NCBI RefSeq assembly: GCF_014640175.1
Contig: NZ_BMGL01000006.1
Coordinates: 62,001-126,000, forward strand
Source of the DNA: Psychroflexus salis
Lineage (GTDB): Bacteria > Bacteroidota > Bacteroidia > Flavobacteriales > Flavobacteriaceae
DNA: 64,000 nucleotides
Reading direction: 5' to 3'
The notes under the pieces were generated by a model, which was not told where the DNA came from, did no database searches, and worked only from the letters and a program-made list of their open reading frames with translations. Positions 1 to 64,000 of this stretch are shown one piece after another (the stretch's first letter is position 1; the number at the start of each line of letters is the position of its first letter). The position numbers and the translations under genes are program-made.

Positions 1-964
1 CTATACTATCTCCTGTATTTTCAAACGCGGCACCAGGAGCCCAATCTTGCCCAGAGAAATTTTCGGAAAATGGAGCTAAAGACGTAATGCATTCCCCTTG
101 AAACGGAAGTTCTATTAAATCACCTCCTTCTGGTTGTGCTAACCACAGTCCAAATTCAGGTCCATTTTGATTTAACTCTGGATTTAAAAAACCACTTGTT
201 AATAAAGTAACCGCTTTGTTCTGCAAAACTAATTCTGAAAGAGGCAAGTCGTATATTTCTAATTCAGTTTGTGAAGAGCTTAAAACCGGTTGAATTGAAT
301 AATTATTGGTTGCAATTTGCGTGTAATCTTCAAAATTAGTGTAAGCTAAATTGGTTATAAAATTAGGAACAGGGACTGTAATTTCATCTAAATCAATATT
401 TGGTAAATCAGTTGCCCCATGATGGATTAATATATCTGTATTACCCGCAATGGCAATTGCATTTTCTCTTGCACCCTGAAAAACATCTAAAGAAAATTCG
501 ATATTCGAATTTTCTGAAGCATCAAACTGACCTGTATTTTGAACACCGTTGGCTACAATTAAATATTTATCTGTATCTACTAAATTTAATGTTGTAGTAA
601 AAAAGGCTTCGGTTGCAGTTGAACTGTTCCCAAGTGCAACCCCAATATCGACTGCTTCATTAGCAGGAATACTTAAAAAAGCGGATGCAGACCTGAAATT
701 TACATCATCTAAAAACAAACTACCATTTACATAAATATCGACTAACTCCAAATTAGGGTCTGGAGCATTATGAATAAATTGTACTTCGGTTGTTTCGTTT
801 ACAAAAAATGGTAAATAAGGGATTGTTCTCTCATTTTTAGATAACAAAATACGACCTGAACTTTCAGCATCATAAAATGATTTCGCTCCAATTGAATGAA
901 CTATTAGAAGAAATAAAAAAAGGAAAGATTTTAAGAAAAATTGATGTTGGTAATTTTTATCCAT
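1..964 (-). CDS. Exported DUF4397-domain protein, C-terminus outside the window
   Basis: The reading frame starts with ATG at 964-962 and stays open to the left edge, so about 321 residues are seen and the C-terminus is missing. The first ~27 residues form a signal peptide (a hydrophobic run ending near HSIGA). The body has the pattern of DUF4397 domains, with segments such as QFIHNAPDPNLELVDIYVNG and DILIHHGATDLPNIDLDEI that are typical of secreted beta-sandwich proteins in Bacteroidota. The last visible part (ENFSGQDWAPGAAFENTGDS) looks like the start of another extracellular beta domain. A T9SS sorting domain could follow but cannot be seen. It is probably a cell-surface or secreted protein; its substrate is unknown. 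Confidence 0.75.
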   Translation of the reverse strand, partial: MDKNYQHQFFLKSFLFLFLLIVHSIGAKSFYDAESSGRILLSKNERTIPYLPFFVNETTEVQFIHNAPDPNLELVDIYVNGSLFLDDVNFRSASAFLSIPANEAVDIGVALGNSSTATEAFFTTTLNLVDTDKYLIVANGVQNTGQFDASENSNIEFSLDVFQGARENAIAIAGNTDILIHHGATDLPNIDLDEITVPVPNFITNLAYTNFEDYTQIATNNYSIQPVLSSSQTELEIYDLPLSELVLQNKAVTLLTSGFLNPELNQNGPEFGLWLAQPEGGDLIELPFQGECITSLAPFSENFSGQDWAPGAAFENTGDSI

Positions 965-1319
965 GGTTTATGATATTTTGTCGTTTAAACAATTCTGAAA
1001 TATATTAAATTTATATGAATTGTAGTTTTTTTATTTATTAGACAACATAAAGACATAAACTCCTAATTTATTTTTATTTTTTTTTAAAACAAAAATAAAT
1101 ATCAACCATAAAAGATACTCTACATTAATTCCATTTGTACATTACAAATTATTTAATACTTTGTTGCAGAATTAACTAAATTTATCTGAAACTGTTTTGT
1201 AATATTAAAATGTTGTAACGAATAGCGATAAGAAAGAAAGGGTTTGTTAAAATTTTAAGATAATTGACAAGCTATTTTAAGATAATATTGTAATTTGCCA
1301 GAAATTTAAAATAAATATT
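965..1319. other. Intergenic region, AT-rich
   Basis: This 355-base stretch lies between two divergent genes and is very AT-rich, with poly-T/A runs around 1025-1090. No gene-like frame, tRNA or clear hairpin was seen. It must hold the promoters of both neighbours. Weak candidates for the plus-strand gene are TAATATTG at 1283-1290 and TAATTTG at 1291-1297, with TTG at 1264-1266, but the spacings are not ideal. Confidence 0.5.
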
Positions 1320-1589
1320 ATGAGAAATTCTATTTTATCAGTATCGCTTCTAGCTATGTTTTTTGTCTTTACATCGTGTTCTTCAGATGATGATTCTTCA
1401 TCGAGCAATAACAACGACTGTTTAGTATGCGAACTAGAGTTATTTGGCCAGTCTACTAGCACCGAGTATTGTGACAATGGTGATGGCACCGTAACCGTAA
1501 ACGGAGAAGGAACTGAAGACTTAGAAGGAGTTTCATTTTCTGATTTTATTTCTGCTCAAGAAGAATTTCTTGGAGCAACTTGTAATTAG
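1320..1589 (+). CDS. Small lipoprotein, function unknown
   Basis: This 89-residue protein has a lipoprotein signal peptide with lipobox FTSC, so Cys20 should be lipidated. The residues after it are Ser and Asp rich (SSDDDSSSS), like the acidic export signal that sends Bacteroidota lipoproteins to the cell surface. The mature part is short and acidic, with a CLVC pair and two more cysteines. No domain was recognised. It stands alone as a single-gene unit and is followed at once by a strong terminator. Its start fits the signal peptide exactly. It is probably an outer-surface protein of unknown role. Confidence 0.75.
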   Translation: MRNSILSVSLLAMFFVFTSCSSDDDSSSSNNNDCLVCELELFGQSTSTEYCDNGDGTVTVNGEGTEDLEGVSFSDFISAQEEFLGATCN

Positions 1590-1611
1590 GAAATTTTCGA
1601 ATTTAAAATTT

Positions 1612-1641
1612 AAAAGCTTCCAAATTTGGAAGCTTTTTTTT
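1612..1641 (+). terminator. Intrinsic terminator after the small lipoprotein gene
   Basis: A perfect palindrome, AAAGCTTCCAAATTTGGAAGCTTT, runs straight into a T-run. It lies 22 bases after the stop codon of the lipoprotein gene. Confidence 0.85.
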
Positions 1642-1752
1642 GCTAAAAAAATGGTTTTTATAGAATGTAACTAAGGGTTTTATTTAAAATAATTAATCTT
1701 TATTTTTAATTATATAGGAAAGAACAGATTTTAATAAAAATTGATAGCCATA

Positions 1753-1785
1753 TTGATTATAGTTTAATATTAATTTTTATTTTTG
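1753..1785 (+). promoter_or_regulatory. Bacteroidota-type promoter for rplS
   Basis: TATTTTTG at 1778-1785 is a perfect TAnnTTTG -7 box, with TTG at 1753-1755 as the possible -33 element (22-base spacer). The predicted start of transcription is near 1792, upstream of the rplS start at 1855. Confidence 0.6.
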
Positions 1786-1854
1786 CAAACTCAATTGAAT
1801 AACCGCTGGCGAAAATCGTGAATGTTGTTTAATGAAAACCAAATTACATATACA

Positions 1855-2232
1855 ATGGATTTAGTACAATTTGTAGAAAACGAATTTATCGAGAAAAAAG
1901 ATTTTCCTGAATTTCAGGCAGGTGACACAATCACTGCTTACTACGAAATTAAAGAAGGTCAAAAAACCAGAACACAGTTTTTTAAAGGGACTGTAATTCA
2001 GGTTAAAGGAAGTGGAGCAACTAAAACCTTCACTATTCGTAAAATGAGTGGAACTGTTGGTGTTGAGCGTATTTTCCCAATCAATTTACCTGCTCTTCAA
2101 AAAATTGAAGTTAATAAAAAAGGTAGCGTTAGAAGAGCTAGAATTTATTACTTTAGAGAATTAACTGGTAAACGAGCTAGAATTAAAGAAAAAATGACTG
2201 CTCAAACTCCTAAGGCAAAAGCCAAAAAATAA
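1855..2232 (+). CDS. rplS: 50S ribosomal protein L19
   Basis: This is ribosomal protein L19, which sits at the 30S-50S interface of the large subunit. The start at 1855 (MDLVQFVENEF) is chosen because family members begin this way. An upstream in-frame ATG at 1822 would add 11 residues unlike any L19. The 125-residue protein has the typical core: AGDTITAYYEIKEG, RTQFFKGTVIQ, FTIRKMSGTVGVERIFPINL and the conserved RRARIYYFRELTGKRARIKE. The Lys-rich tail (TPKAKAKK) fits an RNA-binding ribosomal protein. It is transcribed alone here, with its own promoter and terminator, and is not in the usual rpsP-rimM-trmD-rplS operon of many other bacteria. Confidence 0.96.
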   Translation: MDLVQFVENEFIEKKDFPEFQAGDTITAYYEIKEGQKTRTQFFKGTVIQVKGSGATKTFTIRKMSGTVGVERIFPINLPALQKIEVNKKGSVRRARIYYFRELTGKRARIKEKMTAQTPKAKAKK

Positions 2233-2235
2233 TTT

Positions 2236-2265
2236 AAAAATCCCTTACTAAAGGGATTTTTTTTT
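2236..2265 (+). terminator. Intrinsic terminator after rplS
   Basis: Arms AAAAATCCCTT (2236-2246) and AAGGGATTTTT (2251-2261) pair around a 4-base loop and lead into a T-run to 2265. Confidence 0.9.
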
Positions 2266-2332
2266 GAACTACAAATAAATTCTTACTACAGAATCAACTC
2301 TTAGTCTATTTCCATTATTAGGCCAATTTCTT

Positions 2333-2340
2333 TATATTTG
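2333..2340 (+). promoter_or_regulatory. -7 box of the icd promoter
   Basis: TATATTTG matches TAnnTTTG exactly, 49 bases before the icd start. No clear TTG was seen at the expected -33 distance. Confidence 0.5.
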
Positions 2341-2388
2341 AAGTTCTGAATATTTAACCTAACTTTTATTAAACAACATATACAAAGC

Positions 2389-4611
2389 ATGGAAATAAAA
2401 CACAATAAAATTGTTTATACCAAAACCGATGAGGCCCCAGCCTTAGCTACCTATTCTTTTTTACCAATCATTAGAAAATTCACAAATGCCGCAGAAATTG
2501 ATGTGGTTTCAAGTGATATTTCTCTTGCCGCTCGAATTCTTGCTAATTTCCCTGATTATTTAAATGAAGAACAAAAAGTTGAAGATACTTTATCTGCTTT
2601 AGGTGAATTGGCTAAAAAGCCAGAAGCTAATATTGTTAAACTTCCTAACATAAGCGCATCTATACCACAGCTTACCGCTGCCATTAACGAATTACAAGAA
2701 AAAGGATATGCAATTCCAGATTATCCAAAAGAAATAAAAACAGAAGACGACAAAGCTCTACAAAAAAGATATGCAAAAGTTCTAGGCTCAGCTGTTAACC
2801 CTGTATTAAGAGAAGGAAATTCCGACAGACGCGTAGCTGCACCTGTTAAGGAATACGCTAAAAACAATCCTCACAGTATGGGCGATTGGAGTAAAGAATC
2901 TAAAACGCATGTTGCCCATATGGAGGAAGGCGACTTCTATGGAAGTGAACAATCTGTAGTTTTAAAAAATAAAGACCAAGTTAAAATTCAATTCACGGAT
3001 CAAACTGGAAAATCAAAAATTTTAAAAGATAACTTAGATTTAGAAAAAGAAGAAGTAATCGATGCATCTACCCTAGACGTTAAAAAACTAAGAGATTTCT
3101 TAAAAAAATCGGTAGACGATGCAAAGCAGAAAAAAGTACTCTACTCCATTCATTTAAAAGCAACCATGATGAAGGTCTCTGACCCTATCATATTTGGACA
3201 TGCAGTAGAAGTGTTTTATGAAGAAATATTTGAAAAATACGCAAAGGAATTTGACGAAATTGGTGTAAATTCAAGAAATGGACTTGGAGATGTTTATGCC
3301 AAATTAGATCAACTACCACAAGCAAAAGCAAAGGAAATTGAAGAAGCTATTATGCAACTGTATCAAGAAAAACCAGATATGGCTATGGTAGATTCAGACA
3401 AAGGCATTACTAATCTTCACGTTCCAAGTAATATAATTATTGATGCTTCTATGCCAGCTGCAATTCGTACATCAGGTAAAATGTGGAATTGGGATGGACA
3501 ACTGCAAGATATGAAAGCAATAATTCCCGATCGTAGCTACGCAAAAATGTATCAGGAAATAATTACATTTTGTAAAGAAAACGGCGCATTCGACCCAACA
3601 ACTATGGGGAATGTAGCTAACGTTGGATTAATGGCAAAAAAGGCAGAAGAATACGGCTCTCACGACAAAACTTTTGAAATGGAAGCTGATGGAAAAGTAG
3701 AAGTTATTGGAAGTGAAGGTACGGTTTTAATGCAACACCATGTTCAAAAAGGAGATATATGGAGAATGTGTCAAACCAAAGATTTGCCTATTAAAGATTG
3801 GGTTAAACTAGGAGTAAGTAGAGCAAAAGCAACCACTAACCCAGCTATATTTTGGTTAGACGAAAATCGAGCTCACGATAGAAACTTAATCGAAAAAGTA
3901 AATACTTACCTAAAAAACCATGATTTAAAGGACTTAGAAATCAAAATCATGAATCCTGTTGATGCCATGCAATACACTTGCAAACGCGTAAAAGATGGAA
4001 AAGATACTATATCTGTAACTGGAAATGTGTTACGTGATTACCTAACTGACCTTTTTCCTATTTTAGAATTAGGAACCAGCGCAAAAATGCTTTCAATTGT
4101 TCCACTATTAGCGGGAGGCGGCTTATACGAGACTGGAGCTGGCGGATCTGCACCAAAACACGTACAACAATTTTTAGAAGAAGGTCACTTACGTTGGGAC
4201 TCGCTTGGTGAATTTTTAGCCTTGGCAGTTTCAATTGAAGATATTGCCGATAAAGATGAAAATAAAAAGGCAGCCGTAATTGCTAATGGGCTTAATAAAG
4301 CAAATTCAAAATATTTAAGCAACAACAATTCTCCTTCTAGAAAAGTAAATGAATTAGATAATCGTGGTACGCACTTTTACATAGCTTTATATTGGGCAGA
4401 AGCACTAGCTGAACAAAATGAAGATTCGGACTTAAAGCAACAATTTGCAGAAGTAGCTGAACAATTATCGGAAAAGAAAAATCTAATATTAAACGAATTG
4501 TTAGAAGCGCAAGGAAAAGAAGTTAACATAAATGGGTACTATTTTCCTGATGAAAATTTAGTAAAAACTAAAATGAGACCAAGCCAAAGCTTGAACAAAA
4601 TTATAGATTAA
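2389..4611 (+). CDS. icd: NADP-dependent isocitrate dehydrogenase, monomeric type
   Basis: The enzyme oxidises isocitrate to 2-oxoglutarate and CO2 with NADP+ in the TCA cycle. At 740 residues it matches the large monomeric IDH family, not the ~400-residue dimeric type. Family segments seen include [90 protein letters not shown] and the C-terminal [19 protein letters not shown]. It is a single-gene unit with its own promoter and terminator. The start is the first ATG after the promoter and fits the family N-terminus. Nothing odd was seen. Confidence 0.96.
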
Positions 4612-4638
4612 TAATTAAAATAATTAAGATTATATCTT

Positions 4639-4669
4639 AGCTGCTTCTAAATTAGAAGCAGCTTTTTTT
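4639..4669 (+). terminator. Intrinsic terminator after icd
   Basis: AGCTGCTTCT (4639-4648) and AGAAGCAGCT (4654-4663) form a perfect 10-bp stem with a 5-base loop, followed by T7. Confidence 0.92.
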
Positions 4670-4695
4670 GTCGCATTTCGCAATTCATTATTTTG

Positions 4696-4703
4696 TATTT
4701 TTG
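4696..4703 (+). promoter_or_regulatory. -7 box directly before the 4708 start codon
   Basis: TATTTTTG matches TAnnTTTG. Transcription would begin only about 7 bases later, at or just after the ATG at 4708. The transcript would then be leaderless or nearly so, unless a second promoter is used. Confidence 0.5.
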
Positions 4704-4707
4704 CTAT

Positions 4708-5640
4708 ATGAAAAAGAATGTACAATTTACTCTGTTAAAATTACTTATGCTTGTATGTGCATTAATTTTGAATTTTTGCTTCATTTCTTGTAACCAAAAC
4801 AAAGTAAAAGCCGAAAACTCAAACAATTTTGAATCAGATAATGTTTCTATCTCTAAAGATTTAAAAGACTATTGGTTTAGTGGTAAAGCCGAGATAACAT
4901 CGTATGAACTTTCGCAAAATCGCTATGACGAAAATCATACTGGTAAGGCTGTTTTAATTTACGTAACTGAAGATTTTGACCATGAAAAACTTGTAAAAAC
5001 TGATACTAAAAAAAATGAAGATTATCCAGTTTTAAAACTCAATTCTACTAAAGATTTTACCACAGGAATTTACCCTTACCACATTATGCAGAGTGCTTTT
5101 TTGCCCATCGAAAAAAATAATAGAGCTGTAAAAATAACTAGCAGTATTCAAGAATGGTGTGGACAAAGCTATATGCAACTCGAACAGAAAAATGGACAAC
5201 AAATTATACAGGTTAACTCTTATTTTCAACAAATTGGAAACTTCAGCAAAAACTTAGAAAATTTCCCAACCGAAAATGCGCTTTGGCTTCAACTTAGACT
5301 ATTCCCAGAACAAATTGACACCACAATTACTTCAATGATTCCTAGTTTTGAATTTCTGAGACTGCAAAATCAAGACATAAAAGCCTATCGAGTTCATATT
5401 AGCCAATTCAAAACCAATCAACTATTAAAAACACAAGTGTATTATCCCGAGTTAGAAAGACAATTAGTAATTAGTCAACAAACAACACCCCCTTTTCAAA
5501 TTGAAGCTTGGAAAGAAAAAATTACAAGAAACGATACCAATTTTATAACTACAGCAAGTAAACTCAGTCTTCTTAAAATTGATTATTGGAACAAAAACAC
5601 CAATCAATTTTCATTTTTAAGAGACACATTAAAGTTATAA
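4708..5640 (+). CDS. Conserved flavobacterial lipoprotein
   Basis: The protein has about 310 residues and a lipoprotein signal peptide with lipobox FISC (Cys about residue 29 when ATG 4708 is used). The ATG at 4693 would add five residues before the signal peptide and overlap the promoter, so 4708 is preferred. The mature part carries family-like segments YWFSGKAEITSYELSQNRY, GKAVLIYVTEDF, PVLKLNSTKDFTTGIYPYHIMQS and SSIQEWCGQSYMQLE. From memory, this lipoprotein family is common in Flavobacteriia and is sometimes mislabelled as septum-formation inhibitor Maf, which it does not resemble. It is followed after 2 bases by the MscS-type gene, so the two are probably cotranscribed. Function unknown. 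Confidence 0.75.
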   Translation: MKKNVQFTLLKLLMLVCALILNFCFISCNQNKVKAENSNNFESDNVSISKDLKDYWFSGKAEITSYELSQNRYDENHTGKAVLIYVTEDFDHEKLVKTDTKKNEDYPVLKLNSTKDFTTGIYPYHIMQSAFLPIEKNNRAVKITSSIQEWCGQSYMQLEQKNGQQIIQVNSYFQQIGNFSKNLENFPTENALWLQLRLFPEQIDTTITSMIPSFEFLRLQNQDIKAYRVHISQFKTNQLLKTQVYYPELERQLVISQQTTPPFQIEAWKEKITRNDTNFITTASKLSLLKIDYWNKNTNQFSFLRDTLKL

Positions 5641-5642
5641 GT

Positions 5643-6176
5643 ATGTTTAAAAATATAATATCTGAACGTTTAGATGAAGCCATAATAAGTGTACTTTTAA
5701 TATTTATACTTATTATATGGCGATTTACACTTAAAAAGTCGGCTAATCGAATTGCGCGTATTGGCGATTTTAATATTGGCCGAACAAAACTAATGTTTAA
5801 ATACATTAATTTTTTAGTTTCCTTTGTTATGATTTTCGCGCTTTTATTTACTTGGGGAATAAAAGCAGAAGATTTAGCTTGGATTTTTTCTTCAGTTTTT
5901 GCTGTAATTGGAATTGGCTTATTCGCTATTTGGTCAATTTTAAGTAACGTAACTTCTGGAGTAATCATGTTTTTTTCCTGTCCGTTTAAAATAGGAGATT
6001 ACATTAAAATACATGACAAAGATACTCCTATTGAAGCCCGAATAGAAGATATTAAAGCTTTCCAAATGCACTTAAGAACAGATGATGGTGAGCTCATTGT
6101 ATATCCAAATAATTTAATTTTGCAAAAACCTATTTCTTTACTTAAAAAGAGTAGTACATACAACAACACTAACTAA
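5643..6176 (+). CDS. Small MscS-family mechanosensitive channel
   Basis: The 177-residue protein has three hydrophobic segments (about residues 10-27, 52-70, 80-105) followed by the MscS beta-domain signature: SNVTSGVIMFFSCPFKIGDYI, then EARIEDIKAFQMHLRTDDGELIVYPNNLIL. The third helix and beta domain form the pore and vestibule in MscS. The start at 5643 is chosen because it follows the upstream stop by 2 bases and begins right before the first helix; a longer frame from 5586 lies inside the lipoprotein gene. It is shorter than E. coli MscS (286 residues) and lacks most of the C-terminal alpha/beta domain. It probably releases solutes on hypo-osmotic shock. Confidence 0.85.
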   Translation: MFKNIISERLDEAIISVLLIFILIIWRFTLKKSANRIARIGDFNIGRTKLMFKYINFLVSFVMIFALLFTWGIKAEDLAWIFSSVFAVIGIGLFAIWSILSNVTSGVIMFFSCPFKIGDYIKIHDKDTPIEARIEDIKAFQMHLRTDDGELIVYPNNLILQKPISLLKKSSTYNNTN

Positions 6177-6218
6177 CATAAAGCTTGTTAAAGCTTCAAT
6201 TATAAAATTGAATTATAT

Positions 6219-6226
6219 TATATTTG
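6219..6226 (+). promoter_or_regulatory. -7 box before the 6231-8072 operon
   Basis: TATATTTG matches TAnnTTTG 4 bases before the ATG at 6231. As at 4708, the leader would be extremely short. No good -33 TTG was seen. Confidence 0.45.
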
Positions 6227-6230
6227 CATT

Positions 6231-6440
6231 ATGAAATTACTACTGATCACCATAGCCTTGTTAGGAATTGCATTTGCAGGTATTGCAATAAAAATCTGGG
6301 GTAAAAAAGACGGGAAATTTGCTGGAACTTGTGCAAGCCAAAGTCCATATTTAAATAAAAATGGACAATCTTGTAGTTTTTGCGGAAAAATGCCAGAAGA
6401 GCAAGATTGCCAAAAAGACCAAGTGAACAAAACAGCATAA
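6231..6440 (+). CDS. Small cysteine-containing membrane or exported protein
   Basis: This 69-residue protein has one N-terminal hydrophobic segment (residues 1-22), then a short polar tail. The tail has four cysteines in CASQ, CSFCGKMPEEQDC and looks able to bind metal or form disulfides. Similar short proteins labelled 'membrane or secreted protein' are frequent in Flavobacteriia. Its stop codon directly abuts the ATG of the glycosyltransferase gene, so the two are translationally linked in one operon. Function unknown. Confidence 0.65.
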   Translation: MKLLLITIALLGIAFAGIAIKIWGKKDGKFAGTCASQSPYLNKNGQSCSFCGKMPEEQDCQKDQVNKTA

Positions 6441-7535
6441 ATGTATGTTTTTGCTGTTTTTGAAAACCTATTTTTTTTGGCAGCTCTGCTATACATTTTT
6501 TACTTAATTAGTTTCCTTAAGTTACTCTTTTTAAAAAAAAATATTTCCTATAATAGTTCTCAGACTTTTATTAGCGTATTAATTTGTGCTAAAAATGAAG
6601 CTAAGAATCTTCAAAATAATTTAGCCTTTATTTTAGATCAAGATTATCCAAATTTCGAAGTAATAGTCGTTAATGATAAATCTACAGATCACACAGAAGC
6701 CGTTTTGCGTCAGTTTCAACAAAACAACAGCAAACTTAGATGTTTTTCTAGTACTGGTAACAGTTCTAAAAAAACAGCATTACAACTAGCTAAAACCAAT
6801 GCACAAGGAAATATTTTTGTGTTAACCGATGCCGATTGTTATATTCCATCGGCTAACTGGCTAAAATTAATTACCCAACCAATAAACGATACAGAACAAG
6901 TAGTTTTGGGTTATGCTCCTAATTTTAAAAAAAATACGTTTTTAAATGCACTGCAGAACTACGAAACCTTGACAACAGCTTTACAATATCTAAGCGCTGC
7001 ACTTTATAATTCGCCTTACATGGCTGTAGGACGAAATTTAGCGTATACTAAAACAATTAGCCAAGAAATTAATTTATCTAACAAAGAAAATAAACTCCTA
7101 TCTGGAGATGATGATTTATGGTTGCAACATGCTGCTAAAAAAAGTAAAATTAAGATTCAAATTAAACCCGATAGCTTTGCGTATAGCCATGCTGAAGATT
7201 CCTTATTAAAATGGTGGAATCAAAAAAGAAGACATATTACCACAGCAAATTATTACAGATTAAAAGATAAAATTATACTTGCATCTATATTTATAACTAA
7301 ATTTTATTTTTGGGCGTTTACGGTGGGCATGTTGTTTTTTACAACATCAACCAATTCAAAAATAGCTTTGTTGTGCGTTTTAACTTGTATGTTACTAATA
7401 TACAACAAAGCTTCAACTAAGTTTAAAAGTGGGAATTTATGGCTTATTAGTCCGATATTAGATTTCAGTTTAATTTGTTTTCAAATTAGCTTATTTATAT
7501 CGAATTTAGTTTCTCCAATAAAAAAATGGAAATAA
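6441..7535 (+). CDS. Membrane glycosyltransferase, family 2
   Basis: The protein has 364 residues: an N-terminal membrane helix (about 5-30), a GT-A fold catalytic domain, and two to three membrane helices near the C-terminus (about 280-360). Family 2 marks are SVLICAKNEAKNLQNNL, DYPNFEVIVVNDKSTDHT, the metal-binding LTDADCYIP, and SGDDDLWLQHA followed by QKRRH (the ED/Q..RW region). It probably transfers a sugar to a lipid or surface glycan at the inner membrane. It lies between the small membrane protein and the sigma factor with no spacer on either side. Acceptor unknown. Confidence 0.85.
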   Translation: MYVFAVFENLFFLAALLYIFYLISFLKLLFLKKNISYNSSQTFISVLICAKNEAKNLQNNLAFILDQDYPNFEVIVVNDKSTDHTEAVLRQFQQNNSKLRCFSSTGNSSKKTALQLAKTNAQGNIFVLTDADCYIPSANWLKLITQPINDTEQVVLGYAPNFKKNTFLNALQNYETLTTALQYLSAALYNSPYMAVGRNLAYTKTISQEINLSNKENKLLSGDDDLWLQHAAKKSKIKIQIKPDSFAYSHAEDSLLKWWNQKRRHITTANYYRLKDKIILASIFITKFYFWAFTVGMLFFTTSTNSKIALLCVLTCMLLIYNKASTKFKSGNLWLISPILDFSLICFQISLFISNLVSPIKKWK

Positions 7536-8072
7536 ATGACCGAAAATGAAATGAAACATATTCAATTAGCCCAAGAGCGAAATCAAATTGGTTTTAATTT
7601 TTTGGTGAAATACCATTGGAATTATGTGTATCATTTTATTTTTAAAAGAACTAAAAATGCCTATTTAACTGAAGAAGTCTGCATACAAAGTTTTGCAAAA
7701 GCTTTTGATAAAATCGATTTGTTTAATCCTGAATTTGAATTTAAAACATGGTTAGTTCAAATTGCTAAAAATCTTTTGATAGATGAGTACCGTAAAAAAA
7801 GTATTGAAACCCAGGAATTAAATAAAAACAGCTTACAAATTATTGAAGAATCTTCGATTGAAGATGCTCAAATTATGGAAACAAATAAGGAAAATATTGC
7901 GAGAGAACTCCGCAAACTACAAGGTGATTATCAATTAGTTTTACAAAAATATTATTTTGAGTCTATGAGTTTCAAAGAAATATCCGAAGAACTTAATATT
8001 CCGATTAATAATTTAAAAGTAAAAGCCTACAGAGCAAAACAAAAGCTTCAAAAATTACTTAAGGAAAAATAA
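7536..8072 (+). CDS. RNA polymerase sigma factor, ECF-like sigma-70 family
   Basis: The 178-residue protein has the two-domain ECF layout. Region 2 is at about 20-90 (FEFKTWLVQIAKNLLIDEYRKK) and region 4 HTH at about 120-175 (ESMSFKEISEELNIPINNLK, VKAYRAKQKLQKLL). No anti-sigma gene is next to it: the next gene is convergent on the other strand after 3 bases. Its start follows the glycosyltransferase stop codon directly, so it is made together with that gene and may control genes elsewhere. Confidence 0.88.
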   Translation: MTENEMKHIQLAQERNQIGFNFLVKYHWNYVYHFIFKRTKNAYLTEEVCIQSFAKAFDKIDLFNPEFEFKTWLVQIAKNLLIDEYRKKSIETQELNKNSLQIIEESSIEDAQIMETNKENIARELRKLQGDYQLVLQKYYFESMSFKEISEELNIPINNLKVKAYRAKQKLQKLLKEK

Positions 8073-8075
8073 AAA

Positions 8076-8873
8076 TTAGGTTTTTATTAATTTTTTAGTG
8101 ATTTCTTGCGAATTCGTTTTCAGTTTAACAAAATAAAAACCCGCATTAAAGTTGAAGTCTTTTAACTGGTATTTACCAGAGTTAGACAACTGAACTCTTT
8201 TTTTTAATATGAGTTTTCCAACTTGATTATATATGAGTATACTTACTTCTTGATTTGCAAAACAAGCTGATTGAATAATAAAAGAATCTTGTTTTACTGG
8301 ATTGGGAGAAATTGAAAATTCTGGCTTATTGAAACCAATAGTGCTTAAAGGTTCGTCTTCAAATAACAACTGAAAACGACCATAAAATGTGCTAGCGTTT
8401 ATAGATGGATTAATGGTAAAAGCATAGGTTGCATTATTTTCGTCTATAACAATTTGATCGTTAAGGTAATTATCCTTCAATTTTAATATTTTATCATCAA
8501 AATTATCATTTTGAAATTTAAACACATAAGCTGAATTGCTGAACTGACCGATATAAAGGTTTAATATTTCCCCATCGGTTGGCTGTTCTCGATTTTCAAT
8601 AGTTAAAAAAGTGCCTCCGTGTAATCTTGCTAAATTTTCATCTATATTATTAATTTTAGGAGCATCACGATCATCAATACCATTAAAACCATCGTTTGTA
8701 AACTCAATTCGTATAGCGTCAGAAGATGTACTAGCAGCATCATAGGATGCTTGAGTGTAAATTTGCATTCGTAAAATACGCTCATTTTGATCTTCCTGAG
8801 CAAGCAATAATGCTGGTATACATAAAAACAACCAAGTGATTAGCGAATTTAATATGTTTCTTATAGCATGCAT
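8076..8873 (-). CDS. Secreted protein with T9SS type A sorting domain
   Basis: The 265-residue protein has a signal peptide (residues 1-25, ending LLLAQ) and a type IX secretion C-terminal sorting domain of about 80 residues. That domain begins FSISPNPVKQDSF and continues with VSILIYNQVGKLIL, NAGFYFVKL and a Lys-rich end (ITKKLIKT). The middle part (about 30-180) is beta-rich, with repeated references to DDRDAPKI and ENREQPTDGE, and was not assigned to a family. It would be exported across the outer membrane and anchored or released. It lies downstream of the copper ATPase gene with a 50-base gap. Confidence 0.85.
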   Translation of the reverse strand: MHAIRNILNSLITWLFLCIPALLLAQEDQNERILRMQIYTQASYDAASTSSDAIRIEFTNDGFNGIDDRDAPKINNIDENLARLHGGTFLTIENREQPTDGEILNLYIGQFSNSAYVFKFQNDNFDDKILKLKDNYLNDQIVIDENNATYAFTINPSINASTFYGRFQLLFEDEPLSTIGFNKPEFSISPNPVKQDSFIIQSACFANQEVSILIYNQVGKLILKKRVQLSNSGKYQLKDFNFNAGFYFVKLKTNSQEITKKLIKT

Positions 8874-8923
8874 TTACCAAATATAGGTAAATTAAACATG
8901 AATTTTATACAAATTACTTAAAA

Positions 8924-11320
8924 TCAGCAGTTAATCTTTTTCAAATTTCTGCTTGTAATATTACTTGCTAAAGTTGTAAAAGCAACAATACTAATTGAAC
9001 TCAAAGGCATTAAAATAGCAGCAACAATTGGAGTTAATTGACCAGTTACAGCAAAATACAAGCCTATTAAATTATACAAAAAAGAAAAAAAGAAAGCCCA
9101 TTTAATAATTCGTTTACCCTTTTTAGCAACTTCAATAAAAGCATCTAAGTGCAAAAGTTTTTTAGCATCAATAATAGCATCGCAGGCCGGTGTAAATACA
9201 TTAATGTTTTCGGCAACAGCTATACCTAAGTTGCTTTGTTTTAATGCCCCAGCATCGTTTAAGCCATCTCCTACCATCGCTACTTTTAAGCCGCGTTCTT
9301 GCGTTTCTTTTATTCGTATTAATTTATCTGCTGGTGCCTGATTAAAATGTAAATCTTTTAAAAATGGCAACTGCGACTTTAAGTAGGCTTCTTCGGAAGC
9401 GTTGTCGCCAGAAACAATTTGAATTTGATAATTCTTAAACAAGGATTTTAAAAGTGACCAAATACCATTTCGGTAATTAGCTTGAAAGGTGAATTTACCT
9501 CGGTAAGTTTCATCTTCAGAAAAATAGACAGTAGTAGCAGTATTTTGATTTTCAGCTGGAACATTTACCCATTGAGAAGAACCTAATTTAATTTCTTTTT
9601 CGTTTACTTTAGCAACAATTCCTTTTCCTACTTCTTCTTCAAATCGATCGAGTGTATCAATTTTTTGAGATTGTAAAAAGGCATACAATTTTCGACTTAA
9701 AGGATGGTTAGAGTTTCTTAAAGTAGTTCTGAGTAAAATATAATCTTCATCGGTAAGCTGCTCGCCTTCGTATAAAATCTCATCTCCTTGCGTATGGCTT
9801 AGCGTTCCTGTTTTATCAAAAACAAATGCATCTAAATCGGCTAGCTGTTCTAGTGTATCGGTATTTTTTAAGTAAAAACCTTGTTTGCCAAAAATGCGTA
9901 ACAAATTTCCTAAAGTAAACGGAGTTGCTAGGGCAATTGCGCAAGGACAAGCTATAATTAACACCGCTGTAAGTACGTTTAAGGCTAAACTAGCATCAAA
10001 AAATAACCAGAAAGTTGTTGCAATTGTTGCTATACTTAAAACAGCAATTGTAAAGTGTTTACTTATTTTATTAATTAAGCTTTTAAAAGGTATTTCTTGG
10101 TCTTTAACAAAAGCATCCTGACTCCATAATTGTGTTAAATAACTTTGTTCTACTTCCTTTTCTGCTATCAATTCGATAGCGCCGAGCTGTTGTTTACCTC
10201 CAGCGTATAATTTTTCTCCTTTGTTTTTTACAACTGTTCTTGCTTCACCAGTAACAAAACTATAATCTATTTTGGCATCACCTTCAACTAAAATACCATC
10301 TACAGGGATTAACTCATTACTTCTAATTAAAATTCGATCTCCTTTTTTAATTTCATAAATTGGTATTTTTTCTTCTAAAAGTAAATCATCATGATTTAAT
10401 CTAGTTACTGCAATTGGAAAATATGATTTGTAATCTCTTTCGAATGATAAAAAAGAATAGGTTTTTTGTTGAGCTAATTTCCCTAGCAACAAAAAGAAAA
10501 CTAAACCAGTTAAACTATCGAAAAAACCTGTGCCTAAATCGGCCATAATTTCGACACTACTTCTTACAAACAAAACACTTATTCCTAGTGCGATAGGAAT
10601 ATCGATATTTAATATTTTAGATTGAATTCCTTTCCAGGCAGAAACAAAATAACCTGCACCTGAGTAAAAAACTACGGGCAATGAAAAACAAAACATTAAC
10701 CACCTAAAAATAGGTTTATATTGGTCTAACCAATATTCTGAAACTTCAAAATATTCAGGGAAAGACAAAAACATGACATTACCAAAAGCAAAACCAGCAA
10801 TTCCAATTTTATAAATTAAACTTCGGTCGATATCAGTTTTCTTTTTTTCCATATTCTCTAAACTCAGATAAGGCTCGTAACCTATAGAAGCTAGTAAAAG
10901 CACTAAATCTTTTAAGCCAAATGATTTTGTTTTATACGTAACTTGAACTCGCTTTTCTGGAAAATTTACTTGAGAAGTAATAATTTGTTCGTTGAGTTTA
11001 TTTAAATTTTCTAAAATCCAAATACAAGAAGAGCAATGAATGTGCGGAATAAATAACTGAATCGACTCTACTCCATCATCGCTAAAATCGATTAATTTCT
11101 CGCGTATTTCGGTTTGTTCTAAGTAATCAAATTTACCTTCTAATTCGGGTGGTGTAGCTCCTGGATTGTTCTGTAAATCGTAATAACAGGTTAAGTTGTT
11201 TTCGGTAAATAACTCAAAAACTGTTTTGCAACCAGCGCAGCAAAAACTTTTATCGGCAGAAGTTATTTCTCCTTCGACACATGCGTCTCCACAATGATAG
11301 CATTTAACCTTTTTAAACAT
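8924..11320 (-). CDS. ccoI: Copper-translocating P-type ATPase of CcoI/FixI type
   Basis: The protein has 798 residues. Its N-terminal cysteine-rich domain (CYHCGDAC, FCCAGCK, residues ~8-32) and a heavy-metal domain with IHCSSC (~95) are typical of CcoI/FixI, which supplies copper to cbb3 oxidase. Eight membrane helices are arranged around a CPC ion site (IIACPCAIALATPF). The phosphorylation motif is VFDKTGTLS, and the hinge is MVGDGLNDAGAL. Length and order are complete. The usual neighbours (ccoS and the ccoNOQP oxidase genes) are absent here; the gene downstream encodes an unrelated T9SS protein. Copper over another soft metal is inferred from family resemblance. Confidence 0.88.
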   Translation of the reverse strand: MFKKVKCYHCGDACVEGEITSADKSFCCAGCKTVFELFTENNLTCYYDLQNNPGATPPELEGKFDYLEQTEIREKLIDFSDDGVESIQLFIPHIHCSSCIWILENLNKLNEQIITSQVNFPEKRVQVTYKTKSFGLKDLVLLLASIGYEPYLSLENMEKKKTDIDRSLIYKIGIAGFAFGNVMFLSFPEYFEVSEYWLDQYKPIFRWLMFCFSLPVVFYSGAGYFVSAWKGIQSKILNIDIPIALGISVLFVRSSVEIMADLGTGFFDSLTGLVFFLLLGKLAQQKTYSFLSFERDYKSYFPIAVTRLNHDDLLLEEKIPIYEIKKGDRILIRSNELIPVDGILVEGDAKIDYSFVTGEARTVVKNKGEKLYAGGKQQLGAIELIAEKEVEQSYLTQLWSQDAFVKDQEIPFKSLINKISKHFTIAVLSIATIATTFWLFFDASLALNVLTAVLIIACPCAIALATPFTLGNLLRIFGKQGFYLKNTDTLEQLADLDAFVFDKTGTLSHTQGDEILYEGEQLTDEDYILLRTTLRNSNHPLSRKLYAFLQSQKIDTLDRFEEEVGKGIVAKVNEKEIKLGSSQWVNVPAENQNTATTVYFSEDETYRGKFTFQANYRNGIWSLLKSLFKNYQIQIVSGDNASEEAYLKSQLPFLKDLHFNQAPADKLIRIKETQERGLKVAMVGDGLNDAGALKQSNLGIAVAENINVFTPACDAIIDAKKLLHLDAFIEVAKKGKRIIKWAFFFSFLYNLIGLYFAVTGQLTPIVAAILMPLSSISIVAFTTLASNITSRNLKKINC

Positions 11321-11444
11321 TTAGCTTTTTGTAAACAAATTTGCGGCTATCGCTTTATTTTAAAAATGATAAACATCAGTTATTTACAGAAAACAGAAAT
11401 ATCAAGCAAATTCATTCTGCTCAACAAATTAAATCTTAAAAACC

Positions 11445-11452
11445 TATTTTTG
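11445..11452 (+). promoter_or_regulatory. -7 box of the M48 protease promoter
   Basis: TATTTTTG matches TAnnTTTG 16 bases before the ATG at 11469. It may serve the run of plus-strand genes up to purA. Confidence 0.5.
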
Positions 11453-11468
11453 CTGTTATTTTTATTTT

Positions 11469-12707
11469 ATGACAGCAACAATTTTATTTTGGCTCATTAT
11501 TGGTATTTTAGTTATTGAATTTGTAATAGATAAAGTACTCGATTTTTTAAACACTTCTTATTTTGATAAAGCTTTACCCGAAAGCATTAGCGATGTTTAT
11601 GAAAAAGATGAATACAAAAAAGCACAAGCTTACAAAAAAGAGAATCAAAAATTTAGTCAATTTAGCAGTGCAATTATGTTTATGGTAATTCTTGCGTTTT
11701 TATTTTTAGATGGCTTTGCGTGGGTTGATAATATAGCTAGGAATTGGTTTGAACATGAAATTTATATCGGTTTAAGTTTTTTTGGAATATTATTTTTAGC
11801 CTCTAGTATATTGGGGATTCCATTTTCGTATTACAGTACTTTTGTTATTGAAGAAAAATATGGTTTTAATAAAACTACAAAAAATACTTTTTTCCTAGAC
11901 ATCTTAAAATCATGGCTACTCGCAGGAATACTTGGTGGCGGAATTTTAGCCCTATTAATGTGGTTTTTTGAACTCGCAGGAAAAGATTTTTGGTGGTATG
12001 CATGGATTATTATAAGTCTGTTTTCTATTTTAATGAATATGTTTTACGCAAAATTAATCGTGCCCCTTTTTAATAAACAAACTCCATTAGCCAATGGAAG
12101 TTTACGCGATAAAATTGAAGCTTATGCTAAAAAAGTTGGCTTCGAATTAAAAAATATTTACATAATTGACGGTTCTAAACGAAGTACAAAAGCCAATGCC
12201 TACTTTTCTGGCTTTGGAAAAGAGAAACGCATTACACTTTTTGACACCTTGGTTGAAGATTTAACCGAAGAAGAAGTAGTTGCTGTCTTGGCACACGAAG
12301 TTGGCCATTACAAAAAAAAGCATATTATTTTTAACTTAATAGCGTCTATACTTACTACAGGATTAACCCTATGGATTTTTTCGCTTCTGGTTAATGAAGC
12401 TTTATTAGCTGAAGCTTTGGGTACTTCCAAACCTAGTTTTCACTTAAGTTTAGTAGCTTTTGGTTTATTATACAGTCCTATTTCTACATTAACAGGATTA
12501 GTTATGAATGTTATTTCAAGAAAATTTGAATACCAAGCAGATGCATTTGCAAAACACACTTTTAATGCTAAACATTTAGTAACTAGTTTAAAAAAATTAA
12601 GTTCTAAAAGCTTAAGTAATTTAACTCCACATCCCGCTTATGTGTATTTTAATTATTCGCACCCACCATTGCAAAAAAGAATAGAAAACTTAAATTTGGA
12701 ATCGTAG
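11469..12707 (+). CDS. M48 family zinc endopeptidase, Ste24/CAAX protease 1 type
   Basis: The 412-residue integral membrane protease carries the zinc motif HEVGH with His276, Glu277 and His280. A third ligand region follows in FEYQADAFA. About six to seven hydrophobic segments surround the active site, as in the Ste24/HtpX-like family. The N-terminal half has the Ste24 segment SILGIPFSYYSTFVIEEKYG and the middle PLFNKQTPLANGSLRDKIE. Bacteria do not make CAAX-prenylated proteins as a rule, so the substrate is probably membrane or misfolded protein. It is followed after 19 bases by the RelA/SpoT gene. Confidence 0.9.
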   Translation: MTATILFWLIIGILVIEFVIDKVLDFLNTSYFDKALPESISDVYEKDEYKKAQAYKKENQKFSQFSSAIMFMVILAFLFLDGFAWVDNIARNWFEHEIYIGLSFFGILFLASSILGIPFSYYSTFVIEEKYGFNKTTKNTFFLDILKSWLLAGILGGGILALLMWFFELAGKDFWWYAWIIISLFSILMNMFYAKLIVPLFNKQTPLANGSLRDKIEAYAKKVGFELKNIYIIDGSKRSTKANAYFSGFGKEKRITLFDTLVEDLTEEEVVAVLAHEVGHYKKKHIIFNLIASILTTGLTLWIFSLLVNEALLAEALGTSKPSFHLSLVAFGLLYSPISTLTGLVMNVISRKFEYQADAFAKHTFNAKHLVTSLKKLSSKSLSNLTPHPAYVYFNYSHPPLQKRIENLNLES

Positions 12708-12726
12708 TTTTTAGTATCTTAGTTGT

Positions 12727-14949
12727 ATGGAGTTAACGCAGGAATACCTCGATAAAGAGAATAAAAAAATTACGAAGCAATACAAAGAATTGCTTCGTAT
12801 AAGTTACCTAAGCCTTACCGATGAAGATAAGGTAATGATTAGGAAAGCTTTCGAAACTGCTGTTGAAGCTCACAAAGACCAGCGTAGAAAATCTGGTGAA
12901 GCTTATATTTTCCATCCCATAGCAGTGGCAAAAATTGTAGCTTCAGAAATTGGTTTAGATGCCACATCGATCACCGCTGCCTTACTGCATGATGTGGTTG
13001 AAGACACACACTATAATTTAGCAGACATCGAGCAAATGTTTGGAGAAACCGTTGCCAGAATAGTTGATGGTTTAACCAAAATATCAAGCCTAAAAAAAGA
13101 TGGTAATATTTCTATGCAAGCTGAAAACTTCAGAAAAATGTTACTTACCTTAAACGATGATGTACGCGTAATTATTATAAAAATTGCAGACCGTTTGCAC
13201 AACATGCAAACCATGGATGCCATGCGTGCTGATAAACAAGTGAAAATTGCAAGCGAAACCTTGTACATTTATGCACCATTAGCTCACAGAATTGGTTTAT
13301 ACAATATAAAAACTGAATTAGAAGACCTTAGTTTAAAATATACTGAACCAGAAGTTTATAAAGATATAAAAAGTAAAATTCAAGATAGTAAAGAAGAACA
13401 AAGCAACTATATTGAAGCTTTTTCAAAAATAATAAGCGACGAAATAACAAAAGAAAATATTGATTTTGAAATAAAAGGTAGGTCAAAATCCATTTACTCT
13501 ATTCGTAAAAAAATCATTAATCAAAATGTTACTTACGATGAAATCTACGATAAATTTGCTATTCGAATTATCTATAAAAGCGAACCTAAAAATGAAAAAT
13601 TCTTAGCCTGGAAGATTTATTCTATAGTAACAGATTTTTTTAGACCCAACCCTACCCGATTACGCGATTGGATATCCTCACCAAAATCAACCGGGTACGA
13701 AGCCTTGCATATTACAGTAATGGGTCCAAAAGGAAGATGGGTCGAAGTACAAATAAGAAGTGAACGAATGCACGAAATTGCCGAAAAAGGCTACGCAGCT
13801 CACTACAAATATAAACACGGCGAAAACCAAGAAGACCAAGGTATTGAAGTTTGGCTTAACCGTTTACAAGATGCGCTTGAAAACAACGAAATGAATGCGG
13901 TAGATTTTGTTGAACAGTTTAAATTAAATCTCTACGCAAAAGAAATTTTTGTATTTACTCCCCAAGGAGATTTAAAATCACTACCCAAAGGTTCAACCGC
14001 ATTAGATTTTGCATTTCATATTCATACCGATGTTGGATTACAAACGCGAGGCGTAAAAGTTAATGGAAAATTACGACCGTTAAGTCACGTATTAAAAAGT
14101 GGAGACCAAGTAGAAGTAATTACATCTGTATCGGCTAAACCTACCAATAACTGGTTAGATTTTGCTTCGACAGCAAAAGCACGTTCCAAAATTAAAACGG
14201 CCTTAAAAGTAAAGAAAAAGGAAATTGCAGAAGATGGTAAAGAAATTTTAACACGTAAATTACGTTCACAAAAAATACAACTTAATGAACGGACGGTTAA
14301 CGAATTAGTTAATTTCTTTAAGCTAAAAACCAGTCTCGATTTATTTTATCGCGTTGGCTTAGGTACAATAGATAATGTACAGATTAAAAAATTTGCATCA
14401 TATAGAAATAATGCTTTTGTTTCTTTCTTTAAAAATAAAATTCGAAGAAGCCCAACTAAAAATGAAACAAAAGAAGTAAAAGATGATGAAATTTCTGAAC
14501 GATTTGACCAATTGGTATTTGGAGACGATGAGCAACACTTAAATTACCAAGTTGCCAATTGTTGTAACCCAATTCCTGGCGATAGTGTGTTTGGCTTTTT
14601 AACGGTTTCTGATGGCATGAAAGTGCATAAAAAAGATTGTCCTAATGCAATTCAACTGCAAAGCAATTTTGCATATCGAATATACAAAGCAAAATGGATA
14701 GACTCTACCCAAGAAGAATTTAATGCCGACTTAAAATTAACAGGAATTGACGATATTGGCTTAATTAATGAAATAACTTCTGTTATATCTAAAAACCTTC
14801 ATGTAAATATGAAAAAAATTGCATTTAGCAGTCAAGATGGAGTTTTTTTAGGAAACATAAGGGTTTCAGTGAAAAACAAAGGAATTTTAAAACGCTTAAT
14901 GGATCAACTTAAAAAAATTGAAGGCATCGATAAGATTAGCCGTGAATAA
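12727..14949 (+). CDS. Bifunctional (p)ppGpp synthetase/hydrolase, RelA/SpoT family
   Basis: The 740-residue protein makes and breaks the stringent-response alarmone. Domains in order: HD hydrolase (about 40-200, HPIAVAKIV and LLHDVVEDT with His88-Asp89), synthetase (about 240-370, RSKSIYSIRKKI, YDEIYDKFAIRII, RDWISSPKSTGYEALH), TGS (about 400-460, FVFTPQGDLKSLPKGSTALD), and a C-terminal zinc-finger/ACT part (VANCCNPIPGDSVFGF, then ADLKLTGIDDIGLINEITS). The intact HD motif argues for hydrolase activity, so this is Rel/SpoT-like and not a RelA-only enzyme. It lies 19 bases upstream of the fur-like gene. Confidence 0.95.
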   Translation: MELTQEYLDKENKKITKQYKELLRISYLSLTDEDKVMIRKAFETAVEAHKDQRRKSGEAYIFHPIAVAKIVASEIGLDATSITAALLHDVVEDTHYNLADIEQMFGETVARIVDGLTKISSLKKDGNISMQAENFRKMLLTLNDDVRVIIIKIADRLHNMQTMDAMRADKQVKIASETLYIYAPLAHRIGLYNIKTELEDLSLKYTEPEVYKDIKSKIQDSKEEQSNYIEAFSKIISDEITKENIDFEIKGRSKSIYSIRKKIINQNVTYDEIYDKFAIRIIYKSEPKNEKFLAWKIYSIVTDFFRPNPTRLRDWISSPKSTGYEALHITVMGPKGRWVEVQIRSERMHEIAEKGYAAHYKYKHGENQEDQGIEVWLNRLQDALENNEMNAVDFVEQFKLNLYAKEIFVFTPQGDLKSLPKGSTALDFAFHIHTDVGLQTRGVKVNGKLRPLSHVLKSGDQVEVITSVSAKPTNNWLDFASTAKARSKIKTALKVKKKEIAEDGKEILTRKLRSQKIQLNERTVNELVNFFKLKTSLDLFYRVGLGTIDNVQIKKFASYRNNAFVSFFKNKIRRSPTKNETKEVKDDEISERFDQLVFGDDEQHLNYQVANCCNPIPGDSVFGFLTVSDGMKVHKKDCPNAIQLQSNFAYRIYKAKWIDSTQEEFNADLKLTGIDDIGLINEITSVISKNLHVNMKKIAFSSQDGVFLGNIRVSVKNKGILKRLMDQLKKIEGIDKISRE

Positions 14950-14968
14950 AAGCTTAAATTTGTAGCTT

Positions 14969-15424
14969 ATGAATAAAAATACCAAACTTAACGATCAGCT
15001 CGTTGTAAAAAAAGTCTTTACCCAATTCTTAGAAGATAATGGGCATCGAAAAACACCAGAGCGCTACGCTATTCTTCAAGAAATTTACGATAACGAAGAA
15101 CATTTTGATATCGAGTCGCTTTACATTACAATGAAAAATAAAAATTACAGAGTAAGTAGAGCAACATTATATAACACCATCGATTTATTGATGGATTGTG
15201 GTTTGGTAAGAAAGCATCAGTTTGGCAAAAACCAAGCACAATACGAAAAATCATATTTCGACAGGCAACACGACCATGTTATTTTAACCGATACTAGCGA
15301 AGTTGTTGAATTTTGTGATCCACGTATAGAAAGCATTAAAAAAACCATTGAAGAAGTGTTCGACATAACAATAGATCGTCATTCTTTATACTTTTATGGC
15401 ACTAGAAACAAACCTAAACAATAA
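14969..15424 (+). CDS. fur: Fur family transcriptional regulator
   Basis: The 151-residue protein has a Fur winged-helix domain ([36 protein letters not shown]) and a dimerisation domain beginning [21 protein letters not shown]. The metal-sensing residues around HDH are kept, but the first CxxC structural zinc pair of classical Fur (normally after HDH) is replaced by TDTSE, leaving a single Cys. The same change seems usual in flavobacterial Fur proteins. The target metal is probably iron, but another Fur-family metal is possible. It is packed between the RelA/SpoT gene and purA (6-base gap). Confidence 0.85.
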
Positions 15425-15430
15425 ATTTTT

Positions 15431-16702
15431 ATGGCAGTAGACTTGCTACTCGGTCTTCAATGGGGAGACGAAGGAAAAGGTAAAATTGTAGATTACCTTA
15501 CTGAAAAATATAACATTATAGCTCGTTTTCAAGGTGGACCTAATGCTGGACACACCCTAGAATTTGATGGTATAAAACATGTTTTGCATACGATTCCGTC
15601 TGGAATTTTTCATAAAGATAGCATTAACTTAGTAGGCAATGGAGTTGTTATCGATCCGGTAATTTTTAAAAGAGAACTAGACAACCTTTCTAAGTTTAAC
15701 TTAGATCTTCATAAAAAATTAGTAATTTCAAGAAAAGCACATTTAATCCTACCTACTCATCGTTTGTTAGATGCGGCGTCTGAAGCTGCTAAAGGAAAAG
15801 CTAAAATCGGTTCAACCTTAAAAGGAATTGGACCTACCTATATGGATAAAACCGGAAGAAATGGTATACGTATTGGCGATTTAGAATTGAATAATTGGAA
15901 AGATAAATATAGAAACTTGGCTGATAAACATGAAGCCATGATTAGTTTTTATAATGTAGATGTTCAATACAACCTAAAAGAATTAGAAGAAGAATTTTTT
16001 GAAGCTATTGAAGTTTTAAAAAGCCTTCAATTTATAGACTCAGAAGAATATTTGCATCAAGCTCAACTAGATAACAAAACTATTTTAGCTGAAGGTGCTC
16101 AAGGTTCTTTACTCGATATCGATTTTGGAACTTATCCTTTTGTAACTTCTTCCAATACAACAGCAGCTGGAGCTTGTACAGGTTTAGGTATAGCTCCTAA
16201 TAAAATTAAAAATGTATTTGGAGTTTTTAAAGCTTACACCACACGTGTAGGAAGCGGTCCATTTCCTACTGAATTATTTGATGAAGATGGAGCAAAAATG
16301 GCCAAAGTTGGAAACGAATTTGGAGCCACAACAGGAAGACCAAGACGTTGTGGATGGCTAGATTTAGTGGCCTTAAAATATGCTGTACAAGTAAACGGTG
16401 TAACCCAATTAATGATGATGAAAGGTGATGTGCTAAGCGGTTTTAAAACGCTAAAAGTTTGCACAAGTTACCGATACAATGGCAAGGAAATTAAACATCT
16501 ACCCTACAATATTGAAGAAGAAAATATTTCTCCTGTTTATACCGAATTAAAAGGTTGGAAAGAAGATTTAACGAAGTTAAAAGACATTCAAAATTTACCA
16601 AAAGAATTAAATAATTATATACAATTTATAGAAGACGAAATTGGTGTGCCCATTAAAATTGTTTCGGTAGGTCCAGATCGTACGCAAACTATTCTACGTT
16701 AA
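15431..16702 (+). CDS. purA: Adenylosuccinate synthase
   Basis: This enzyme joins IMP and aspartate using GTP, the first step from IMP to AMP. The 423-residue length is normal. The N-terminal phosphate loop GDEGKGK is at 12-18, and GGPNAGHTL, KGIGPTYMDKTGRNGIRIGDL, AEGAQGSLLDIDFGTYPFVTSSN, TRVGSGPFPTEL, GATTGRPRRCGWLD and the C-terminal SVGPDRTQTI are all present. It is the last gene of the plus-strand run from 11469. Nothing odd was seen. Confidence 0.96.
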   Translation: MAVDLLLGLQWGDEGKGKIVDYLTEKYNIIARFQGGPNAGHTLEFDGIKHVLHTIPSGIFHKDSINLVGNGVVIDPVIFKRELDNLSKFNLDLHKKLVISRKAHLILPTHRLLDAASEAAKGKAKIGSTLKGIGPTYMDKTGRNGIRIGDLELNNWKDKYRNLADKHEAMISFYNVDVQYNLKELEEEFFEAIEVLKSLQFIDSEEYLHQAQLDNKTILAEGAQGSLLDIDFGTYPFVTSSNTTAAGACTGLGIAPNKIKNVFGVFKAYTTRVGSGPFPTELFDEDGAKMAKVGNEFGATTGRPRRCGWLDLVALKYAVQVNGVTQLMMMKGDVLSGFKTLKVCTSYRYNGKEIKHLPYNIEEENISPVYTELKGWKEDLTKLKDIQNLPKELNNYIQFIEDEIGVPIKIVSVGPDRTQTILR

Positions 16703-16770
16703 AAACATCTACTTTTAGTTGTTTATGAATTAACTTTAGGTTGTACTAATAAGAATAAACCTTTAGCACT

Positions 16771-16817
16771 AATGCTCAGTTTTGTAACTTATTGAATAAG
16801 TTATAAAACTGAGCATT
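16771..16817. repeat. 23-bp inverted repeat downstream of purA
   Basis: Arms 16771-16793 and 16795-16817 are reverse complements with one G/A difference, separated by one base. The arm begins AATGCTCAGTTTTGTAACTT. There is no T-run on the plus strand, so it is not a normal terminator. As RNA it would fold into a very long hairpin. It may still end the purA transcript or be the trace of a small repeat element. Confidence 0.75.
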
Positions 16818-17211
16818 ATAATAAATGAAAATGGATATAGTAAAAGGCTTAGCATGTTAATTATTGGCGAGCATAAAAAAATCTGAACGTAAAACAAGAT
16901 GACAATAATTGAAACCCGAAAACTGAAAATTGAATTCAGAATAGCGAAAACTCATCCAATTTAAATAGCATAAGTCAGGATAAATTGCAAAAATTAAAAA
17001 TTTTAGTTTTTACAAACTACCAATTTTATCGAAAGATTTGTGCTTCATAAGCACCTAATTTTATAGATAAATCCTTAGTTTTCATCTAAAAAATCTTTAC
17101 TCTCAACAAAATTTAGGTTCATATCGAGAACAAAATTTTTATTTATCATTTATATTTGTGAGAAGTTGCTTGTAATTAGAATAATAGCATCTTAATTAGC
17201 TAAATCTTATA
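16818..17211. other. Intergenic region after the inverted repeat
   Basis: About 390 bases with no credible gene. It is AT-rich and contains a TATCGAGAAC motif near 17117, like the repeat-rich region at 37907-38321. It separates purA from the broken DUF6503 gene on the other strand. Confidence 0.5.
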
Positions 17212-17967
17212 CTAACAATCTAACTTTAGGTTATTTACTAAAATATGCTTATTTTCTATTAAAGAAAGAAATATATATTTTCCATTTAGGAAATCATTTA
17301 AGGCTTGTCCGACTTTTGCATGATTAAAATTTGGTTTGTAGTTTTCGTAAGTTATAAATTGAATTCCATTTACATTTTCGTATTCAATGGCTTTTCTAAA
17401 ACGAATTCCACCACCATTTACTTGAAATGAATATGCTAAATAAGAAATTTGAAATGTATTTGTATTGATCCAATAATAGTAAACATCTTCAAAATCCTGA
17501 CCACCACCATCTTGTTGAAAACTAACTTGAATTTTATAATACGTATTTAACTCATCCTTTTCTGTTCCTATTAATTTCGTCTGAACAGCTTCATCTTTTA
17601 AGCGAAATGGCAATTGAACAAAATAATGCACAGAATTAATCGATTCTGAATATAAATTGGCCAAACTATCGGTAACTTCAATTAGCCTTTTGTTTATAAT
17701 TCTTTTAAATTTTCCTTCATATAATTCATCTTTAATTGCAAATGAATCATTTTAAAAACTTCTTTGGAGCTTTATACCTGAACATGTTGGAATGCTTTTG
17801 TACGTATAATCTCTAAATTGAAATTTAACAACTGAATTTTTAAATTTTGAAGTTCCAGACGAATCGATAGCTTGTTGAATAATTTGACTAGCTGCTAATT
17901 GCTCTTGCTTACGAGATGAAGAACAAGCCGAAAGAATTAAAATGAGAACAAAACAAAGTTTATGCAT
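17212..17967 (-). pseudogene. DUF6503-family lipoprotein gene broken by one in-frame stop
   Basis: Two same-frame pieces make one gene of about 251 codons. The first piece (17967-17755) has a lipoprotein signal peptide with lipobox LSAC and the family start KIIQQAIDSSG-like. A TAA stop at 17754-17752 interrupts it. Read through the stop, the frame continues NDSFAIKDELYEGKFKRI, then VTDSLANLYSESINSVHYFV, FEDVYYYWINTNTFQISYL and NGIQFITYENYKPNF, all typical of the family, often labelled deoxyribose-phosphate aldolase by mistake. A single base change (for example AAA to TAA) would explain it. It could be a recent pseudogene, a sequencing error or, less likely, a recoded stop. Confidence 0.8.
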
Positions 17968-18044
17968 TGTTTATAATTTATAGATATTCAAACGGCATAA
18001 AGAATGAAAACATTTTTCAATAAAACTTGAAAGATGCTTCTTAA

Positions 18045-19328
18045 TTAAAGTTCATTTTTAACCACTAATCCTTCTTTTACTACCAAAACAGGTTTCATAA
18101 ATGCATCAAGATTTTTTGTGTCAAAATCGCCTTCTATAGCTACTAAATCTGCTATAAAAGTTTCTTTTATTTGTCCAATTTCATGATCAATTTGAAGCAA
18201 TTTTGCATTGGTTAAAGTTGCCGACTGTAACACTTCCATTAATGGCATTCCAGCTTCATTCATAAATTTAAATTCCAAAGCATTATCGCCATGATAAAAA
18301 ACGCCTGCATCTGTACCAAAAGCAATGGGTACTCCTTTTGCGTAAGCTCTTCCAAATGTAGATTGAATTTTGGGCCCAATTTCTAAAGCTTTAGGTCTAA
18401 CTATTTCAGGATAATATCCATCAATTTGCCCCATTTCGGAAACAAATTTTCCAGCGCTTATGGTAGGCACATAATACGCATCGTATTTTTTCATGAGCTC
18501 CATGGTTTCATCGCTCATTTTAGTACCATGTTCAATGGTTTTTACTCCACCTAAAATAGCACGTTGCATACCTTCATCTCCATGTGCATGAGCGGCCACA
18601 TGAAAACCGTAATCTGCTGCAGTTTCACAAATGGCTTTAATTTCTTCTAAAGTAAATTGTGGATTATCGCCGCTTTTTGCTTCACTCAATACACCACCTG
18701 TTGCTGTAATTTTAATTAAATCAGCTCCATTTTTATAACGTTGTCGAACTGCTTTTCGGGCATCATCTTCACCATTCACCACACCTTCCTTTGGTCCTGG
18801 GTCAGCGATAAATCTTCTGCTACTCCCATTGGTAGGATCAGCATGACCGCCAGTTGTAGCAAGCGATTTTCCCGCAGTAAAAATACGCGGACCCATTACA
18901 TCGCCACGATTGATGGCATCGCGGAGATTTATGTTAACACCTGTTCCACCTAAATCGCGAACCGTAGTAAATCCAGCTAGTAAAGTTCGTTTGGCAAAAA
19001 CAGTAGATTTATAAGCTATATCCGCTTCATCATCTTGGTATTTTTCAAGGTATTTTTTTGGATTAGTCTCACTTTCTAAATGCACGTGCATGTCAATCCA
19101 ACCTGGCATTAAGGTATGTTTTTTTAAGTTGATGTATCCTTCAAAATCAGCCTGATTTACAAAACCTTTTTTTATTGAAACTATTTTGTGACCTTCAATA
19201 ATTATACTTGAATTGCCTATGACTTTTCCATTTTCAACATCTACATAATTTTTAACGTGAATTAAAGTTTGTTGAGCAATTGCCATTTGGGTAATCAAAA
19301 TTGCCAGTAAAAAAATACTTTTTCTCAT
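18045..19328 (-). CDS. Exported metal-dependent amidohydrolase
   Basis: The 427-residue protein has a signal peptide (about 1-18, ending MAIAQ) and the amidohydrolase superfamily fold. Metal-binding HVHLES follows the MPGWIDM strand. AAHAHGDEGMQRAI and TIEHGTKMS supply further histidines, and FGTDAGVFYHGDN holds the catalytic Asp. The closest relatives are imidazolonepropionase-like or Xaa-Pro dipeptidase-like periplasmic enzymes. It probably hydrolyses a peptide or cyclic amide in the periplasm; the substrate cannot be told. It lies 11 bases after the DegT aminotransferase gene on the same strand, so the two may share a transcript. Confidence 0.88.
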   Translation of the reverse strand: MRKSIFLLAILITQMAIAQQTLIHVKNYVDVENGKVIGNSSIIIEGHKIVSIKKGFVNQADFEGYINLKKHTLMPGWIDMHVHLESETNPKKYLEKYQDDEADIAYKSTVFAKRTLLAGFTTVRDLGGTGVNINLRDAINRGDVMGPRIFTAGKSLATTGGHADPTNGSSRRFIADPGPKEGVVNGEDDARKAVRQRYKNGADLIKITATGGVLSEAKSGDNPQFTLEEIKAICETAADYGFHVAAHAHGDEGMQRAILGGVKTIEHGTKMSDETMELMKKYDAYYVPTISAGKFVSEMGQIDGYYPEIVRPKALEIGPKIQSTFGRAYAKGVPIAFGTDAGVFYHGDNALEFKFMNEAGMPLMEVLQSATLTNAKLLQIDHEIGQIKETFIADLVAIEGDFDTKNLDAFMKPVLVVKEGLVVKNEL

Positions 19329-19339
19329 AGGTTTGATTT

Positions 19340-20506
19340 TTAATCTACTATTTTCAAAATTTCAGTAGTAATATACTCAATTTGATCTTCTTCTAATTCT
19401 GTATGCATAGGCAATGAAATTACTTCTTTTACCAACTGATTAGTAACGGTAAAATTAGCTTCATTATAACGTTTATCCGCATAAGCTTTTTGCAAATGCA
19501 AAGGAATTGGATAATAAACTCCGTGCGGAATTCCTTTTTCTTGAAAATGTTTTACCAAATCATCTCGCTTTCCATTGGTAATCCGTAAGGTGTATTGATG
19601 AAAAACATGACAATCGCAAGTATCACAAATACTACATTTTACATCACATTTTTTATGAGTAAACGTAGTTGGAGTTATGATATTTTCAGACTTTGATAAA
19701 GCTTCAGAATATTTTCGAGCAGCATGTTGTCGAGCGGCATTATACATATCTAAATTAGGTAATTTAGCTCGTAAAACAGCCGCTTGTATGCTATCTAATC
19801 TCGAATTTACACCCACTACATCGTGATGATAACGTTCGTACATTCCATGATTTACAATTCCACGAATGGTATGTGCTAAATCGTCATTGTTCGTAAAAAT
19901 AGCACCGCCATCTCCGTAGCAACCCAAGTTTTTAGATGGGAAAAAAGAAGTTGCTCCTACATCTCCAATGGTTCCAGCTTTTTGTTTTTTTCCATTTTTA
20001 AAGGTATAATCTGCGCCTATGGCTTGCGCATTGTCTTCAATAACAAACAAATTATGTTGCTTAGCCAAATCCATAATAGCATCCATATTGGCTACTTGTC
20101 CAAATAAATGAACAGGAACAATAGCTTTAGTTTTAGGAGTAATCGCTTTTTCAATAGCATCTACATCAATATTGTAGGTTTTTGGGTCTACATCTACCAA
20201 AACAGGCGTTAAATTTAAAAGTGCAATCACCTCAACAGTAGCAGCAAAGGTAAAATCGGCTGTAATTACTTCATCGCCTGGCTGCAGGCCTAAACCCATC
20301 ATCGCAATTTGTAAAGCATCGGTTCCGTTAGCACAAGGAATTACATGTTTTACCTCTAAATACTCTTCTAAGTCCTTCTGAAATCCATGAACTTCAGGTC
20401 CATTAATATAGGCAGTAGAATTAACAACATCCATAATAGATTGATCTACTTGCCCTTTTATCTTTTCATATTGACCCTTTAAGTCAACCATTTGTAATTT
20501 TTTCAT
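19340..20506 (-). CDS. DegT/DnrJ/EryC1 family PLP aminotransferase
   Basis: The enzyme belongs to the sugar aminotransferase family that makes amino-sugars for surface glycans. The start MKKLQMVDLKGQY at 20506 is preferred over the frame's upstream extension to 20554, which adds 16 non-family residues. The 388-residue protein has ANGTDALQIAMMGLG, the ITADFTFAATVEVI strand, VHLFGQ, EDNAQAIGA and the PLP lysine in SFFPSKNLGCYGDGGA (Lys192). Odd: residues 287-299 hold five cysteines in CxxxCxxCxxCxC just before HVFHQYTLRI, possibly a metal site. The acceptor sugar is unknown. Confidence 0.88.
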   Translation of the reverse strand: MKKLQMVDLKGQYEKIKGQVDQSIMDVVNSTAYINGPEVHGFQKDLEEYLEVKHVIPCANGTDALQIAMMGLGLQPGDEVITADFTFAATVEVIALLNLTPVLVDVDPKTYNIDVDAIEKAITPKTKAIVPVHLFGQVANMDAIMDLAKQHNLFVIEDNAQAIGADYTFKNGKKQKAGTIGDVGATSFFPSKNLGCYGDGGAIFTNNDDLAHTIRGIVNHGMYERYHHDVVGVNSRLDSIQAAVLRAKLPNLDMYNAARQHAARKYSEALSKSENIITPTTFTHKKCDVKCSICDTCDCHVFHQYTLRITNGKRDDLVKHFQEKGIPHGVYYPIPLHLQKAYADKRYNEANFTVTNQLVKEVISLPMHTELEEDQIEYITTEILKIVD

Positions 20507-20617
20507 GTATATAAGAAATAATTTAAGTAAAACTAAGTTTAACAAAGCTAACAAATAAGCGCACTAAGCACAATTCATTTTGGATTAAAAACTTATTTTA
20601 GTCAAAAATTTAGTAAT

Positions 20618-21847
20618 TTGAAAAGAATTTATTCAATCTTTATCCAATTATTTGAATGGTTTCTTCCATTAACAACATGGATTAGCCCTAAACAGAAGCT
20701 ATTTGTTGAAGGTAGAAAAAATATTTTTCAAGACTTAGCTTCAATTGAAGCCAAGCAAGTTATTTGGATACATACAGCTTCATTAGGCGAATATGAACAA
20801 GCTGTTCCGATTATGAAGCGCTTAAAAACAGAATATCCTAACCATCAACTTTTGGTTACTTTCTTTTCGCCTTCGGGTTACGAAATTAAAAAAAACGACC
20901 CACTACCCGACTTTCTTTGCTATCTTCCATTAGACACTAAAGCAAATGCTCAACGCTTTATTGAATCTTTAGATATTCAAATCGCTTTATTTGTGAAATA
21001 TGAGATCTGGCCCAACTTTATAAACCAACTAACAAAAGCCAAAATTCCTACTTTTTTGGTTTCAGCTTTGTTTAGAAAAGAACAAATTTATTTTAAACCC
21101 ATTGGAAGTTTTTTAAAACAAGCTTTACATCAATTTAACCACATTTTTGTGCAAAATGAAAGTGCATTTTTACAGTTGAAAAATGCTGGTTTTAACAACA
21201 TGAGTATTTCTGGAGATACGCGCTACGACAGAGTTATTCAACAATTAAAAATGAATAATGTATTGGATTGTATGGACAGGTTTAAACAAGCTAAAACTTG
21301 CTTTGTTTTTGGAAGTTCTTGGCCGGAAGATGAAGCTATTTTTGTAGATTTTATCAATTCAACTAAGGATATAAAATTTGTAATCGCACCACATGAAATT
21401 AAACCACAGAAAGTACAAGGTTTAGTTGAAAAACTGAATAAGAAAGTTGTTTTGCATAGCAATATGAAAGATGAACACTTAGCTGAAGCTGAAGTATTTG
21501 TGATTGATCGGATAGGATTATTGTCTAAAATTTATGCCTATGCAGATATTGCTTATGTAGGCGGCGGAATGGGAAATGCAGGTTTACACAACATTTTAGA
21601 ACCGGCTACTTTTGGAGTTCCTATTGTAATTGGTAAAAATTTTGAAAAATTCCCAGAAGCAACCGAACTCAGAAAATACGCAGGCTTGTTTAGCGTTAAA
21701 AATTCAGTAGAATTTAATGATATCGCTTCTAAGTTAATTAACAATCATCAATTTAGAAAACAAAGTGGCATAATAGCTGGACATTTTGTAGAAGCCAGAG
21801 CTGGCGCAACAGATTTGATTCTAAATAAAATAAAATTGTATTTGTAA
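20618..21847 (+). CDS. kdtA: 3-deoxy-D-manno-octulosonic acid (Kdo) transferase
   Basis: This enzyme adds Kdo to lipid A precursor at the inner membrane, starting the LPS core. The 409-residue protein has an N-terminal membrane segment and the family blocks IWIHTASLGEYEQAVPIM, VTFFSPSGYEI, YLPLDTKANAQRFI, FVKYEIWPNFI, VFGSSWPEDEAIFV, APHEIKP, IAYVGGGMGNAGLHNILEPA and PIVIGKNFEKFPEA. The start is TTG at 20618 (MKRIYSIFIQLF), because no in-frame ATG lies near the beginning and the family starts this way. It is divergent from the DegT gene. Confidence 0.93.
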   Translation: MKRIYSIFIQLFEWFLPLTTWISPKQKLFVEGRKNIFQDLASIEAKQVIWIHTASLGEYEQAVPIMKRLKTEYPNHQLLVTFFSPSGYEIKKNDPLPDFLCYLPLDTKANAQRFIESLDIQIALFVKYEIWPNFINQLTKAKIPTFLVSALFRKEQIYFKPIGSFLKQALHQFNHIFVQNESAFLQLKNAGFNNMSISGDTRYDRVIQQLKMNNVLDCMDRFKQAKTCFVFGSSWPEDEAIFVDFINSTKDIKFVIAPHEIKPQKVQGLVEKLNKKVVLHSNMKDEHLAEAEVFVIDRIGLLSKIYAYADIAYVGGGMGNAGLHNILEPATFGVPIVIGKNFEKFPEATELRKYAGLFSVKNSVEFNDIASKLINNHQFRKQSGIIAGHFVEARAGATDLILNKIKLYL

Positions 21848-21902
21848 GTTAAGCTTATGCTTAATAAAAAAATGAAGCTAGTTCTAACTTTACATTAAAA
21901 TG

Positions 21903-22211
21903 TTACTGTACAAACTTTTTGAGATGCTTTTTTAAAACGACAAAACGGTAAATTCCGATTACCAAAAACAACACACTAAAAAAAACTCCAGCATTTCCAA
22001 CCCATTTTAAGTTTCCTAAAACTTCATGGTTTAAACCAATCAGCGCCGAACCGCCTAAAAACAAATATAAAGAAGCCCGTAAATAAGAAAGCAAAGTACG
22101 TTCATTAGCCAATTTGGTTCGCTCCAAAGCTAAATGATCGCGAAGAATAATGCGTTCTTCATTAGTAAAATCATCGGTTACTTTAATCACGTTTTTAAGT
22201 TGTTTTTTCAT
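21903..22211 (-). CDS. DUF202 family small membrane protein
   Basis: The start MKKQLKN at 22211 is preferred to the frame's upstream end at 22229. The 102-residue protein has the DUF202 pattern: LALERTKLANERTLLSYLRA followed by two membrane helices (about 45-65 and 72-92). Function unknown for the family. It follows the DUF2461 gene by 20 bases and may be cotranscribed with it. Confidence 0.82.
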   Translation of the reverse strand: MKKQLKNVIKVTDDFTNEERIILRDHLALERTKLANERTLLSYLRASLYLFLGGSALIGLNHEVLGNLKWVGNAGVFFSVLFLVIGIYRFVVLKKHLKKFVQ

Positions 22212-22231
22212 AGTAAAAGATCTTATCAAAT

Positions 22232-22885
22232 TTAAACAGTTACCGCTTTGTTCAAATACCTTCTAAATTTCAACATGGCTTGATAAGTTTCAATAACTAA
22301 ATCATCAAAACATGAACTTTCAACTTGCTTTCTAGAGATAGGTCGGTGCGCAGCAAAACTTTTATGCCGAAGCAATTCAATATAATCGTGGTCTTTAGAA
22401 AAACCTTTAGGTGATGTTTTCAGTTTTTCATCTTCCATTAAACCATCAAATAATTTCTGAAATTCAGATTCTTTAATAATTTCTTTCAAGACTTCTCCAT
22501 TGTAATCAATAGCATCGCGAATGCTTTTCAAAAAATCGGATTTAGGTCTGTAAAATCCGCCTGCTAAAAAACATTCATTTACACCTAAATGAATATAAAA
22601 ATCACTGGTTTTGGGTCGCTTGTCTAAACCGGCACCAAAATGATCTTTGTAAGTGGGTTTATTAGGATGATATAACAGATTGTTGTTAATGCGGTTAATG
22701 GCTTTTTTGCCTGTGGTATGGTAATAATCTTCATCGATTTCAGCTAGCTTCATGTCCATGGAATTGAGCCATTCAATGTAATTATCGCGAACCTTTTCAT
22801 ATTCATCACGATTCGCATCCATCCAGTGTTTGCAATTGTTTTTCTGAAGTTTTTCTAAAAACGCAAATAAGGCTTTAAAATCCAT
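22232..22885 (-). CDS. DUF2461 family protein
   Basis: The 217-residue soluble protein matches the DUF2461/TIGR02453 family: LFAFLEKLQKNNCKHWMDAN at the N-terminus, RINNNLLYHPNKPTYKDHF in the middle, and FYIHLGVNECFLAGGFYRP. This family is widespread and lacks a proven function. It lies 9 bases after the S24-type repressor gene, so both are probably in one operon. Confidence 0.88.
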   Translation of the reverse strand: MDFKALFAFLEKLQKNNCKHWMDANRDEYEKVRDNYIEWLNSMDMKLAEIDEDYYHTTGKKAINRINNNLLYHPNKPTYKDHFGAGLDKRPKTSDFYIHLGVNECFLAGGFYRPKSDFLKSIRDAIDYNGEVLKEIIKESEFQKLFDGLMEDEKLKTSPKGFSKDHDYIELLRHKSFAAHRPISRKQVESSCFDDLVIETYQAMLKFRRYLNKAVTV

Positions 22886-22894
22886 TTTAAAAAA

Positions 22895-23668
22895 TTAAGA
22901 AGATTGTTTAAACGAAGCTAATTGTTCTTTTAAATCTTCCATGGATGCTTCCAATTTTTTTAACACGGTATTTTCAGAATTTTCATTTAAAGTAAAAGTA
23001 AGTTTGCTTTTTACTTCCCATAATTCTTGAATAGTTGAAATTTCAACTTCGTAAGGTGGATAGGTTTCGTTAGTAGATAATAAAGCTACCGTACTTGGAT
23101 TTTGGGTTTTGTGCAACTTCTTCACCAAAACAGAATCCTGCAATACAAAAACGTAAATTTTATGTTGTTTAGCTTCAGCTAAATTTTCAACCGCTTTGGC
23201 CAACACCCAATCTTCTGGACGTAAATCGGGCAACATGGAATCGCCTTCTACTTGAAAACCACGATACGTGGCGTTTCGAAATTGGGGCAAAGGCAAATCG
23301 AAAGCAGGAAGTTGTTGGTAATATTCGTTATTCTGTAAGTTTTGCGGATAACCTGCCGCTGCTTTTTGGTTAACAAGTAGTAAATTTTCTTGATCGCTGT
23401 TATTTACTGTAACCACTTTAGGCATCATGCTCTGATTTTGCAGACTAATTTCTTTTTGAAAACTCTGACCATATAACCAAAGCGGATTGATTTGGTATTC
23501 CTTTAAAAGTTGCGCAACTACAATACCTAACAAACGGGTTTTGCCCCGTTCAATATCGGCAGTAGAGTTCTTAATTCCAAGTACTTCGGCAAATTCGGCT
23601 TGGGTTAAATTTTGTTCTTCTCGAATTTGTTTGAAGCGTTTTACTTCGATGGGTAAGTCTGCTTTCAT
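22895..23668 (-). CDS. XRE-type HTH repressor with S24 (LexA/CI-like) peptidase domain
   Basis: The 257-residue regulator has an N-terminal HTH (about 8-62: FKQIREEQNLTQAEFAEVLG). Its C-terminal S24 autoprotease fold has a possible Ala-Gly cleavage site in KAAAGYP (105-106), the nucleophile Ser144 in VEGDSMLPDLRPEDW, and the lysine partner in SVLVKKLHK (about 183-184). A coiled-coil-like tail follows (230-257). Such proteins repress and self-cleave after DNA damage via RecA. Its promoter carries an inverted repeat that is probably its own operator (23685-23717). It stands outside the integrative element but only 0.6 kb from its left end. It is a probable chromosomal gene; a phage relic is possible. 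Confidence 0.85.
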   Translation of the reverse strand: MKADLPIEVKRFKQIREEQNLTQAEFAEVLGIKNSTADIERGKTRLLGIVVAQLLKEYQINPLWLYGQSFQKEISLQNQSMMPKVVTVNNSDQENLLLVNQKAAAGYPQNLQNNEYYQQLPAFDLPLPQFRNATYRGFQVEGDSMLPDLRPEDWVLAKAVENLAEAKQHKIYVFVLQDSVLVKKLHKTQNPSTVALLSTNETYPPYEVEISTIQELWEVKSKLTFTLNENSENTVLKKLEASMEDLKEQLASFKQSS

Positions 23669-23684
23669 ATCAAAATTATTTACC

Positions 23685-23717
23685 TTCCAAATATAGTGTA
23701 TTTTGGAAATATTCCAA
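23685..23717 (-). promoter_or_regulatory. Repressor promoter with overlapping TTGGAA-N3-TTCCAA operator
   Basis: On the minus strand, TATATTTG (23695-23688) is a perfect -7 box, and TTG (23717-23715) sits 19 bases upstream as the -33 element. A perfect dyad TTGGAA-N3-TTCCAA spans 23703-23717 and overlaps the -33. A further half-site TTCCAA at 23685-23690 overlaps the -7, and another lies at 23743-23748. This arrangement fits repression of its own gene by the S24 repressor. Confidence 0.7.
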
Positions 23718-23748
23718 AGTTTTTGTCTTATTTCCTTTTTATTCCAAC

Positions 23749-24259
23749 ATTAGTGTTCAATTAAAATAAATGAATCTATTTCAAATGAGCACATTAATGC
23801 TTATGTTGTTATTCATTAAAATGCACTAGATTCTAAAATTTCAATACATCAAAGCTAAAGACTTTTTTGTAATTATATTTATTTGATTATGTGTAATTTA
23901 CAAAAAATTCTTATCGATTTTTTCATATTTCTACATGTGCTGAGCAAGCCGAAGTAGGAAGACTAATATCTTTTATCGCAATATTTTTTTTATTAAAAGA
24001 AAGGTTTATTCCAATTACAATATAAACATGGTTTAGGCCAAAAAAAATATTGAATAGAAAACAATTAACAATATTAACAAATTTTATACTCGAATCGGCT
24101 TCGAAGCATCGAGCAACCCGCACAAAAGACTGGAAACAACAAAGACTGCAAATAAATTGCAGACTTTGAGTACACTCTATTGACCTGTTTTCGAAACAAA
24201 ACATCGGTATATTCAAAAGGCTGGGATTCAAAATGGGGGATGAAATTTCATTTGAATAC
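23749..24259. other. Intergenic region left of the element
   Basis: About 510 bases with no gene I can support. The frames found here have unlikely composition and no family signals. Before the element inserted, this DNA would have lain just downstream of the tRNA-Leu operon. Confidence 0.5.
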
Positions 24260-24301
24260 AAAAAATTATTCCCAAGGATAAAAAATTATTCTTGGGAATA
24301 A
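24260..24301 (-). terminator. Stranded original terminator of the tRNA-Leu operon
   Basis: Arms TTATTCCCAAG (24266-24276) and CTTGGGAATAA (24291-24301) pair perfectly. On the minus strand the hairpin is followed by T6. It lies immediately outside the left att core, so it was originally just downstream of the tRNA-Leu 3' end and was moved away by the insertion. Confidence 0.85.
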
Positions 24302-24302
24302 A

Positions 24303-24323
24303 AAGTACTCGGAGCGGGACTTG
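24303..24323. repeat. Left att core (duplicate of the tRNA-Leu 3' end)
   Basis: All 21 bases match 30506-30526. Beyond it the element continues TAACCCC, while the tRNA continues AACCCGC, so this copy cannot make a tRNA. The core covers the discriminator, the acceptor 3' strand and part of the T arm. Confidence 0.92.
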
Positions 24324-24454
24324 TAACCCCCTATTTATTTAAACTATTTTAAACCCCTAAACAAAAGCTTAACCCTTATAAACACTAGAAATCCTTAATA
24401 AATACAAGGCTTACCAAAGTTTTAAAATAATTTAATGAAATTTAATTTAATAGA

Positions 24455-24500
24455 ATAGTTTAGTACAATTTTAGTACAACTTTGCTATTTTTGTACTAAA
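24455..24500. promoter_or_regulatory. Putative integrase arm sites overlapping the integrase promoter
   Basis: TTTAGTACAA occurs at 24459-24468 and 24470-24479, and inverted at 24491-24500. The first and third copies form a dyad with 11-base arms (GTTTAGTACAA/TTGTACTAAAC). The -7 box TATTTTTG (24486-24493) overlaps the inverted copy. Nearly the same 27-base block is present near the right end (30438-30464). By analogy with lambda-type integrases, these are likely arm-binding sites that would also let the integrase repress its own gene. Confidence 0.65.
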
Positions 24501-24521
24501 CAATTAAAAAAAGGTAGAAAT

Positions 24522-25859
24522 ATGGCACGTATTAACTTCTTATATCGTTCTAAAAAAGACAATGCAAATTTGAAAGTAAGGCTACAAGCAAAAGAAAAAA
24601 GCCAGAATAAATATTTTCAACTTGAAGCCAGTACAGAAATTCACACAACAAAGGAATTTTTTACAACTACTAGAAATAAAAAACGTGGCTTAACTGCAAA
24701 TGAAAAAAATGAGATTACAGACTTCTACAATAAAATTGAACCAATAGAAAAATTTATTTTAGAACAATACGAAAATGATTATCCAAAGCCAGACCAAAAA
24801 GACTGGTTAAAAAATGTAATGTTTGATTACTACAATCCTATTGAACTGGAAGAAAAAAGAAGCGACATATTAACTGATAATATTCAGTTGATAATAGATA
24901 CAGCGAATACAAGAGAAAACGCACAAAAGCAGCTAGGAATATCAAAAAGCCGTATCAATTCATATAAAAACCTATTGAATATTATAAACAAGTATCAAAG
25001 TTTCAAAACCGATAAGCGAAAGTTTAGAATAAAAGATGTTAACCAAAGTTTTGCACGTAATTTTTTAAACTGGATGATTAACGACCAAAGTTATGCAGAC
25101 AGCTACGCACTCAAAAAAGTAGATGATTTAAAGACGGTTTGTAAAGATGCTGAAATTGATAATGTAGAAGTTAGCAGCCAACTAGAGAAAATAAAAGGCG
25201 GCAAAGTGGATAATGAAAATATAATCTATTTAAGCCCTGATGAACTGGATAAAATCGAAAGTTTAGAGCTAAATAGCGAAGCATTAGAAAACGCTCGCAA
25301 ATGGTTAATTTTAGGTTGCTCAATCGGTCAACGTGGTGGCGACTTGCTAAACCTTACAGAAAACAATATAAATAACATCAACGGCTTAGAAGTTATACAG
25401 CTAAAGCAGCAAAAAACAAAAGCAAATGTTACCATTCCAGTATTAGAAAAAACAGCCGAAATATTAGAAAATGGATTTCCACGTAAAATAAGTATTCAGA
25501 AGTTTAACGACTATATTAAAAAACTTTGTGAATTAGCTGAACTGGACGAACCAACAAAAGGACGTAAATACGATAAAACAAAAAAGCGTAGAATATTAGG
25601 CACTTATCCAAAACACGATTTAGTGAGCTCGCATATTTGCCGCCGTTCATTTGCGACTAATTTATACGGAGTTATGCCAACTACATTAATAATGAAAATA
25701 ACAGCGCATAAAACCGAAAAAATGCTACTTCAATACATTGGTAAAAGTGATTTAGATTACGCTCAACAAATTGCAGATTTCTACGAATTACAGCGAATGA
25801 AAAACCAAAAAGAAAGCGTTTTAAAAGTAGTTGACAACAAAGAAGCCGTTAACCAATAA
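24522..25859 (+). CDS. Tyrosine recombinase (integrase) of the element
   Basis: The 445-residue protein catalyses site-specific insertion and excision of the element. The N-terminal part (1-110) is arm-binding-like, residues 120-220 form a SAM-like core-binding domain, and 235-425 is the catalytic domain. Catalytic residues are visible: Arg271 in GQRGGDLL, His371-x-x-Arg374 in SHICRRSF, His396 in TAHKTEKM and the nucleophile Tyr405 in LLQYIG. The usual GH box is AH here. It has the layout of Bacteroidota integrases of the phage-integrase-SAM-like class. It is the first gene from the left att core and reads inward. Confidence 0.93.
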   Translation: MARINFLYRSKKDNANLKVRLQAKEKSQNKYFQLEASTEIHTTKEFFTTTRNKKRGLTANEKNEITDFYNKIEPIEKFILEQYENDYPKPDQKDWLKNVMFDYYNPIELEEKRSDILTDNIQLIIDTANTRENAQKQLGISKSRINSYKNLLNIINKYQSFKTDKRKFRIKDVNQSFARNFLNWMINDQSYADSYALKKVDDLKTVCKDAEIDNVEVSSQLEKIKGGKVDNENIIYLSPDELDKIESLELNSEALENARKWLILGCSIGQRGGDLLNLTENNINNINGLEVIQLKQQKTKANVTIPVLEKTAEILENGFPRKISIQKFNDYIKKLCELAELDEPTKGRKYDKTKKRRILGTYPKHDLVSSHICRRSFATNLYGVMPTTLIMKITAHKTEKMLLQYIGKSDLDYAQQIADFYELQRMKNQKESVLKVVDNKEAVNQ

Positions 25860-25863
25860 TTTT

Positions 25864-26670
25864 ATGAAAATGGAAACCAAAAAAGAGAATACAGCAAATA
25901 GAAACGAATTAGCAGCACTTGAAAAACAAATGAGAGTTAACAACGCTGAAAATATAATCAATCAAAGAAAGGATTTTGAAGCCTATTTTAGTGGCTTATA
26001 TGATAGTTTGAACACTCAATATAATAGCGAGAAAAACCACGCTAAAAGCGGCAAAATTAAGATGCTAGAAAGATTTATTAATGAAATAAACGAAGCTTTA
26101 TATAAGTACAAAAACAACTCTAATGTTAACGTAAATAATGAAGATTATAAAATCGAAGCTTTACAAAGTCTTAGAAATAATTTCGAGAAGCATTTAACTG
26201 ATTTACATACACCAGATAAAACTCAATCTAAAGGCAGCAATAAGCAGAAACCAAAACAGCTTAAAGACTTTTTAATTAACGCTAATAAATTTAATGACAA
26301 AGAAGTTGAAAAAATTGAAAACTCATTAATAAAGCACTTTCAAAAGCCAATTATAAAGGCATATTCAAAGGGTAAAAAATTTAGCAAACAGCCGTTTAAT
26401 TTACTTATTCTTAAATTACAAAACAACTATATTGACACAACAAAGCATAACAAAAGCGATGTTGTCAAATACTTTAAAAAGTTGTTTTTTGGTACTGAAT
26501 GGGAACAAAATATTGACAAAGATACAAGAGCTTATACCAAAGCTAAAAATGAATACAAATCCCAAAAAGAACTATCTAAAAGAGCAAAAAGTATTTATAA
26601 TGATGTTATTGAGCCAAATTTTGAAGCGTTTAAAAGTGATATGATGTTTCTAAATCCAAAGTTTAAATAA
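25864..26670 (+). CDS. Unknown protein encoded after the integrase
   Basis: The start ATG at 25864 (MKMETKKENT), 4 bases after the integrase stop, is preferred over an in-frame TTG at 25831 that overlaps the integrase gene. The 268-residue protein is soluble, very rich in Lys, Asn and Glu, and mostly predicted helical. A Lys/Gln-rich linker (KGSNKQKPKQLKDF, ~125-140) separates two halves. No domain or catalytic motif was recognised. It probably shares a transcript with the integrase, so a role in integration, excision or regulation is possible but unproven. Confidence 0.65.
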   Translation: MKMETKKENTANRNELAALEKQMRVNNAENIINQRKDFEAYFSGLYDSLNTQYNSEKNHAKSGKIKMLERFINEINEALYKYKNNSNVNVNNEDYKIEALQSLRNNFEKHLTDLHTPDKTQSKGSNKQKPKQLKDFLINANKFNDKEVEKIENSLIKHFQKPIIKAYSKGKKFSKQPFNLLILKLQNNYIDTTKHNKSDVVKYFKKLFFGTEWEQNIDKDTRAYTKAKNEYKSQKELSKRAKSIYNDVIEPNFEAFKSDMMFLNPKFK

Positions 26671-26687
26671 TGGTTACTAAAAAAAAG

Positions 26688-26714
26688 ATAGTTACATTGT
26701 AACTATGTAACTAT
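26688..26714. promoter_or_regulatory. GTTACA/TGTAAC operator-like repeats before the HTH gene
   Basis: ATAGTTACA (26688-26696) and TGTAACTAT (26706-26714) are inverted repeats. A third half-site TGTAAC lies between them at 26698-26703. They stand 41 bases upstream of the -7 box at 26755 and could bind the HTH protein encoded next or a helper-phage regulator. Confidence 0.6.
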
Positions 26715-26754
26715 AAAACATTTAAAATCAATTAATTAGATTTAATATAGCTTA

Positions 26755-26762
26755 TAAGTTTG
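26755..26762 (+). promoter_or_regulatory. -7 box for the HTH and helicase genes
   Basis: TAAGTTTG matches TAnnTTTG, 30 bases before the ATG at 26793. It should drive the HTH and helicase genes together. Confidence 0.55.
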
Positions 26763-26792
26763 CACTATGATTTAATTTAAAATTATAGTGTT

Positions 26793-27059
26793 ATGAACTT
26801 AGAAATTCAAATTCCTGAAAGCCTTACAAACGATATTAAGGCACTCAAAGAGAAGCTCGCAAATATTGAGCTTAACTTACAGCCAAAACAAGCACCGCAA
26901 TACTACACACGCAAAGAAGTGGCTAAAATGTTTAATGTGGATTTATCTACTATTCACAACTGGACTGTAAAAGGAGTACTCACAGCCTATCAAATTGGCG
27001 GCAGAGTTTTATACAAAGCCAACGATATAGAAAACGCTATTGTAGAACTGAAAAAATAA
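26793..27059 (+). CDS. Excisionase/AlpA-like helix-turn-helix protein
   Basis: The 88-residue protein has a short helical N-terminus (1-35), then a winged HTH of the MerR/excisionase type at 38-85: YYTRKEVAKMFNVDLSTIHN followed by WTVKGVLTAYQIGGRVLYKA. Proteins of this form act as excisionases or as AlpA-like regulators in integrative elements and satellites. The gene has its own promoter with operator-like repeats and ends 5 bases before the helicase gene. Confidence 0.82.
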   Translation: MNLEIQIPESLTNDIKALKEKLANIELNLQPKQAPQYYTRKEVAKMFNVDLSTIHNWTVKGVLTAYQIGGRVLYKANDIENAIVELKK

Positions 27060-27064
27060 AGGCA

Positions 27065-28591
27065 ATGGATAACACAATTACCCAATGCCTTGAAAGCTTT
27101 TTATTCTCAAACAACAAAAGCAAAGATAAACAATTATCAAAGATTATAAATTGCTATTCAGTAGGCGACAAAGGCAGAGTTATTTTGAATACTCTAATGG
27201 TAGCAAACTATTTAAGCGAACTAGGTTTTTATCAACAAAAAGTAGGAGACAAAATTTTGTTTTCACTTTATTACAATGGAGTTTTAACTACAAACATTTC
27301 CAGAGACCATATTTACAGCTATCTAATGAAGCTTATAATTAAGTATGACCCGAACGCTAAAAATAAAGATAGTCAAGTATTAAACAAGCTAAATATTGAG
27401 CTTAATAAGCATATCAAAAAAGAAACAACCATAGTAAGTAATTTAGATGTTTGTATGCTTAAAGAGTATCGAGATACTAAAAATACAACAAGGTTTTTCT
27501 TTAAAAATTTGATAGTTGTAGTTGAGGTTAAAAATGATATGAAAAATATCAAAACTGAAAATTACAACGAATTTGCAAAGCGTAAAAAGTATATTAATTC
27601 TAGTAAAATAATTGATTTTGATTACGACCCAAAAAACCCACAACCTGAAAAATCGGTTTACGCTGAATTTGTCCGTAAGGTAACTAATGAATCTAAGCAT
27701 TATTTATCCGTTGTAACTTCAATAGGTTTTTTCTTAAACTCATTTAAGAGCAAAAAAGACCCTGTTATATTTATCCTATCGGACGAAAATTCACAGCTTA
27801 AAAATGATGCATACGGACAAAGCGGAAAAAGCGAGATTTTAGAAGCTGGACTTCAATTTGCAGTAAGCTCATATTTCTTTGAAAATGCGCAAAACTTCAA
27901 TAAAAACTTTCCATTTCAAAATATAAGACCTGAACACGATTTATTCATTTTTGGAGATGCACCTAAAGACTTCAATCTAAAAATAATGTATGAAGCTAAG
28001 CGAGGTATTGATGTGGAACAAAAAGGACGCTCAAAAGCAGACTTTTTTATTCAATTTGAATACAGCCCTAAAATTTTGGTAGATACCAATTTCAGACTAG
28101 GCAGCAATAAATCAAGCGACAAAGGGCGAATTTTCAGAATTACAATTAATAACTACTTTGATGCAGACTACACGCCAATAGAAGAGTTTAAACACGAATT
28201 ATTCACGGACTGGGATAAAACCGAATGGAATAACTTTTACAGCTTTATGATTGAATGTGCTGCAAGTTATTTAAAGTACGGACTTGTTAAATATTCAAAT
28301 CCAAAAATCGAAAGCAAAATTTTAGCAACCTCAACTTCAAGTAAATTTGTGGAATATATGAGTAATTCTTTTGAATTAGATAAGTGGTATGTATTACCCT
28401 ATTTAGCTAAAGAGATAATTGAAAAAACATACAAAGAAAGCCCTGTTAAAGCTTCAAAGGTTCTATTAAATTGGCTGCAACAATATGCAGATGACAAAGG
28501 CTTGAATTTGACAAAAAGAAAAGGAGCGCAAAATAAAAAATCTATTAAAATTAGTAAAATCAACTTGTTTACAAATCGAGAAAATCAATAA
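27065..28591 (+). CDS. P-loop helicase-like replication protein
   Basis: The 508-residue protein has a P-loop A-Y-G-Q-S-G-K-S (249-256), a Walker B-like strand LFIFGD ending in Asp298, and a later Lys/Arg-rich strand KGRIFRITINNYFDAD (~350) with a possible arginine finger. This order resembles superfamily 3/AAA+ replication helicases and primase-helicases of plasmids, phages and satellites. The N-terminal 240 residues show no primase zinc finger or catalytic triad that I can identify. The C-terminus (440-508) is basic (LTKRKGAQNKKSIK) and may bind DNA. The iteron-like array that follows directly suggests it initiates replication there. Family assignment is moderate. Confidence 0.65.
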   Translation: MDNTITQCLESFLFSNNKSKDKQLSKIINCYSVGDKGRVILNTLMVANYLSELGFYQQKVGDKILFSLYYNGVLTTNISRDHIYSYLMKLIIKYDPNAKNKDSQVLNKLNIELNKHIKKETTIVSNLDVCMLKEYRDTKNTTRFFFKNLIVVVEVKNDMKNIKTENYNEFAKRKKYINSSKIIDFDYDPKNPQPEKSVYAEFVRKVTNESKHYLSVVTSIGFFLNSFKSKKDPVIFILSDENSQLKNDAYGQSGKSEILEAGLQFAVSSYFFENAQNFNKNFPFQNIRPEHDLFIFGDAPKDFNLKIMYEAKRGIDVEQKGRSKADFFIQFEYSPKILVDTNFRLGSNKSSDKGRIFRITINNYFDADYTPIEEFKHELFTDWDKTEWNNFYSFMIECAASYLKYGLVKYSNPKIESKILATSTSSKFVEYMSNSFELDKWYVLPYLAKEIIEKTYKESPVKASKVLLNWLQQYADDKGLNLTKRKGAQNKKSIKISKINLFTNRENQ

Positions 28592-28624
28592 AAATGACTG
28601 ATATAACCATTTTCATAAATGCAC

Positions 28625-28902
28625 CCTAACTTATTAATATGCTGAATATCATACACTTATTTTTTTAAGGTTAGGTTAAGAAAACACAACCTAACTGTTT
28701 AAGATATTGATATTCAGTTAATTAAATCCAATAGTTAGGTTAGTTAGGTTATTTTAAAACATACGTGTATAGAAAAAAAGTAATTCATATATATATAATA
28801 ACTTCATTTTATCCTAACTATCCTAACAAAACAGCGTAAAGCATAGTAAAATTAAGGGTTTACAAGGTTAGGTTTAAAAATCAATCCTAACCTAAACCTA
28901 AC
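28625..28902. repeat. Iteron-like GTTAGG array, candidate replication origin
   Basis: Ten copies of GTTAGG (either strand) occur at 28625, 28670, 28690, 28734, 28743, 28813, 28822, 28867, 28886 and 28897. The inner copies form two tandem GTTAGGWTA units on the left (28734-28751) and two inverted on the right (28810-28827). They flank an AT-rich core of about 60 bases. The pairs at 28670/28690 and 28867/28886 share the same centre (~28781). A further dyad CTGAATATC/GATATTCAG lies at 28642-28650 and 28709-28717. The region has no gene. An origin or multi-site operator fits best. Confidence 0.7.
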
Positions 28903-28970
28903 TAAATAACAAATATTAACAAGGGCAGCAAATGAGAAACTTTTAATATGCCGCCAAAAATCAAATAAAT

Positions 28971-29684
28971 ATGAATTTATCAATTTTCAAAACAAAAAAG
29001 GAATTACAAATACAATCCGACCAACAAGGGTATGATGTTTTAGTTAAATCGGTTAACGCACCCATTGAATGTATAAAGGATGCTAGAGATGAATTTAAGC
29101 GCAATAAAATTGAGATTAAAACCTTAGAGGAATTAAGCAAAGGCAATTTTATTGAAATACTTAACCAATATGTAGATGCTGAATATAAAAAATCTACAAC
29201 GGTTAAAGATTTAAAATTAAGTCCAGAAGATTTTAAGGAACGTAGAAAAATTGAAACTTCAAAGCTCGAGAGTTTGCAAAGCATATATAATAATCTAATC
29301 AATAGAAATGAGCAGTTATATGATTTCAATGATGGATTTTTTAAGCATTGCGAGAATGCATACCATAGCAAAGACCCATATAAGCAAAAGATATTCAAAA
29401 AAGCACCAAAGAAGCGAGATTATCGTATTGGCGATATGTTTACCATTACTGGCAATAAAGTGAAGCTAGACATACCTAAAAAGCCGTTTGAGATGTATTT
29501 ATTGAATAATGAGCAAAAGGAGTTAATCGTATCAATTAATAAATTTATCGAAGCATCAAAGGAATTAGAATTTGAGCCGAAATTTATTTATGATGCAGTT
29601 AAGAAATACTTAGCAAGTGATACTGGATACCTGCTAAACAATGTTGTTTTCAATTACAACGAAATTCTAACCCATAAACTATAA
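28971..29684 (+). CDS. Unknown protein of the integrative element
   Basis: The 237-residue soluble protein is helical and highly charged. Residues 60-115 look like a coiled coil (LKLSPEDFKERRKIETSKLE). The second half has the segments KAPKKRDYRIGDMFTITGN and KPFEMYLLNNEQKELIVSINK. No family or catalytic motif was recognised. It follows the iteron-like array and precedes the 48-codon frame by 2 bases. It may be an accessory or helper-interference protein, but nothing in the sequence proves this. Confidence 0.6.
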   Translation: MNLSIFKTKKELQIQSDQQGYDVLVKSVNAPIECIKDARDEFKRNKIEIKTLEELSKGNFIEILNQYVDAEYKKSTTVKDLKLSPEDFKERRKIETSKLESLQSIYNNLINRNEQLYDFNDGFFKHCENAYHSKDPYKQKIFKKAPKKRDYRIGDMFTITGNKVKLDIPKKPFEMYLLNNEQKELIVSINKFIEASKELEFEPKFIYDAVKKYLASDTGYLLNNVVFNYNEILTHKL

Positions 29685-29686
29685 TT

Positions 29687-29833
29687 ATGAATGAAGTAAA
29701 AATTTTACGTTTCACCAGTTCTGAAAAACTGGAAACCGAAATAAACGCACTACTCAAAACTGGGTACAAACTGGATACTAACTTTAAAATCGAAAACGAT
29801 GGAACACAATTTTATGCATTAATGTTTAAGTAA
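29687..29833 (+). CDS. Possible 48-residue protein at the end of the element operon
   Basis: An ATG 2 bases after the previous stop opens a frame MNEVKILRFTSSEKLETEIN to YALMFK, 48 residues. The close spacing, the good codon pattern and the terminator about 45 bases later support it as a real gene. It is small and acidic/basic mixed, with an alternating beta-alpha-beta-like pattern. No function recognised. Confidence 0.5.
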   Translation: MNEVKILRFTSSEKLETEINALLKTGYKLDTNFKIENDGTQFYALMFK

Positions 29834-29876
29834 TTGGCACGTCATACCTTACTTAGATTTTGATTAATTGAGAGAG

Positions 29877-29901
29877 ACCCGCTTTAATAGGCGGGTTTTT
29901 T
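29877..29901 (+). terminator. Terminator of the element's plus-strand operon
   Basis: ACCCGC (29877-29882) and GCGGGT (29891-29896) form a GC-rich stem with an 8-base loop, followed by a T-run. It closes the transcript that runs from the integrase end. Confidence 0.88.
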
Positions 29902-30437
29902 GATTTTACAGCCAACGGAGTTAAGGCGAAGCAGCACCAGAACCACAGCAAATAAAATTTAATTCCAGTATCTTAATTCAGTTGTAACATTTTATAGCAT
30001 AACACTAGCAAACTAGGCAGCATATAGAGAAATTTCTACATAAAACCCTTATTTCTTTGAAAAACAAGTATATAAGTAACAAAAAATATAACAGGTCTCA
30101 AATCAATGCAGAATGCCTATAAAATGCAGAGCGTAAAATATTGCTTCACATAGGGGGAACTTTCTTAAAACTTAGCTTTTTTTTATTACCACAGCATCAC
30201 AGCCAACGCCTTAACAGCTTACAACAAACGAATGATAAAGTTATAAGCAAAAACATTTGAGCGCATTAGAACGCTTTGTTTGAAGTCAAAGAAATAAGCT
30301 AAGATTATGCGAGATTAAAAGCTATTCAGATAAACAGCTATTGAATTTTATTAGCTTCACCAGATGCAGCCTTAGAACTGATTAAGAGCTAAGAAACAAA
30401 CCAATTTAACAAAAGACTAATTTATATTTATTCTCAA
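29902..30437. other. Gene-free right part of the element
   Basis: No credible gene is seen in this ~540-base stretch. ACAGCCAACG occurs at 29908-29917 and 30199-30208. GTTAAGGCG (29920-29928) is inverted as CGCCTTAAC after the second copy (about 30207-30215). It could be part of the attP region, carry packaging or regulatory sites, or be decayed sequence. Confidence 0.5.
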
Positions 30438-30464
30438 TAGTTTAGTACAAATATAGTACAACTA
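30438..30464. promoter_or_regulatory. Right-end copy of the putative integrase arm sites
   Basis: The block ATAGTTTAGTACAA...TAGTACAACT differs from 24455-24481 at two of 27 bases and has the same orientation. In the circular form the two blocks would flank the att core at about 45 and 130 bases. Confidence 0.65.
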
Positions 30465-30465
30465 A

Positions 30466-30502
30466 ATAAAAAACCCTTGCTAACTAACTGATTAACAAGG
30501 GT
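30466..30502 (-). terminator. Replacement terminator supplied by the element to the tRNA operon
   Basis: On the minus strand ACCCTTG (30502-30496) and CAAGGGT (30479-30473) form a stem, followed by TTTTTTATTT. It lies 3 bases beyond the att core and would end the tRNA-Leu transcript in place of the chromosomal terminator now at 24260-24301. Confidence 0.8.
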
Positions 30503-30505
30503 CTT

Positions 30506-30526
30506 AAGTACTCGGAGCGGGACTTG
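30506..30526. repeat. Right att core, within tRNA-Leu
   Basis: The 21 bases equal 24303-24323. They cover the 3' end of the intact tRNA-Leu and 3 bases beyond it. Strand exchange must have occurred within them. Confidence 0.92.
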
Positions 30527-30593
30527 AACCCGCACGGCCATAATGGCCATTGGATTTTAAGTCCAACGTGTCTACCAATTCCACCATCCGAGC
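30509..30593 (-). tRNA. tRNA-Leu(UAA)
   Basis: The 85-base gene folds with acceptor 5' GCTCGGA against 3' TCCGAGT (last pair G-U), a long variable arm (TGGCC..GGCC) typical of tRNA-Leu, and T arm GCGGGTTCAAGTCCCGC. The anticodon loop CTTAAAA gives UAA. CCA is not encoded. Its 3' end serves as the attachment site of the element. It is transcribed with tRNA-Gly. Confidence 0.95.
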
Positions 30594-30607
30594 AGAATAT
30601 TTTTTTG

Positions 30608-30679
30608 AGCGAAAGACGGGATTTGAACCCGCGACCCTCACCTTGGCAAGGTGATGCTCTACCCCTGAGCTACTTTCGC
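30608..30679 (-). tRNA. tRNA-Gly(GCC)
   Basis: The 72-base gene has acceptor GCGAAAG/CTTTCGC, D arm AGCTCAGGGGTAGAGC, anticodon stem TCACC/GGTGA with loop TTGCCAA (anticodon GCC), and a T arm GCGGGTTTGAATCCCGT. CCA is not encoded. It is 14 bases upstream of tRNA-Leu in the same transcript. Confidence 0.95.
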
Positions 30680-30712
30680 GTTTTATTTGACTTAAGCAAT
30701 AAAAAATCTTAA

Positions 30713-30830
30713 GGCAAGGTGATGCTCTACTTCCGTAACAATCAAAAGTTTTTTTTGCTCTGTTACGAAAATTCTCGGCAAAATACGAAATCTACTATTT
30801 CTTTTTGACGGAACCCTGAGCTACTTTCGC
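30713..30830 (-). pseudogene. Broken tRNA-Gly 5' part split by an 83-base insert
   Basis: 30814-30830 repeats the first 17 bases of tRNA-Gly, and 30713-30730 repeats the next 18 bases, down to the anticodon. Between them lies an 83-base insert (30731-30813) that starts TTCCGT and ends ACGGAA, a 6-base terminal inverted repeat. The 3' half of the tRNA is absent; the copy ends exactly at the anticodon. It cannot make a tRNA. It may be a recombination scar. Confidence 0.8.
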
Positions 30831-30859
30831 ATAATGTATAAGAACTTTTATTGCGGGTG

Positions 30860-30888
30860 CAAATTTAATCTTTTTATTCAATTCACAA
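30860..30888 (-). promoter_or_regulatory. Promoter of the tRNA operon
   Basis: On the minus strand TAAATTTG (30867-30860) is a perfect -7 box, with TTG (30888-30886) 18 bases upstream. The transcript would start near 30853 and include the broken tRNA-Gly piece, tRNA-Gly and tRNA-Leu. Confidence 0.7.
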
Positions 30889-30948
30889 ACTATTTTCTAT
30901 AGAAAAGAATGGAAATTTTTAAGTTTTATATTTCTAAAAAATAACTAA

Positions 30949-31836
30949 CTAAAAATCAAATAAGTCTGATGACAAATATCGGTCGCCGCGATCGCAAACG
31001 ATACTGACTATTGTACCAGATTTTAGCGTATTGGCTAATTTTATAGCAGCCGCTGTAGCTCCTCCACTACTCATGCCCGAAAAAACACCTAGTTTTGATG
31101 CTAATAAACGTGCTGTTTTTTGGGCTTCTGTTTCATTCACTTCGATAACTTGATCTACTTTTTTAGCATCAAATATTTTAGGTAAATATTCAGGTTTCCA
31201 TTTTCGAATACCTGGAATTCGTGCTTCATCATCGGGTTGTACACCTACAATTTGAATGTCTTTATTTTGTTCTTTTAAATAAGTAGAAGTTCCCATTATG
31301 GTTCCTGTGGTTCCCATAGATGATACAAAATGGGTGACTTCATGATTGGTATCTCGCCAAATTTCTGGACCAGTGGTTTTATAATGCGCTTTCCAATTAT
31401 CTGGGTTGGCAAATTGATTTAACGTATAATACTCCCCTGTTTTCACTTTATCTTCTACATAATCTCGTGCGCCTTCAATTCCAATATCTGCGCTAGTTAG
31501 TGTTACTTTTGCACCGTAAGCTCGCATAGTTTTTACCCGTTCTATGGTTGCATTTTCTGGCATCACCAGTTCAATAGATAGTCCAAAAACGCTAGCAATC
31601 ATGGCTAAGGCAATTCCTGTGTTTCCACTGGTGGGTTCAATTAATTGGGTATTTTTATCGATTTCTCCGCGCTCTAATGCAGACTGAATCATATTTAGTG
31701 CTGCTCGGTCTTTTACACTTCCACCAGGATTGTGTCCTTCTAGCTTCAGCAGTAGCTTTACATTTTTGTTTTGCAATAAACTAGAACCGTCTACTAAAGG
31801 TGTATTTCCGACAAGGTCTATAATTTTATTCGACAT
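30949..31836 (-). CDS. cysM: Cysteine synthase B, O-acetylserine sulfhydrylase
   Basis: The 295-residue PLP enzyme makes cysteine from O-acetylserine and sulfide or thiosulfate. Key segments are [34 protein letters not shown] (PLP Lys in SVKDR), [33 protein letters not shown] and [15 protein letters not shown]. The short length and the [10 protein letters not shown] form fit CysM better than CysK. Its start overlaps the end of the serine acetyltransferase gene by 11 bases, so the two consecutive steps are translated from one transcript. Confidence 0.93.
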
Positions 31837-32620
31837 TCTTTTTTGTTTTAATTGTGGTTTTTGACTGATTAGAAACTAAAGAATTGGCATCTACAGATTT
31901 GGTTAACCAAACGTTCCCACCAATTAACGAATGAGCTCCAACAATAGTTTCTCCACCTAAAATAGTAGCATTCGCATAAATAGTTACATGGTCTTCTATC
32001 GTAGGATGGCGTTTGGTGGCTTGCATAGATTTATTAACCGAATGAGCTCCCAAAGTTACACCTTGGTATATTTTTACATAATTTTTAATAATTGATGTTT
32101 CACCAATTACTACACCTGTTCCATGGTCTATAAAAAAAGGCACGCCAATTTCTGCGCCAGGATTAATATCAATTCCTGTTGAACTATGCGCGCATTCGGT
32201 CATTAATCTCGGCACTAAAGGCAAACCAAATTTTAACAATGCATGACTTAAACGATATGTAGCAATGGCATAAAAACCGGGATAAGCCAAATATACTTCT
32301 GCTAAGGAATTCGCAGCAGGATCATTTTCTAATATAAACTGTGCATCTTCATTTAATTGCTTTTGGATTTTGGGAATTTCAGAAATATAATCTTCCCAAA
32401 TATTCCTACAGCTTTGCTCTGGTTTATAGCAAACTAAGTCGGCTAATTCTTCAAAAGAAGTCTCCAGTTCTTGTAGAGTTTCATCTGCTACAGTATCGGA
32501 ATCGAATAAACATAAAAATAACTTCCTTGTAAAAGCAGTGGTTTTGTCTTTTATAATGTAGGAGTGCTTTAACTTGCTTTTTATTTCTTGAATATCTTCT
32601 TGAATGCTTTTCGTAATCAA
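31826..32620 (-). CDS. cysE: Serine O-acetyltransferase
   Basis: The 264-residue enzyme makes O-acetylserine from serine and acetyl-CoA, the step before CysM. The N-terminal half is helical (about 1-130). The C-terminal half has left-handed beta-helix hexapeptide repeats: [49 protein letters not shown] and [20 protein letters not shown], with the catalytic His in DHGTG. Feedback control by cysteine is known for the family but not visible here. Confidence 0.92.
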
Positions 32621-32716
32621 ATGCTTTATTTTTAAGCAAAATTAAGGTAGATGGTGGATTACATCTAAAGATTATCATTTTATTAGGGATTAGGTAAATT
32701 CAGAATTGGGAATGTC

Positions 32717-32805
32717 ACCCCTAACGGGGTTGAATTACTTTACCATGCTTTTGTTAATGATATTTCGCCCCTAATGGGGCTATTGTTATTTCGCTCCTAC
32801 AGAGC
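32717..32805. repeat. REP-like hairpins upstream of the RAYT gene
   Basis: Three short dyads occur: ACCCCTAACGGGGT (32717-32730), GCCCCTAATGGGGC (32767-32780) and GCTCCTACAGAGC (32793-32805). The last two are 26 bases apart, the same period as the downstream array. Read on the minus strand they have the same GTTA-like loop pattern, so they face the downstream set. Confidence 0.75.
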
Positions 32806-32892
32806 TTAATATTATTTTTTTCTATCTTTATTTTTTGAATTTTAATATGTTGTTTTGCAATTGATTAACTAGCTTTTATTTAAAGATAAATT

Positions 32893-33354
32893 ATGGCTAA
32901 TACATTTACACAAGTCTATATACAAATCGTAGTTACTGTTAAGGGTAGACAAAATCTAATTCATAAAAAATGGAAAGATGAACTATATAAATACATATGT
33001 GGTATTGTCAATGCTAAGCAACAAAAAGTTTATGCTATTGGTGGAGTTGCTGATCATATACATATCTTGGTGAGTATAAAACCAAATATTTCAATTTCAG
33101 AGCTGGTAAGGAGCATAAAGGCAAATTCATCTAAATGGATCAATGAAAAAGGATTGGTTTTAGGGAAATTTCAATGGCAAGGTGGTTTTGGAGCTTTTTC
33201 ATATGCACAATCTCAGTTAGATACTGTAATTAAGTATATCAATAACCAAGAAAAACATCACAAAGTGAAAACCTTCAAAGATGAATATACTGAATTTTTA
33301 GAAAAATTTGAAATTGATTATGATGAAAAATATTTATTTAAATTCATTGAATAA
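32893..33354 (+). CDS. REP-associated tyrosine transposase (RAYT, IS200/IS605 Y1 family)
   Basis: The 153-residue protein is a single-strand DNA transposase of the HUH class. The HUH motif is ADHIHILV (His55, His57), and the probable catalytic tyrosine is Tyr115 in VIKYINNQEKHH. Other family parts are FTQVYIQIVVTVKGRQNLI and KFQWQGGFGAFSYAQSQLD. Flanking REP hairpins on both sides mark it as a domesticated RAYT and not a mobile IS200. It looks intact. RAYTs cut at REP sequences and may spread or maintain them. Confidence 0.88.
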   Translation: MANTFTQVYIQIVVTVKGRQNLIHKKWKDELYKYICGIVNAKQQKVYAIGGVADHIHILVSIKPNISISELVRSIKANSSKWINEKGLVLGKFQWQGGFGAFSYAQSQLDTVIKYINNQEKHHKVKTFKDEYTEFLEKFEIDYDEKYLFKFIE

Positions 33355-33364
33355 ATACAATTAA

Positions 33365-33484
33365 TAGCTCCGTTAGGAGCGATATAATATTAGCTCCGTT
33401 AGGAGCGATATAATATTAGCTCCGTCAGGAGCAACATCACAATAGCTCCGTCAGGAGCAACATCACAATAGCTCCGTCAGGAGC
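33365..33484. repeat. REP array of five hairpins, exact 26-base period
   Basis: Units GCTCCGTYAGGAGC start at 33367, 33393, 33419, 33445 and 33471. Each is a 14-base hairpin plus a 12-base spacer. Units 1-2 have loop GTTA and spacer GATATAATATTA; units 3-5 have loop GTCA, with spacer AACATCACAATA after 3 and 4. Two rounds of local duplication explain the pattern. The array begins 11 bases after the RAYT stop. Confidence 0.92.
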
Positions 33485-33601
33485 GACATAATTTCAGGAA
33501 ACAATAAAATTCAACAGTTTATAAAGAAATCCCTTTTTTTTTCGCAAAGTCCGCAAAGGATTCGCTAAGAACACGAAGAAAATTCTTTAATTAAAATTAG
33601 A

Positions 33602-35707
33602 CTAACTAATATAATTCCAAAACTGCTTATTTTTCATGCTGCTTTGGTAGGTAAAATTAACCATGCTATTTTCGGGCGATTCCAAGCTCGGGTCTTCTTT
33701 TAATAATAGGTGTGCTTCTTTTCTAGCTAAAGCTAAAATAGAACCATCTTGCACCAAATCGGCTATTTTCAATTGCAAAACACCGCTTTGCTGTGTTCCC
33801 ATTAAATCGCCTGGACCACGTAATTTTAAATCGACTTCCGCAATTTTAAAGCCATCGTTGGTTTGCGTCATGGTTTCTAAGCGGGTTTTTCCGTCTTTGC
33901 TAATTTTATGTCCCGTAAGTAAAACACAATAACTTTGTTCTGCTCCACGTCCTACTCTACCACGTAATTGGTGCAATTGAGACAGTCCAAAACGCTCCGC
34001 GCTTTCAATTAACATGATGCTGGCATTCGGGACGTTTACGCCCACTTCAATTACCGTAGTAGCGACCATAATTTGGGTTTTTCCTTCTACAAAACGCTGC
34101 ATTTCAAAAGCTTTATCTTCTGGCTTCATTTTACCGTGAACTATAGAAACTTGGTAATCGGGTTTCGGAAAGTAGCGTACAATACTATCGTAGCCATCCA
34201 TTAAATCTTTATAGTCAAAATTAGCTGATTCTTCAATTAAAGGATACACCACATAAACTTGTCTTCCTTTGGTAATTTCATCTTTTAAAAATTTAAAGAC
34301 TTTTAAACGATTGGAATCATACCGATGAACCGTTTGAATGGGTTTTCTGCCGGGTGGCAATTCATCTATTACCGAAATATCTAAATCGCCATACACGCTC
34401 ATCGCTAAAGTTCGTGGAATGGGCGTCGCCGTCATTACCATAACATGCGGTGGTAAGGTGTTTTTCTTCCATAATTTTGCCCGTTGTGCCACACCAAATC
34501 GGTGTTGTTCATCGATAATGGCTAAACCTAAATTTTTAAATTTTACTTTGTCTTCAATTAAGGCATGCGTACCGATTAAAATCTGTAATTCACCCGATTC
34601 TAGTTCTTCGTGCAAAATTCTTCGAGCTTTCGTTTTGGTTGAGCCGGTGAGTAATTTTACGTGTATACCCATTTTCTCAGCTAACTCAGAAATGCCTTCA
34701 TAATGTTGTATCGCCAAAATTTCAGTAGGCGCCATCATGCAAGCCTGAAAGCCATTTCCAAGTGCAATTAGCATGCTTAAAAATCCAACAATGGTTTTGC
34801 CTGAACCCACATCGCCCTGTAACAATCTGTTCATTTGTGCGCCACTGTTTAAGTCGCGACGAATTTCTTTTAAAACGCGTTTTTGCGCATGGGTCAATTC
34901 AAATGGCAGGTAGTTTTTATAAAAATCTAAAAAATAATCGCCCACTTCGGGAAACGGAAAGCCTTTAATTTTCTTTTTAGCCAGTAAATTTTTACGTATC
35001 AATTGCAATTGAATGTAGAAAAATTCTTCAAATTTTAATCTGAATTTTGCTTTTTCTAAATCATTAATTGTAGCCGGAAAATGCACATTAAATATCGCTT
35101 TGGTTTTAGAAACTAACTTGTGTTTCTGCAGAACGCTTTCTGGTAAAGTTTCAGTAAAACCTGCTGTGCATTGCTTTAGCAAATTAAACATAATGTTGTT
35201 CATGCTGCGGTTGGTCAAACCTTTTTTCTGTAATTTTTCAGTAGAAGGATACACCGGCTGCATGCGTTGAGCTTTTTTGCTTTGGTATTCTTCTAGCAAA
35301 TCCAATTCTGGATGTGGCATACTCGCTCTGTTGCCAAACCATTTCAATTTCCCAAAAGCCACATAAGGCGTGTTGGTTTTTATATTTTCTCGTATCCATT
35401 TATGGCCGCGAAACCAAACCAACTCCATTTGCCCAGTTTCATCTTCAAAAACGGCTACCATTCGCTTTCCGCGTTTTTGTGGCACCATTTTTACAGTGGT
35501 AATTTTACCGATAATTTGCACTTCGGCATTCGCATTTTGCAATTCAGCTATTTTATGAAAACGCGTGCGGTCGATGTATCGATTCGGAAACAAACTCAAC
35601 AAATCTTGAAATTTATGAATATTCAATTCCGTTCGCAACAAGTCAGCTCTTGCCGGACCAACACCTTTTAAATAATCTACGGGAGCTTGTAAATCTTGCG
35701 CATTCAT
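33602..35707 (-). CDS. recG: ATP-dependent DNA helicase RecG
   Basis: RecG unwinds branched DNA and reverses stalled replication forks. The start at 35707 (MNAQDLQAPVDYLKG) is preferred; an in-frame TTG at 35722 would add five residues. The 701-residue protein has the N-terminal wedge/OB domain (about 60-160), then motor motifs: LLQGDVGSGKTIVGFL (Walker A), IIDEQHRFG (DEQH box), VMTATPIPRTLAMS, IESAERFGLSQLHQLRGRVG and the C-terminal GDLMGTQQSG. All family parts are present. Confidence 0.95.
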   Translation of the reverse strand: MNAQDLQAPVDYLKGVGPARADLLRTELNIHKFQDLLSLFPNRYIDRTRFHKIAELQNANAEVQIIGKITTVKMVPQKRGKRMVAVFEDETGQMELVWFRGHKWIRENIKTNTPYVAFGKLKWFGNRASMPHPELDLLEEYQSKKAQRMQPVYPSTEKLQKKGLTNRSMNNIMFNLLKQCTAGFTETLPESVLQKHKLVSKTKAIFNVHFPATINDLEKAKFRLKFEEFFYIQLQLIRKNLLAKKKIKGFPFPEVGDYFLDFYKNYLPFELTHAQKRVLKEIRRDLNSGAQMNRLLQGDVGSGKTIVGFLSMLIALGNGFQACMMAPTEILAIQHYEGISELAEKMGIHVKLLTGSTKTKARRILHEELESGELQILIGTHALIEDKVKFKNLGLAIIDEQHRFGVAQRAKLWKKNTLPPHVMVMTATPIPRTLAMSVYGDLDISVIDELPPGRKPIQTVHRYDSNRLKVFKFLKDEITKGRQVYVVYPLIEESANFDYKDLMDGYDSIVRYFPKPDYQVSIVHGKMKPEDKAFEMQRFVEGKTQIMVATTVIEVGVNVPNASIMLIESAERFGLSQLHQLRGRVGRGAEQSYCVLLTGHKISKDGKTRLETMTQTNDGFKIAEVDLKLRGPGDLMGTQQSGVLQLKIADLVQDGSILALARKEAHLLLKEDPSLESPENSMVNFTYQSSMKNKQFWNYIS

Positions 35708-35751
35708 TAAACGAAAATACAAAAACTAACTTTTTCTTACAGCACTAAAAT

Positions 35752-35945
35752 TAGAATGTTTTTTTGGGCGCAACCCCAATAAAAAAAATTGGGGTCGGGC
35801 TTTCCATTTAAAAGACTTCGCAAAAACAAAGCTTTGTTGGCAATGCTGCGGCTCATAAAATCGCCACCACATCACCGCAAAGCTAACTGTTTTTTGCTGC
35901 AGGCTTACATTGCAATCCCTTGCGCAAGTAAAATTGAAATTGGTT
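35752..35945. repeat. Structured intergenic sequence between recG and the glycosyltransferase gene
   Basis: This stretch has higher GC than its surroundings and several hairpins: CCCCAAT (35774-35780) with ATTGGGG a few bases on, and repeated GCAAxxCxxGCGGCT-like segments. Similar blocks recur between genes in flavobacteria in my memory. A frame of 78 codons on the minus strand is rich in Trp, Cys and Phe and does not look like a protein. It may be a repeat or a small RNA. Confidence 0.5.
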
Positions 35946-35984
35946 TTTAAGTTGAAAATCAAGTTTAAATGCTAATTTTAAAAT

Positions 35985-35992
35985 TACCTTTG
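35985..35992 (+). promoter_or_regulatory. -7 box of the glycosyltransferase promoter
   Basis: TACCTTTG matches TAnnTTTG, 19 bases before the ATG at 36011. Confidence 0.45.
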
Positions 35993-36010
35993 TGTAGAAT
36001 TTAAAGAAAT

Positions 36011-37048
36011 ATGAAAATTCTTTTTGCAGGAAAATCGAAATTAGATTACAATCGAGTAAAAGTTATCAAAGCAGGTTTAGAACAGCTAATTGATGTTGAA
36101 GTAATTGAATTAAAGATTAAAAAAGGGAAAAGCGATAACTTGAAATTGCTAAAGCAATTGGATAAAGAAGTTGATTATATTTACATTCCACCAATGCGTC
36201 ATGCCGATGTAAGTTATATTAAGAAACATACCAATAAACCCATTGTTTTTGATCCATTAATTTCAAAATACCTTACCAAAGCAGACTATGGCCAATTTTG
36301 GAAATTACCCGTAAAATATTTTTTAGATAAAATTCCATTTTCAAAAGCAGATATTTTACTAGCAGATACCAATGCACATCGAGACTATTTTATTAAAAAG
36401 TTTCAACTAAAAACTCAAAAAGTGCATACATTGTATATTGGTGCAGATACAAAAACTTTTTTTAAGCAAAAAAAAGAAAGTAATGCCAATCCTAATTTTA
36501 TTGTTGGCTTCTATGGGAGTTTTATTCCTCTGCAAGGAACCGATAAAATTATAGAAACTGCCTATTTACTGAAAGATGAAAAAGATCTGTTTTTTGAAAT
36601 TATCGGCGATGGATACACCTTCAAAAAAGCAAAACAACTAGCCAAAAAATGGAATCTAACCAATATTCATTTTCATGGTAAAGTTAAATACGAAAAACTC
36701 AGTCCACTCATTAATTCGTTCGATTTGTGTCTTGGAATTTTTGGCAACTCAAAAAAAGCAGATATGGTAATACCTAATAAAGTTTACCACTATGCATCAA
36801 TTGGTAAGTGCATACTAACGAAGCACACAGACGGAATTAAAGAGCTTTTTACAGATCAAAAAAATATTGTACTTTGTGATAATTCGCCTAAAGACATGGC
36901 AGAAAAAATAAAAAATTTAAAAGAAAATCCAGAGCAGATTAAAAAAGTAGGTTTAGCAGCAGAAAAATTATTGCGAATCGACTATAACGAAGTTGAAGTT
37001 GCTCAGCGATTTCTTTCAATTTTAAAGCAACACAAAAGTGCTAACTAA
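36011..37048 (+). CDS. Glycosyltransferase, GT-B fold (family 1/4-like)
   Basis: The 345-residue protein has the two-domain GT-B layout. The C-terminal nucleotide-sugar domain shows GFYGSFIPLQGTDKIIETA, FEIIGDGYTFKKAKQLAKK, NIHFHGKVKYEKLSPLINSF and the family E/D region ADMVIPNKVYHYASIGKCIL. The N-terminal domain has DYIYIPPMRHADVSYI. No membrane segment was seen, so it acts at the cytoplasmic face. Substrates unknown; the nearby LPS-related genes suggest a surface glycan. Confidence 0.85.
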   Translation: MKILFAGKSKLDYNRVKVIKAGLEQLIDVEVIELKIKKGKSDNLKLLKQLDKEVDYIYIPPMRHADVSYIKKHTNKPIVFDPLISKYLTKADYGQFWKLPVKYFLDKIPFSKADILLADTNAHRDYFIKKFQLKTQKVHTLYIGADTKTFFKQKKESNANPNFIVGFYGSFIPLQGTDKIIETAYLLKDEKDLFFEIIGDGYTFKKAKQLAKKWNLTNIHFHGKVKYEKLSPLINSFDLCLGIFGNSKKADMVIPNKVYHYASIGKCILTKHTDGIKELFTDQKNIVLCDNSPKDMAEKIKNLKENPEQIKKVGLAAEKLLRIDYNEVEVAQRFLSILKQHKSAN

Positions 37049-37060
37049 GGCAAATGAATA

Positions 37061-37906
37061 TTAAAATATCGCCTTAATCATTCTAGGTTTATGGAAAATA
37101 TCTTTTTTTAGACTTACATCTTTAAATCCAGCATTTTCAAACAAAGCTCGTGTTTCATCTCCTAAAGCCTGATTGATTTCTACATAAACAGTTGGGATTT
37201 TTTCCTGCTGTAAAGCCAATTCAATTATTTTTTCATAAAAAATCAAAGCTGAATCGTTTTCTACAAATAAAGCCAAATGCGGTTCATAATCGAATACGTT
37301 AGATCGAATTAATTTGCGTTCATCCATTTTTACATAGGGCGGATTTGAAACCAAAACATCTACTTGATCTGGAAGCTGCTGAAGTTGTAAAATGTCTTGT
37401 TGCTTAAAATTGATTGTAACTTGATTAAGCTTTGCATTTTGTTCGGCAATGGCAAGCGCTTCCGTAGAAATATCGTAGGCAGTTAGCCTAAAGTTGGTGT
37501 TGTTTTTGGCTAAGCTTGTAGCAATGCAGCCGCTTCCGGTTCCAATTTCAGTAATATCAATTTTTTCTGTAGTGTTTGTATAATCTTCTATAATCCAATC
37601 GACTAATTCTTCGGTTTCTGGCCGTGGAATTAAAACTGAAGCATTTACTTTAAAAGGCAAGGCATAAAATTCTGTTTCACCCAAGATATATTGTATGGGT
37701 TTTTGCTTTTTTAATTCGCTTAAAGCTTCTTGAAAAAGTTGTACTTTTTCTTTAGCTAATTCTTCCTGCGAGTTTAGTAGCATTTGGGTTGTATTCCAAC
37801 CTAAATAAGCTTCAACTAACCAATTTAAAAAAGTCCTAATCTCTGTTTTAGGATAGATTTCGGTTAATTCTTTTGCAAATTGACTTTGTAATTCTTTTAG
37901 TTTCAA
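37061..37906 (-). CDS. prmC: Release factor glutamine methyltransferase
   Basis: PrmC methylates the GGQ glutamine of peptide release factors. The 281-residue protein has the N-terminal helical domain (1-95), the SAM loop EIGTGSGCIATSLA, and the catalytic VSNPPYVKM motif that binds the target glutamine. PRPETEELVDWII is also typical. It converges with the glycosyltransferase gene, 12 bases apart. Confidence 0.94.
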   Translation of the reverse strand: MKLKELQSQFAKELTEIYPKTEIRTFLNWLVEAYLGWNTTQMLLNSQEELAKEKVQLFQEALSELKKQKPIQYILGETEFYALPFKVNASVLIPRPETEELVDWIIEDYTNTTEKIDITEIGTGSGCIATSLAKNNTNFRLTAYDISTEALAIAEQNAKLNQVTINFKQQDILQLQQLPDQVDVLVSNPPYVKMDERKLIRSNVFDYEPHLALFVENDSALIFYEKIIELALQQEKIPTVYVEINQALGDETRALFENAGFKDVSLKKDIFHKPRMIKAIF

Positions 37907-38269
37907 AATAGTTAAATTGAATTAAGCGATTAATTGATATAATTTAACCAGTAATGCATTATTTAAAAAACATGTCAGTTCGAGTAAATTTCAGTAAGAA
38001 ATTTGTATCGAGAACAGCGTTTTTTGTTCATAATATTATTCTCGATAGTTCTGCTGAGCTTAGTCAAAGTGCAATTTTTTTCACTAACGCATAAAAAAAA
38101 TCATCTGCCTTCTGCAGGCAGGCTACCATTGACATTTTAAAATAAAAAACAGATTATCAATACGTTGTTTTAAGTTCGAGCGAAGTCGAGAACGGTATGC
38201 ATCTCGACTGAGTTTATGCCGAAGTACTGAGATGCTCGATGCTGAAACATATATTAAACGTAACTTTAT
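37907..38269. repeat. Intergenic region with TCGAGA-type repeats
   Basis: No gene is seen in this ~360-base stretch. TCGAGAAC occurs at 38008-38015 and 38186-38193, inverted forms TTCTCGA at 38039-38045 and TCTCGA at 38202-38207, and TTCGAG at 38175-38180. GCATCTC (38199-38205) and GAGATGC (38229-38235) make a hairpin. These look like dispersed flavobacterial palindromic repeats. Confidence 0.6.
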
Positions 38270-38304
38270 ATCAAAAAACAAACGGCCTAAGTTGGCTTAG
38301 ACCG
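38270..38304 (-). terminator. Terminator after the DUF5606 gene
   Basis: On the minus strand CGGTCTAAG and CTTAGGCCG (38304-38283) pair with one bulge or mismatch around CCAA and are followed by TTTGTTTTTTG. Confidence 0.75.
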
Positions 38305-38321
38305 CTTAAAAGTACGATTTC

Positions 38322-38828
38322 CTATTGATATTTTTTGGAAGTCTTTTCTCCTTCTGTCTTTTCTGCTTTCGTTTCTTCTCCTTCCGTCTTTTCTCCTTTT
38401 TCCTTTTCTTCTGTAGAATTTTCAGTTGACTCTTCTTCAGCTTCCACAAAAGTGGTAAAACCTTTTTCTGCTAATATATTATACCATTGTATAATTTTTT
38501 TAATGTCGCTTTGGTAAACGCGATCTTCATCAAATTCCGGTAAAATTGCTCTAAAATATTCAATTAAATCCGTTTTAGACGATTTGTGATCTATGGCTTT
38601 TCCGAAGTTTTCTTTCTCTCCTATTTTTTGAAAAATTTCGCGTAATGGAACTTCTTCTGCGTAGGTATAAATTGAAATTTCACCCAACATACTTATGTTG
38701 TTCTTTACATTCACAGGAATTTTTTTTCCATCGATTAAAGATTCGGCTAGCACACCACCACGAGTTTGTGCTTTCATTTCCCATAAACCTGGGCGTCCTC
38801 CAATGGATAAAATTTTATTGATGTCCAT
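38322..38828 (-). CDS. DUF5606 family protein
   Basis: The start MDINKILSIGGRPGLWEM at 38828 fits the family; the frame's extension to 38858 adds ten unlikely residues. The 168-residue protein has the DUF5606 domain at about 1-130 (KAQTRGGVLAESLIDGKKIP, YQSDIKKIIQWYNIL). It then has an unusual low-complexity tail of about 35 residues made of Glu, Lys, Thr and Gly in short repeats (GEKTEGEE, AEKTEGEK). The family is typical of Bacteroidota and has no known function. Confidence 0.85.
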   Translation of the reverse strand: MDINKILSIGGRPGLWEMKAQTRGGVLAESLIDGKKIPVNVKNNISMLGEISIYTYAEEVPLREIFQKIGEKENFGKAIDHKSSKTDLIEYFRAILPEFDEDRVYQSDIKKIIQWYNILAEKGFTTFVEAEEESTENSTEEKEKGEKTEGEETKAEKTEGEKTSKKYQ

Positions 38829-38903
38829 GTATATATTTTTTGGTTGGCAAATATGCAATCTAAGTTGCTAATAGCAATGCTTAATAACTGCTTAATTTTA
38901 AAA

Positions 38904-39494
38904 TTATCTTCTTTTTTTTGCTTTTGGAAACTTCATGTTATAAGAAACTTTTACTTTCCCTTTTTCAATGTTAGCCAATTTCCCTTTAATTAACTGCTTT
39001 TTAAAAGCAGAAAGTTTATCGGTAAACAAAACACCTTCAATATGGTCGTACTCGTGTTGTACTACTCGAGCGGCTAAGCCATCTAATTCTTCTACATGCT
39101 TGTTAAAATCTTGGTCAAAATATTCAATTTTTATTTTAGGCTTTCTAAACACGTCTTCGCGTACATCCGGAATACTTAAGCAACCTTCGTTAAAATCCCA
39201 TTCGTTACCTTCTTCTTCTAAAATAGTTGGATTAATAAACACTTTTTTAAAATCTTTTAAATCTTCTTGGTCGTTTTCTAACAAATCATCATCTTCGGCA
39301 AAAGGAGTTGCATCTACTACAAACAAACGGATAGGCAAACCGATTTGTGGAGCAGCTAAGCCTACACCACTGGCATTGTACATGGTTTCCCACATATTGT
39401 TAATCAATTCGTTTAATTGGGGATAATCTTCTGAAATCGATTTGGCTTTTTTCTTTAAAACTGGATTTCCGTAGGCAATTATGGGAAGTATCAT
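38904..39494 (-). CDS. def: Peptide deformylase
   Basis: This enzyme removes the N-formyl group from new proteins. The 196-residue protein has the three motifs GVGLAAPQIG, EGCLSIPDVR and QHEYDHIEG, which give the Cys and two His metal ligands and the catalytic Glu. An acidic loop (DDDLLENDQEDLKD, ~80-95) is inserted after the first motif, as in Bacteroidota enzymes. Its ATG overlaps the stop of the upstream sulfotransferase-like gene by 4 bases; the two and ruvX form one operon. Confidence 0.95.
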   Translation of the reverse strand: MILPIIAYGNPVLKKKAKSISEDYPQLNELINNMWETMYNASGVGLAAPQIGLPIRLFVVDATPFAEDDDLLENDQEDLKDFKKVFINPTILEEEGNEWDFNEGCLSIPDVREDVFRKPKIKIEYFDQDFNKHVEELDGLAARVVQHEYDHIEGVLFTDKLSAFKKQLIKGKLANIEKGKVKVSYNMKFPKAKKRR

Positions 39495-40090
39495 AGCTTA
39501 TTTTTTTTGTAATTAAAATATTCAAAATCTAATTTATAAAGTTGATTAACAATTTCATTCATGGATTGGTCCCATTGTAAATCGAATTTCGCTTTTTCGG
39601 TTGTATTTACTTTTTTACTTAAGTCTAACTTTAATTTTTGTTCAACAAAATCTCGGTCGGCTTGCATTTCCATTTTCATTTTTTTAGCAACCTTCAAGTT
39701 TTTAAAAATTTTATATTGCGGATGCAAATGTCTATTATTCATATAAACCTCAGGCAATAAATGAATGAATTCTGAAAAACTAATCGCTTTTAATGCTTGG
39801 TATTTTTCGTCAATACTTGCCGATTTTTTTATTCCTAAAGGCTCAAAAAATATTTTCTGACTGCGCAACCAATAACTAGTTTGGTCTAAATCTTTATTCA
39901 ATTTATCACGGTAAAAAGACTCTAAACGCGTGTATGGATTTCGACCAATTACATATTTGGGTTTGGAACTAAGTTGCAACCAAAAAGGCTTTACTTTTTT
40001 TAAATGCTTCTGTTTACGCAAGCTAGAATACATCACTTTAAAGTTGACGCTGATGTAATATTTTTCCTTTTTGTTATAAAAATGCGGCAT
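39491..40090 (-). CDS. Sulfotransferase family 2-like protein, degenerate PAPS loop
   Basis: The 199-residue protein resembles family 2 (carbohydrate) sulfotransferases in the 3'-phosphate binding region YVIGRNPYTRLESFYRDKLN (~45-65). Its N-terminal region KEKYYISVNFKVMYSSLRKQ would be the PAPS phosphate loop, but the usual PKTAGTS/KVACT pattern is altered. The C-terminal half is helical and Lys-rich. The gene sits between ruvX (3-base gap) and def (4-base overlap). It may sulfate a glycan, or be a family member without activity. Confidence 0.6.
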   Translation of the reverse strand: MPHFYNKKEKYYISVNFKVMYSSLRKQKHLKKVKPFWLQLSSKPKYVIGRNPYTRLESFYRDKLNKDLDQTSYWLRSQKIFFEPLGIKKSASIDEKYQALKAISFSEFIHLLPEVYMNNRHLHPQYKIFKNLKVAKKMKMEMQADRDFVEQKLKLDLSKKVNTTEKAKFDLQWDQSMNEIVNQLYKLDFEYFNYKKNKL

Positions 40091-40093
40091 AAA

Positions 40094-40501
40094 TTAATGC
40101 ATATAAGATTGTAAAATAAGCGTAGCACTAACTTGATCGATGGTAGCTTTATCGCGTCTTTTTTTTCGTTTTAATCCACCATCAATCATGGTTTGAAAAG
40201 CCATTTTGGATGTAAAACGTTCGTCTTCTCTTTTTACTTGAATTTCTGGGAATTTAATTTCAAAATCTTCAATAAAAAATTGAATATTTTTTTCGATAGG
40301 CAAAGGGATTCCGTCGGCATGCGTAGGTTGACCAACTACCAACTCTTCTACTTTTTCTTTATTGAAGTAATCTTCTAAAAAAGACATTAAATCTTTGGTT
40401 AAAACCGTAGTTAAACCCGATGCGATTAAACGCAATTCGTCGGTAACAGCAATACCTGTTCGTTTCATTCCAAAATCGATAGCCATAATTCGACCCATCA
40501 T
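40094..40501 (-). CDS. ruvX: Holliday junction resolvase-like RuvX (YqgF)
   Basis: The 135-residue RNase H-fold protein has the family marks AIDFGMKRTGIAVTD (first acidic residue), VVGQPTHADG, VKREDERFTS and DKATIDQVSATLILQSYM. It is known for processing 16S pre-rRNA in E. coli and is also predicted as a resolvase. It is the first gene of the ruvX-sulfotransferase-like-def operon. Confidence 0.92.
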   Translation of the reverse strand: MMGRIMAIDFGMKRTGIAVTDELRLIASGLTTVLTKDLMSFLEDYFNKEKVEELVVGQPTHADGIPLPIEKNIQFFIEDFEIKFPEIQVKREDERFTSKMAFQTMIDGGLKRKKRRDKATIDQVSATLILQSYMH

Positions 40502-40562
40502 CTAAATTTTATGCAAATGTAATACTTCTATCACAATTGTATAGATTTGCTATTTGAAGCTT

Positions 40563-40570
40563 TATATTTG
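40563..40570 (+). promoter_or_regulatory. -7 box of the dapD promoter
   Basis: TATATTTG matches TAnnTTTG, 14 bases before the dapD ATG at 40585 and divergent from ruvX. Confidence 0.5.
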
Positions 40571-40584
40571 CGAAAAAATTGAAG

Positions 40585-41400
40585 ATGCAAGATTTACAAA
40601 ATACCATACTACAAGCTTGGGAAAGCCGAGAACTTTTGAAAGATGAGCAAACCATTTCAGCAATCCGAGAAGCAATTGAACTTCTAGATCAAGGAAAATT
40701 ACGTTGTGCAGAACCTACCGAAAAGGGTTGGCAAGTAAATGAATGGGTAAAAAAAGCCGTAGTCTTATATTTCCCGATTCAAAAAATGCAGACCATGGAA
40801 GCCGGCATTTTTGAATACCACGACAAAATGCCTTTAAAAACAGGCTACAAAGAACGTGGAATTCGGGTTGTACCCAATGCAGTTGCTCGCCACGGTGCTT
40901 ACATCTCTAGCGGTGTGATTATGATGCCGAGTTATGTAAACATTGGTGCTTATGTAGATGAAGGCACCATGGTAGACACTTGGGCTACCGTAGGAAGTTG
41001 TGCACAAATCGGTAAAAACGTACATCTTTCTGGCGGTGTAGGAATCGGTGGTGTTTTAGAGCCACTTCAAGCTGCACCTGTTATTATAGAAGACAATGCT
41101 TTTTTGGGCTCAAGGTCTATTGTAGTAGAAGGTGTAAAAGTTGAAAAAGAAGCGGTTTTAGGAGCCAATGTGGTATTAACTGCTTCAACAAAAATTATAG
41201 ATGTTACTGGAAACGAACCTAAAGAAATGAAAGGAATTGTTCCTGCTCGTTCAGTGGTAATTCCGGGTAGTTATACCAAACAATTTCCTGCTGGAGAATT
41301 TAATGTGCCTTGTGCGTTGATTATTGGGAAACGCAAAGAAAGCACCAATAAAAAAACATCTTTAAACGATGCATTGCGAACCTATGATGTAGCTGTTTAA
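40585..41400 (+). CDS. dapD: Tetrahydrodipicolinate N-succinyltransferase
   Basis: DapD adds succinyl-CoA to tetrahydrodipicolinate in lysine/diaminopimelate synthesis. The start ATG at 40585 (MQDLQNTILQAWE) is preferred to a TTG two codons earlier. The 271-residue protein has an N-terminal helical domain (1-100) and a left-handed beta helix: MMPSYVNIGAYVDEGTMVDT, WATVGSCAQIGKNVHLSGGV, GIGGVLEPLQAAPVIIEDNA, then SIVVEGVKVEKEAVLGANVV. It supports a Gram-negative-type peptidoglycan with DAP. Confidence 0.95.
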   Translation: MQDLQNTILQAWESRELLKDEQTISAIREAIELLDQGKLRCAEPTEKGWQVNEWVKKAVVLYFPIQKMQTMEAGIFEYHDKMPLKTGYKERGIRVVPNAVARHGAYISSGVIMMPSYVNIGAYVDEGTMVDTWATVGSCAQIGKNVHLSGGVGIGGVLEPLQAAPVIIEDNAFLGSRSIVVEGVKVEKEAVLGANVVLTASTKIIDVTGNEPKEMKGIVPARSVVIPGSYTKQFPAGEFNVPCALIIGKRKESTNKKTSLNDALRTYDVAV

Positions 41401-41405
41401 TCGAA

Positions 41406-42383
41406 CTAATTTAACGATTTTTTAAAAAAGAAGGCAGCTTGGTCTCCTCTGCTTTCTTTATTTAAGTTTTGAGCTTTACGCTCATATTTTTTCTGTTGTA
41501 TTTTAGATTTAGTAAAGTCTACTAATCCAATATTTTTCGACCTTCTTAAAGGTATATTCTTTATATATTTTTCACTTCCCGTAAACTGAAAATGATAAGA
41601 ATCGTAAACACACTTAAAAAGTTTTAATTTACACTTTTTACCTAGCAATTTAATGCTTTTGTAAGAATGAAGTAATAAATGCCTTGGTGCATCCAGTTGC
41701 ACCCAATTCACTCCATAATGTTCCCATGCATATGATGAAACGGTAGGAATTCTAATAATGCAAATCCCATCTGGTTCTAAGAGTTCATATACTTTATTTA
41801 AGAAATCTAATGGGTTTGGCACATGTTCAAAAGAGTGGTGAAAGGTAATTATATCCCAATAACCTCTTAAGTCGAAAATGGATGATTTTTCTATGGTTAA
41901 TCCATTTTCATATTGTATTGTATTTTTTAAGAAAGGATCACATCCTTTAATATTTATAAAACCAGCTTCAGCTAAGGGGTACAAAAACTTCTTACCGCCT
42001 CCGCAACCAACATCTAAAATCTTTGTTTTTTTATCAATATTAAGGTCATTAAAAATAAAAAATTTATTTCCAGAAAATAATTTTAAAATAGCTTTTATGA
42101 GCTTAGGCCCTGTCCATAAATGCTGATAGCGTAGTTTATTGAGCCGCCCAACTATTCCCCTAAACTTTTTACCATTGTATTTACCAAAACTGTAATAATT
42201 ATCTGGATAATACTTATTTAATTTATTAGGAACTTCATCTATTTGCAAGCAACCACAATCTGTACATTGAAAATAAGTAAACTCATCTCTAAAACCAAAC
42301 ATCATTTCTTTAACTAAAAATTGCTTGTGTTTTTTTGTACTAGTACATACTTTACATATGTGTTTTTTAGTAACATTATACAT
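41406..42383 (-). CDS. SAM-dependent methyltransferase with N-terminal zinc ribbon
   Basis: The 325-residue protein has an N-terminal zinc-ribbon-like pair (Cys10-x-x-Cys13 and Cys40-x-x-Cys43) as in many sugar methyltransferases, then a class I fold with ILDVGCGGGKKFLYPLAEAG, HHSFEHVPNPLDFLNKVYEL and LEPDGICIIRIPTVSSYAW. It probably methylates a sugar or a lipid in a surface glycan. It converges with dapD. Confidence 0.82.
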   Translation of the reverse strand: MYNVTKKHICKVCTSTKKHKQFLVKEMMFGFRDEFTYFQCTDCGCLQIDEVPNKLNKYYPDNYYSFGKYNGKKFRGIVGRLNKLRYQHLWTGPKLIKAILKLFSGNKFFIFNDLNIDKKTKILDVGCGGGKKFLYPLAEAGFINIKGCDPFLKNTIQYENGLTIEKSSIFDLRGYWDIITFHHSFEHVPNPLDFLNKVYELLEPDGICIIRIPTVSSYAWEHYGVNWVQLDAPRHLLLHSYKSIKLLGKKCKLKLFKCVYDSYHFQFTGSEKYIKNIPLRRSKNIGLVDFTKSKIQQKKYERKAQNLNKESRGDQAAFFFKKSLN

Positions 42384-42453
42384 TAATATATTTTAATTTT
42401 TAGTACTTAACAGGCTTATTTTAAGCTTAAAATGCAATATAAATAAAATGGTT

Positions 42454-43221
42454 TTATTTTTTCCAAAAACGATACTTCTTTTTCAATTCGTGTTTTTTAT
42501 TAAATTTTGTCTGGAAAGCTTCTACTTCGTTCCACATTTGTGCAAATACTGCTTCGGGATTTTTTTGAATTAATTTCGCATATTCATCAGCCATGATTTT
42601 TACCATGTTGTAAGTAGGAGATAATCTTGCAAAATTTTTAAGTCGTTCTTCGTAAGTTAAAGTTTTAAACTGCATGCGATTTAAATCGACTAAATAAAAA
42701 GCATAATTTCCATATCCTAGTTTTTCAATTAAGGTATTTCCTGGTGAATGATCCAAGAAAAAAACGCCTTGATTATGAAAATGAAAAGTAAAGGCGGTAA
42801 ACTGTCGCAAAATTTCTTCCCGATTTGGATAATCCGGTAGTTCTATTAACTCTCTAAAAGTTAAATCATATGCTTGTTGTACACTTATATAGTAACTTTT
42901 AAGCAAACCAAAAGCATTAAATTTTTCTTGATAAGCAATGGGTTTCGGGGTTCCGACATTTTTTTCTAAAAGCATTTTTGCATATAAAAATGAACGTTCT
43001 GCTTTCGATTTTCTAAACCATCGATAAGCGATTCGGTTAACCAAATGCGGTGTTTTAAATCGTTTTATATTAATGGTTAATTGCTTTATTTGATGGGTTT
43101 TTAATTCATTTCTATTGCCTTTATAAATAGTTTCACCAACCACATCAAAATTATTGATGAAGCTTTTCACTTCGTGTTCTATATTTATAAATTCTTTCTG
43201 AATTTGAAAGTTTTTACCCAT
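42454..43221 (-). CDS. Lipopolysaccharide kinase (InaA/WaaP/KdkA-like) family protein
   Basis: The 255-residue protein has a protein-kinase-like fold as in WaaP and Kdo kinase. Its HRD-like catalytic loop reads FFLDHSPGNTLIEK (Asp and Asn present), and the metal-binding Asp is in YLVDLNRMQF. The N-terminal region has HLVNRIAYRWFRKSKAERSF. It probably phosphorylates a Kdo or core sugar of LPS. It is divergent from a WaaE-like glycosyltransferase gene. Confidence 0.8.
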   Translation of the reverse strand: MGKNFQIQKEFINIEHEVKSFINNFDVVGETIYKGNRNELKTHQIKQLTINIKRFKTPHLVNRIAYRWFRKSKAERSFLYAKMLLEKNVGTPKPIAYQEKFNAFGLLKSYYISVQQAYDLTFRELIELPDYPNREEILRQFTAFTFHFHNQGVFFLDHSPGNTLIEKLGYGNYAFYLVDLNRMQFKTLTYEERLKNFARLSPTYNMVKIMADEYAKLIQKNPEAVFAQMWNEVEAFQTKFNKKHELKKKYRFWKK

Positions 43222-43407
43222 GCATGTTGTATCCTAAATGCAAATATACTTTTTTTTGGATGCTAAGCATCTTCAATTGGAAGGCTAACTATTATTGCTT
43301 TAAGAGTTTTATTTTTTCTCTAAATTTTATTTTGCTTCGTTTTAATAGTATTTTTGGCAAACTTGTATTTGTTATAAATTTAATTTACTGAAAACATAAT
43401 TAATCTA

Positions 43408-44169
43408 ATGATTCAACTTTCTGCTGTAATAATTACTTTTAATGAAGAAGAACATTTGGAAAAGTGTTTACAATCTATAATCGATGTTGCAGATGAAATT
43501 GTGGTAGTAGATTCCTATTCTACAGATCGCACTAAAGAGATTTGTCAAAAATTTAAAGTCAAATTCATCGAGCAAAAATTCCTTGGTTATTTAGAACAAA
43601 AAAACTTTGCCATTACACAAGCTTCAAACGATTATATCCTGTCGCTCGATGGTGATGAAGCACTTTCTGAAGACTTACAAAAATCAATCTTAAATTTAAA
43701 AAAGAATTGGGTTTACGATGGTTATTTTTGCAACCGCAGAAACAATTATGGTGGCTATTGGGTAAAACATTCGCATTGGTATCCCGATAAAAAATTACGC
43801 TTGTTTAAAAAAGGAAAAGGTGAATGGAGAGGTATTAATCCGCATGATTCTTACAAAGTATACAATTCAAAAAGTATTGGAAAAGTAGAAGGTGATATTT
43901 TACATTGGATTTACAGAGATTTTACAGAACATAACCAAAAAGTAGATCGATTTTCTACTATTTCAGCCAATGCATATTACCAACTTGGTAAAAAATCTTC
44001 TGTTTCCAAAATTGTTTTTAGACCTGCTTGGGCTTTTTTTAAAGCTTACTTTTTAAAACTTGGTGTTTTAGACGGTTTATATGGTTGGGTAATTTGCAAA
44101 CAAGCTTATTACAACACTTTCCTTAAATATTTAAAATTATATGAGCTTCAACAAAAAAATAAACACTAA
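43408..44169 (+). CDS. Glycosyltransferase family 2, LPS core WaaE/KdtX-like
   Basis: The 253-residue protein has the GT-A core: SAVIITFNEEEHLEKCLQSI, EIVVVDSYSTDRTKEICQKF, and the metal motif LSLDGDEAL. The later FCNRRNNYGGYWVKHSHWYP and KLRLFKKGKGEWRG are typical of WaaE, which adds glucose to heptose or related LPS core sugars. A hydrophobic segment near the C-terminus (ILKFRPAWAFFKAYFLKLG region) may attach it to the membrane. Confidence 0.88.
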   Translation: MIQLSAVIITFNEEEHLEKCLQSIIDVADEIVVVDSYSTDRTKEICQKFKVKFIEQKFLGYLEQKNFAITQASNDYILSLDGDEALSEDLQKSILNLKKNWVYDGYFCNRRNNYGGYWVKHSHWYPDKKLRLFKKGKGEWRGINPHDSYKVYNSKSIGKVEGDILHWIYRDFTEHNQKVDRFSTISANAYYQLGKKSSVSKIVFRPAWAFFKAYFLKLGVLDGLYGWVICKQAYYNTFLKYLKLYELQQKNKH

Positions 44170-44267
44170 ACTTTAGCTTAGACCATAGGCCTTATCTTAA
44201 ACAACTACTTTGTTTTAATTTTTTCTTTAAAGCAACTTTAATACAAGCAAAATAATCTACAAAGCTG

Positions 44268-44275
44268 TAACTTTG
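44268..44275 (+). promoter_or_regulatory. -7 box of the tsaC-cca-ctaA promoter
   Basis: TAACTTTG matches TAnnTTTG, 13 bases before the ATG at 44289. Confidence 0.5.
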
Positions 44276-44288
44276 CAAAAAAATTGAA

Positions 44289-44849
44289 ATGCGCGAAGAA
44301 ATCGAACAAACCATACAAGTGCTAAAGCGCGGTGGACTTATTTTATACCCAACCGATACCGTTTGGGGAATTGGATGCGATGCAACCAATGCCAACGCAG
44401 TAGATAAAGTACTTGCATTAAAAAAACGAGCTCAAGCAAAATCCTTAATTTGTTTGGTTAGCGATTTTAAAATGCTGAATCAATATGTAGAAGAAATTCC
44501 TGAAATGGCATACGATATTTTAAAATATGCCGACAAACCGACAACCATAATTTATCCTGACCCTATTCGTGTGGCTATGAATGTAATTAACGATGATAAC
44601 ACGCTTGGCATAAGGGTTTGTCGAAATGCATTTTGTAATAAATTACTGAAAAAATTTAGAAAACCCATTGTTTCTACATCTGCAAATTTTAGCGGCGAAC
44701 CAACACCTATGCGTTTTAGTGAAATTAGCCAACGCATTAAAGATAGTGTAGATTATATAGTTGATTTTGATCGCAACCTTAAAAACGACAAGCCATCTAC
44801 CATTATAAAACTAGATTTAGACGGAAAAGTACAAGTGATTAGAAAGTAA
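44289..44849 (+). CDS. L-threonylcarbamoyladenylate synthase, Sua5/YciO/TsaC family
   Basis: The enzyme makes threonylcarbamoyl-AMP, used to form t6A37 in tRNAs. The 186-residue protein has GGLILYPTDTVWGIGCDATN, VLALKKRAQAKSLICLV, ADKPTTIIYP, LGIRVCRNAF and the C-terminal STSANFSGEPTPMRF. It lacks the extra Sua5 domain, so TsaC-type length. It lies 5 bases upstream of the CCA-adding-type gene. Confidence 0.92.
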   Translation: MREEIEQTIQVLKRGGLILYPTDTVWGIGCDATNANAVDKVLALKKRAQAKSLICLVSDFKMLNQYVEEIPEMAYDILKYADKPTTIIYPDPIRVAMNVINDDNTLGIRVCRNAFCNKLLKKFRKPIVSTSANFSGEPTPMRFSEISQRIKDSVDYIVDFDRNLKNDKPSTIIKLDLDGKVQVIRK

Positions 44850-44854
44850 AGAAT

Positions 44855-46294
44855 ATGGCAATACCCAATTACAAAGAAGCCTTAACACATCCTATTTTTG
44901 AATTTATTACAGAAGCAGCAGACGAATTGAATTTGTCAACTTTTGTAATTGGTGGCTTTGTTAGAGATTTCTTTTTAAATCGTGGAAATAAAAATGATAT
45001 TGATGTTGTTGCTGTAGGTAACGGAATTGAATTGGCAAAATTAGTTGCTGCTAAATTACCCAACAAACCTAAAGTACAAATTTTTAAAACTTATGGTACA
45101 GCCATGCTCAAAGCCTTTGATGCTGAAATTGAATTTGTAGGAGCTAGAAAAGAATCATACAACGAGAATTCTCGTAATCCAGAAGTAGAACAAGGGACAT
45201 TGACAGACGATCAGAATCGTCGTGATTTTACCATTAATGCACTAGCGCTTCAACTGAATAGCGATGATTTGGGCAACTTATTAGACCCGTTTAATGGCAT
45301 TTCAGATTTAGGACAAGAGTTAATTAAAACCCCATTAGACCCTGAACTTACTTATTCAGACGATCCGCTACGGATGATGCGCGCCATTCGCTTTGCAAGT
45401 CAGTTAAACTTCAAAATTGAATTGCAATCTTTAAATGCAATTACCACAAATGCAAACCGCATAAAAATCGTTTCTAAAGAACGCATCATGACGGAATTCA
45501 ACAAAATTATGTTGAGTGAAGTTCCTTCTGTGGGTTTAAAGTTATTACACAAAACCAAATTACTTCATTCCATTTTACCAGAGCTGTTAGCTTTAAAAGG
45601 TATCGATGAAATTGATGGCCAACGCCATAAAGATAACTTCTGGCATACCTTAGAAGTAGTAGATAATATAGCTAAAGAAACTGACGATTTATGGCTTCGT
45701 TGGGCAGCATTACTTCACGATATTGGAAAAGCACCTACCAAAAAATTTACTAAAAGAAACGGCTGGACTTTCCATGGACATGAATTTATGGGCGCTAAAA
45801 TGGTGTTTCAAATTTTTAAACGCTTAAAGCTTCCGCTGAACGATAAAATGAAGTTTGTACAAAAATTGGTCTTGCTAAGTTCTAGACCTATTGCGGTTGT
45901 AGATGAAGAAACAACCGATTCGGCAGTTAGAAGATTAATTTTTGATGCTGGCGATTACCTAGAAGATTTAATGATGCTTTGCGAAGCAGATATTACCACC
46001 AAAAATCCTAAGCGTTTTAAAAAATACCACAACAACTTCAAAAAAGTTCGGCAAAAAATAAAAGAAGTAGAAGAACGAGACCATGTGCGTAACTTTCAAC
46101 CACCTATTTCAGGTACAGAAATTATTGAATGGTTCGATTTAAACCCAGGTAAAGAAGTTGGTCAATTGAAATCTACAGTTAAAGAAGCTATTTTAGATGG
46201 AAAAATCCCTAATGAATATGAAGCTGCAAAAAACTATATTTTTCAACAAGCAGAAGACTTAGGATATAATGTGAAGAAAAGAGAAGATGTATAG
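44855..46294 (+). CDS. CCA tRNA nucleotidyltransferase/poly(A) polymerase family with HD domain
   Basis: The 479-residue protein has the class II nucleotidyltransferase head FVIGGFVRDFFL and NDIDVVAVGNGIELAKL, RDFTINALA, and DPLRMMRAIRFASQL. An HD domain follows with LRWAALLHDIGKAPTKKF. The encoded tRNAs in this window lack CCA, so a CCA-adding enzyme is needed in this organism and this is the candidate. Its end overlaps the next gene by 8 bases. Confidence 0.9.
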   Translation: MAIPNYKEALTHPIFEFITEAADELNLSTFVIGGFVRDFFLNRGNKNDIDVVAVGNGIELAKLVAAKLPNKPKVQIFKTYGTAMLKAFDAEIEFVGARKESYNENSRNPEVEQGTLTDDQNRRDFTINALALQLNSDDLGNLLDPFNGISDLGQELIKTPLDPELTYSDDPLRMMRAIRFASQLNFKIELQSLNAITTNANRIKIVSKERIMTEFNKIMLSEVPSVGLKLLHKTKLLHSILPELLALKGIDEIDGQRHKDNFWHTLEVVDNIAKETDDLWLRWAALLHDIGKAPTKKFTKRNGWTFHGHEFMGAKMVFQIFKRLKLPLNDKMKFVQKLVLLSSRPIAVVDEETTDSAVRRLIFDAGDYLEDLMMLCEADITTKNPKRFKKYHNNFKKVRQKIKEVEERDHVRNFQPPISGTEIIEWFDLNPGKEVGQLKSTVKEAILDGKIPNEYEAAKNYIFQQAEDLGYNVKKREDV

Positions 46295-47306
46295 AAAATG
46301 GATTAAAATTTCGCTAATAATTATTTATTTAGTTATCGTTGCTGGTGCGGTTGTGCGTATGACGGGCAGCGGAATGGGTTGTCCTGATTGGCCTAAATGT
46401 TTCGGATATTTAATTCCTCCAACCCAAGAAGCTAAAATAACCTGGCAAGCCAATCAAGATTATTTTAAAGGACAAATTATTGTGTATGGTGAAGCTTTAA
46501 AAGTAGCCCAAACCAATTTTACTTCTGGAAAAGATTTTAATCTAAACAACTGGAAAAAATACGAAAAACACTCCTACTCTACCTTTAATGCAACCCACAC
46601 TTGGATTGAATACATAAACCGTTTACTTGGTGCTTTATCGGGTTTAGCGGTCTTAATAATGGCTTTACTTTCTATTAAAAAATGGAAAGTAAGAAAACGC
46701 ATTACGCTAGTTTCATTTTTCACCTTAGGTTTATTGTTATTTCAAGCTTGGCTGGGAGCAACTGTAGTATATTCAGAATTATTGCCTTCCAGAATAACCA
46801 TGCATATGTTGGTTGCCTTAATCATTACCGCTTTATTAATTTACTTGCTCAATGCAACAAGTATTGATAATCGTTTACACCGCGCAAGCGCAAGGTTTAG
46901 AAGTTTATTAGGTATTGGCATTTTACTTTCGTTAATTCAAGTAGCCTTAGGAACACAAGTGCGCCAAAGTGTAGACGAAATGGTTCGAGCAATGGGAAGT
47001 AATGGAAAAAGCGAATGGCTATTAGACCCAGGTATTAAATTTTATATTCATCGCTCATTTTCAATAATTGTTGTTTTAATTAACTTGGGAATTTGGTATA
47101 TCAACAAAAAGAAAAACTTAGGATTTAATTGGACTAATGCATTAATTTTACTTGTAATTGTTGAAGTTTTATCAGGTATGGCTATGTATTATCTAGATTT
47201 TCTTTTTGGCATGCAAGCTTTACATTTAGTCATGGCAGCTCTATTTTTTGGGGTACAATTTTATATCTTTATGCAAGCACAAAAAGCACAACTGAAATCA
47301 GCATAA
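46287..47306 (+). CDS. ctaA: Heme A synthase, COX15/CtaA family
   Basis: The enzyme oxidises heme O to heme A for aa3-type cytochrome oxidases. The 339-residue membrane protein has eight hydrophobic segments. Signature parts are VVRMTGSGMGCPDWPKCFGY, FNATHTWIEYINRLLG, ITMHMLVAL, FYIHRSFSII and MQALHLVMAALFFG, with histidines placed as heme ligands. Its start lies 8 bases inside the CCA-type gene, so the two are translationally coupled. Confidence 0.92.
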   Translation: MYRKWIKISLIIIYLVIVAGAVVRMTGSGMGCPDWPKCFGYLIPPTQEAKITWQANQDYFKGQIIVYGEALKVAQTNFTSGKDFNLNNWKKYEKHSYSTFNATHTWIEYINRLLGALSGLAVLIMALLSIKKWKVRKRITLVSFFTLGLLLFQAWLGATVVYSELLPSRITMHMLVALIITALLIYLLNATSIDNRLHRASARFRSLLGIGILLSLIQVALGTQVRQSVDEMVRAMGSNGKSEWLLDPGIKFYIHRSFSIIVVLINLGIWYINKKKNLGFNWTNALILLVIVEVLSGMAMYYLDFLFGMQALHLVMAALFFGVQFYIFMQAQKAQLKSA

Positions 47307-47330
47307 TTTTCAAAAACAAAACAAATTAAG

Positions 47331-47855
47331 ATGAAAATTTTTAGAATACGAGCAATATTAGATGTATTGGATGATGTTTTTCGAGATATCGAAATAAAAG
47401 AAGACAATACTTTAGAAGATTTACACAATGTAATTAACCAGTCTTTTGGATTTGATGGTACCGAAATGGCATCCTTTTATATCGCCAATGAAGAATGGAA
47501 TCAAGGCGAAGAAATTGTACTGTTCGATGTGAGTGAAGGCAGAAGTAGTACGAGATTAATGAATGAAACTAAACTAACCGATGTACTTTCAAAATCGCAA
47601 ACTAAATTGATTTATGTGTACGATTTTTTAAATATGTGGACTTTTTATGTTGAATTGGGAGATATTGCTACGCCTGTAGATACCACCGACTATCCAAATT
47701 TACTTTTTGCGCAAGGACAATTGCCAGACTCACCTCCAGAAAAACAATTTGAAGCTGAAAAGTTAGATGACTTTGATGATGAGTTGAAGGATGATTTTGA
47801 TAATGAAGACTTTGAAAATTTAGATGATTTCGACTTTGACCAAAATTGGAATTAG
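47331..47855 (+). CDS. Plasmid pRiA4b ORF-3-like protein
   Basis: The 174-residue protein has the pRiA4b ORF-3 fold (residues 1-130: IFRIRAILDVLDDVFRDIEI, TLEDLHNVINQSFGFDGTEM, ASFYIANEEWNQGEE). A very acidic tail (~125-174) is made of Asp, Phe, Glu and Asn (DDFDDELKDDFDNEDFENL). The family occurs on plasmids and in transposons but also on chromosomes of Bacteroidota. Function unknown. It follows ctaA by 24 bases. Confidence 0.85.
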   Translation: MKIFRIRAILDVLDDVFRDIEIKEDNTLEDLHNVINQSFGFDGTEMASFYIANEEWNQGEEIVLFDVSEGRSSTRLMNETKLTDVLSKSQTKLIYVYDFLNMWTFYVELGDIATPVDTTDYPNLLFAQGQLPDSPPEKQFEAEKLDDFDDELKDDFDNEDFENLDDFDFDQNWN

Positions 47856-47913
47856 GTAAATTATTTTTTATACAGTCATTTGTTTCTTCTAAGTTATGCT
47901 TCGGTATAAATGC

Positions 47914-47921
47914 TATATTTG
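47914..47921 (+). promoter_or_regulatory. -7 box before the nucleoid-associated protein gene
   Basis: TATATTTG matches TAnnTTTG, 18 bases before the ATG at 47940. Confidence 0.5.
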
Positions 47922-47939
47922 TGCAAAATTCAAGAATAG

Positions 47940-48998
47940 ATGATTAACTTATTTTCAGCTCAAATAGAAAGCCTATCCGTTCACCGTGTAGGAAACAAAA
48001 GTAGAAACGAAAACCTATTTATATCTAAAGAAGCTTATCCACTTTCAGATGAATTAAATCCGCTAATTAAAGAGTACTTTTTAAAATCTTTTCGCGATAA
48101 AGAAGAAAATTATTATCAATTTGTGCATGAAACTGATTTAGAATTTCATGCCTTATACAATTTAGTAAAAGAGATTTTTTTGAATCCACTGCAAGCGCAC
48201 GAAGTTTCGAAAAAAATAACTACTTTGTTGTACGAACAATCGCTTCATCAACATATAAAAGGTGGTGAAGTGTACGTTACTTATTTTGAAAATGTAATTA
48301 TCGATAACGAAAAAGTAGATGCAGTTGGTATTTTTAAATCTGAATTAAAACACGATTTTCTTCAATTTAATGAGAAAGAAAACAACTTAGACATCATCCT
48401 GCAACAAGGTGTTTATTTGAATAAGCTAGATAAAGGCGCACTCATCATTAATAAAGAAGATGACAAAGGCTATAAAATTTTATCGGTAGATTCTAATAAA
48501 TACGATACAAAATATTGGCTAGAAAGTTTCTTGGGAGTTGACTTCTTTCAAGATGAAAATTTTTACACCAAGAAGTATTTAAAATTTTGTGAGAACTTTG
48601 CTAAAGATGTGGTTTTGCCTGCCGAAGATAAGCAACAAGAAGTGTTATTTATGAATCGTGCCATGAATCATTTTGCCAGTAATGATGATTTTGATGAACA
48701 AAAATTTATTGGTGAAGTTATTGAAAATCCAGATTTACAACCTGAGTTTAAACACTACAAAGAACAACAAGGCAATAAATATAATATTGAAGATTTAGCC
48801 AATTTTCCGATTTCAAATTCTGCGGTTACTGATGCCCGAAAAAAGGTGAAAAGTGTCATCAATTTAGATACGCATGTGCAAATTAAAATGGATTTTGTAA
48901 GTGGTGAAAGCGCTGAAAAATTCATAGAAAAAGGTTGGGACGAGGAAAGACAGATGTACTATTATTTGGTGTATTTTAATAAAGAAGAGAAGAAGTAA
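47940..48998 (+). CDS. Nucleoid-associated protein, YejK/NdpA family
   Basis: The 352-residue protein resembles the 37-kDa nucleoid-associated family: SAQIESLSVHRVGNKSRNEN at the start, YVTYFENVIIDNEKVDAVGI in the middle, and ALIINKEDDKGYKILSVDSN. It is of normal length. In E. coli the family binds the nucleoid; the detailed role is unclear. It forms a single-gene unit. Confidence 0.85.
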   Translation: MINLFSAQIESLSVHRVGNKSRNENLFISKEAYPLSDELNPLIKEYFLKSFRDKEENYYQFVHETDLEFHALYNLVKEIFLNPLQAHEVSKKITTLLYEQSLHQHIKGGEVYVTYFENVIIDNEKVDAVGIFKSELKHDFLQFNEKENNLDIILQQGVYLNKLDKGALIINKEDDKGYKILSVDSNKYDTKYWLESFLGVDFFQDENFYTKKYLKFCENFAKDVVLPAEDKQQEVLFMNRAMNHFASNDDFDEQKFIGEVIENPDLQPEFKHYKEQQGNKYNIEDLANFPISNSAVTDARKKVKSVINLDTHVQIKMDFVSGESAEKFIEKGWDEERQMYYYLVYFNKEEKK

Positions 48999-49184
48999 GG
49001 GAATTCTGATTTACGATTTTTGATTTAAGATTGACAATTTAGTTTTTTTTGATTTTTGATTTGAAAATTTGATGATTGGTTTTCAGTTTTAGTTTAGCAT
49101 AATAGGTAGAAGGTAATATTAGTGATGTATGCACTAGATTTTATTTGATTTAAAAATTAAACATCAAAATAATATAGAATTAAG
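48999..49184. other. Intergenic region with GATTT-rich sequence
   Basis: Short GATTT/TTGATTT repeats lie at about 49010-49080. No gene or clear terminator is seen between these convergent genes. Confidence 0.45.
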
Positions 49185-49646
49185 CTAAACTATTTGCTCA
49201 ATCTCAAAAGAAGTATTTCTAAAATTTATTTTTTTTCCTTTCGCTTTTCCTAATAATTCCTGTGCAATGGGTGTTTGTTTAGAAATGGCATAAAATGAAA
49301 AATCACCCAAATGAATTTCGCCTAAACTCACCGAAATAAAATAGTTGAATTGACTAGTTTGTAAAAAGCTTCCCAATTGAATTCGTCGATGCTTTTGCTC
49401 AGTAGAAATTGCATTTAAAAAAGCTTGTAATTGTTCTAATTCTAAAAGTTGTTTTCCCAATTTTTCACGTTCAATTTGTAACATAGCTCGTCCTGTTTCA
49501 TATTTATCACCCGCGCTACTTTTAGTTTCGTTAGCTAAATCTTGTTGAATTTGATTTAATTCTCTTTGGCAAATTTGCATTTTAGCTTGTACTTTTTCTA
49601 GACAAGCTGCTTTTGCTTCTATTTTGGTGTTTAGTTTTAAATGCAT
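49185..49646 (-). CDS. GreA/GreB-like protein with coiled coil
   Basis: The 153-residue protein has an N-terminal coiled coil (about 8-80, ACLEKVQAKMQICQRELNQI, GDKYETGRAMLQIEREKLGK) and a C-terminal FKBP-like domain (IHLGDFSFYAISKQTPIAQE, LLGKAKGKKINFRN). This is the layout of transcript-cleavage factor GreA and relatives. The coiled-coil tip lacks a clear pair of acidic catalytic residues, so it may be a Gre-like regulator. Annotations as 3-oxoacyl-ACP synthase for this family are wrong. Confidence 0.75.
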   Translation of the reverse strand: MHLKLNTKIEAKAACLEKVQAKMQICQRELNQIQQDLANETKSSAGDKYETGRAMLQIEREKLGKQLLELEQLQAFLNAISTEQKHRRIQLGSFLQTSQFNYFISVSLGEIHLGDFSFYAISKQTPIAQELLGKAKGKKINFRNTSFEIEQIV

Positions 49647-49904
49647 TTTTTTAATTGAAATTTTAGTTTATACAAAGTTTGTAAAGAAGGAAAAGCTAAG
49701 AGTCATAAAATTTTGATTATCAGAAACATAAAAACCAACCTTCTTTGCAAAATGTTTTAGGGTCTCTGGATGAAAAGTATTCACAAATTAGAGATAATAA
49801 AAATACTTATATTTTAATTTACTGAACTCATATTTTTTCGCAACTATTCATCATTTTTCAAAACTAATTTATAATTTCTAATTCAAAATTTATAATTTAA
49901 AACC

Positions 49905-51020
49905 TCATTCCATTAAATTAGCTAAATCTTTTCCAATTTGGCTTCCAATTGCTACGCCCATTCCGCCTAAGCGAACTGCACAGTACACCTTGTTTTTAAC
50001 TTGTTTTACGATGGGTTTTTTCTGTTTGCCTACACCCAAAATACCACTCCAACGTTGGTCAATTTCAACTTCTCGATTGGGTAAAATTACGTTTTTTAGC
50101 AAATCTTCTAGAGCTGTTTGAATAGCTTCTGTGGTGCCCATTTTTGAAGTAGTTTCTCCTGCTTTATCTATATTTCGGCCGCCACCTAATAAAATACGAT
50201 TGTGAATATTTCTAAAATAGTAAAAACCTTCATCTAAATGAAATGATCCTTTAATATGTAAATTTTCAATAGGTTGAGTAATTACTACTTGATTTCGAGC
50301 AGGAGTAACCTCCACATCTAACAATTCACTTGCAAAAGCATTGGTAGCTACAAAAAGTTGTTTCGCTTTAAAACTAAAGTTTTTTAAATGAATTTCGACT
50401 GCATTGGTTTCATTTATAACCGACTTAACTTCAACCGAATTCAATATCAAAATTCCTTGACTTTGTACTTTCTTCAACAAAGCTTGCATCATTTTACCGG
50501 TATCGATTTGGCCTTCAAAAGCATTAAAAATTTGATGTGGAATAGTTTTATTAAATGCAAAAGTATCAGGTTTCAAATGAAAGACATTTTCTTTGAAAAC
50601 AGGATAAAGCAATTCATTTAGATAAGGAATTTGCTGCTTACAATTTTCAAAAAGTGAATCATCTTCTTTCAAAAAAACTTCATAACCACCTTGTTGATCG
50701 TAATCGATCTGTTTTTCACCTAAAGTAGTTTTTAATAATTCCAGTCCTGCAACGCGTTGTTTTACCAAATCTACCACTTCATTTTCGCTGTGATTTTTTA
50801 AATCTGAAAGCAATTCGCTTACACTACCAAAACAGGCGAAACCTGCATTTTTAGTACTGGCTCCTTGTGGTAAAATTCCTTTTTCTAGAATTAAAATATT
50901 AGCTGCAGGATGCTTTTTTTTCAATTGAAGCGCGCAAGATAAGCCAACGATTCCGCTGCCAATAATGCAAAAACCTACATTAATAAACCAAGATTTTTGT
51001 TCCCAATAGGATAAATTCAA
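49905..51020 (-). CDS. FAD-dependent oxidoreductase, DAO family
   Basis: The 371-residue protein has an FAD-binding dinucleotide fold at the N-terminus (FCIIGSGIVGLSCALQLKKK), ILILEKGILPQGASTKNAGF, and a C-terminal GVGKQKKPIV..LGGMGVAIGSQIGKDLA. It is of DadA/glycine-oxidase type and oxidises an amine or amino acid. The start is TTG at 51020 (before NLSYWEQKSWF), as no ATG is near; relatives begin in the same place. Confidence 0.85.
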   Translation of the reverse strand: MNLSYWEQKSWFINVGFCIIGSGIVGLSCALQLKKKHPAANILILEKGILPQGASTKNAGFACFGSVSELLSDLKNHSENEVVDLVKQRVAGLELLKTTLGEKQIDYDQQGGYEVFLKEDDSLFENCKQQIPYLNELLYPVFKENVFHLKPDTFAFNKTIPHQIFNAFEGQIDTGKMMQALLKKVQSQGILILNSVEVKSVINETNAVEIHLKNFSFKAKQLFVATNAFASELLDVEVTPARNQVVITQPIENLHIKGSFHLDEGFYYFRNIHNRILLGGGRNIDKAGETTSKMGTTEAIQTALEDLLKNVILPNREVEIDQRWSGILGVGKQKKPIVKQVKNKVYCAVRLGGMGVAIGSQIGKDLANLME

Positions 51021-51142
51021 TTTGAATAATTTTCAACAAAGATAAGTTAGTCAACTCCAATTTTTGCTTTTTAGTTAAATGAGTCTGGATATGGTCTAAA
51101 AAATAGATGATTTGTGTATTTTCAACATCAAAATAATCCGTC

Positions 51143-52354
51143 ATGAAGATCGTTCACACCGCCGACTGGCATATTGGCAAAAAGCTACATAAACAAGACT
51201 TAGCTGAAGATTTTGAGCTTTTCATCAATTGGCTTTGCCTAAGAATTGAAGATCAAAAAATAGATGTTTTGTTAATTTCAGGCGACGTTTTTGATTTGGC
51301 AAATCCTTCAAACGAAGCTAAAAGTTTATATTATCAATCATTATTGAAGTTGAAAAATTTGGGTTTACAAATCATCATCACGGGTGGAAACCACGACTCT
51401 CCAGCCATGCTTAATGCACCAAAATCTATTTTAGCTGAATTAAATGTACAAGTTTTTGGAAATCTCCCCAAAAAAATAGAAGATATTTTGGTGCCGATTT
51501 ATAATGCTAAAAAAGAAGTAGAATTGGTTGTTGCTGCATTACCTTTTTTAAGAAACAAAGATTTACAAACTGCTGAAGTAGCTAAAAATTACGAAGAACG
51601 TTTACAAAATTTAAAGAAAGGAATTGCTAAATATTATACAAAGGCAGCTGAATTAGCTGAGCGCAATTATCCTAAAATTCCGTGTATTGCCATGGGGCAT
51701 TTGTTTGCTCACGGGGTAAGTACTTCTGAAAGTGAACGCGACATTCAGATTGGTAATCAAGCAGCGGTAGAGTCGAGAGAATTTGGAAATTACTTTAAGT
51801 ATGTGGCTTTAGGACACATCCACAAACCACAACAAGTAAAAGCAGAAATTCCGATACATTACAGTGGTTCGCCTATTCCACTCTCGTTTAGTGAACGTAA
51901 AGATGAAAAACGAATTTTAGTAATTAATACCGAAATTAGTTTTGAACCTACTTCCATTACAATTCCTGTATTTCGAAAACTAATTAAATTAAAAGGAAGT
52001 TTGAAGGACATTGAACTTAAATTGAATAAATTAGAAAAACATTCTAATCTAACACATTTTATTGAAATTGAATTGGTAGAAGAGAAATACAATCCGCAAC
52101 TTATTTTTGAATTAAACAACTGCATCGAAAACTTTACAACAGAAGGCTACCAAATTGTAAAACACCGTATCCATTTTAAAGAAAAACAACAAAAATTAGG
52201 AGCACTTGCCAAACCCAACCAAAATCTAAGTGAATTAAAAACCAAAGATGTGTTTGAAAAACGATTGTTAGAAACTGAACTCAATCAAGAGCAAAAGTCG
52301 AATTTACTTTCCCTTCTTGAAAACATGCTACAAGAAATTGAAGAAACCAACTAA
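51143..52354 (+). CDS. sbcD: Exonuclease SbcCD, nuclease subunit SbcD
   Basis: The Mre11-like nuclease works with SbcC to cut hairpins and DNA ends. The 403-residue protein has all metal motifs: HTADWHIGKKLH, ISGDVFDLANPSNEA, TGGNHDSPAML, AMGHLFAHG and ALGHIHKPQ. It is followed by sbcC after 2 bases. Confidence 0.94.
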   Translation: MKIVHTADWHIGKKLHKQDLAEDFELFINWLCLRIEDQKIDVLLISGDVFDLANPSNEAKSLYYQSLLKLKNLGLQIIITGGNHDSPAMLNAPKSILAELNVQVFGNLPKKIEDILVPIYNAKKEVELVVAALPFLRNKDLQTAEVAKNYEERLQNLKKGIAKYYTKAAELAERNYPKIPCIAMGHLFAHGVSTSESERDIQIGNQAAVESREFGNYFKYVALGHIHKPQQVKAEIPIHYSGSPIPLSFSERKDEKRILVINTEISFEPTSITIPVFRKLIKLKGSLKDIELKLNKLEKHSNLTHFIEIELVEEKYNPQLIFELNNCIENFTTEGYQIVKHRIHFKEKQQKLGALAKPNQNLSELKTKDVFEKRLLETELNQEQKSNLLSLLENMLQEIEETN

Positions 52355-52356
52355 CC

Positions 52357-55300
52357 ATGAAAATTTTAGAAATTCGTTTTAAAAACATCAATTCGCTAAA
52401 AGGTGAACACCACATAAACTTTGAAGCAGAGCCGCTTCAATCGAACTCTTTATTTGCCATTACTGGACCAACAGGAAGCGGTAAAAGTACCTTGTTAGAT
52501 GTTATTTGTTTGGCATTATTCAATCAAATTCCACGAATGAATAAAGTTTCGAAATCTGAATTAGCCAAAACAAAAGCAGTCATCACTCGACACCAAAAAG
52601 AAGCTTTTGCTGAAGTAATTTATGAATCTGCAGCGGGAAAATTTCTATCGCATTGGGATATTCAATACAACCGAAACGACAATTTAAATGATTACGAAAT
52701 GCGAATTAAAGATTTGCATTCGAATGAAGAATTTGACTTAAAAAAGTCTGAAGTACCTGCTCAAAATGAAGCTTTAATCGGTTTAAGCTACAAACAATTT
52801 ATCAAGTCTATTTTGTTGGCCCAAGGCGAATTTGCCAAATTTTTACAAGCCAAAGACAGTGAGCGAAAAAAAATATTAGAACAAATTACCGGCACCGAAA
52901 TTTATCGAAAACTAGGTATGTTAGCATTTGAAAAAGCAAAGCACATACAAGATGCAATTAAAGAAAATAAACGCCGAATAGCGGACACCCAAGAAGAACT
53001 TTTAGGTAATAATGAAATTGATGAAAAAAAAGTAGCACATCAAAAATTAGAAGCTGAAAAAGAAAAACGAAGCAAAGAAAAAGAAGTTTTGTTACAGCAA
53101 CAAAACCTGTTAAACGAGAAAAACAGACTTGCAAAAGACCTAGTTTCAACTAAAGAAGAAAGCTTCAAATTTGAAAATGAATTAAAGGTTTTTCTAAACG
53201 TTAATGAAGTTAAAATTCAAAAACATAGTAAAACACAAGCTTTTGCAGAAGAACTACAGCAGTGGAAAAACAAAAAAACAGAACTAGAAAGATTATATAT
53301 TGAAACTGAACAGATTCAAAAAAACATATTACAACTTAAAAATGAAGAAGATAGCTTAATTAAAGCAATACAAAATATACTTCCGCATCAAATTGACTTA
53401 AAACAAGTAACTGCTCATTTGGAAGCTTTTCGAATAGAGGTAAATCGACTAACTCACCAACTAAATGATGTTAGGAAAGAATACAAATTACATTGGAATT
53501 CGTTAAAGAATGAACTACGAAAAGTGGATATCGAATTTAAAAATCAATCGCTTGAAGAAATTGAAATTGAATTAGACGAGAACTTGACTAGATGGAAAAA
53601 AGAAGAAAATAAGCTTCAATTACAAATTAAACAATTTGAAGCAAATTATGAGAAAATTGCTTCATCTGAAATTGCAGATTTATTAGAGAAAGCCATTGAA
53701 GCTAAACAACTTGAACCTGCCATATTCAAATTAAAAGCACAAACAGAAGAATACGAATTGCAAATTAAAAAATGCAATCAAGAATTAAAAGATTTGCCCA
53801 ATCGATTAGAAAGTAAAATTAATCTAATTGAAAAAGAGCAACTCAAATTAGATGTAATTCAAGAAAAAAAACAACACCAACTAACTATCGCTAATTTGGA
53901 TAAGTTACGCAGTTATTTACAAAATGGTGAAGCTTGTCCGTTGTGTGGGTCTGAAATGCATCCGTATGCGAAACATTTGCCAAAAATAGAAGATGATTTA
54001 GACCTTAAAATAAAGGAACAAAAACATAAGATTCAACAATTCGAAAAAGAGCGAAACACGCTCAATGAAGAACTAATAAGCTTACAAAACAAGCTCAAAA
54101 CCAATCGGCAACAATTCCGTAAAACCAGTGAAGATTTAGCTACTGAACAACAAAAATGGGAAACCCATTACGCAGATTTAAGCAAGCAAAAAGGAAAATT
54201 AAACTGGGAAGATTATGCACAGCAACTTAAAAAATACCAAAGCAATTTAGAGCAGATTAAAAAAAATAAAGAGAAAATTGAGCTATCTAGAAATGTTGCT
54301 GAAAAACTAAGTGAGTTACAAGAATTAACAAAACAAGGCACAGTTGCTAAAAATAAATTAAATTCAGTTTATGAAGGATCTGATATCGATCATGAAGTTG
54401 GAAAACTAAAGTCGAATTGGGATAAACTTTCTGAAAAAATTGAAGGTAAAAAAGAAACAAAACTTCGATTAAAAAACAAACACAAAGAATTAGCTAATGA
54501 GTTTGATGTTTTTTCAAAACAATTAGAGAAAAAAGTAATTAGAAAAGGTTTTAAAAGCATCGATGCCAGTTTAGCTGCTAGATTAAGCGAGCAAGAATTT
54601 CAAAATTTACAGCATCAGCAACAAAAGTTAGCACAACAAGTTTCTGATGCAAAAGCCAAAATACAGCATATAGAGAAAGAGTTGACCACTATTTCGCAAA
54701 AAATAAAAGCGACATCTATGGATGAACTTCAAGGAGATATAACTCGAATTACAGAAGAAATTCAAGAAATTGAAGAAAGCAGCAAAAGGTTATTTAGCGA
54801 ACTTGAGCGACAAAAAGAAAAACTTGAACGCATTTCAGCACTTCAAAAAGCAATTAAAAAAACACAAAAAGGAAACGAATACTGGCTGCTTATGGCCGAA
54901 TTAATCGGTGATGCTGAAGGCAAAAAATTTAATGATTTTGCACAGGATTTAAGTTTAGAGCATTTATTAAGCATGGCAAATGTTCAATTAAAAGAGCTAA
55001 ACGATCGCTACCAATTAGATCGCCCAAGCCCAGATGAAGGAAGCGATTTAGTAGTTATAGATTTCCATATGGGTAGCGAACGCCGTTCGGTGCGAACACT
55101 TTCTGGCGGAGAAACTTTTGTGGTCAGTTTAGCCTTGGCTTTAGCACTTTCCGATTTAGCTTCTAAAAATGTGCAAATCGATAGTTTGTTCATTGATGAA
55201 GGTTTTGGCACACTAGACCCAGAAACTTTAGATCAAACTTTGGACACCTTAGAACGCTTACAAGCCGAAAGCAATAAAACCATCGGCATAATTAGCCACG

Positions 55301-55383
55301 TTGAAGCTTTAAAAGAACGCATCCAAACCCAGATTAAATTAAGCAAAAACGGCCAAGGCTATTCTAGTTTAGAAGTGATTTAG
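52357..55383 (+). CDS. sbcC: Exonuclease SbcCD, ATPase subunit SbcC
   Basis: The 1008-residue Rad50/SMC-like ATPase has a Walker A head GPTGSGKSTLLDVI at about 40, long coiled coils (about 190-880), and a zinc hook CPLC (Cys527, Cys530) at the centre. The C-terminal head has RTLSGGETFVVSLALALALS (ABC signature) and LFIDEGFGTLDPETLD (Walker B). The hook and both heads are intact, so the SbcCD complex should be active. Confidence 0.95.
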   Translation: MKILEIRFKNINSLKGEHHINFEAEPLQSNSLFAITGPTGSGKSTLLDVICLALFNQIPRMNKVSKSELAKTKAVITRHQKEAFAEVIYESAAGKFLSHWDIQYNRNDNLNDYEMRIKDLHSNEEFDLKKSEVPAQNEALIGLSYKQFIKSILLAQGEFAKFLQAKDSERKKILEQITGTEIYRKLGMLAFEKAKHIQDAIKENKRRIADTQEELLGNNEIDEKKVAHQKLEAEKEKRSKEKEVLLQQQNLLNEKNRLAKDLVSTKEESFKFENELKVFLNVNEVKIQKHSKTQAFAEELQQWKNKKTELERLYIETEQIQKNILQLKNEEDSLIKAIQNILPHQIDLKQVTAHLEAFRIEVNRLTHQLNDVRKEYKLHWNSLKNELRKVDIEFKNQSLEEIEIELDENLTRWKKEENKLQLQIKQFEANYEKIASSEIADLLEKAIEAKQLEPAIFKLKAQTEEYELQIKKCNQELKDLPNRLESKINLIEKEQLKLDVIQEKKQHQLTIANLDKLRSYLQNGEACPLCGSEMHPYAKHLPKIEDDLDLKIKEQKHKIQQFEKERNTLNEELISLQNKLKTNRQQFRKTSEDLATEQQKWETHYADLSKQKGKLNWEDYAQQLKKYQSNLEQIKKNKEKIELSRNVAEKLSELQELTKQGTVAKNKLNSVYEGSDIDHEVGKLKSNWDKLSEKIEGKKETKLRLKNKHKELANEFDVFSKQLEKKVIRKGFKSIDASLAARLSEQEFQNLQHQQQKLAQQVSDAKAKIQHIEKELTTISQKIKATSMDELQGDITRITEEIQEIEESSKRLFSELERQKEKLERISALQKAIKKTQKGNEYWLLMAELIGDAEGKKFNDFAQDLSLEHLLSMANVQLKELNDRYQLDRPSPDEGSDLVVIDFHMGSERRSVRTLSGGETFVVSLALALALSDLASKNVQIDSLFIDEGFGTLDPETLDQTLDTLERLQAESNKTIGIISHVEALKERIQTQIKLSKNGQGYSSLEVI

Positions 55384-55497
55384 GGATTGCTGATTGTTGA
55401 TTGCAGATTGATGATTGGGGATTGGTAAATTCAAATCGGAAATCGGAAATCCCAAATCCTAAAGTCATAAGTTGTATTTTTACAGAAATTTTTCAGC
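55384..55497. repeat. Low-complexity GATTG/AATCC repeats
   Basis: Repeated GATTG and TGATT units (55386-55425) are followed by repeated AAATCGG/AAATCCC units (55434-55460). The two halves can pair in part. They may mark a transcription end after sbcC. Confidence 0.5.
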
Positions 55498-56268
55498 TTG
55501 AAGCGAATCTTCAAATTTATTCTGAACATCGTTCCCAGACCTTTTTTAATTAGGTTAAGTTACTGGATTCGTCCATTTTTAATTCTGTATTACAAGGGAA
55601 ACAAATACCAAGATCCAATTGACGACAAAAAATTTAGAAGTTTTTTACCTTACGGTTATGAAAATCAAAGAGAAAATGTGCTTTCACCATCTACACTTTC
55701 ATTAGAGCGACATCGTTTGCTATGGTTATGGTTAAAAAATGAAACTGATTTTTTTAAAAAAACACAAAAAATATTGCATTTTGCTCCAGAACAAGCATTT
55801 TACAAGCGTTTTAAAAAGATGAACCACCTAGATTATGTAACTACTGATTTGAACTCACCTTTAGCCGATGTAAAAGCAGATATTTGCGATTTACCTTTTG
55901 AAGAAAATAGCTTTGATTGCATTTTATGCAATCATGTTTTAGAACACATTCCAGATGATGAAAAAGCGATGAAAGAATTGTATCGCATTTTAAAACCTAA
56001 AGGAATGGCGATTTTACAAATTCCTCAGGATTTAAACAGAGCTTCAACTTTTGAAGATGACAGCATTATCGACCCAAAAGAAAGAGCACGAATTTTTGGG
56101 CAATACGATCACGTTCGGATTTATGGTCGAGATTATTTTGAGAAATTAAGAAAAATAGGCTTTATAGTTGAAGAAGTCGATTACACCGATCAACTTTCTG
56201 AACAGGAAATTGAAAAGTACAGACTTCCCAAAGGTGAACTAATTCCGGTTTGCTTTAAACCTATTTGA
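55498..56268 (+). CDS. SAM-dependent methyltransferase
   Basis: The 256-residue class I methyltransferase has LHFAPEQAFYKRFKKM, TTDLNSPLADVKADICDLPF, FDCILCNHVLEHIPDDEKAM and LYRILKPKGMAILQIPQDL. The N-terminal 30 residues are hydrophobic and may bind the membrane. The start is TTG at 55498. Its end overlaps the convergent apbE by 8 bases. Substrate unknown. Confidence 0.8.
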   Translation: MKRIFKFILNIVPRPFLIRLSYWIRPFLILYYKGNKYQDPIDDKKFRSFLPYGYENQRENVLSPSTLSLERHRLLWLWLKNETDFFKKTQKILHFAPEQAFYKRFKKMNHLDYVTTDLNSPLADVKADICDLPFEENSFDCILCNHVLEHIPDDEKAMKELYRILKPKGMAILQIPQDLNRASTFEDDSIIDPKERARIFGQYDHVRIYGRDYFEKLRKIGFIVEEVDYTDQLSEQEIEKYRLPKGELIPVCFKPI

Positions 56269-57271
56269 TAACATATTTATTTAAGCCTTCGGAAATATAG
56301 GTTTTCACTTCTTCTCCTTTTGAATAAATAAGTATTACTTCTATGTTTTCTAAATCGGGTAACAGCATCATGGTTTTTTCAAAACCCATCGCCATAAAAG
56401 CAGTTGCGTAAGCATCAGCCGTCATACAATCTTCAGCAAAAACACTTGCACTTAGCACATCAGAAGCTTCACTCCTACCTGTTTTTGGATTAATCGTATG
56501 CACAAATTTATTGCCATCGGCATCTGTTTTAAATTTACGGTAATTACCAGAAGTTGCCATGGCTCGGTTTTCTAATTTAACTATGTATTGAAGCAGTTCA
56601 CGGTCTGATACAGAAGTTGCTTCAGGGTTATCAATACCGATTTTCCATACTTCTTGGTTTTCAATTTGTTTGCCTTTAGCTACCAGCTCTCCTCCAACTT
56701 CAACTAAATAATGTTGCACACCAAACTGGTTTAATAAAACAGCTAATCGGTCTACCGCATATCCTTTGGCAATAGAATTAAAATCGAGATAGGTTTCTAA
56801 GTGTGCTTTTTTTAATTTATTTTCAGCAGTAAGAAAAACTTTATCAAAACCTACATAAGTCATAAGGGAATCTATAGTTCTCGAATTCATTTGTAGATTG
56901 TAAGTTTCTGGACCAAAACCATAGGCATTTACCATAAGACCAACCGTTGGATCGAAGAAGCCTTGTGTAGCTTTATAAATTTGTTTTGAAGCCATAAAAT
57001 TATCAACTAACTGTTGGTCTACTGTTACAGTTGTATCACCCGAATTAATTTTTGAAATATCAGAATTTGAAATGTAAGTGCTTAAAGATTGATTAAGTAC
57101 AGAAAAAGTAGAGTCGATTGCTGAACTTAATTCCAATTCATTTGGATGAAAAAATTGAAGTTGAAATGTAGTTCCCAAGGCTTGTCCTGAATAAACTTGT
57201 AGGGAAGATTTTTTTTCTGTTGAGCAAGACAGAAGAACTAATGAAGTAATGAGTAAATAAAAAGTTTTCAT
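56261..57271 (-). CDS. apbE: FAD:protein FMN transferase
   Basis: ApbE attaches FMN covalently to threonine in NqrB and NqrC. The 336-residue protein has a lipoprotein signal (lipobox LLSC), then SGQALGTTFQLQFF, FDPTVGLMVNAYGFGPE, YLDFNSIAKGYAVDRLAVLL, YLVEVGGELVAKG and the metal/FAD region TVNPKTG-like HTINPKTGRSEAS. It acts outside the inner membrane. Its place as last gene after nqrABCDEF fits its role exactly. Confidence 0.93.
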   Translation of the reverse strand: MKTFYLLITSLVLLSCSTEKKSSLQVYSGQALGTTFQLQFFHPNELELSSAIDSTFSVLNQSLSTYISNSDISKINSGDTTVTVDQQLVDNFMASKQIYKATQGFFDPTVGLMVNAYGFGPETYNLQMNSRTIDSLMTYVGFDKVFLTAENKLKKAHLETYLDFNSIAKGYAVDRLAVLLNQFGVQHYLVEVGGELVAKGKQIENQEVWKIGIDNPEATSVSDRELLQYIVKLENRAMATSGNYRKFKTDADGNKFVHTINPKTGRSEASDVLSASVFAEDCMTADAYATAFMAMGFEKTMMLLPDLENIEVILIYSKGEEVKTYISEGLNKYVIK

Positions 57272-57630
57272 TAAGATATAGGTTTTAATCCAGGATATTG
57301 CACAACATAATCTTCGTCTGAATTAACTGGTAAATCATAATTAGATTGATTGGCTAAGCCAACGCCAGCATAGAATGTTTTAGCGTTAAATTTATCTGCA
57401 TGGTTTTTCATCTTTGTTAATAATTCTTCATTATACAAATTTGGGTCGTTAGGATAACGTACTGCTCTTACAATTACAAAGTGAAGCTTTTTATCTTTTA
57501 AAGCCACAAACTGTGGATTTTTCTTCAATTTAGAGTTTACTCCTAAGAACTCGTAGCCTTGTTTTTCTAAATCTTTACCCACAATGTTCATTGCAAGGTT
57601 ATGTAATTGTTGTTCATCTAATATAGCCAT
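57271..57630 (-). CDS. Small conserved protein between nqrF and apbE
   Basis: The 119-residue soluble protein (LHNLAMNIVGKDLEKQGYEF, FVIVRAVRYPNDPNLYNEEL) is not an Nqr subunit, although relatives are sometimes labelled NqrF because of position. It overlaps apbE by 1 base and follows the nqr operon after a terminator. It may take part in maturation of NQR; no motif tells how. Confidence 0.7.
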   Translation of the reverse strand: MAILDEQQLHNLAMNIVGKDLEKQGYEFLGVNSKLKKNPQFVALKDKKLHFVIVRAVRYPNDPNLYNEELLTKMKNHADKFNAKTFYAGVGLANQSNYDLPVNSDEDYVVQYPGLKPIS

Positions 57631-57649
57631 ATTACAAAATAAAATAAAA

Positions 57650-57676
57650 AACCCAAGCTAATAAAAAGCTTGGGTT
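57650..57676 (-). terminator. Terminator at the end of nqrABCDEF
   Basis: AGCTTGGGTT (57676-57667) and AACCCAAGCT (57659-57650) form a perfect 10-bp stem on the minus strand, followed by TTTTATTTTATTTTG. It separates nqrF from the small gene and apbE, though readthrough is likely needed or a second promoter exists. Confidence 0.88.
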
Positions 57677-57698
57677 GATTTTATAAATGATTTTACTT

Positions 57699-58994
57699 TT
57701 ATCCACCAAAATCGTCGAAACGAATATTTTCGTCTGGGATTCCAAAATCTTCTCCCATTTTTTGAACAGCTTGATTCATTAAAGGTGGGCCACAGAAATA
57801 CAATTCGATTTCTTCGGGTTCTTCATGATGGTTTAGGTAATTATCGATTACACATTGGTGAATAAAACCAACAAATCCATCACCTTCATCGTCAATACTT
57901 TTTTTCTCTTTCCAATTGTCTTCTTCTAAAGGCTCAGATAATGCCATGTAAAATTTGAAATTAGGAAAGTCTCTTTCTAAAGCTTTAAAGTGGTCTATAT
58001 AAAATAATTCCCTTTTAGAACGACCACCATACCAATACGTAACTTTTCTACCTGTTTTCAGTGTTCTGAACAAATGGTATAAATGCGAACGCATAGGCGC
58101 CATTCCTGCTCCACCACCAACATACAACATTTCAGATTCAGATTCATTGATGAAGAATTCGCCATAAGGCCCCGAAATCACACATTTATCACCTTCTTTC
58201 AAATTGAAAATATAAGAAGATGCAACACCAGGGTTAACATCCATCCACGCATTTTTTTCACGATCCCAAGGTGGTGTGGCAATACGAACATTTAGCATAA
58301 TTCTTCTTCCTTCTGCAGGGTAAGAAGCCATAGAATAAGCGCGTTCTACCACTTCATCATTCTTCATGGTTAAAGGCCAAAGACCAAAGTTATCCCATTC
58401 TTTCTGGAATTTATCTTTTTGGTCTGGGTGCTCTTCAGGATGAGCAGTGATGTCCATATCCTTGAAATTTACCGTACACTTAGGAACTTCAATTTGAATA
58501 TATCCACCAGCTTTATAATCCATATCTTCTGGAATTTCAACAACAAATTCCTTAATAAAAGAAGCAACATTATAGTTTGAAACTACGGTAGCATCCCACT
58601 TTTTAATTCCAAAAATCTCTTCTGGAATTTCAATTTTCATATCTTGCTTTACTTTCACTTGGCAGCCTAAACGCCAACCTTCAGCAATTTCTTTTCTAGT
58701 AAAGTGTGGTTTTTCGGTGGGCAAAATTGCACCACCACCATCTTTAACGATGCACTTACATTGAACGCAAGTACCTCCACCACCACAAGCTGATGGTAAA
58801 AACAACTTATTATCGCCTAAGGTAGATAACAGAGTTGAGCCTGAGCCAACTTCCATGTCTTTTTCACCATTTACATTGATTGTAACTGGTCCTGAAGGTG
58901 ATAATTTAGATTTTGCTGTTAGTAGTATAACCACTAATAATAAAACTAGGGTTAAGAAAACAACAATACTAGATAATATAACTGTATAATCCAT
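57699..58994 (-). CDS. nqrF: Na+-translocating NADH:quinone reductase subunit F
   Basis: NqrF is the electron entry subunit that oxidises NADH. The 431-residue protein has an N-terminal membrane helix (5-27), a 2Fe-2S ferredoxin domain ([14 protein letters not shown] and [10 protein letters not shown] give four Cys), an FAD domain ([14 protein letters not shown]) and an NADH domain ([34 protein letters not shown]). All cofactors are accounted for. It is last in the nqrABCDEF order. Confidence 0.96.
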
Positions 58995-59005
58995 ATTTTT
59001 TATTT

Positions 59006-59620
59006 TTATAAATCAATTCCCATAAAACTCATAAATCCAATCGCCATCAATCCGGTAATTATAAATGTAATACCTAAACCTTTAAGGGGTGCAGGCACAT
59101 TTGAATAAGCAATTTTTTCGCGTATAGCAGATATAGCCAAAATAGCCAAGAAAAATCCAATACCACTACCTAAGCCATAGACAGCAGCTTCATGAATACC
59201 TATAAAATCTTTTTGTTGCATAAATAACGACCCACCTAAAATAGCACAGTTTACTGCAATAAGGGGTAAAAATATACCCAAAGAACTATATAAAGCAGGT
59301 GCAAATTTTTCAACTGTCATTTCTACTAATTGTACCATCGATGCGATTACTGCAATAAACATGATAAAAGATAAAAAGCTTAAATCAACCGTAGCAAATT
59401 CGCTACCTAACCAAGTAAGTGCACCCGGCTGAAGCAAATAATTATCGATTAAATAGTTTACGGGTACGGTAATAAATAGTACGAAAATTACAGCAGCACC
59501 AAGTCCAACTGCAGTTTTAACTGTTTTGGAAACCGCCAAATAAGAACACATGCCCAAAAAGTAAGCAAATACCATGTTCTCGATGAAAATACTTTTTGTA
59601 AATAAATTAATTAAATCCAT
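59006..59620 (-). CDS. nqrE: NQR subunit E
   Basis: The 204-residue membrane protein has six helices. [12 protein letters not shown] and [13 protein letters not shown] contain the conserved cysteines that, with those of NqrD, bind an iron cluster in the membrane. Length and sequence ([15 protein letters not shown] at the N-terminus) fit NqrE. Confidence 0.95.
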
Positions 59621-59640
59621 ATAATAAACATTTTGACGAT

Positions 59641-60369
59641 TTAGTTTTCTTCGATTAATTGTCTGTTTCTACTTCTTTGGATCCAAATTACGATTCCAAC
59701 CACAATAAGTGCCATAGGAGAAAGCAAGAAGAATCCATTATCAACGTATCCTGCTTCATAAAATGCTTCAGGAATTACAGGTATTCCGAATAATTTTCCA
59801 GAGCCAAATAATTCTCTAAAGAAGGCTACAATAATTAGAATTAGACCGTAACCAGCTGCATTTCCAATTCCATCTAAAAAGGATTTATAAACACCGTTAC
59901 CCAAAGCAAAAGCTTCTAAACGACCCATAATAATACAATTGGTAATAATCAATCCTATAAATATAGAAAGTTGTTTACTTACATCGTAAGCATAAGCTTT
60001 CAGAATTTGGTCAACTAAAATTACCATTGCAGCTACAACTACTAATTGAACAATAATTCTAATTCTGCTCGGTATAGAGTTTCTTAAAATAGAAATAATT
60101 ACATTACTTAACGCCATTACAAACATTACTGCAAGTGACATTACAATAGCAGGTTTTAATTGCACGGTAATTGCTAATGCAGAACAAATACCTAATACTT
60201 GTACTGTAATAGGATTGTTATCATTCAAAGGATCGGATAGTAATTTTCTATTCGCTTTTGAAAGAAAGCCTTCTTTCTCTTCTGAACTAGAAAGGAATAA
60301 AATCAATTCTTTCTTTTTCTCTTCTTCTGAGTATTTTTTCTCAGTGTTCTTACTGTTTGCTTCTTTCAT
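59641..60369 (-). CDS. nqrD: NQR subunit D with charged N-terminal extension
   Basis: The 242-residue protein has six helices and the conserved cysteines in [14 protein letters not shown] and [16 protein letters not shown]. Usual NqrD is about 210 residues and begins near [18 protein letters not shown]. Here about 35 extra residues, rich in Glu, Lys and Ser ([15 protein letters not shown]), precede it in the same frame. An internal start is possible, but no ATG lies between. Confidence 0.93.
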
Positions 60370-60371
60370 AA

Positions 60372-61094
60372 TTATCGAGTTGCAAGTTTAGATTTCTTTT
60401 TTGTTTCAAAATAAGGCAAGTATCTTTTCAAACGTTCCTGCATCATATCAGTAACGCCATCTCCAGTAATAGTAGCTCCAGAAATAGAACTCACTTTATT
60501 ATCACCTTTAACATTATCAGAGTAACCTTTTTCTACAATAACCCCAACTAGTTCTCCTTGATCATTAAATACTTCTTCGTTTTCAAATCTTTCCTTAAAC
60601 CAATCGGTAGTGATTTCAGCTCCTAACCCAGCAGTTTCTCCTTTGTGATCAAAAACTACCCCTTTAATGGTATTTACATCTTCTTTTAGGGCAACATAAC
60701 CCCAAATAGCATCCCAGAGTCCTTTACCACGTAGTGGAACTATATAATATTTTTCATTTTCGTAGTCTGCAACATACAATGGGTAGGCTTGCTCTTCAAC
60801 TGGTTTTTTTAACTCTCTGGCTAAATTTACCGTAAATGCATCAACATCTTGCATTTGTTCACCTTGGTGGTTTAATGTAAGTTGTTCTGTAATGTATTTA
60901 TTGTAAAGTTCTTCTGCTGCATCTCGCTCAACATTAATTCCAATAGTGGAAAGAATATTTTGCATTTTTTCTTTTCGAACATTTTCAGCTTGCATAGGCT
61001 GTAAAGATGTAGCTGCAAAACTTAATGCAGCCGCAACAACAATAACCATCGCTATTGCGAAGAAAAATGTATATTTATTACTGTTCTTATCCAT
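60372..61094 (-). CDS. nqrC: NQR subunit C
   Basis: The 240-residue protein has one membrane helix (about 8-30) and a periplasmic domain. The FMN attachment threonine is in VSSISGATITGDGV, which matches the ApbE target motif. GLWDAIWGYVAL and DHKGETAGLGAEI are typical. FMN would be attached by the ApbE encoded downstream. Confidence 0.95.
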   Translation of the reverse strand: MDKNSNKYTFFFAIAMVIVVAAALSFAATSLQPMQAENVRKEKMQNILSTIGINVERDAAEELYNKYITEQLTLNHQGEQMQDVDAFTVNLARELKKPVEEQAYPLYVADYENEKYYIVPLRGKGLWDAIWGYVALKEDVNTIKGVVFDHKGETAGLGAEITTDWFKERFENEEVFNDQGELVGVIVEKGYSDNVKGDNKVSSISGATITGDGVTDMMQERLKRYLPYFETKKKSKLATR

Positions 61095-61097
61095 ATT

Positions 61098-62270
61098 TTA
61101 GGCTGTTTTTACCGTTTGCGTTTGCATTCGTTTTTTTCTTCTTTTTACATTGGCTTCAACCACATAATGATCGATAGTTGGAGCAAATACATTCATTAAA
61201 AGTATGGAAAGCATGATACCTTCTGGATATGCTGGATTAAGTGTGCGTATTAAAATCGCTGTTAATCCTATTAAAATTCCATAAATCCATTTTCCTTTCA
61301 TGGTTTGCGCTGCACTTACTGGATCAGTTGCCATAAAAACAACACCAAAAGCAAAGCCACCTACAATTAAATGATTATACCATGCGAAATTAGTTAAAGC
61401 GTTGCCTTCAACACCCATAGATGGTAAGGCATTTAACAATAACCCCATGGCAGCCGCTCCTACAAAACCACCAACAATAATTCTCCAATCTGCTACTTTG
61501 GTAAGTACAATCAATAAGGCTCCCGCTAAAATGCATAAAGTTGAAGTTTCCGATATAGATCCTGGAATCATGCCAGTAAACATCGAAGCACTTTCGTACA
61601 TCACTTCTTTTCCTGCTGCTAGCGTACCTAAGATAGTTTCACCCGAAACACCATCAACGTTTGCAGCTTCTGAAACCCAGACTTCGTTACCAGACATATA
61701 TGTTGGATATGCAAAGAATGCGAATGCTCTTGCGGTTAAAGCAGGATTTAAAATATTCATCCCTGTTCCACCAAAAGCTTCTTTACCAATAAGTACTGCG
61801 AAAATAACCGATAAGGCTACCATCCATAAAGGAATATCTACTGGCATAATCATCGGAATTAATAATCCCGTTACCAAATAACCTTCATTTACTTCGTGAC
61901 CACGCATAATGGCAAAGGCAAATTCAAGCGCTAAACCTACACCATAAGAAACCACAATCATCGGTACAATTTTCCAAGCACCATGAATAAAAGCATCCAT
62001 AAAGCCAAATTCTTCACCTGTTTGTGAATAATATTGATAACCTGTATTCCACATTCCAAAAATAAGTGCAGGAACTAAAGCCAAAACAACTGTAATCATT
62101 GTTCTTTTTAAATCTACCGCATCACGTATATGCGCTCCCTTTTTGGTAGTATGATTAGGTACAAATAAAAATGTATCTAGAGCATTTACAGCTGGAGCAA
62201 ATTTTTCAAATTTATTACCTGGCTGAAAAGGTTCTTTAATTTCATCAAGTCTTTTTCTAATCCAATTCAT
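61098..62270 (-). CDS. nqrB: NQR subunit B
   Basis: The 390-residue subunit has about ten membrane helices. Sodium-pump residues lie in family segments such as TGLLIPMIMPVDIPLW and IGKEAFGGTGMNILNPALTA. The second FMN-threonine motif reads NVDGVSGETILGTLA, with Glu where Ala is usual. The remaining parts (SISETSTLCILAGA, FVGAAAMGLLL, MATDPVSAAQTMKG) fit NqrB. Confidence 0.95.
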   Translation of the reverse strand: MNWIRKRLDEIKEPFQPGNKFEKFAPAVNALDTFLFVPNHTTKKGAHIRDAVDLKRTMITVVLALVPALIFGMWNTGYQYYSQTGEEFGFMDAFIHGAWKIVPMIVVSYGVGLALEFAFAIMRGHEVNEGYLVTGLLIPMIMPVDIPLWMVALSVIFAVLIGKEAFGGTGMNILNPALTARAFAFFAYPTYMSGNEVWVSEAANVDGVSGETILGTLAAGKEVMYESASMFTGMIPGSISETSTLCILAGALLIVLTKVADWRIIVGGFVGAAAMGLLLNALPSMGVEGNALTNFAWYNHLIVGGFAFGVVFMATDPVSAAQTMKGKWIYGILIGLTAILIRTLNPAYPEGIMLSILLMNVFAPTIDHYVVEANVKRRKKRMQTQTVKTA

Positions 62271-62288
62271 AGTCTTTCTTTTCTTTTT

Positions 62289-63632
62289 TTAACCAACTTC
62301 TGTTATCATTAAATCTAAACCTTGTCTAATAATATCCTGTGCTTCAATTTTAGACGTATTTGTATAATCTATCAACGCAAAATCTTCAGGAATAACTTCA
62401 TATATACCAAGGCTTTCCATTTTTTCAATATCGCCAGCCATACAAGCTTTTAATAATTGCATAGGATAAATATCCATTGGCATTACTTCTTCCATTTCTC
62501 CTGTAACAACTAGCGCTCTTTCTTCTCCGTTAAGGTTGGTATTTACATCGTACTTTCTTTTTGAAAACAACCAAGAAAGTGATGTTTTAGACATAGAATG
62601 GATATGATTATCTTTAAAAGGCAACCATCCAAACATTCTATATGAATTCCCTTCTGGTATTAAAGTCAATTCATTTGGAAGAAAATTAATATACCCGTTA
62701 TAGTCTATTTTTTGGCCGGTTAAAACATTACCAGAAATAATTCTTGTGTTTTCTGGCTCTTCTGCTAAAATTGATTTTACTTCTGCACCAATTTTAGTTT
62801 TAAAGTATTTGGTTTCTTTAGCAGCATTTCCAACAACAGCAATAATACGTTCTGCATTAAACTTTCCGGTTTCGAAAAGCTCGCCTATTATGGTCACGTC
62901 TTCTGGACGCACTGTCCAAACACGCTCACCTAGATTTATAGGGTTTATTTTTTGCACAATAACCCCAACATTTCCAGCTGGATGCGGACCTTGAACATTT
63001 ACAACTTCAACATTTTCTACATGGCGTATTTCTCCTGTCGATTCTTTATCAACCCCTAAATACACCTTTCCTGATGTTAATTTAGTAAGTACATTTAAAC
63101 CTGTTTGAAAGAAATTTATTTTGTTTTTCAAAATAAATTCCTGTGAAGCAGACAGGGGCGCCGTATCTACAGCAGAAACAAAAATAGCTTTCGGCGTATC
63201 TTCTGCGTTAGCTATTACATCGTATGGACGCTGCATAATAAAAGCTCCAAGACCTGATGAAAAAACTTGCTCTTTTACTTTTTCTGCATCAGCTTGTAAA
63301 GGATCCATTTTTTCGAATTCTTTGAACTCTTGTTTTTCATCTGGGGAAATAACCAATTGCAATATTCTTCTTTTATCTCCACGAACAATCTCTTTAAGTG
63401 TTCCACTTACAGGAGAAACAAATCTGGTTTTTTCTGAATATTTAGAAAAAAACAATTCGTCTCCAGCTTTCAGTTTAGCACCTTCTTTTACTACCATCTT
63501 TGGTACAATTGAATGAAAGTTGGGAGGTTGGACGGCAATGGTTTTCGATACTGGCGCGTCTACTAATATTTTTTCAGCTTCTCCTTTAAGATTAAGCTTT
63601 AATCCGCGTTTAACTTTAACGTCTATAGACAT
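62289..63632 (-). CDS. nqrA: NQR subunit A
   Basis: The 447-residue soluble subunit has a biotin-carrier-like start (KRGLKLNLKGEAEKI, VKEGAKLKAGDELFF), an RnfC-like SLBB part (FISAVDTAPLSASQEFIL, GPHPAGNVGVIVQ) and a C-terminal helical part (MQLLKACMAGDIEKMESLGI). It forms part of the complex on the cytoplasmic side and helps bind quinone. It is the first gene of the nqr operon. Confidence 0.95.
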   Translation of the reverse strand: MSIDVKVKRGLKLNLKGEAEKILVDAPVSKTIAVQPPNFHSIVPKMVVKEGAKLKAGDELFFSKYSEKTRFVSPVSGTLKEIVRGDKRRILQLVISPDEKQEFKEFEKMDPLQADAEKVKEQVFSSGLGAFIMQRPYDVIANAEDTPKAIFVSAVDTAPLSASQEFILKNKINFFQTGLNVLTKLTSGKVYLGVDKESTGEIRHVENVEVVNVQGPHPAGNVGVIVQKINPINLGERVWTVRPEDVTIIGELFETGKFNAERIIAVVGNAAKETKYFKTKIGAEVKSILAEEPENTRIISGNVLTGQKIDYNGYINFLPNELTLIPEGNSYRMFGWLPFKDNHIHSMSKTSLSWLFSKRKYDVNTNLNGEERALVVTGEMEEVMPMDIYPMQLLKACMAGDIEKMESLGIYEVIPEDFALIDYTNTSKIEAQDIIRQGLDLMITEVG

Positions 63633-63658
63633 TTATTATCACTTTTTGTTAAGCGTTG

Positions 63659-63688
63659 CAAAAATAACAATTTAATATTCATTTTCAA
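63659..63688 (-). promoter_or_regulatory. Promoter of the nqr operon
   Basis: On the minus strand TATTTTTG (63666-63659) is a perfect -7 box, and TTG (63688-63686) lies 19 bases upstream. The start of transcription would be near 63652, 20 bases before nqrA. Confidence 0.7.
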
Positions 63689-63775
63689 CTTAAACAAATA
63701 TTTAAGTCTTGCTATTTTTAATGATTCTAAATAATACTAATTTAATTTTTTTACATTTACAGAAATTACTTTCAC

Positions 63776-64000
63776 ATGGTTAAATCAAGCATTTTTCTTA
63801 TACTTTTTGCATGTTCATTTTGTTTGTTCGGACAAAATTTTGAAGTTATCCCACCACATTATATAAAGACTATTCAGCTATTAAGTAGTGAAAATGAATT
63901 TAATGGCACACCCATTATTAAACTTGGTTCAGGTTTTACCTTAAGTTTTGACGATATTCGGGCTGCCGAAGAAGATTATTATTATATAATCGAGCATTTT
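63776..64000 (+). CDS. Start of a DUF5103 type IX secretion plug protein
   Basis: The ATG at 63776 opens a frame of 75 codons that runs off the right edge. A signal peptide (1-20, ending CLFGQ) is followed by VIPPHYIKTIQLL, TPIIKLGSGFTLSFDDI and AEEDYYYIIEHF. These match the N-terminus of DUF5103, the plug protein that closes the SprA translocon of the type IX secretion system. Only the N-terminus is seen. It agrees with the T9SS cargo gene at 8076. Confidence 0.82.
   Translation, partial: MVKSSIFLILFACSFCLFGQNFEVIPPHYIKTIQLLSSENEFNGTPIIKLGSGFTLSFDDIRAAEEDYYYIIEHF

Follow-up and report, generated by a model that had tools for sequence, protein, structure and literature searches.

A split partial copy of tRNA-Gly in a Psychroflexus salis tRNA-operon leader and recurrent partial tRNA copies with loop palindromes in its genus

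Described systems closest to the locus

Integration-derived tRNA copies usually consist of the 3′ part of the gene. Repeats of a tRNA end have a further counterpart in Escherichia coli, where the 178-bp tyrT repeats (rtT RNA), tandem units repeating the tRNA end behind the gene, resemble arrays in three genomes of the genus studied here: G009, G011 and G000, the genome of the window (the whole stretch of DNA analyzed, 64,000 nucleotides of Psychroflexus salis). In contrast to the tyrT repeats, upstream 5′ parts are also present here, and loops are replaced by palindromes. The att copies of phages and ICEs, as described in PMC9897764, are alike in being incomplete tRNA copies near a complete gene and identical to it. 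The copy reported here differs from them in that it is a 5′ half, lacks an element, lies beside the promoter and is split by a hairpin insert.

REP elements and the systems of REP-associated tyrosine transposases share short palindromes with the present case, according to PMC3733652. They differ from it in distribution, as all 16 palindromes of the tested form in G009 lie by tRNA genes, and part or none of them do so in other genomes. An IS200-type transposase gene is found 2 kb from the partial copy of the window. Its product stays below the cut-off for REP-associated tyrosine transposases (28.6, cut-off 80) and passes that for IS200 (69.9, cut-off 55). This Y1 transposase gene (32893-33354) stands beside hairpin repeats (window 32755-33497), which form a 26-bp tandem array of AGCTCCGTCAGGAGC-like units at 33362-33492 with an inverted counterpart at 32755-32815.

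Mitochondrial double-hairpin elements are also of the mobile hairpin kind. Among mitochondrial mobile hairpins, the RHE of sponges are alike in being small, in consisting of one or two hairpins and in lying between genes, apart from one copy in an rRNA gene (rnl) (PMC2800124), and the mobile DNA family of yeast mitochondria likewise comprises small hairpin elements (PMC4478555). The present case differs from them in its bacterial chromosome, its extra tRNA copies and its fixed loop positions. Each of the three components, partial tRNA genes, repeats of tRNA ends and mobile palindromes, has been described before, and their combination was not found in the literature searched; among the matches listed for open-licence literature, taken by titles and the starts of abstracts, there was no description of tRNA-flanking arrays with loop palindromes.

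Anatomy of the partial copy and its locus in relatives

The genome of the window is a 2.87-Mb draft in 38 contigs. Intact genes for tRNA-Gly(GCC), at 30607-30679, and tRNA-Leu(TAA), at 30508-30593, were called by both ARAGORN and Rfam and form a tandem operon on the minus strand. The putative promoter at 30860..30889 on the same strand (TTTG, 18 nt, TAAATTTG) matches the Bacteroidetes-type consensus. Reading the minus strand, the promoter is followed by nt 1-17 of tRNA-Gly (30830-30814, GCGAAAGTAGCTCAGGG), an 83-nt insert (30813-30731), nt 18-35 of tRNA-Gly (30730-30713, GTAGAGCATCACCTTGCC, with the anticodon GCC at its end), a 33-nt spacer (30680..30712) and the real tRNA-Gly gene. Both pieces are exact and collinear, and joined they give nt 1-35 with zero bases lost or duplicated, so the description in the earlier note of a repeated 5′ half of tRNA-Gly, lying in the leader of the tRNA operon and split in the D-loop by an insert with ends TTCCGT/ACGGAA, holds in each of these respects. 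The better of the two pieces alone reaches a score attained by 0/150 shuffles of the 500-nt upstream flank. Neither ARAGORN nor Rfam called a tRNA in the partial copy (30713-30830), reporting only the real tRNA-Gly and tRNA-Leu, and the copy lacks the complete cloverleaf of a functional tRNA gene.

The repeat was also claimed to stop exactly at the anticodon, and the spacer bears this out: 89.5% of 2,000 spacer shuffles align to the 3′ half of the tRNA at least as well as the real 33 nt, which rules out a decayed 3′ half. Furthermore, the spacer is unlike the leader, and neither the spacer nor the insert has a source within 4 kb, their scores falling within the range of 15 shuffles each.

In the same operon, the 3′ end of tRNA-Leu is the target of a 6.2-kb integrative element (window 24303-30531), bounded by att repeats AAGTACTCGGAGCGGGACTTG at 24303-24328 and 30506-30531 and with 28-nt near-repeats inside both ends (24454 and 30436). 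It encodes a tyrosine recombinase (24522-25859), an excisionase-like HTH protein (26793-27059) and three further proteins without assigned function. Elsewhere in the window, an L19-Flavobacteria ribosomal protein leader (RF03130) was noted at 1800-1827.

The insert is AT-rich and adds its 83 nt to the D-loop, between nt 17 and 18, without loss of bases. It is more structured than shuffled sequences under DNA parameters (z = -3.53, 1/200 as good) and RNA parameters (z = -2.79, 2/200), owing to the second of its two predicted hairpins (30731-30771), which 2 of 1,000 shuffles equal; the first (30772-30813) is equaled by 165 of 1,000 and is within chance. The search for other copies called for by the earlier note found that the insert occurs once in its own genome. 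In 59 relatives, the best match outside its own genome covers 29 bases (E = 4.9e-4), which we do not count as a copy, and an exact 25-mer search, which may leave out the window's own genome, gave no further one. The insert therefore lacks the many dispersed genomic copies of a REP element. Compared with five hairpins of the class described below, it scores only 8-15, and it is not a GC-rich, near-perfect palindrome of the TCCCG or TCCGCC type replacing a loop. The proposed "tiny mobile unit" is not supported for the 83-mer, as it has no second copy. For the class as a whole, a hairpin that recurs or moves is plausible, since palindromes sit in the loops of many other partial tRNA copies. The earlier note is right in that the piece, which carries a small hairpin unit, looks derived and dispensable and not like a conserved part, in agreement with the lack of a copy of the insert in 59 relatives and with the locus in G011 (see below).

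Behind the piece, the intact tRNA-Gly has a normal predicted fold, with a mean acceptor-pair probability of 0.97. The same value is predicted when the insert is removed, and shuffled inserts reach the window value in 106 of 150 cases. A role of the insert in insulating the fold of the real tRNA was rejected on these grounds, the predicted fold being equally good in its presence and absence.

The tRNA-Gly locus was compared across 24 of 27 genomes of the genus (G006 and G025 lack an exact core, and G007 was left out). The motif TAAATTTGC precedes tRNA-Gly or its pieces in all 24, and where pieces are lacking it lies 25-37 nt from the gene, except in G023, whose 113-nt leader may be a decayed piece below the survey threshold. 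In G011, the nearest relative by leader sequence only and not by a tree, the leader (...AAATTTGCACCCGCAATAAAAGTTCATATACATTAT) runs straight into the tRNA-Gly gene with no fragment, which we observed directly as an empty site. In the window, the partial copy follows a leader near-identical to that of G011 and begins where the gene of G011 begins. Since 19 of the 24 genomes have no 5′ piece, a gain in the lineage of the window is simpler than a loss in G011.

Upstream 5′ pieces of tRNA-Gly were found in 5/24 genomes (G000, G009, G012, G013 and G014) and downstream 3′ pieces in 2/24 (G019 and G026); the opposite directions, a 5′ piece downstream or a 3′ piece upstream, gave 0/24 each, with a subthreshold score of 22 for a 3′ upstream piece in G009. 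Outside the genus, 68 genomes were surveyed and not one of them passed in any of the four directions; in this set the downstream flank is absent in G029 and G030 and short in several others. Of 129 family genomes, 61 lack an exact core and were left out. Scores below the threshold outside the genus were 21 in G175 (5′ upstream), 21 in G092 (3′ downstream) and 19 in G073 (3′ upstream). An Aquimarina found by pattern search, outside the 68-genome set, has the same arrangement at tRNA-Gly, with a palindrome (TCCGCCTGAGGCGGA) replacing the anticodon arm. The 5′ pieces of the other species extend beyond the anticodon, with BLAST alignments ending at nt 41-50, and by eye the spacers between pieces and gene seem unrelated among species. 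The same split sequence in distant species, which the earlier note would have read as a sign of function, was not found: the type of structure recurs, and its sequence does not.

Partial copies and palindromes at other tRNA genes

Recurrence is not confined to tRNA-Gly. We scanned 119 tRNA loci, 30 per genome (29 usable in G011). They were taken from the tRNA matches above the cut-off, which number 34 in G000, 35 in G011, 39 in G009 and 33 in the outgroup G081. In the 89 loci of the three genus genomes, 10 upstream 5′ and 19 downstream 3′ matches were found, against 4 downstream 5′ and 5 upstream 3′ matches in the opposite directions; these counts include weak matches (score 24-25, e.g., tRNA-Ala in G000), and neighboring loci overlap. 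The outgroup gave 0 partial-copy matches in its 30 loci. Nine of the 38 matches are thus exceptions to the direction rule: four are 5′ parts that belong to almost complete units downstream of Asn, Asp and two Met genes, three are pieces between paired Lys genes that were counted for both genes, and two are pieces preceding a Met gene and an Arg gene.

In the window's own genome, tRNA-Pro(GGG) has an upstream 5′ piece followed by TCCCTATACTTCTTAG, which by eye resembles a decayed TCCCGATACTTCGGGA (locus L055, C1). Downstream 3′ pieces lie behind tRNA-Lys, tRNA-Gln and tRNA-Leu (L036, L053 and L056) as repeated 3′ ends with trailer, in which the T-loop is replaced by a hairpin of another kind, like CGAGAAGTTTATGCTGAGCTTGCCGAAGTA. 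The single-contig genome G009 has tRNA genes flanked by tandem partial copies with the D-loop, anticodon arm or T-loop replaced by palindromes. There, 8 units precede tRNA-Gly, of which 3 have TCCCGAAGTGTCGGGA in place of the D-loop and 5 do not, tRNA-Asn has 4 upstream and 2 downstream units, and tRNA-Asp has 2 downstream. The arrays behind tRNA-Met and tRNA-Leu are longer, with 10 further matches to the 3′ end of tRNA-Leu in the case of the latter. These long arrays behind tRNA-Leu and tRNA-Met (L022, L135 and L193) carry a terminator-like sequence in their units. Downstream arrays of tRNA-end repeats are shared by G000, G009 and G011.

Genomes of the genus contain 1-23 copies of the palindrome TCCCGN6CGGGA, compared with 0-2 of a reversed control. 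In genomes from outside the genus, the number ranges from 0 to 55 (control 0-5), with 55 in G048, 29 in G059 and up to 9 elsewhere, so its abundance is not peculiar to the genus. What sets G009 apart is location: all 16 occurrences are at most 835 bp away from a tRNA gene and form five clusters, and 1 kb on either side of the tRNA genes makes up 2.0% of that genome. tRNA-like flanks were detected for 14/16 palindromes in G009, 11/19 in G010, 3/15 in G013, 2/11 in G011 and 0/3 in G000, at a threshold (26) below the highest of 192 null scores (29), such that a few of the 30 positives may be due to chance. Some species therefore show a strong link between palindrome and tRNA, which was not observed in the genome of the window.

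We also placed the GC-rich palindromes with tRNA flanks on the tRNA itself. Thirty-five distinct rows (31 flanked on both sides, 4 on one side only) fall in the D-loop (7), the anticodon arm (16), the T-loop (11) and elsewhere (1), and derive from 27 combinations of genome, tRNA and arm (6, 10, 10 and 1, respectively). These counts are descriptive and not genome-wide rates, as the loci were partly picked for palindromes or pieces; the 149 palindromes analyzed include the same places from overlapping loci, and two places in G009 missed by the flank test count here as flanked by tRNA-Pro. The repetition of positions was observed directly: a left boundary at nt 12 with a right boundary at nt 19 recurs in Gly, Phe and Arg, and a boundary after the TTC of the T-loop recurs in Asp, Met, Pro, Phe, Leu and Gly. 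A tendency in orientation (GAAG in 4/4 informative D-loops, CTTC in 6/8 T-loops) involves too few cases to rely on.

Origin of the partial copies and their meaning

We consider it probable that the structure in the window is a dispensable partial copy of tRNA-Gly, with a hairpin insert in its D-loop, and one case of a process that recurs in the genus. In such a process, tRNA genes would gain extra partial copies, usually of the 5′ part if they lie in the leader and of the 3′ part if they lie in the trailer, which may begin as partial tandem duplications of the leader plus a 5′ part or of a 3′ part plus the trailer. Hairpins would enter at the loops by insertion or template switching; candidates for their uptake are a single-strand transposase (IS200/REP type) and template switching. 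In this way, palindromes would accumulate in the D-loop, anticodon arm or T-loop of the copies, which would at times expand into tandem arrays. They may be tolerated as RNase P and 3′ trimming would discard leader and trailer. The copy in the window has two features of the class, a 5′ tRNA part between promoter and gene and a structured insert in a tRNA loop, here the D-loop; its membership rests on position and anatomy, because insert and spacer match nothing else tested. Plain tandem duplication does not explain the spacer, which is unlike the leader and has no source within 4 kb, and the preferred reading leaves both the origin of the spacer and the clean stop at the anticodon unaccounted for. 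More tentatively, a family of tiny palindromes in this genus, or a DNA process that makes palindromes, may act specifically on tRNA-derived DNA and replace the loops of redundant copies, with the copy in the window as an odd product. Hairpins of ~15-21 nt would then replace the D-loop (nt 13-18), anticodon arm or T-loop in many kinds of tRNA, at positions that repeat, and the resulting units would multiply before and behind working tRNA genes.

The earlier note suggested the scar of another element. On this reading, an element with nt 1-35 of tRNA-Gly in its att site would have integrated by crossover at the anticodon, leaving the 5′ half of the host in place and giving the gene a new one; its interior would later have been lost down to the 33-nt spacer, and the 83-mer would be a separate matter. 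Tyrosine recombinases are known to cross over at anticodon loops, and the perfect 35-nt repeat ending at the anticodon, followed by a spacer foreign to the locus, is what keeps this explanation as a rival. Partial tRNA copies from element integration are also common in prokaryotes, according to PMC9897764. Of the direct repeat on both sides of formerly foreign DNA that would mark an att scar, the repeat of nt 1-35 is present, with only 33 nt of foreign-looking DNA in between. We nevertheless regard a scar as unlikely. No element was seen between promoter and tRNA-Gly in any of the 24 genus genomes, the integrative element beside the operon targets tRNA-Leu at its 3′ end, and the other 5′ pieces pass the anticodon; a crossover there is thus not supported. 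While present, such an element would also separate the gene from its promoter. The 5′ half was likewise rejected as a viral attP, as the single viral contig matching the 28-nt 5′ sequence carries the complete tRNA-Gly gene and the operon with tRNA-Leu. An assembly or chance artefact is highly improbable: the genome is indeed a draft in 38 contigs, but the partial copy lies inside a 202-kb contig, its match is beyond all 150 shuffles, and comparable structures occur in further genomes, including a single-contig one.

A functional leader, whose tRNA-like pieces would act in RNA as a folding competitor, processing signal or decoy and whose hairpins would tune or insulate, draws on the recurrence of pieces before tRNA-Gly in five genus genomes and an Aquimarina, and on stems that are kept with loops replaced at the same places. 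In addition, some leaders with pieces are predicted to disturb the real tRNA, with acceptor-pair probabilities of 0.01 in Aquimarina, 0.48 in G009, 0.57 in G013 and 0.67 in G014, against 0.94 in G012 and 0.97 in the window, where the pieces are predicted not to disturb, and 0.99 in G010, 0.91 in G011 and 0.79 in G004, whose leaders lack pieces. The Aquimarina leader (L104) with its 5′ piece is itself of note, as the acceptor stem of the real tRNA-Gly is predicted to lose out to it. This predicted disturbance in four genomes would not be expected of a harmless by-product and keeps the functional explanation alive. We still hold it to be quite unlikely, since no 5′ piece was detected in 19/24 genus genomes, G011 included, the insert has no effect on the predicted tRNA fold, and the spacers look unrelated from species to species.

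Taken by itself, the finding in the window is modest, and the class behind it is more interesting. Partial tRNA copies in prokaryotes are commonly taken as scars of elements, and here they recur without visible elements. The tendency in direction, together with palindromes at repeated loop positions, makes the origin of tRNA fragments and palindromes testable within one genus. These results advise caution in taking any tRNA fragment for an integration scar.
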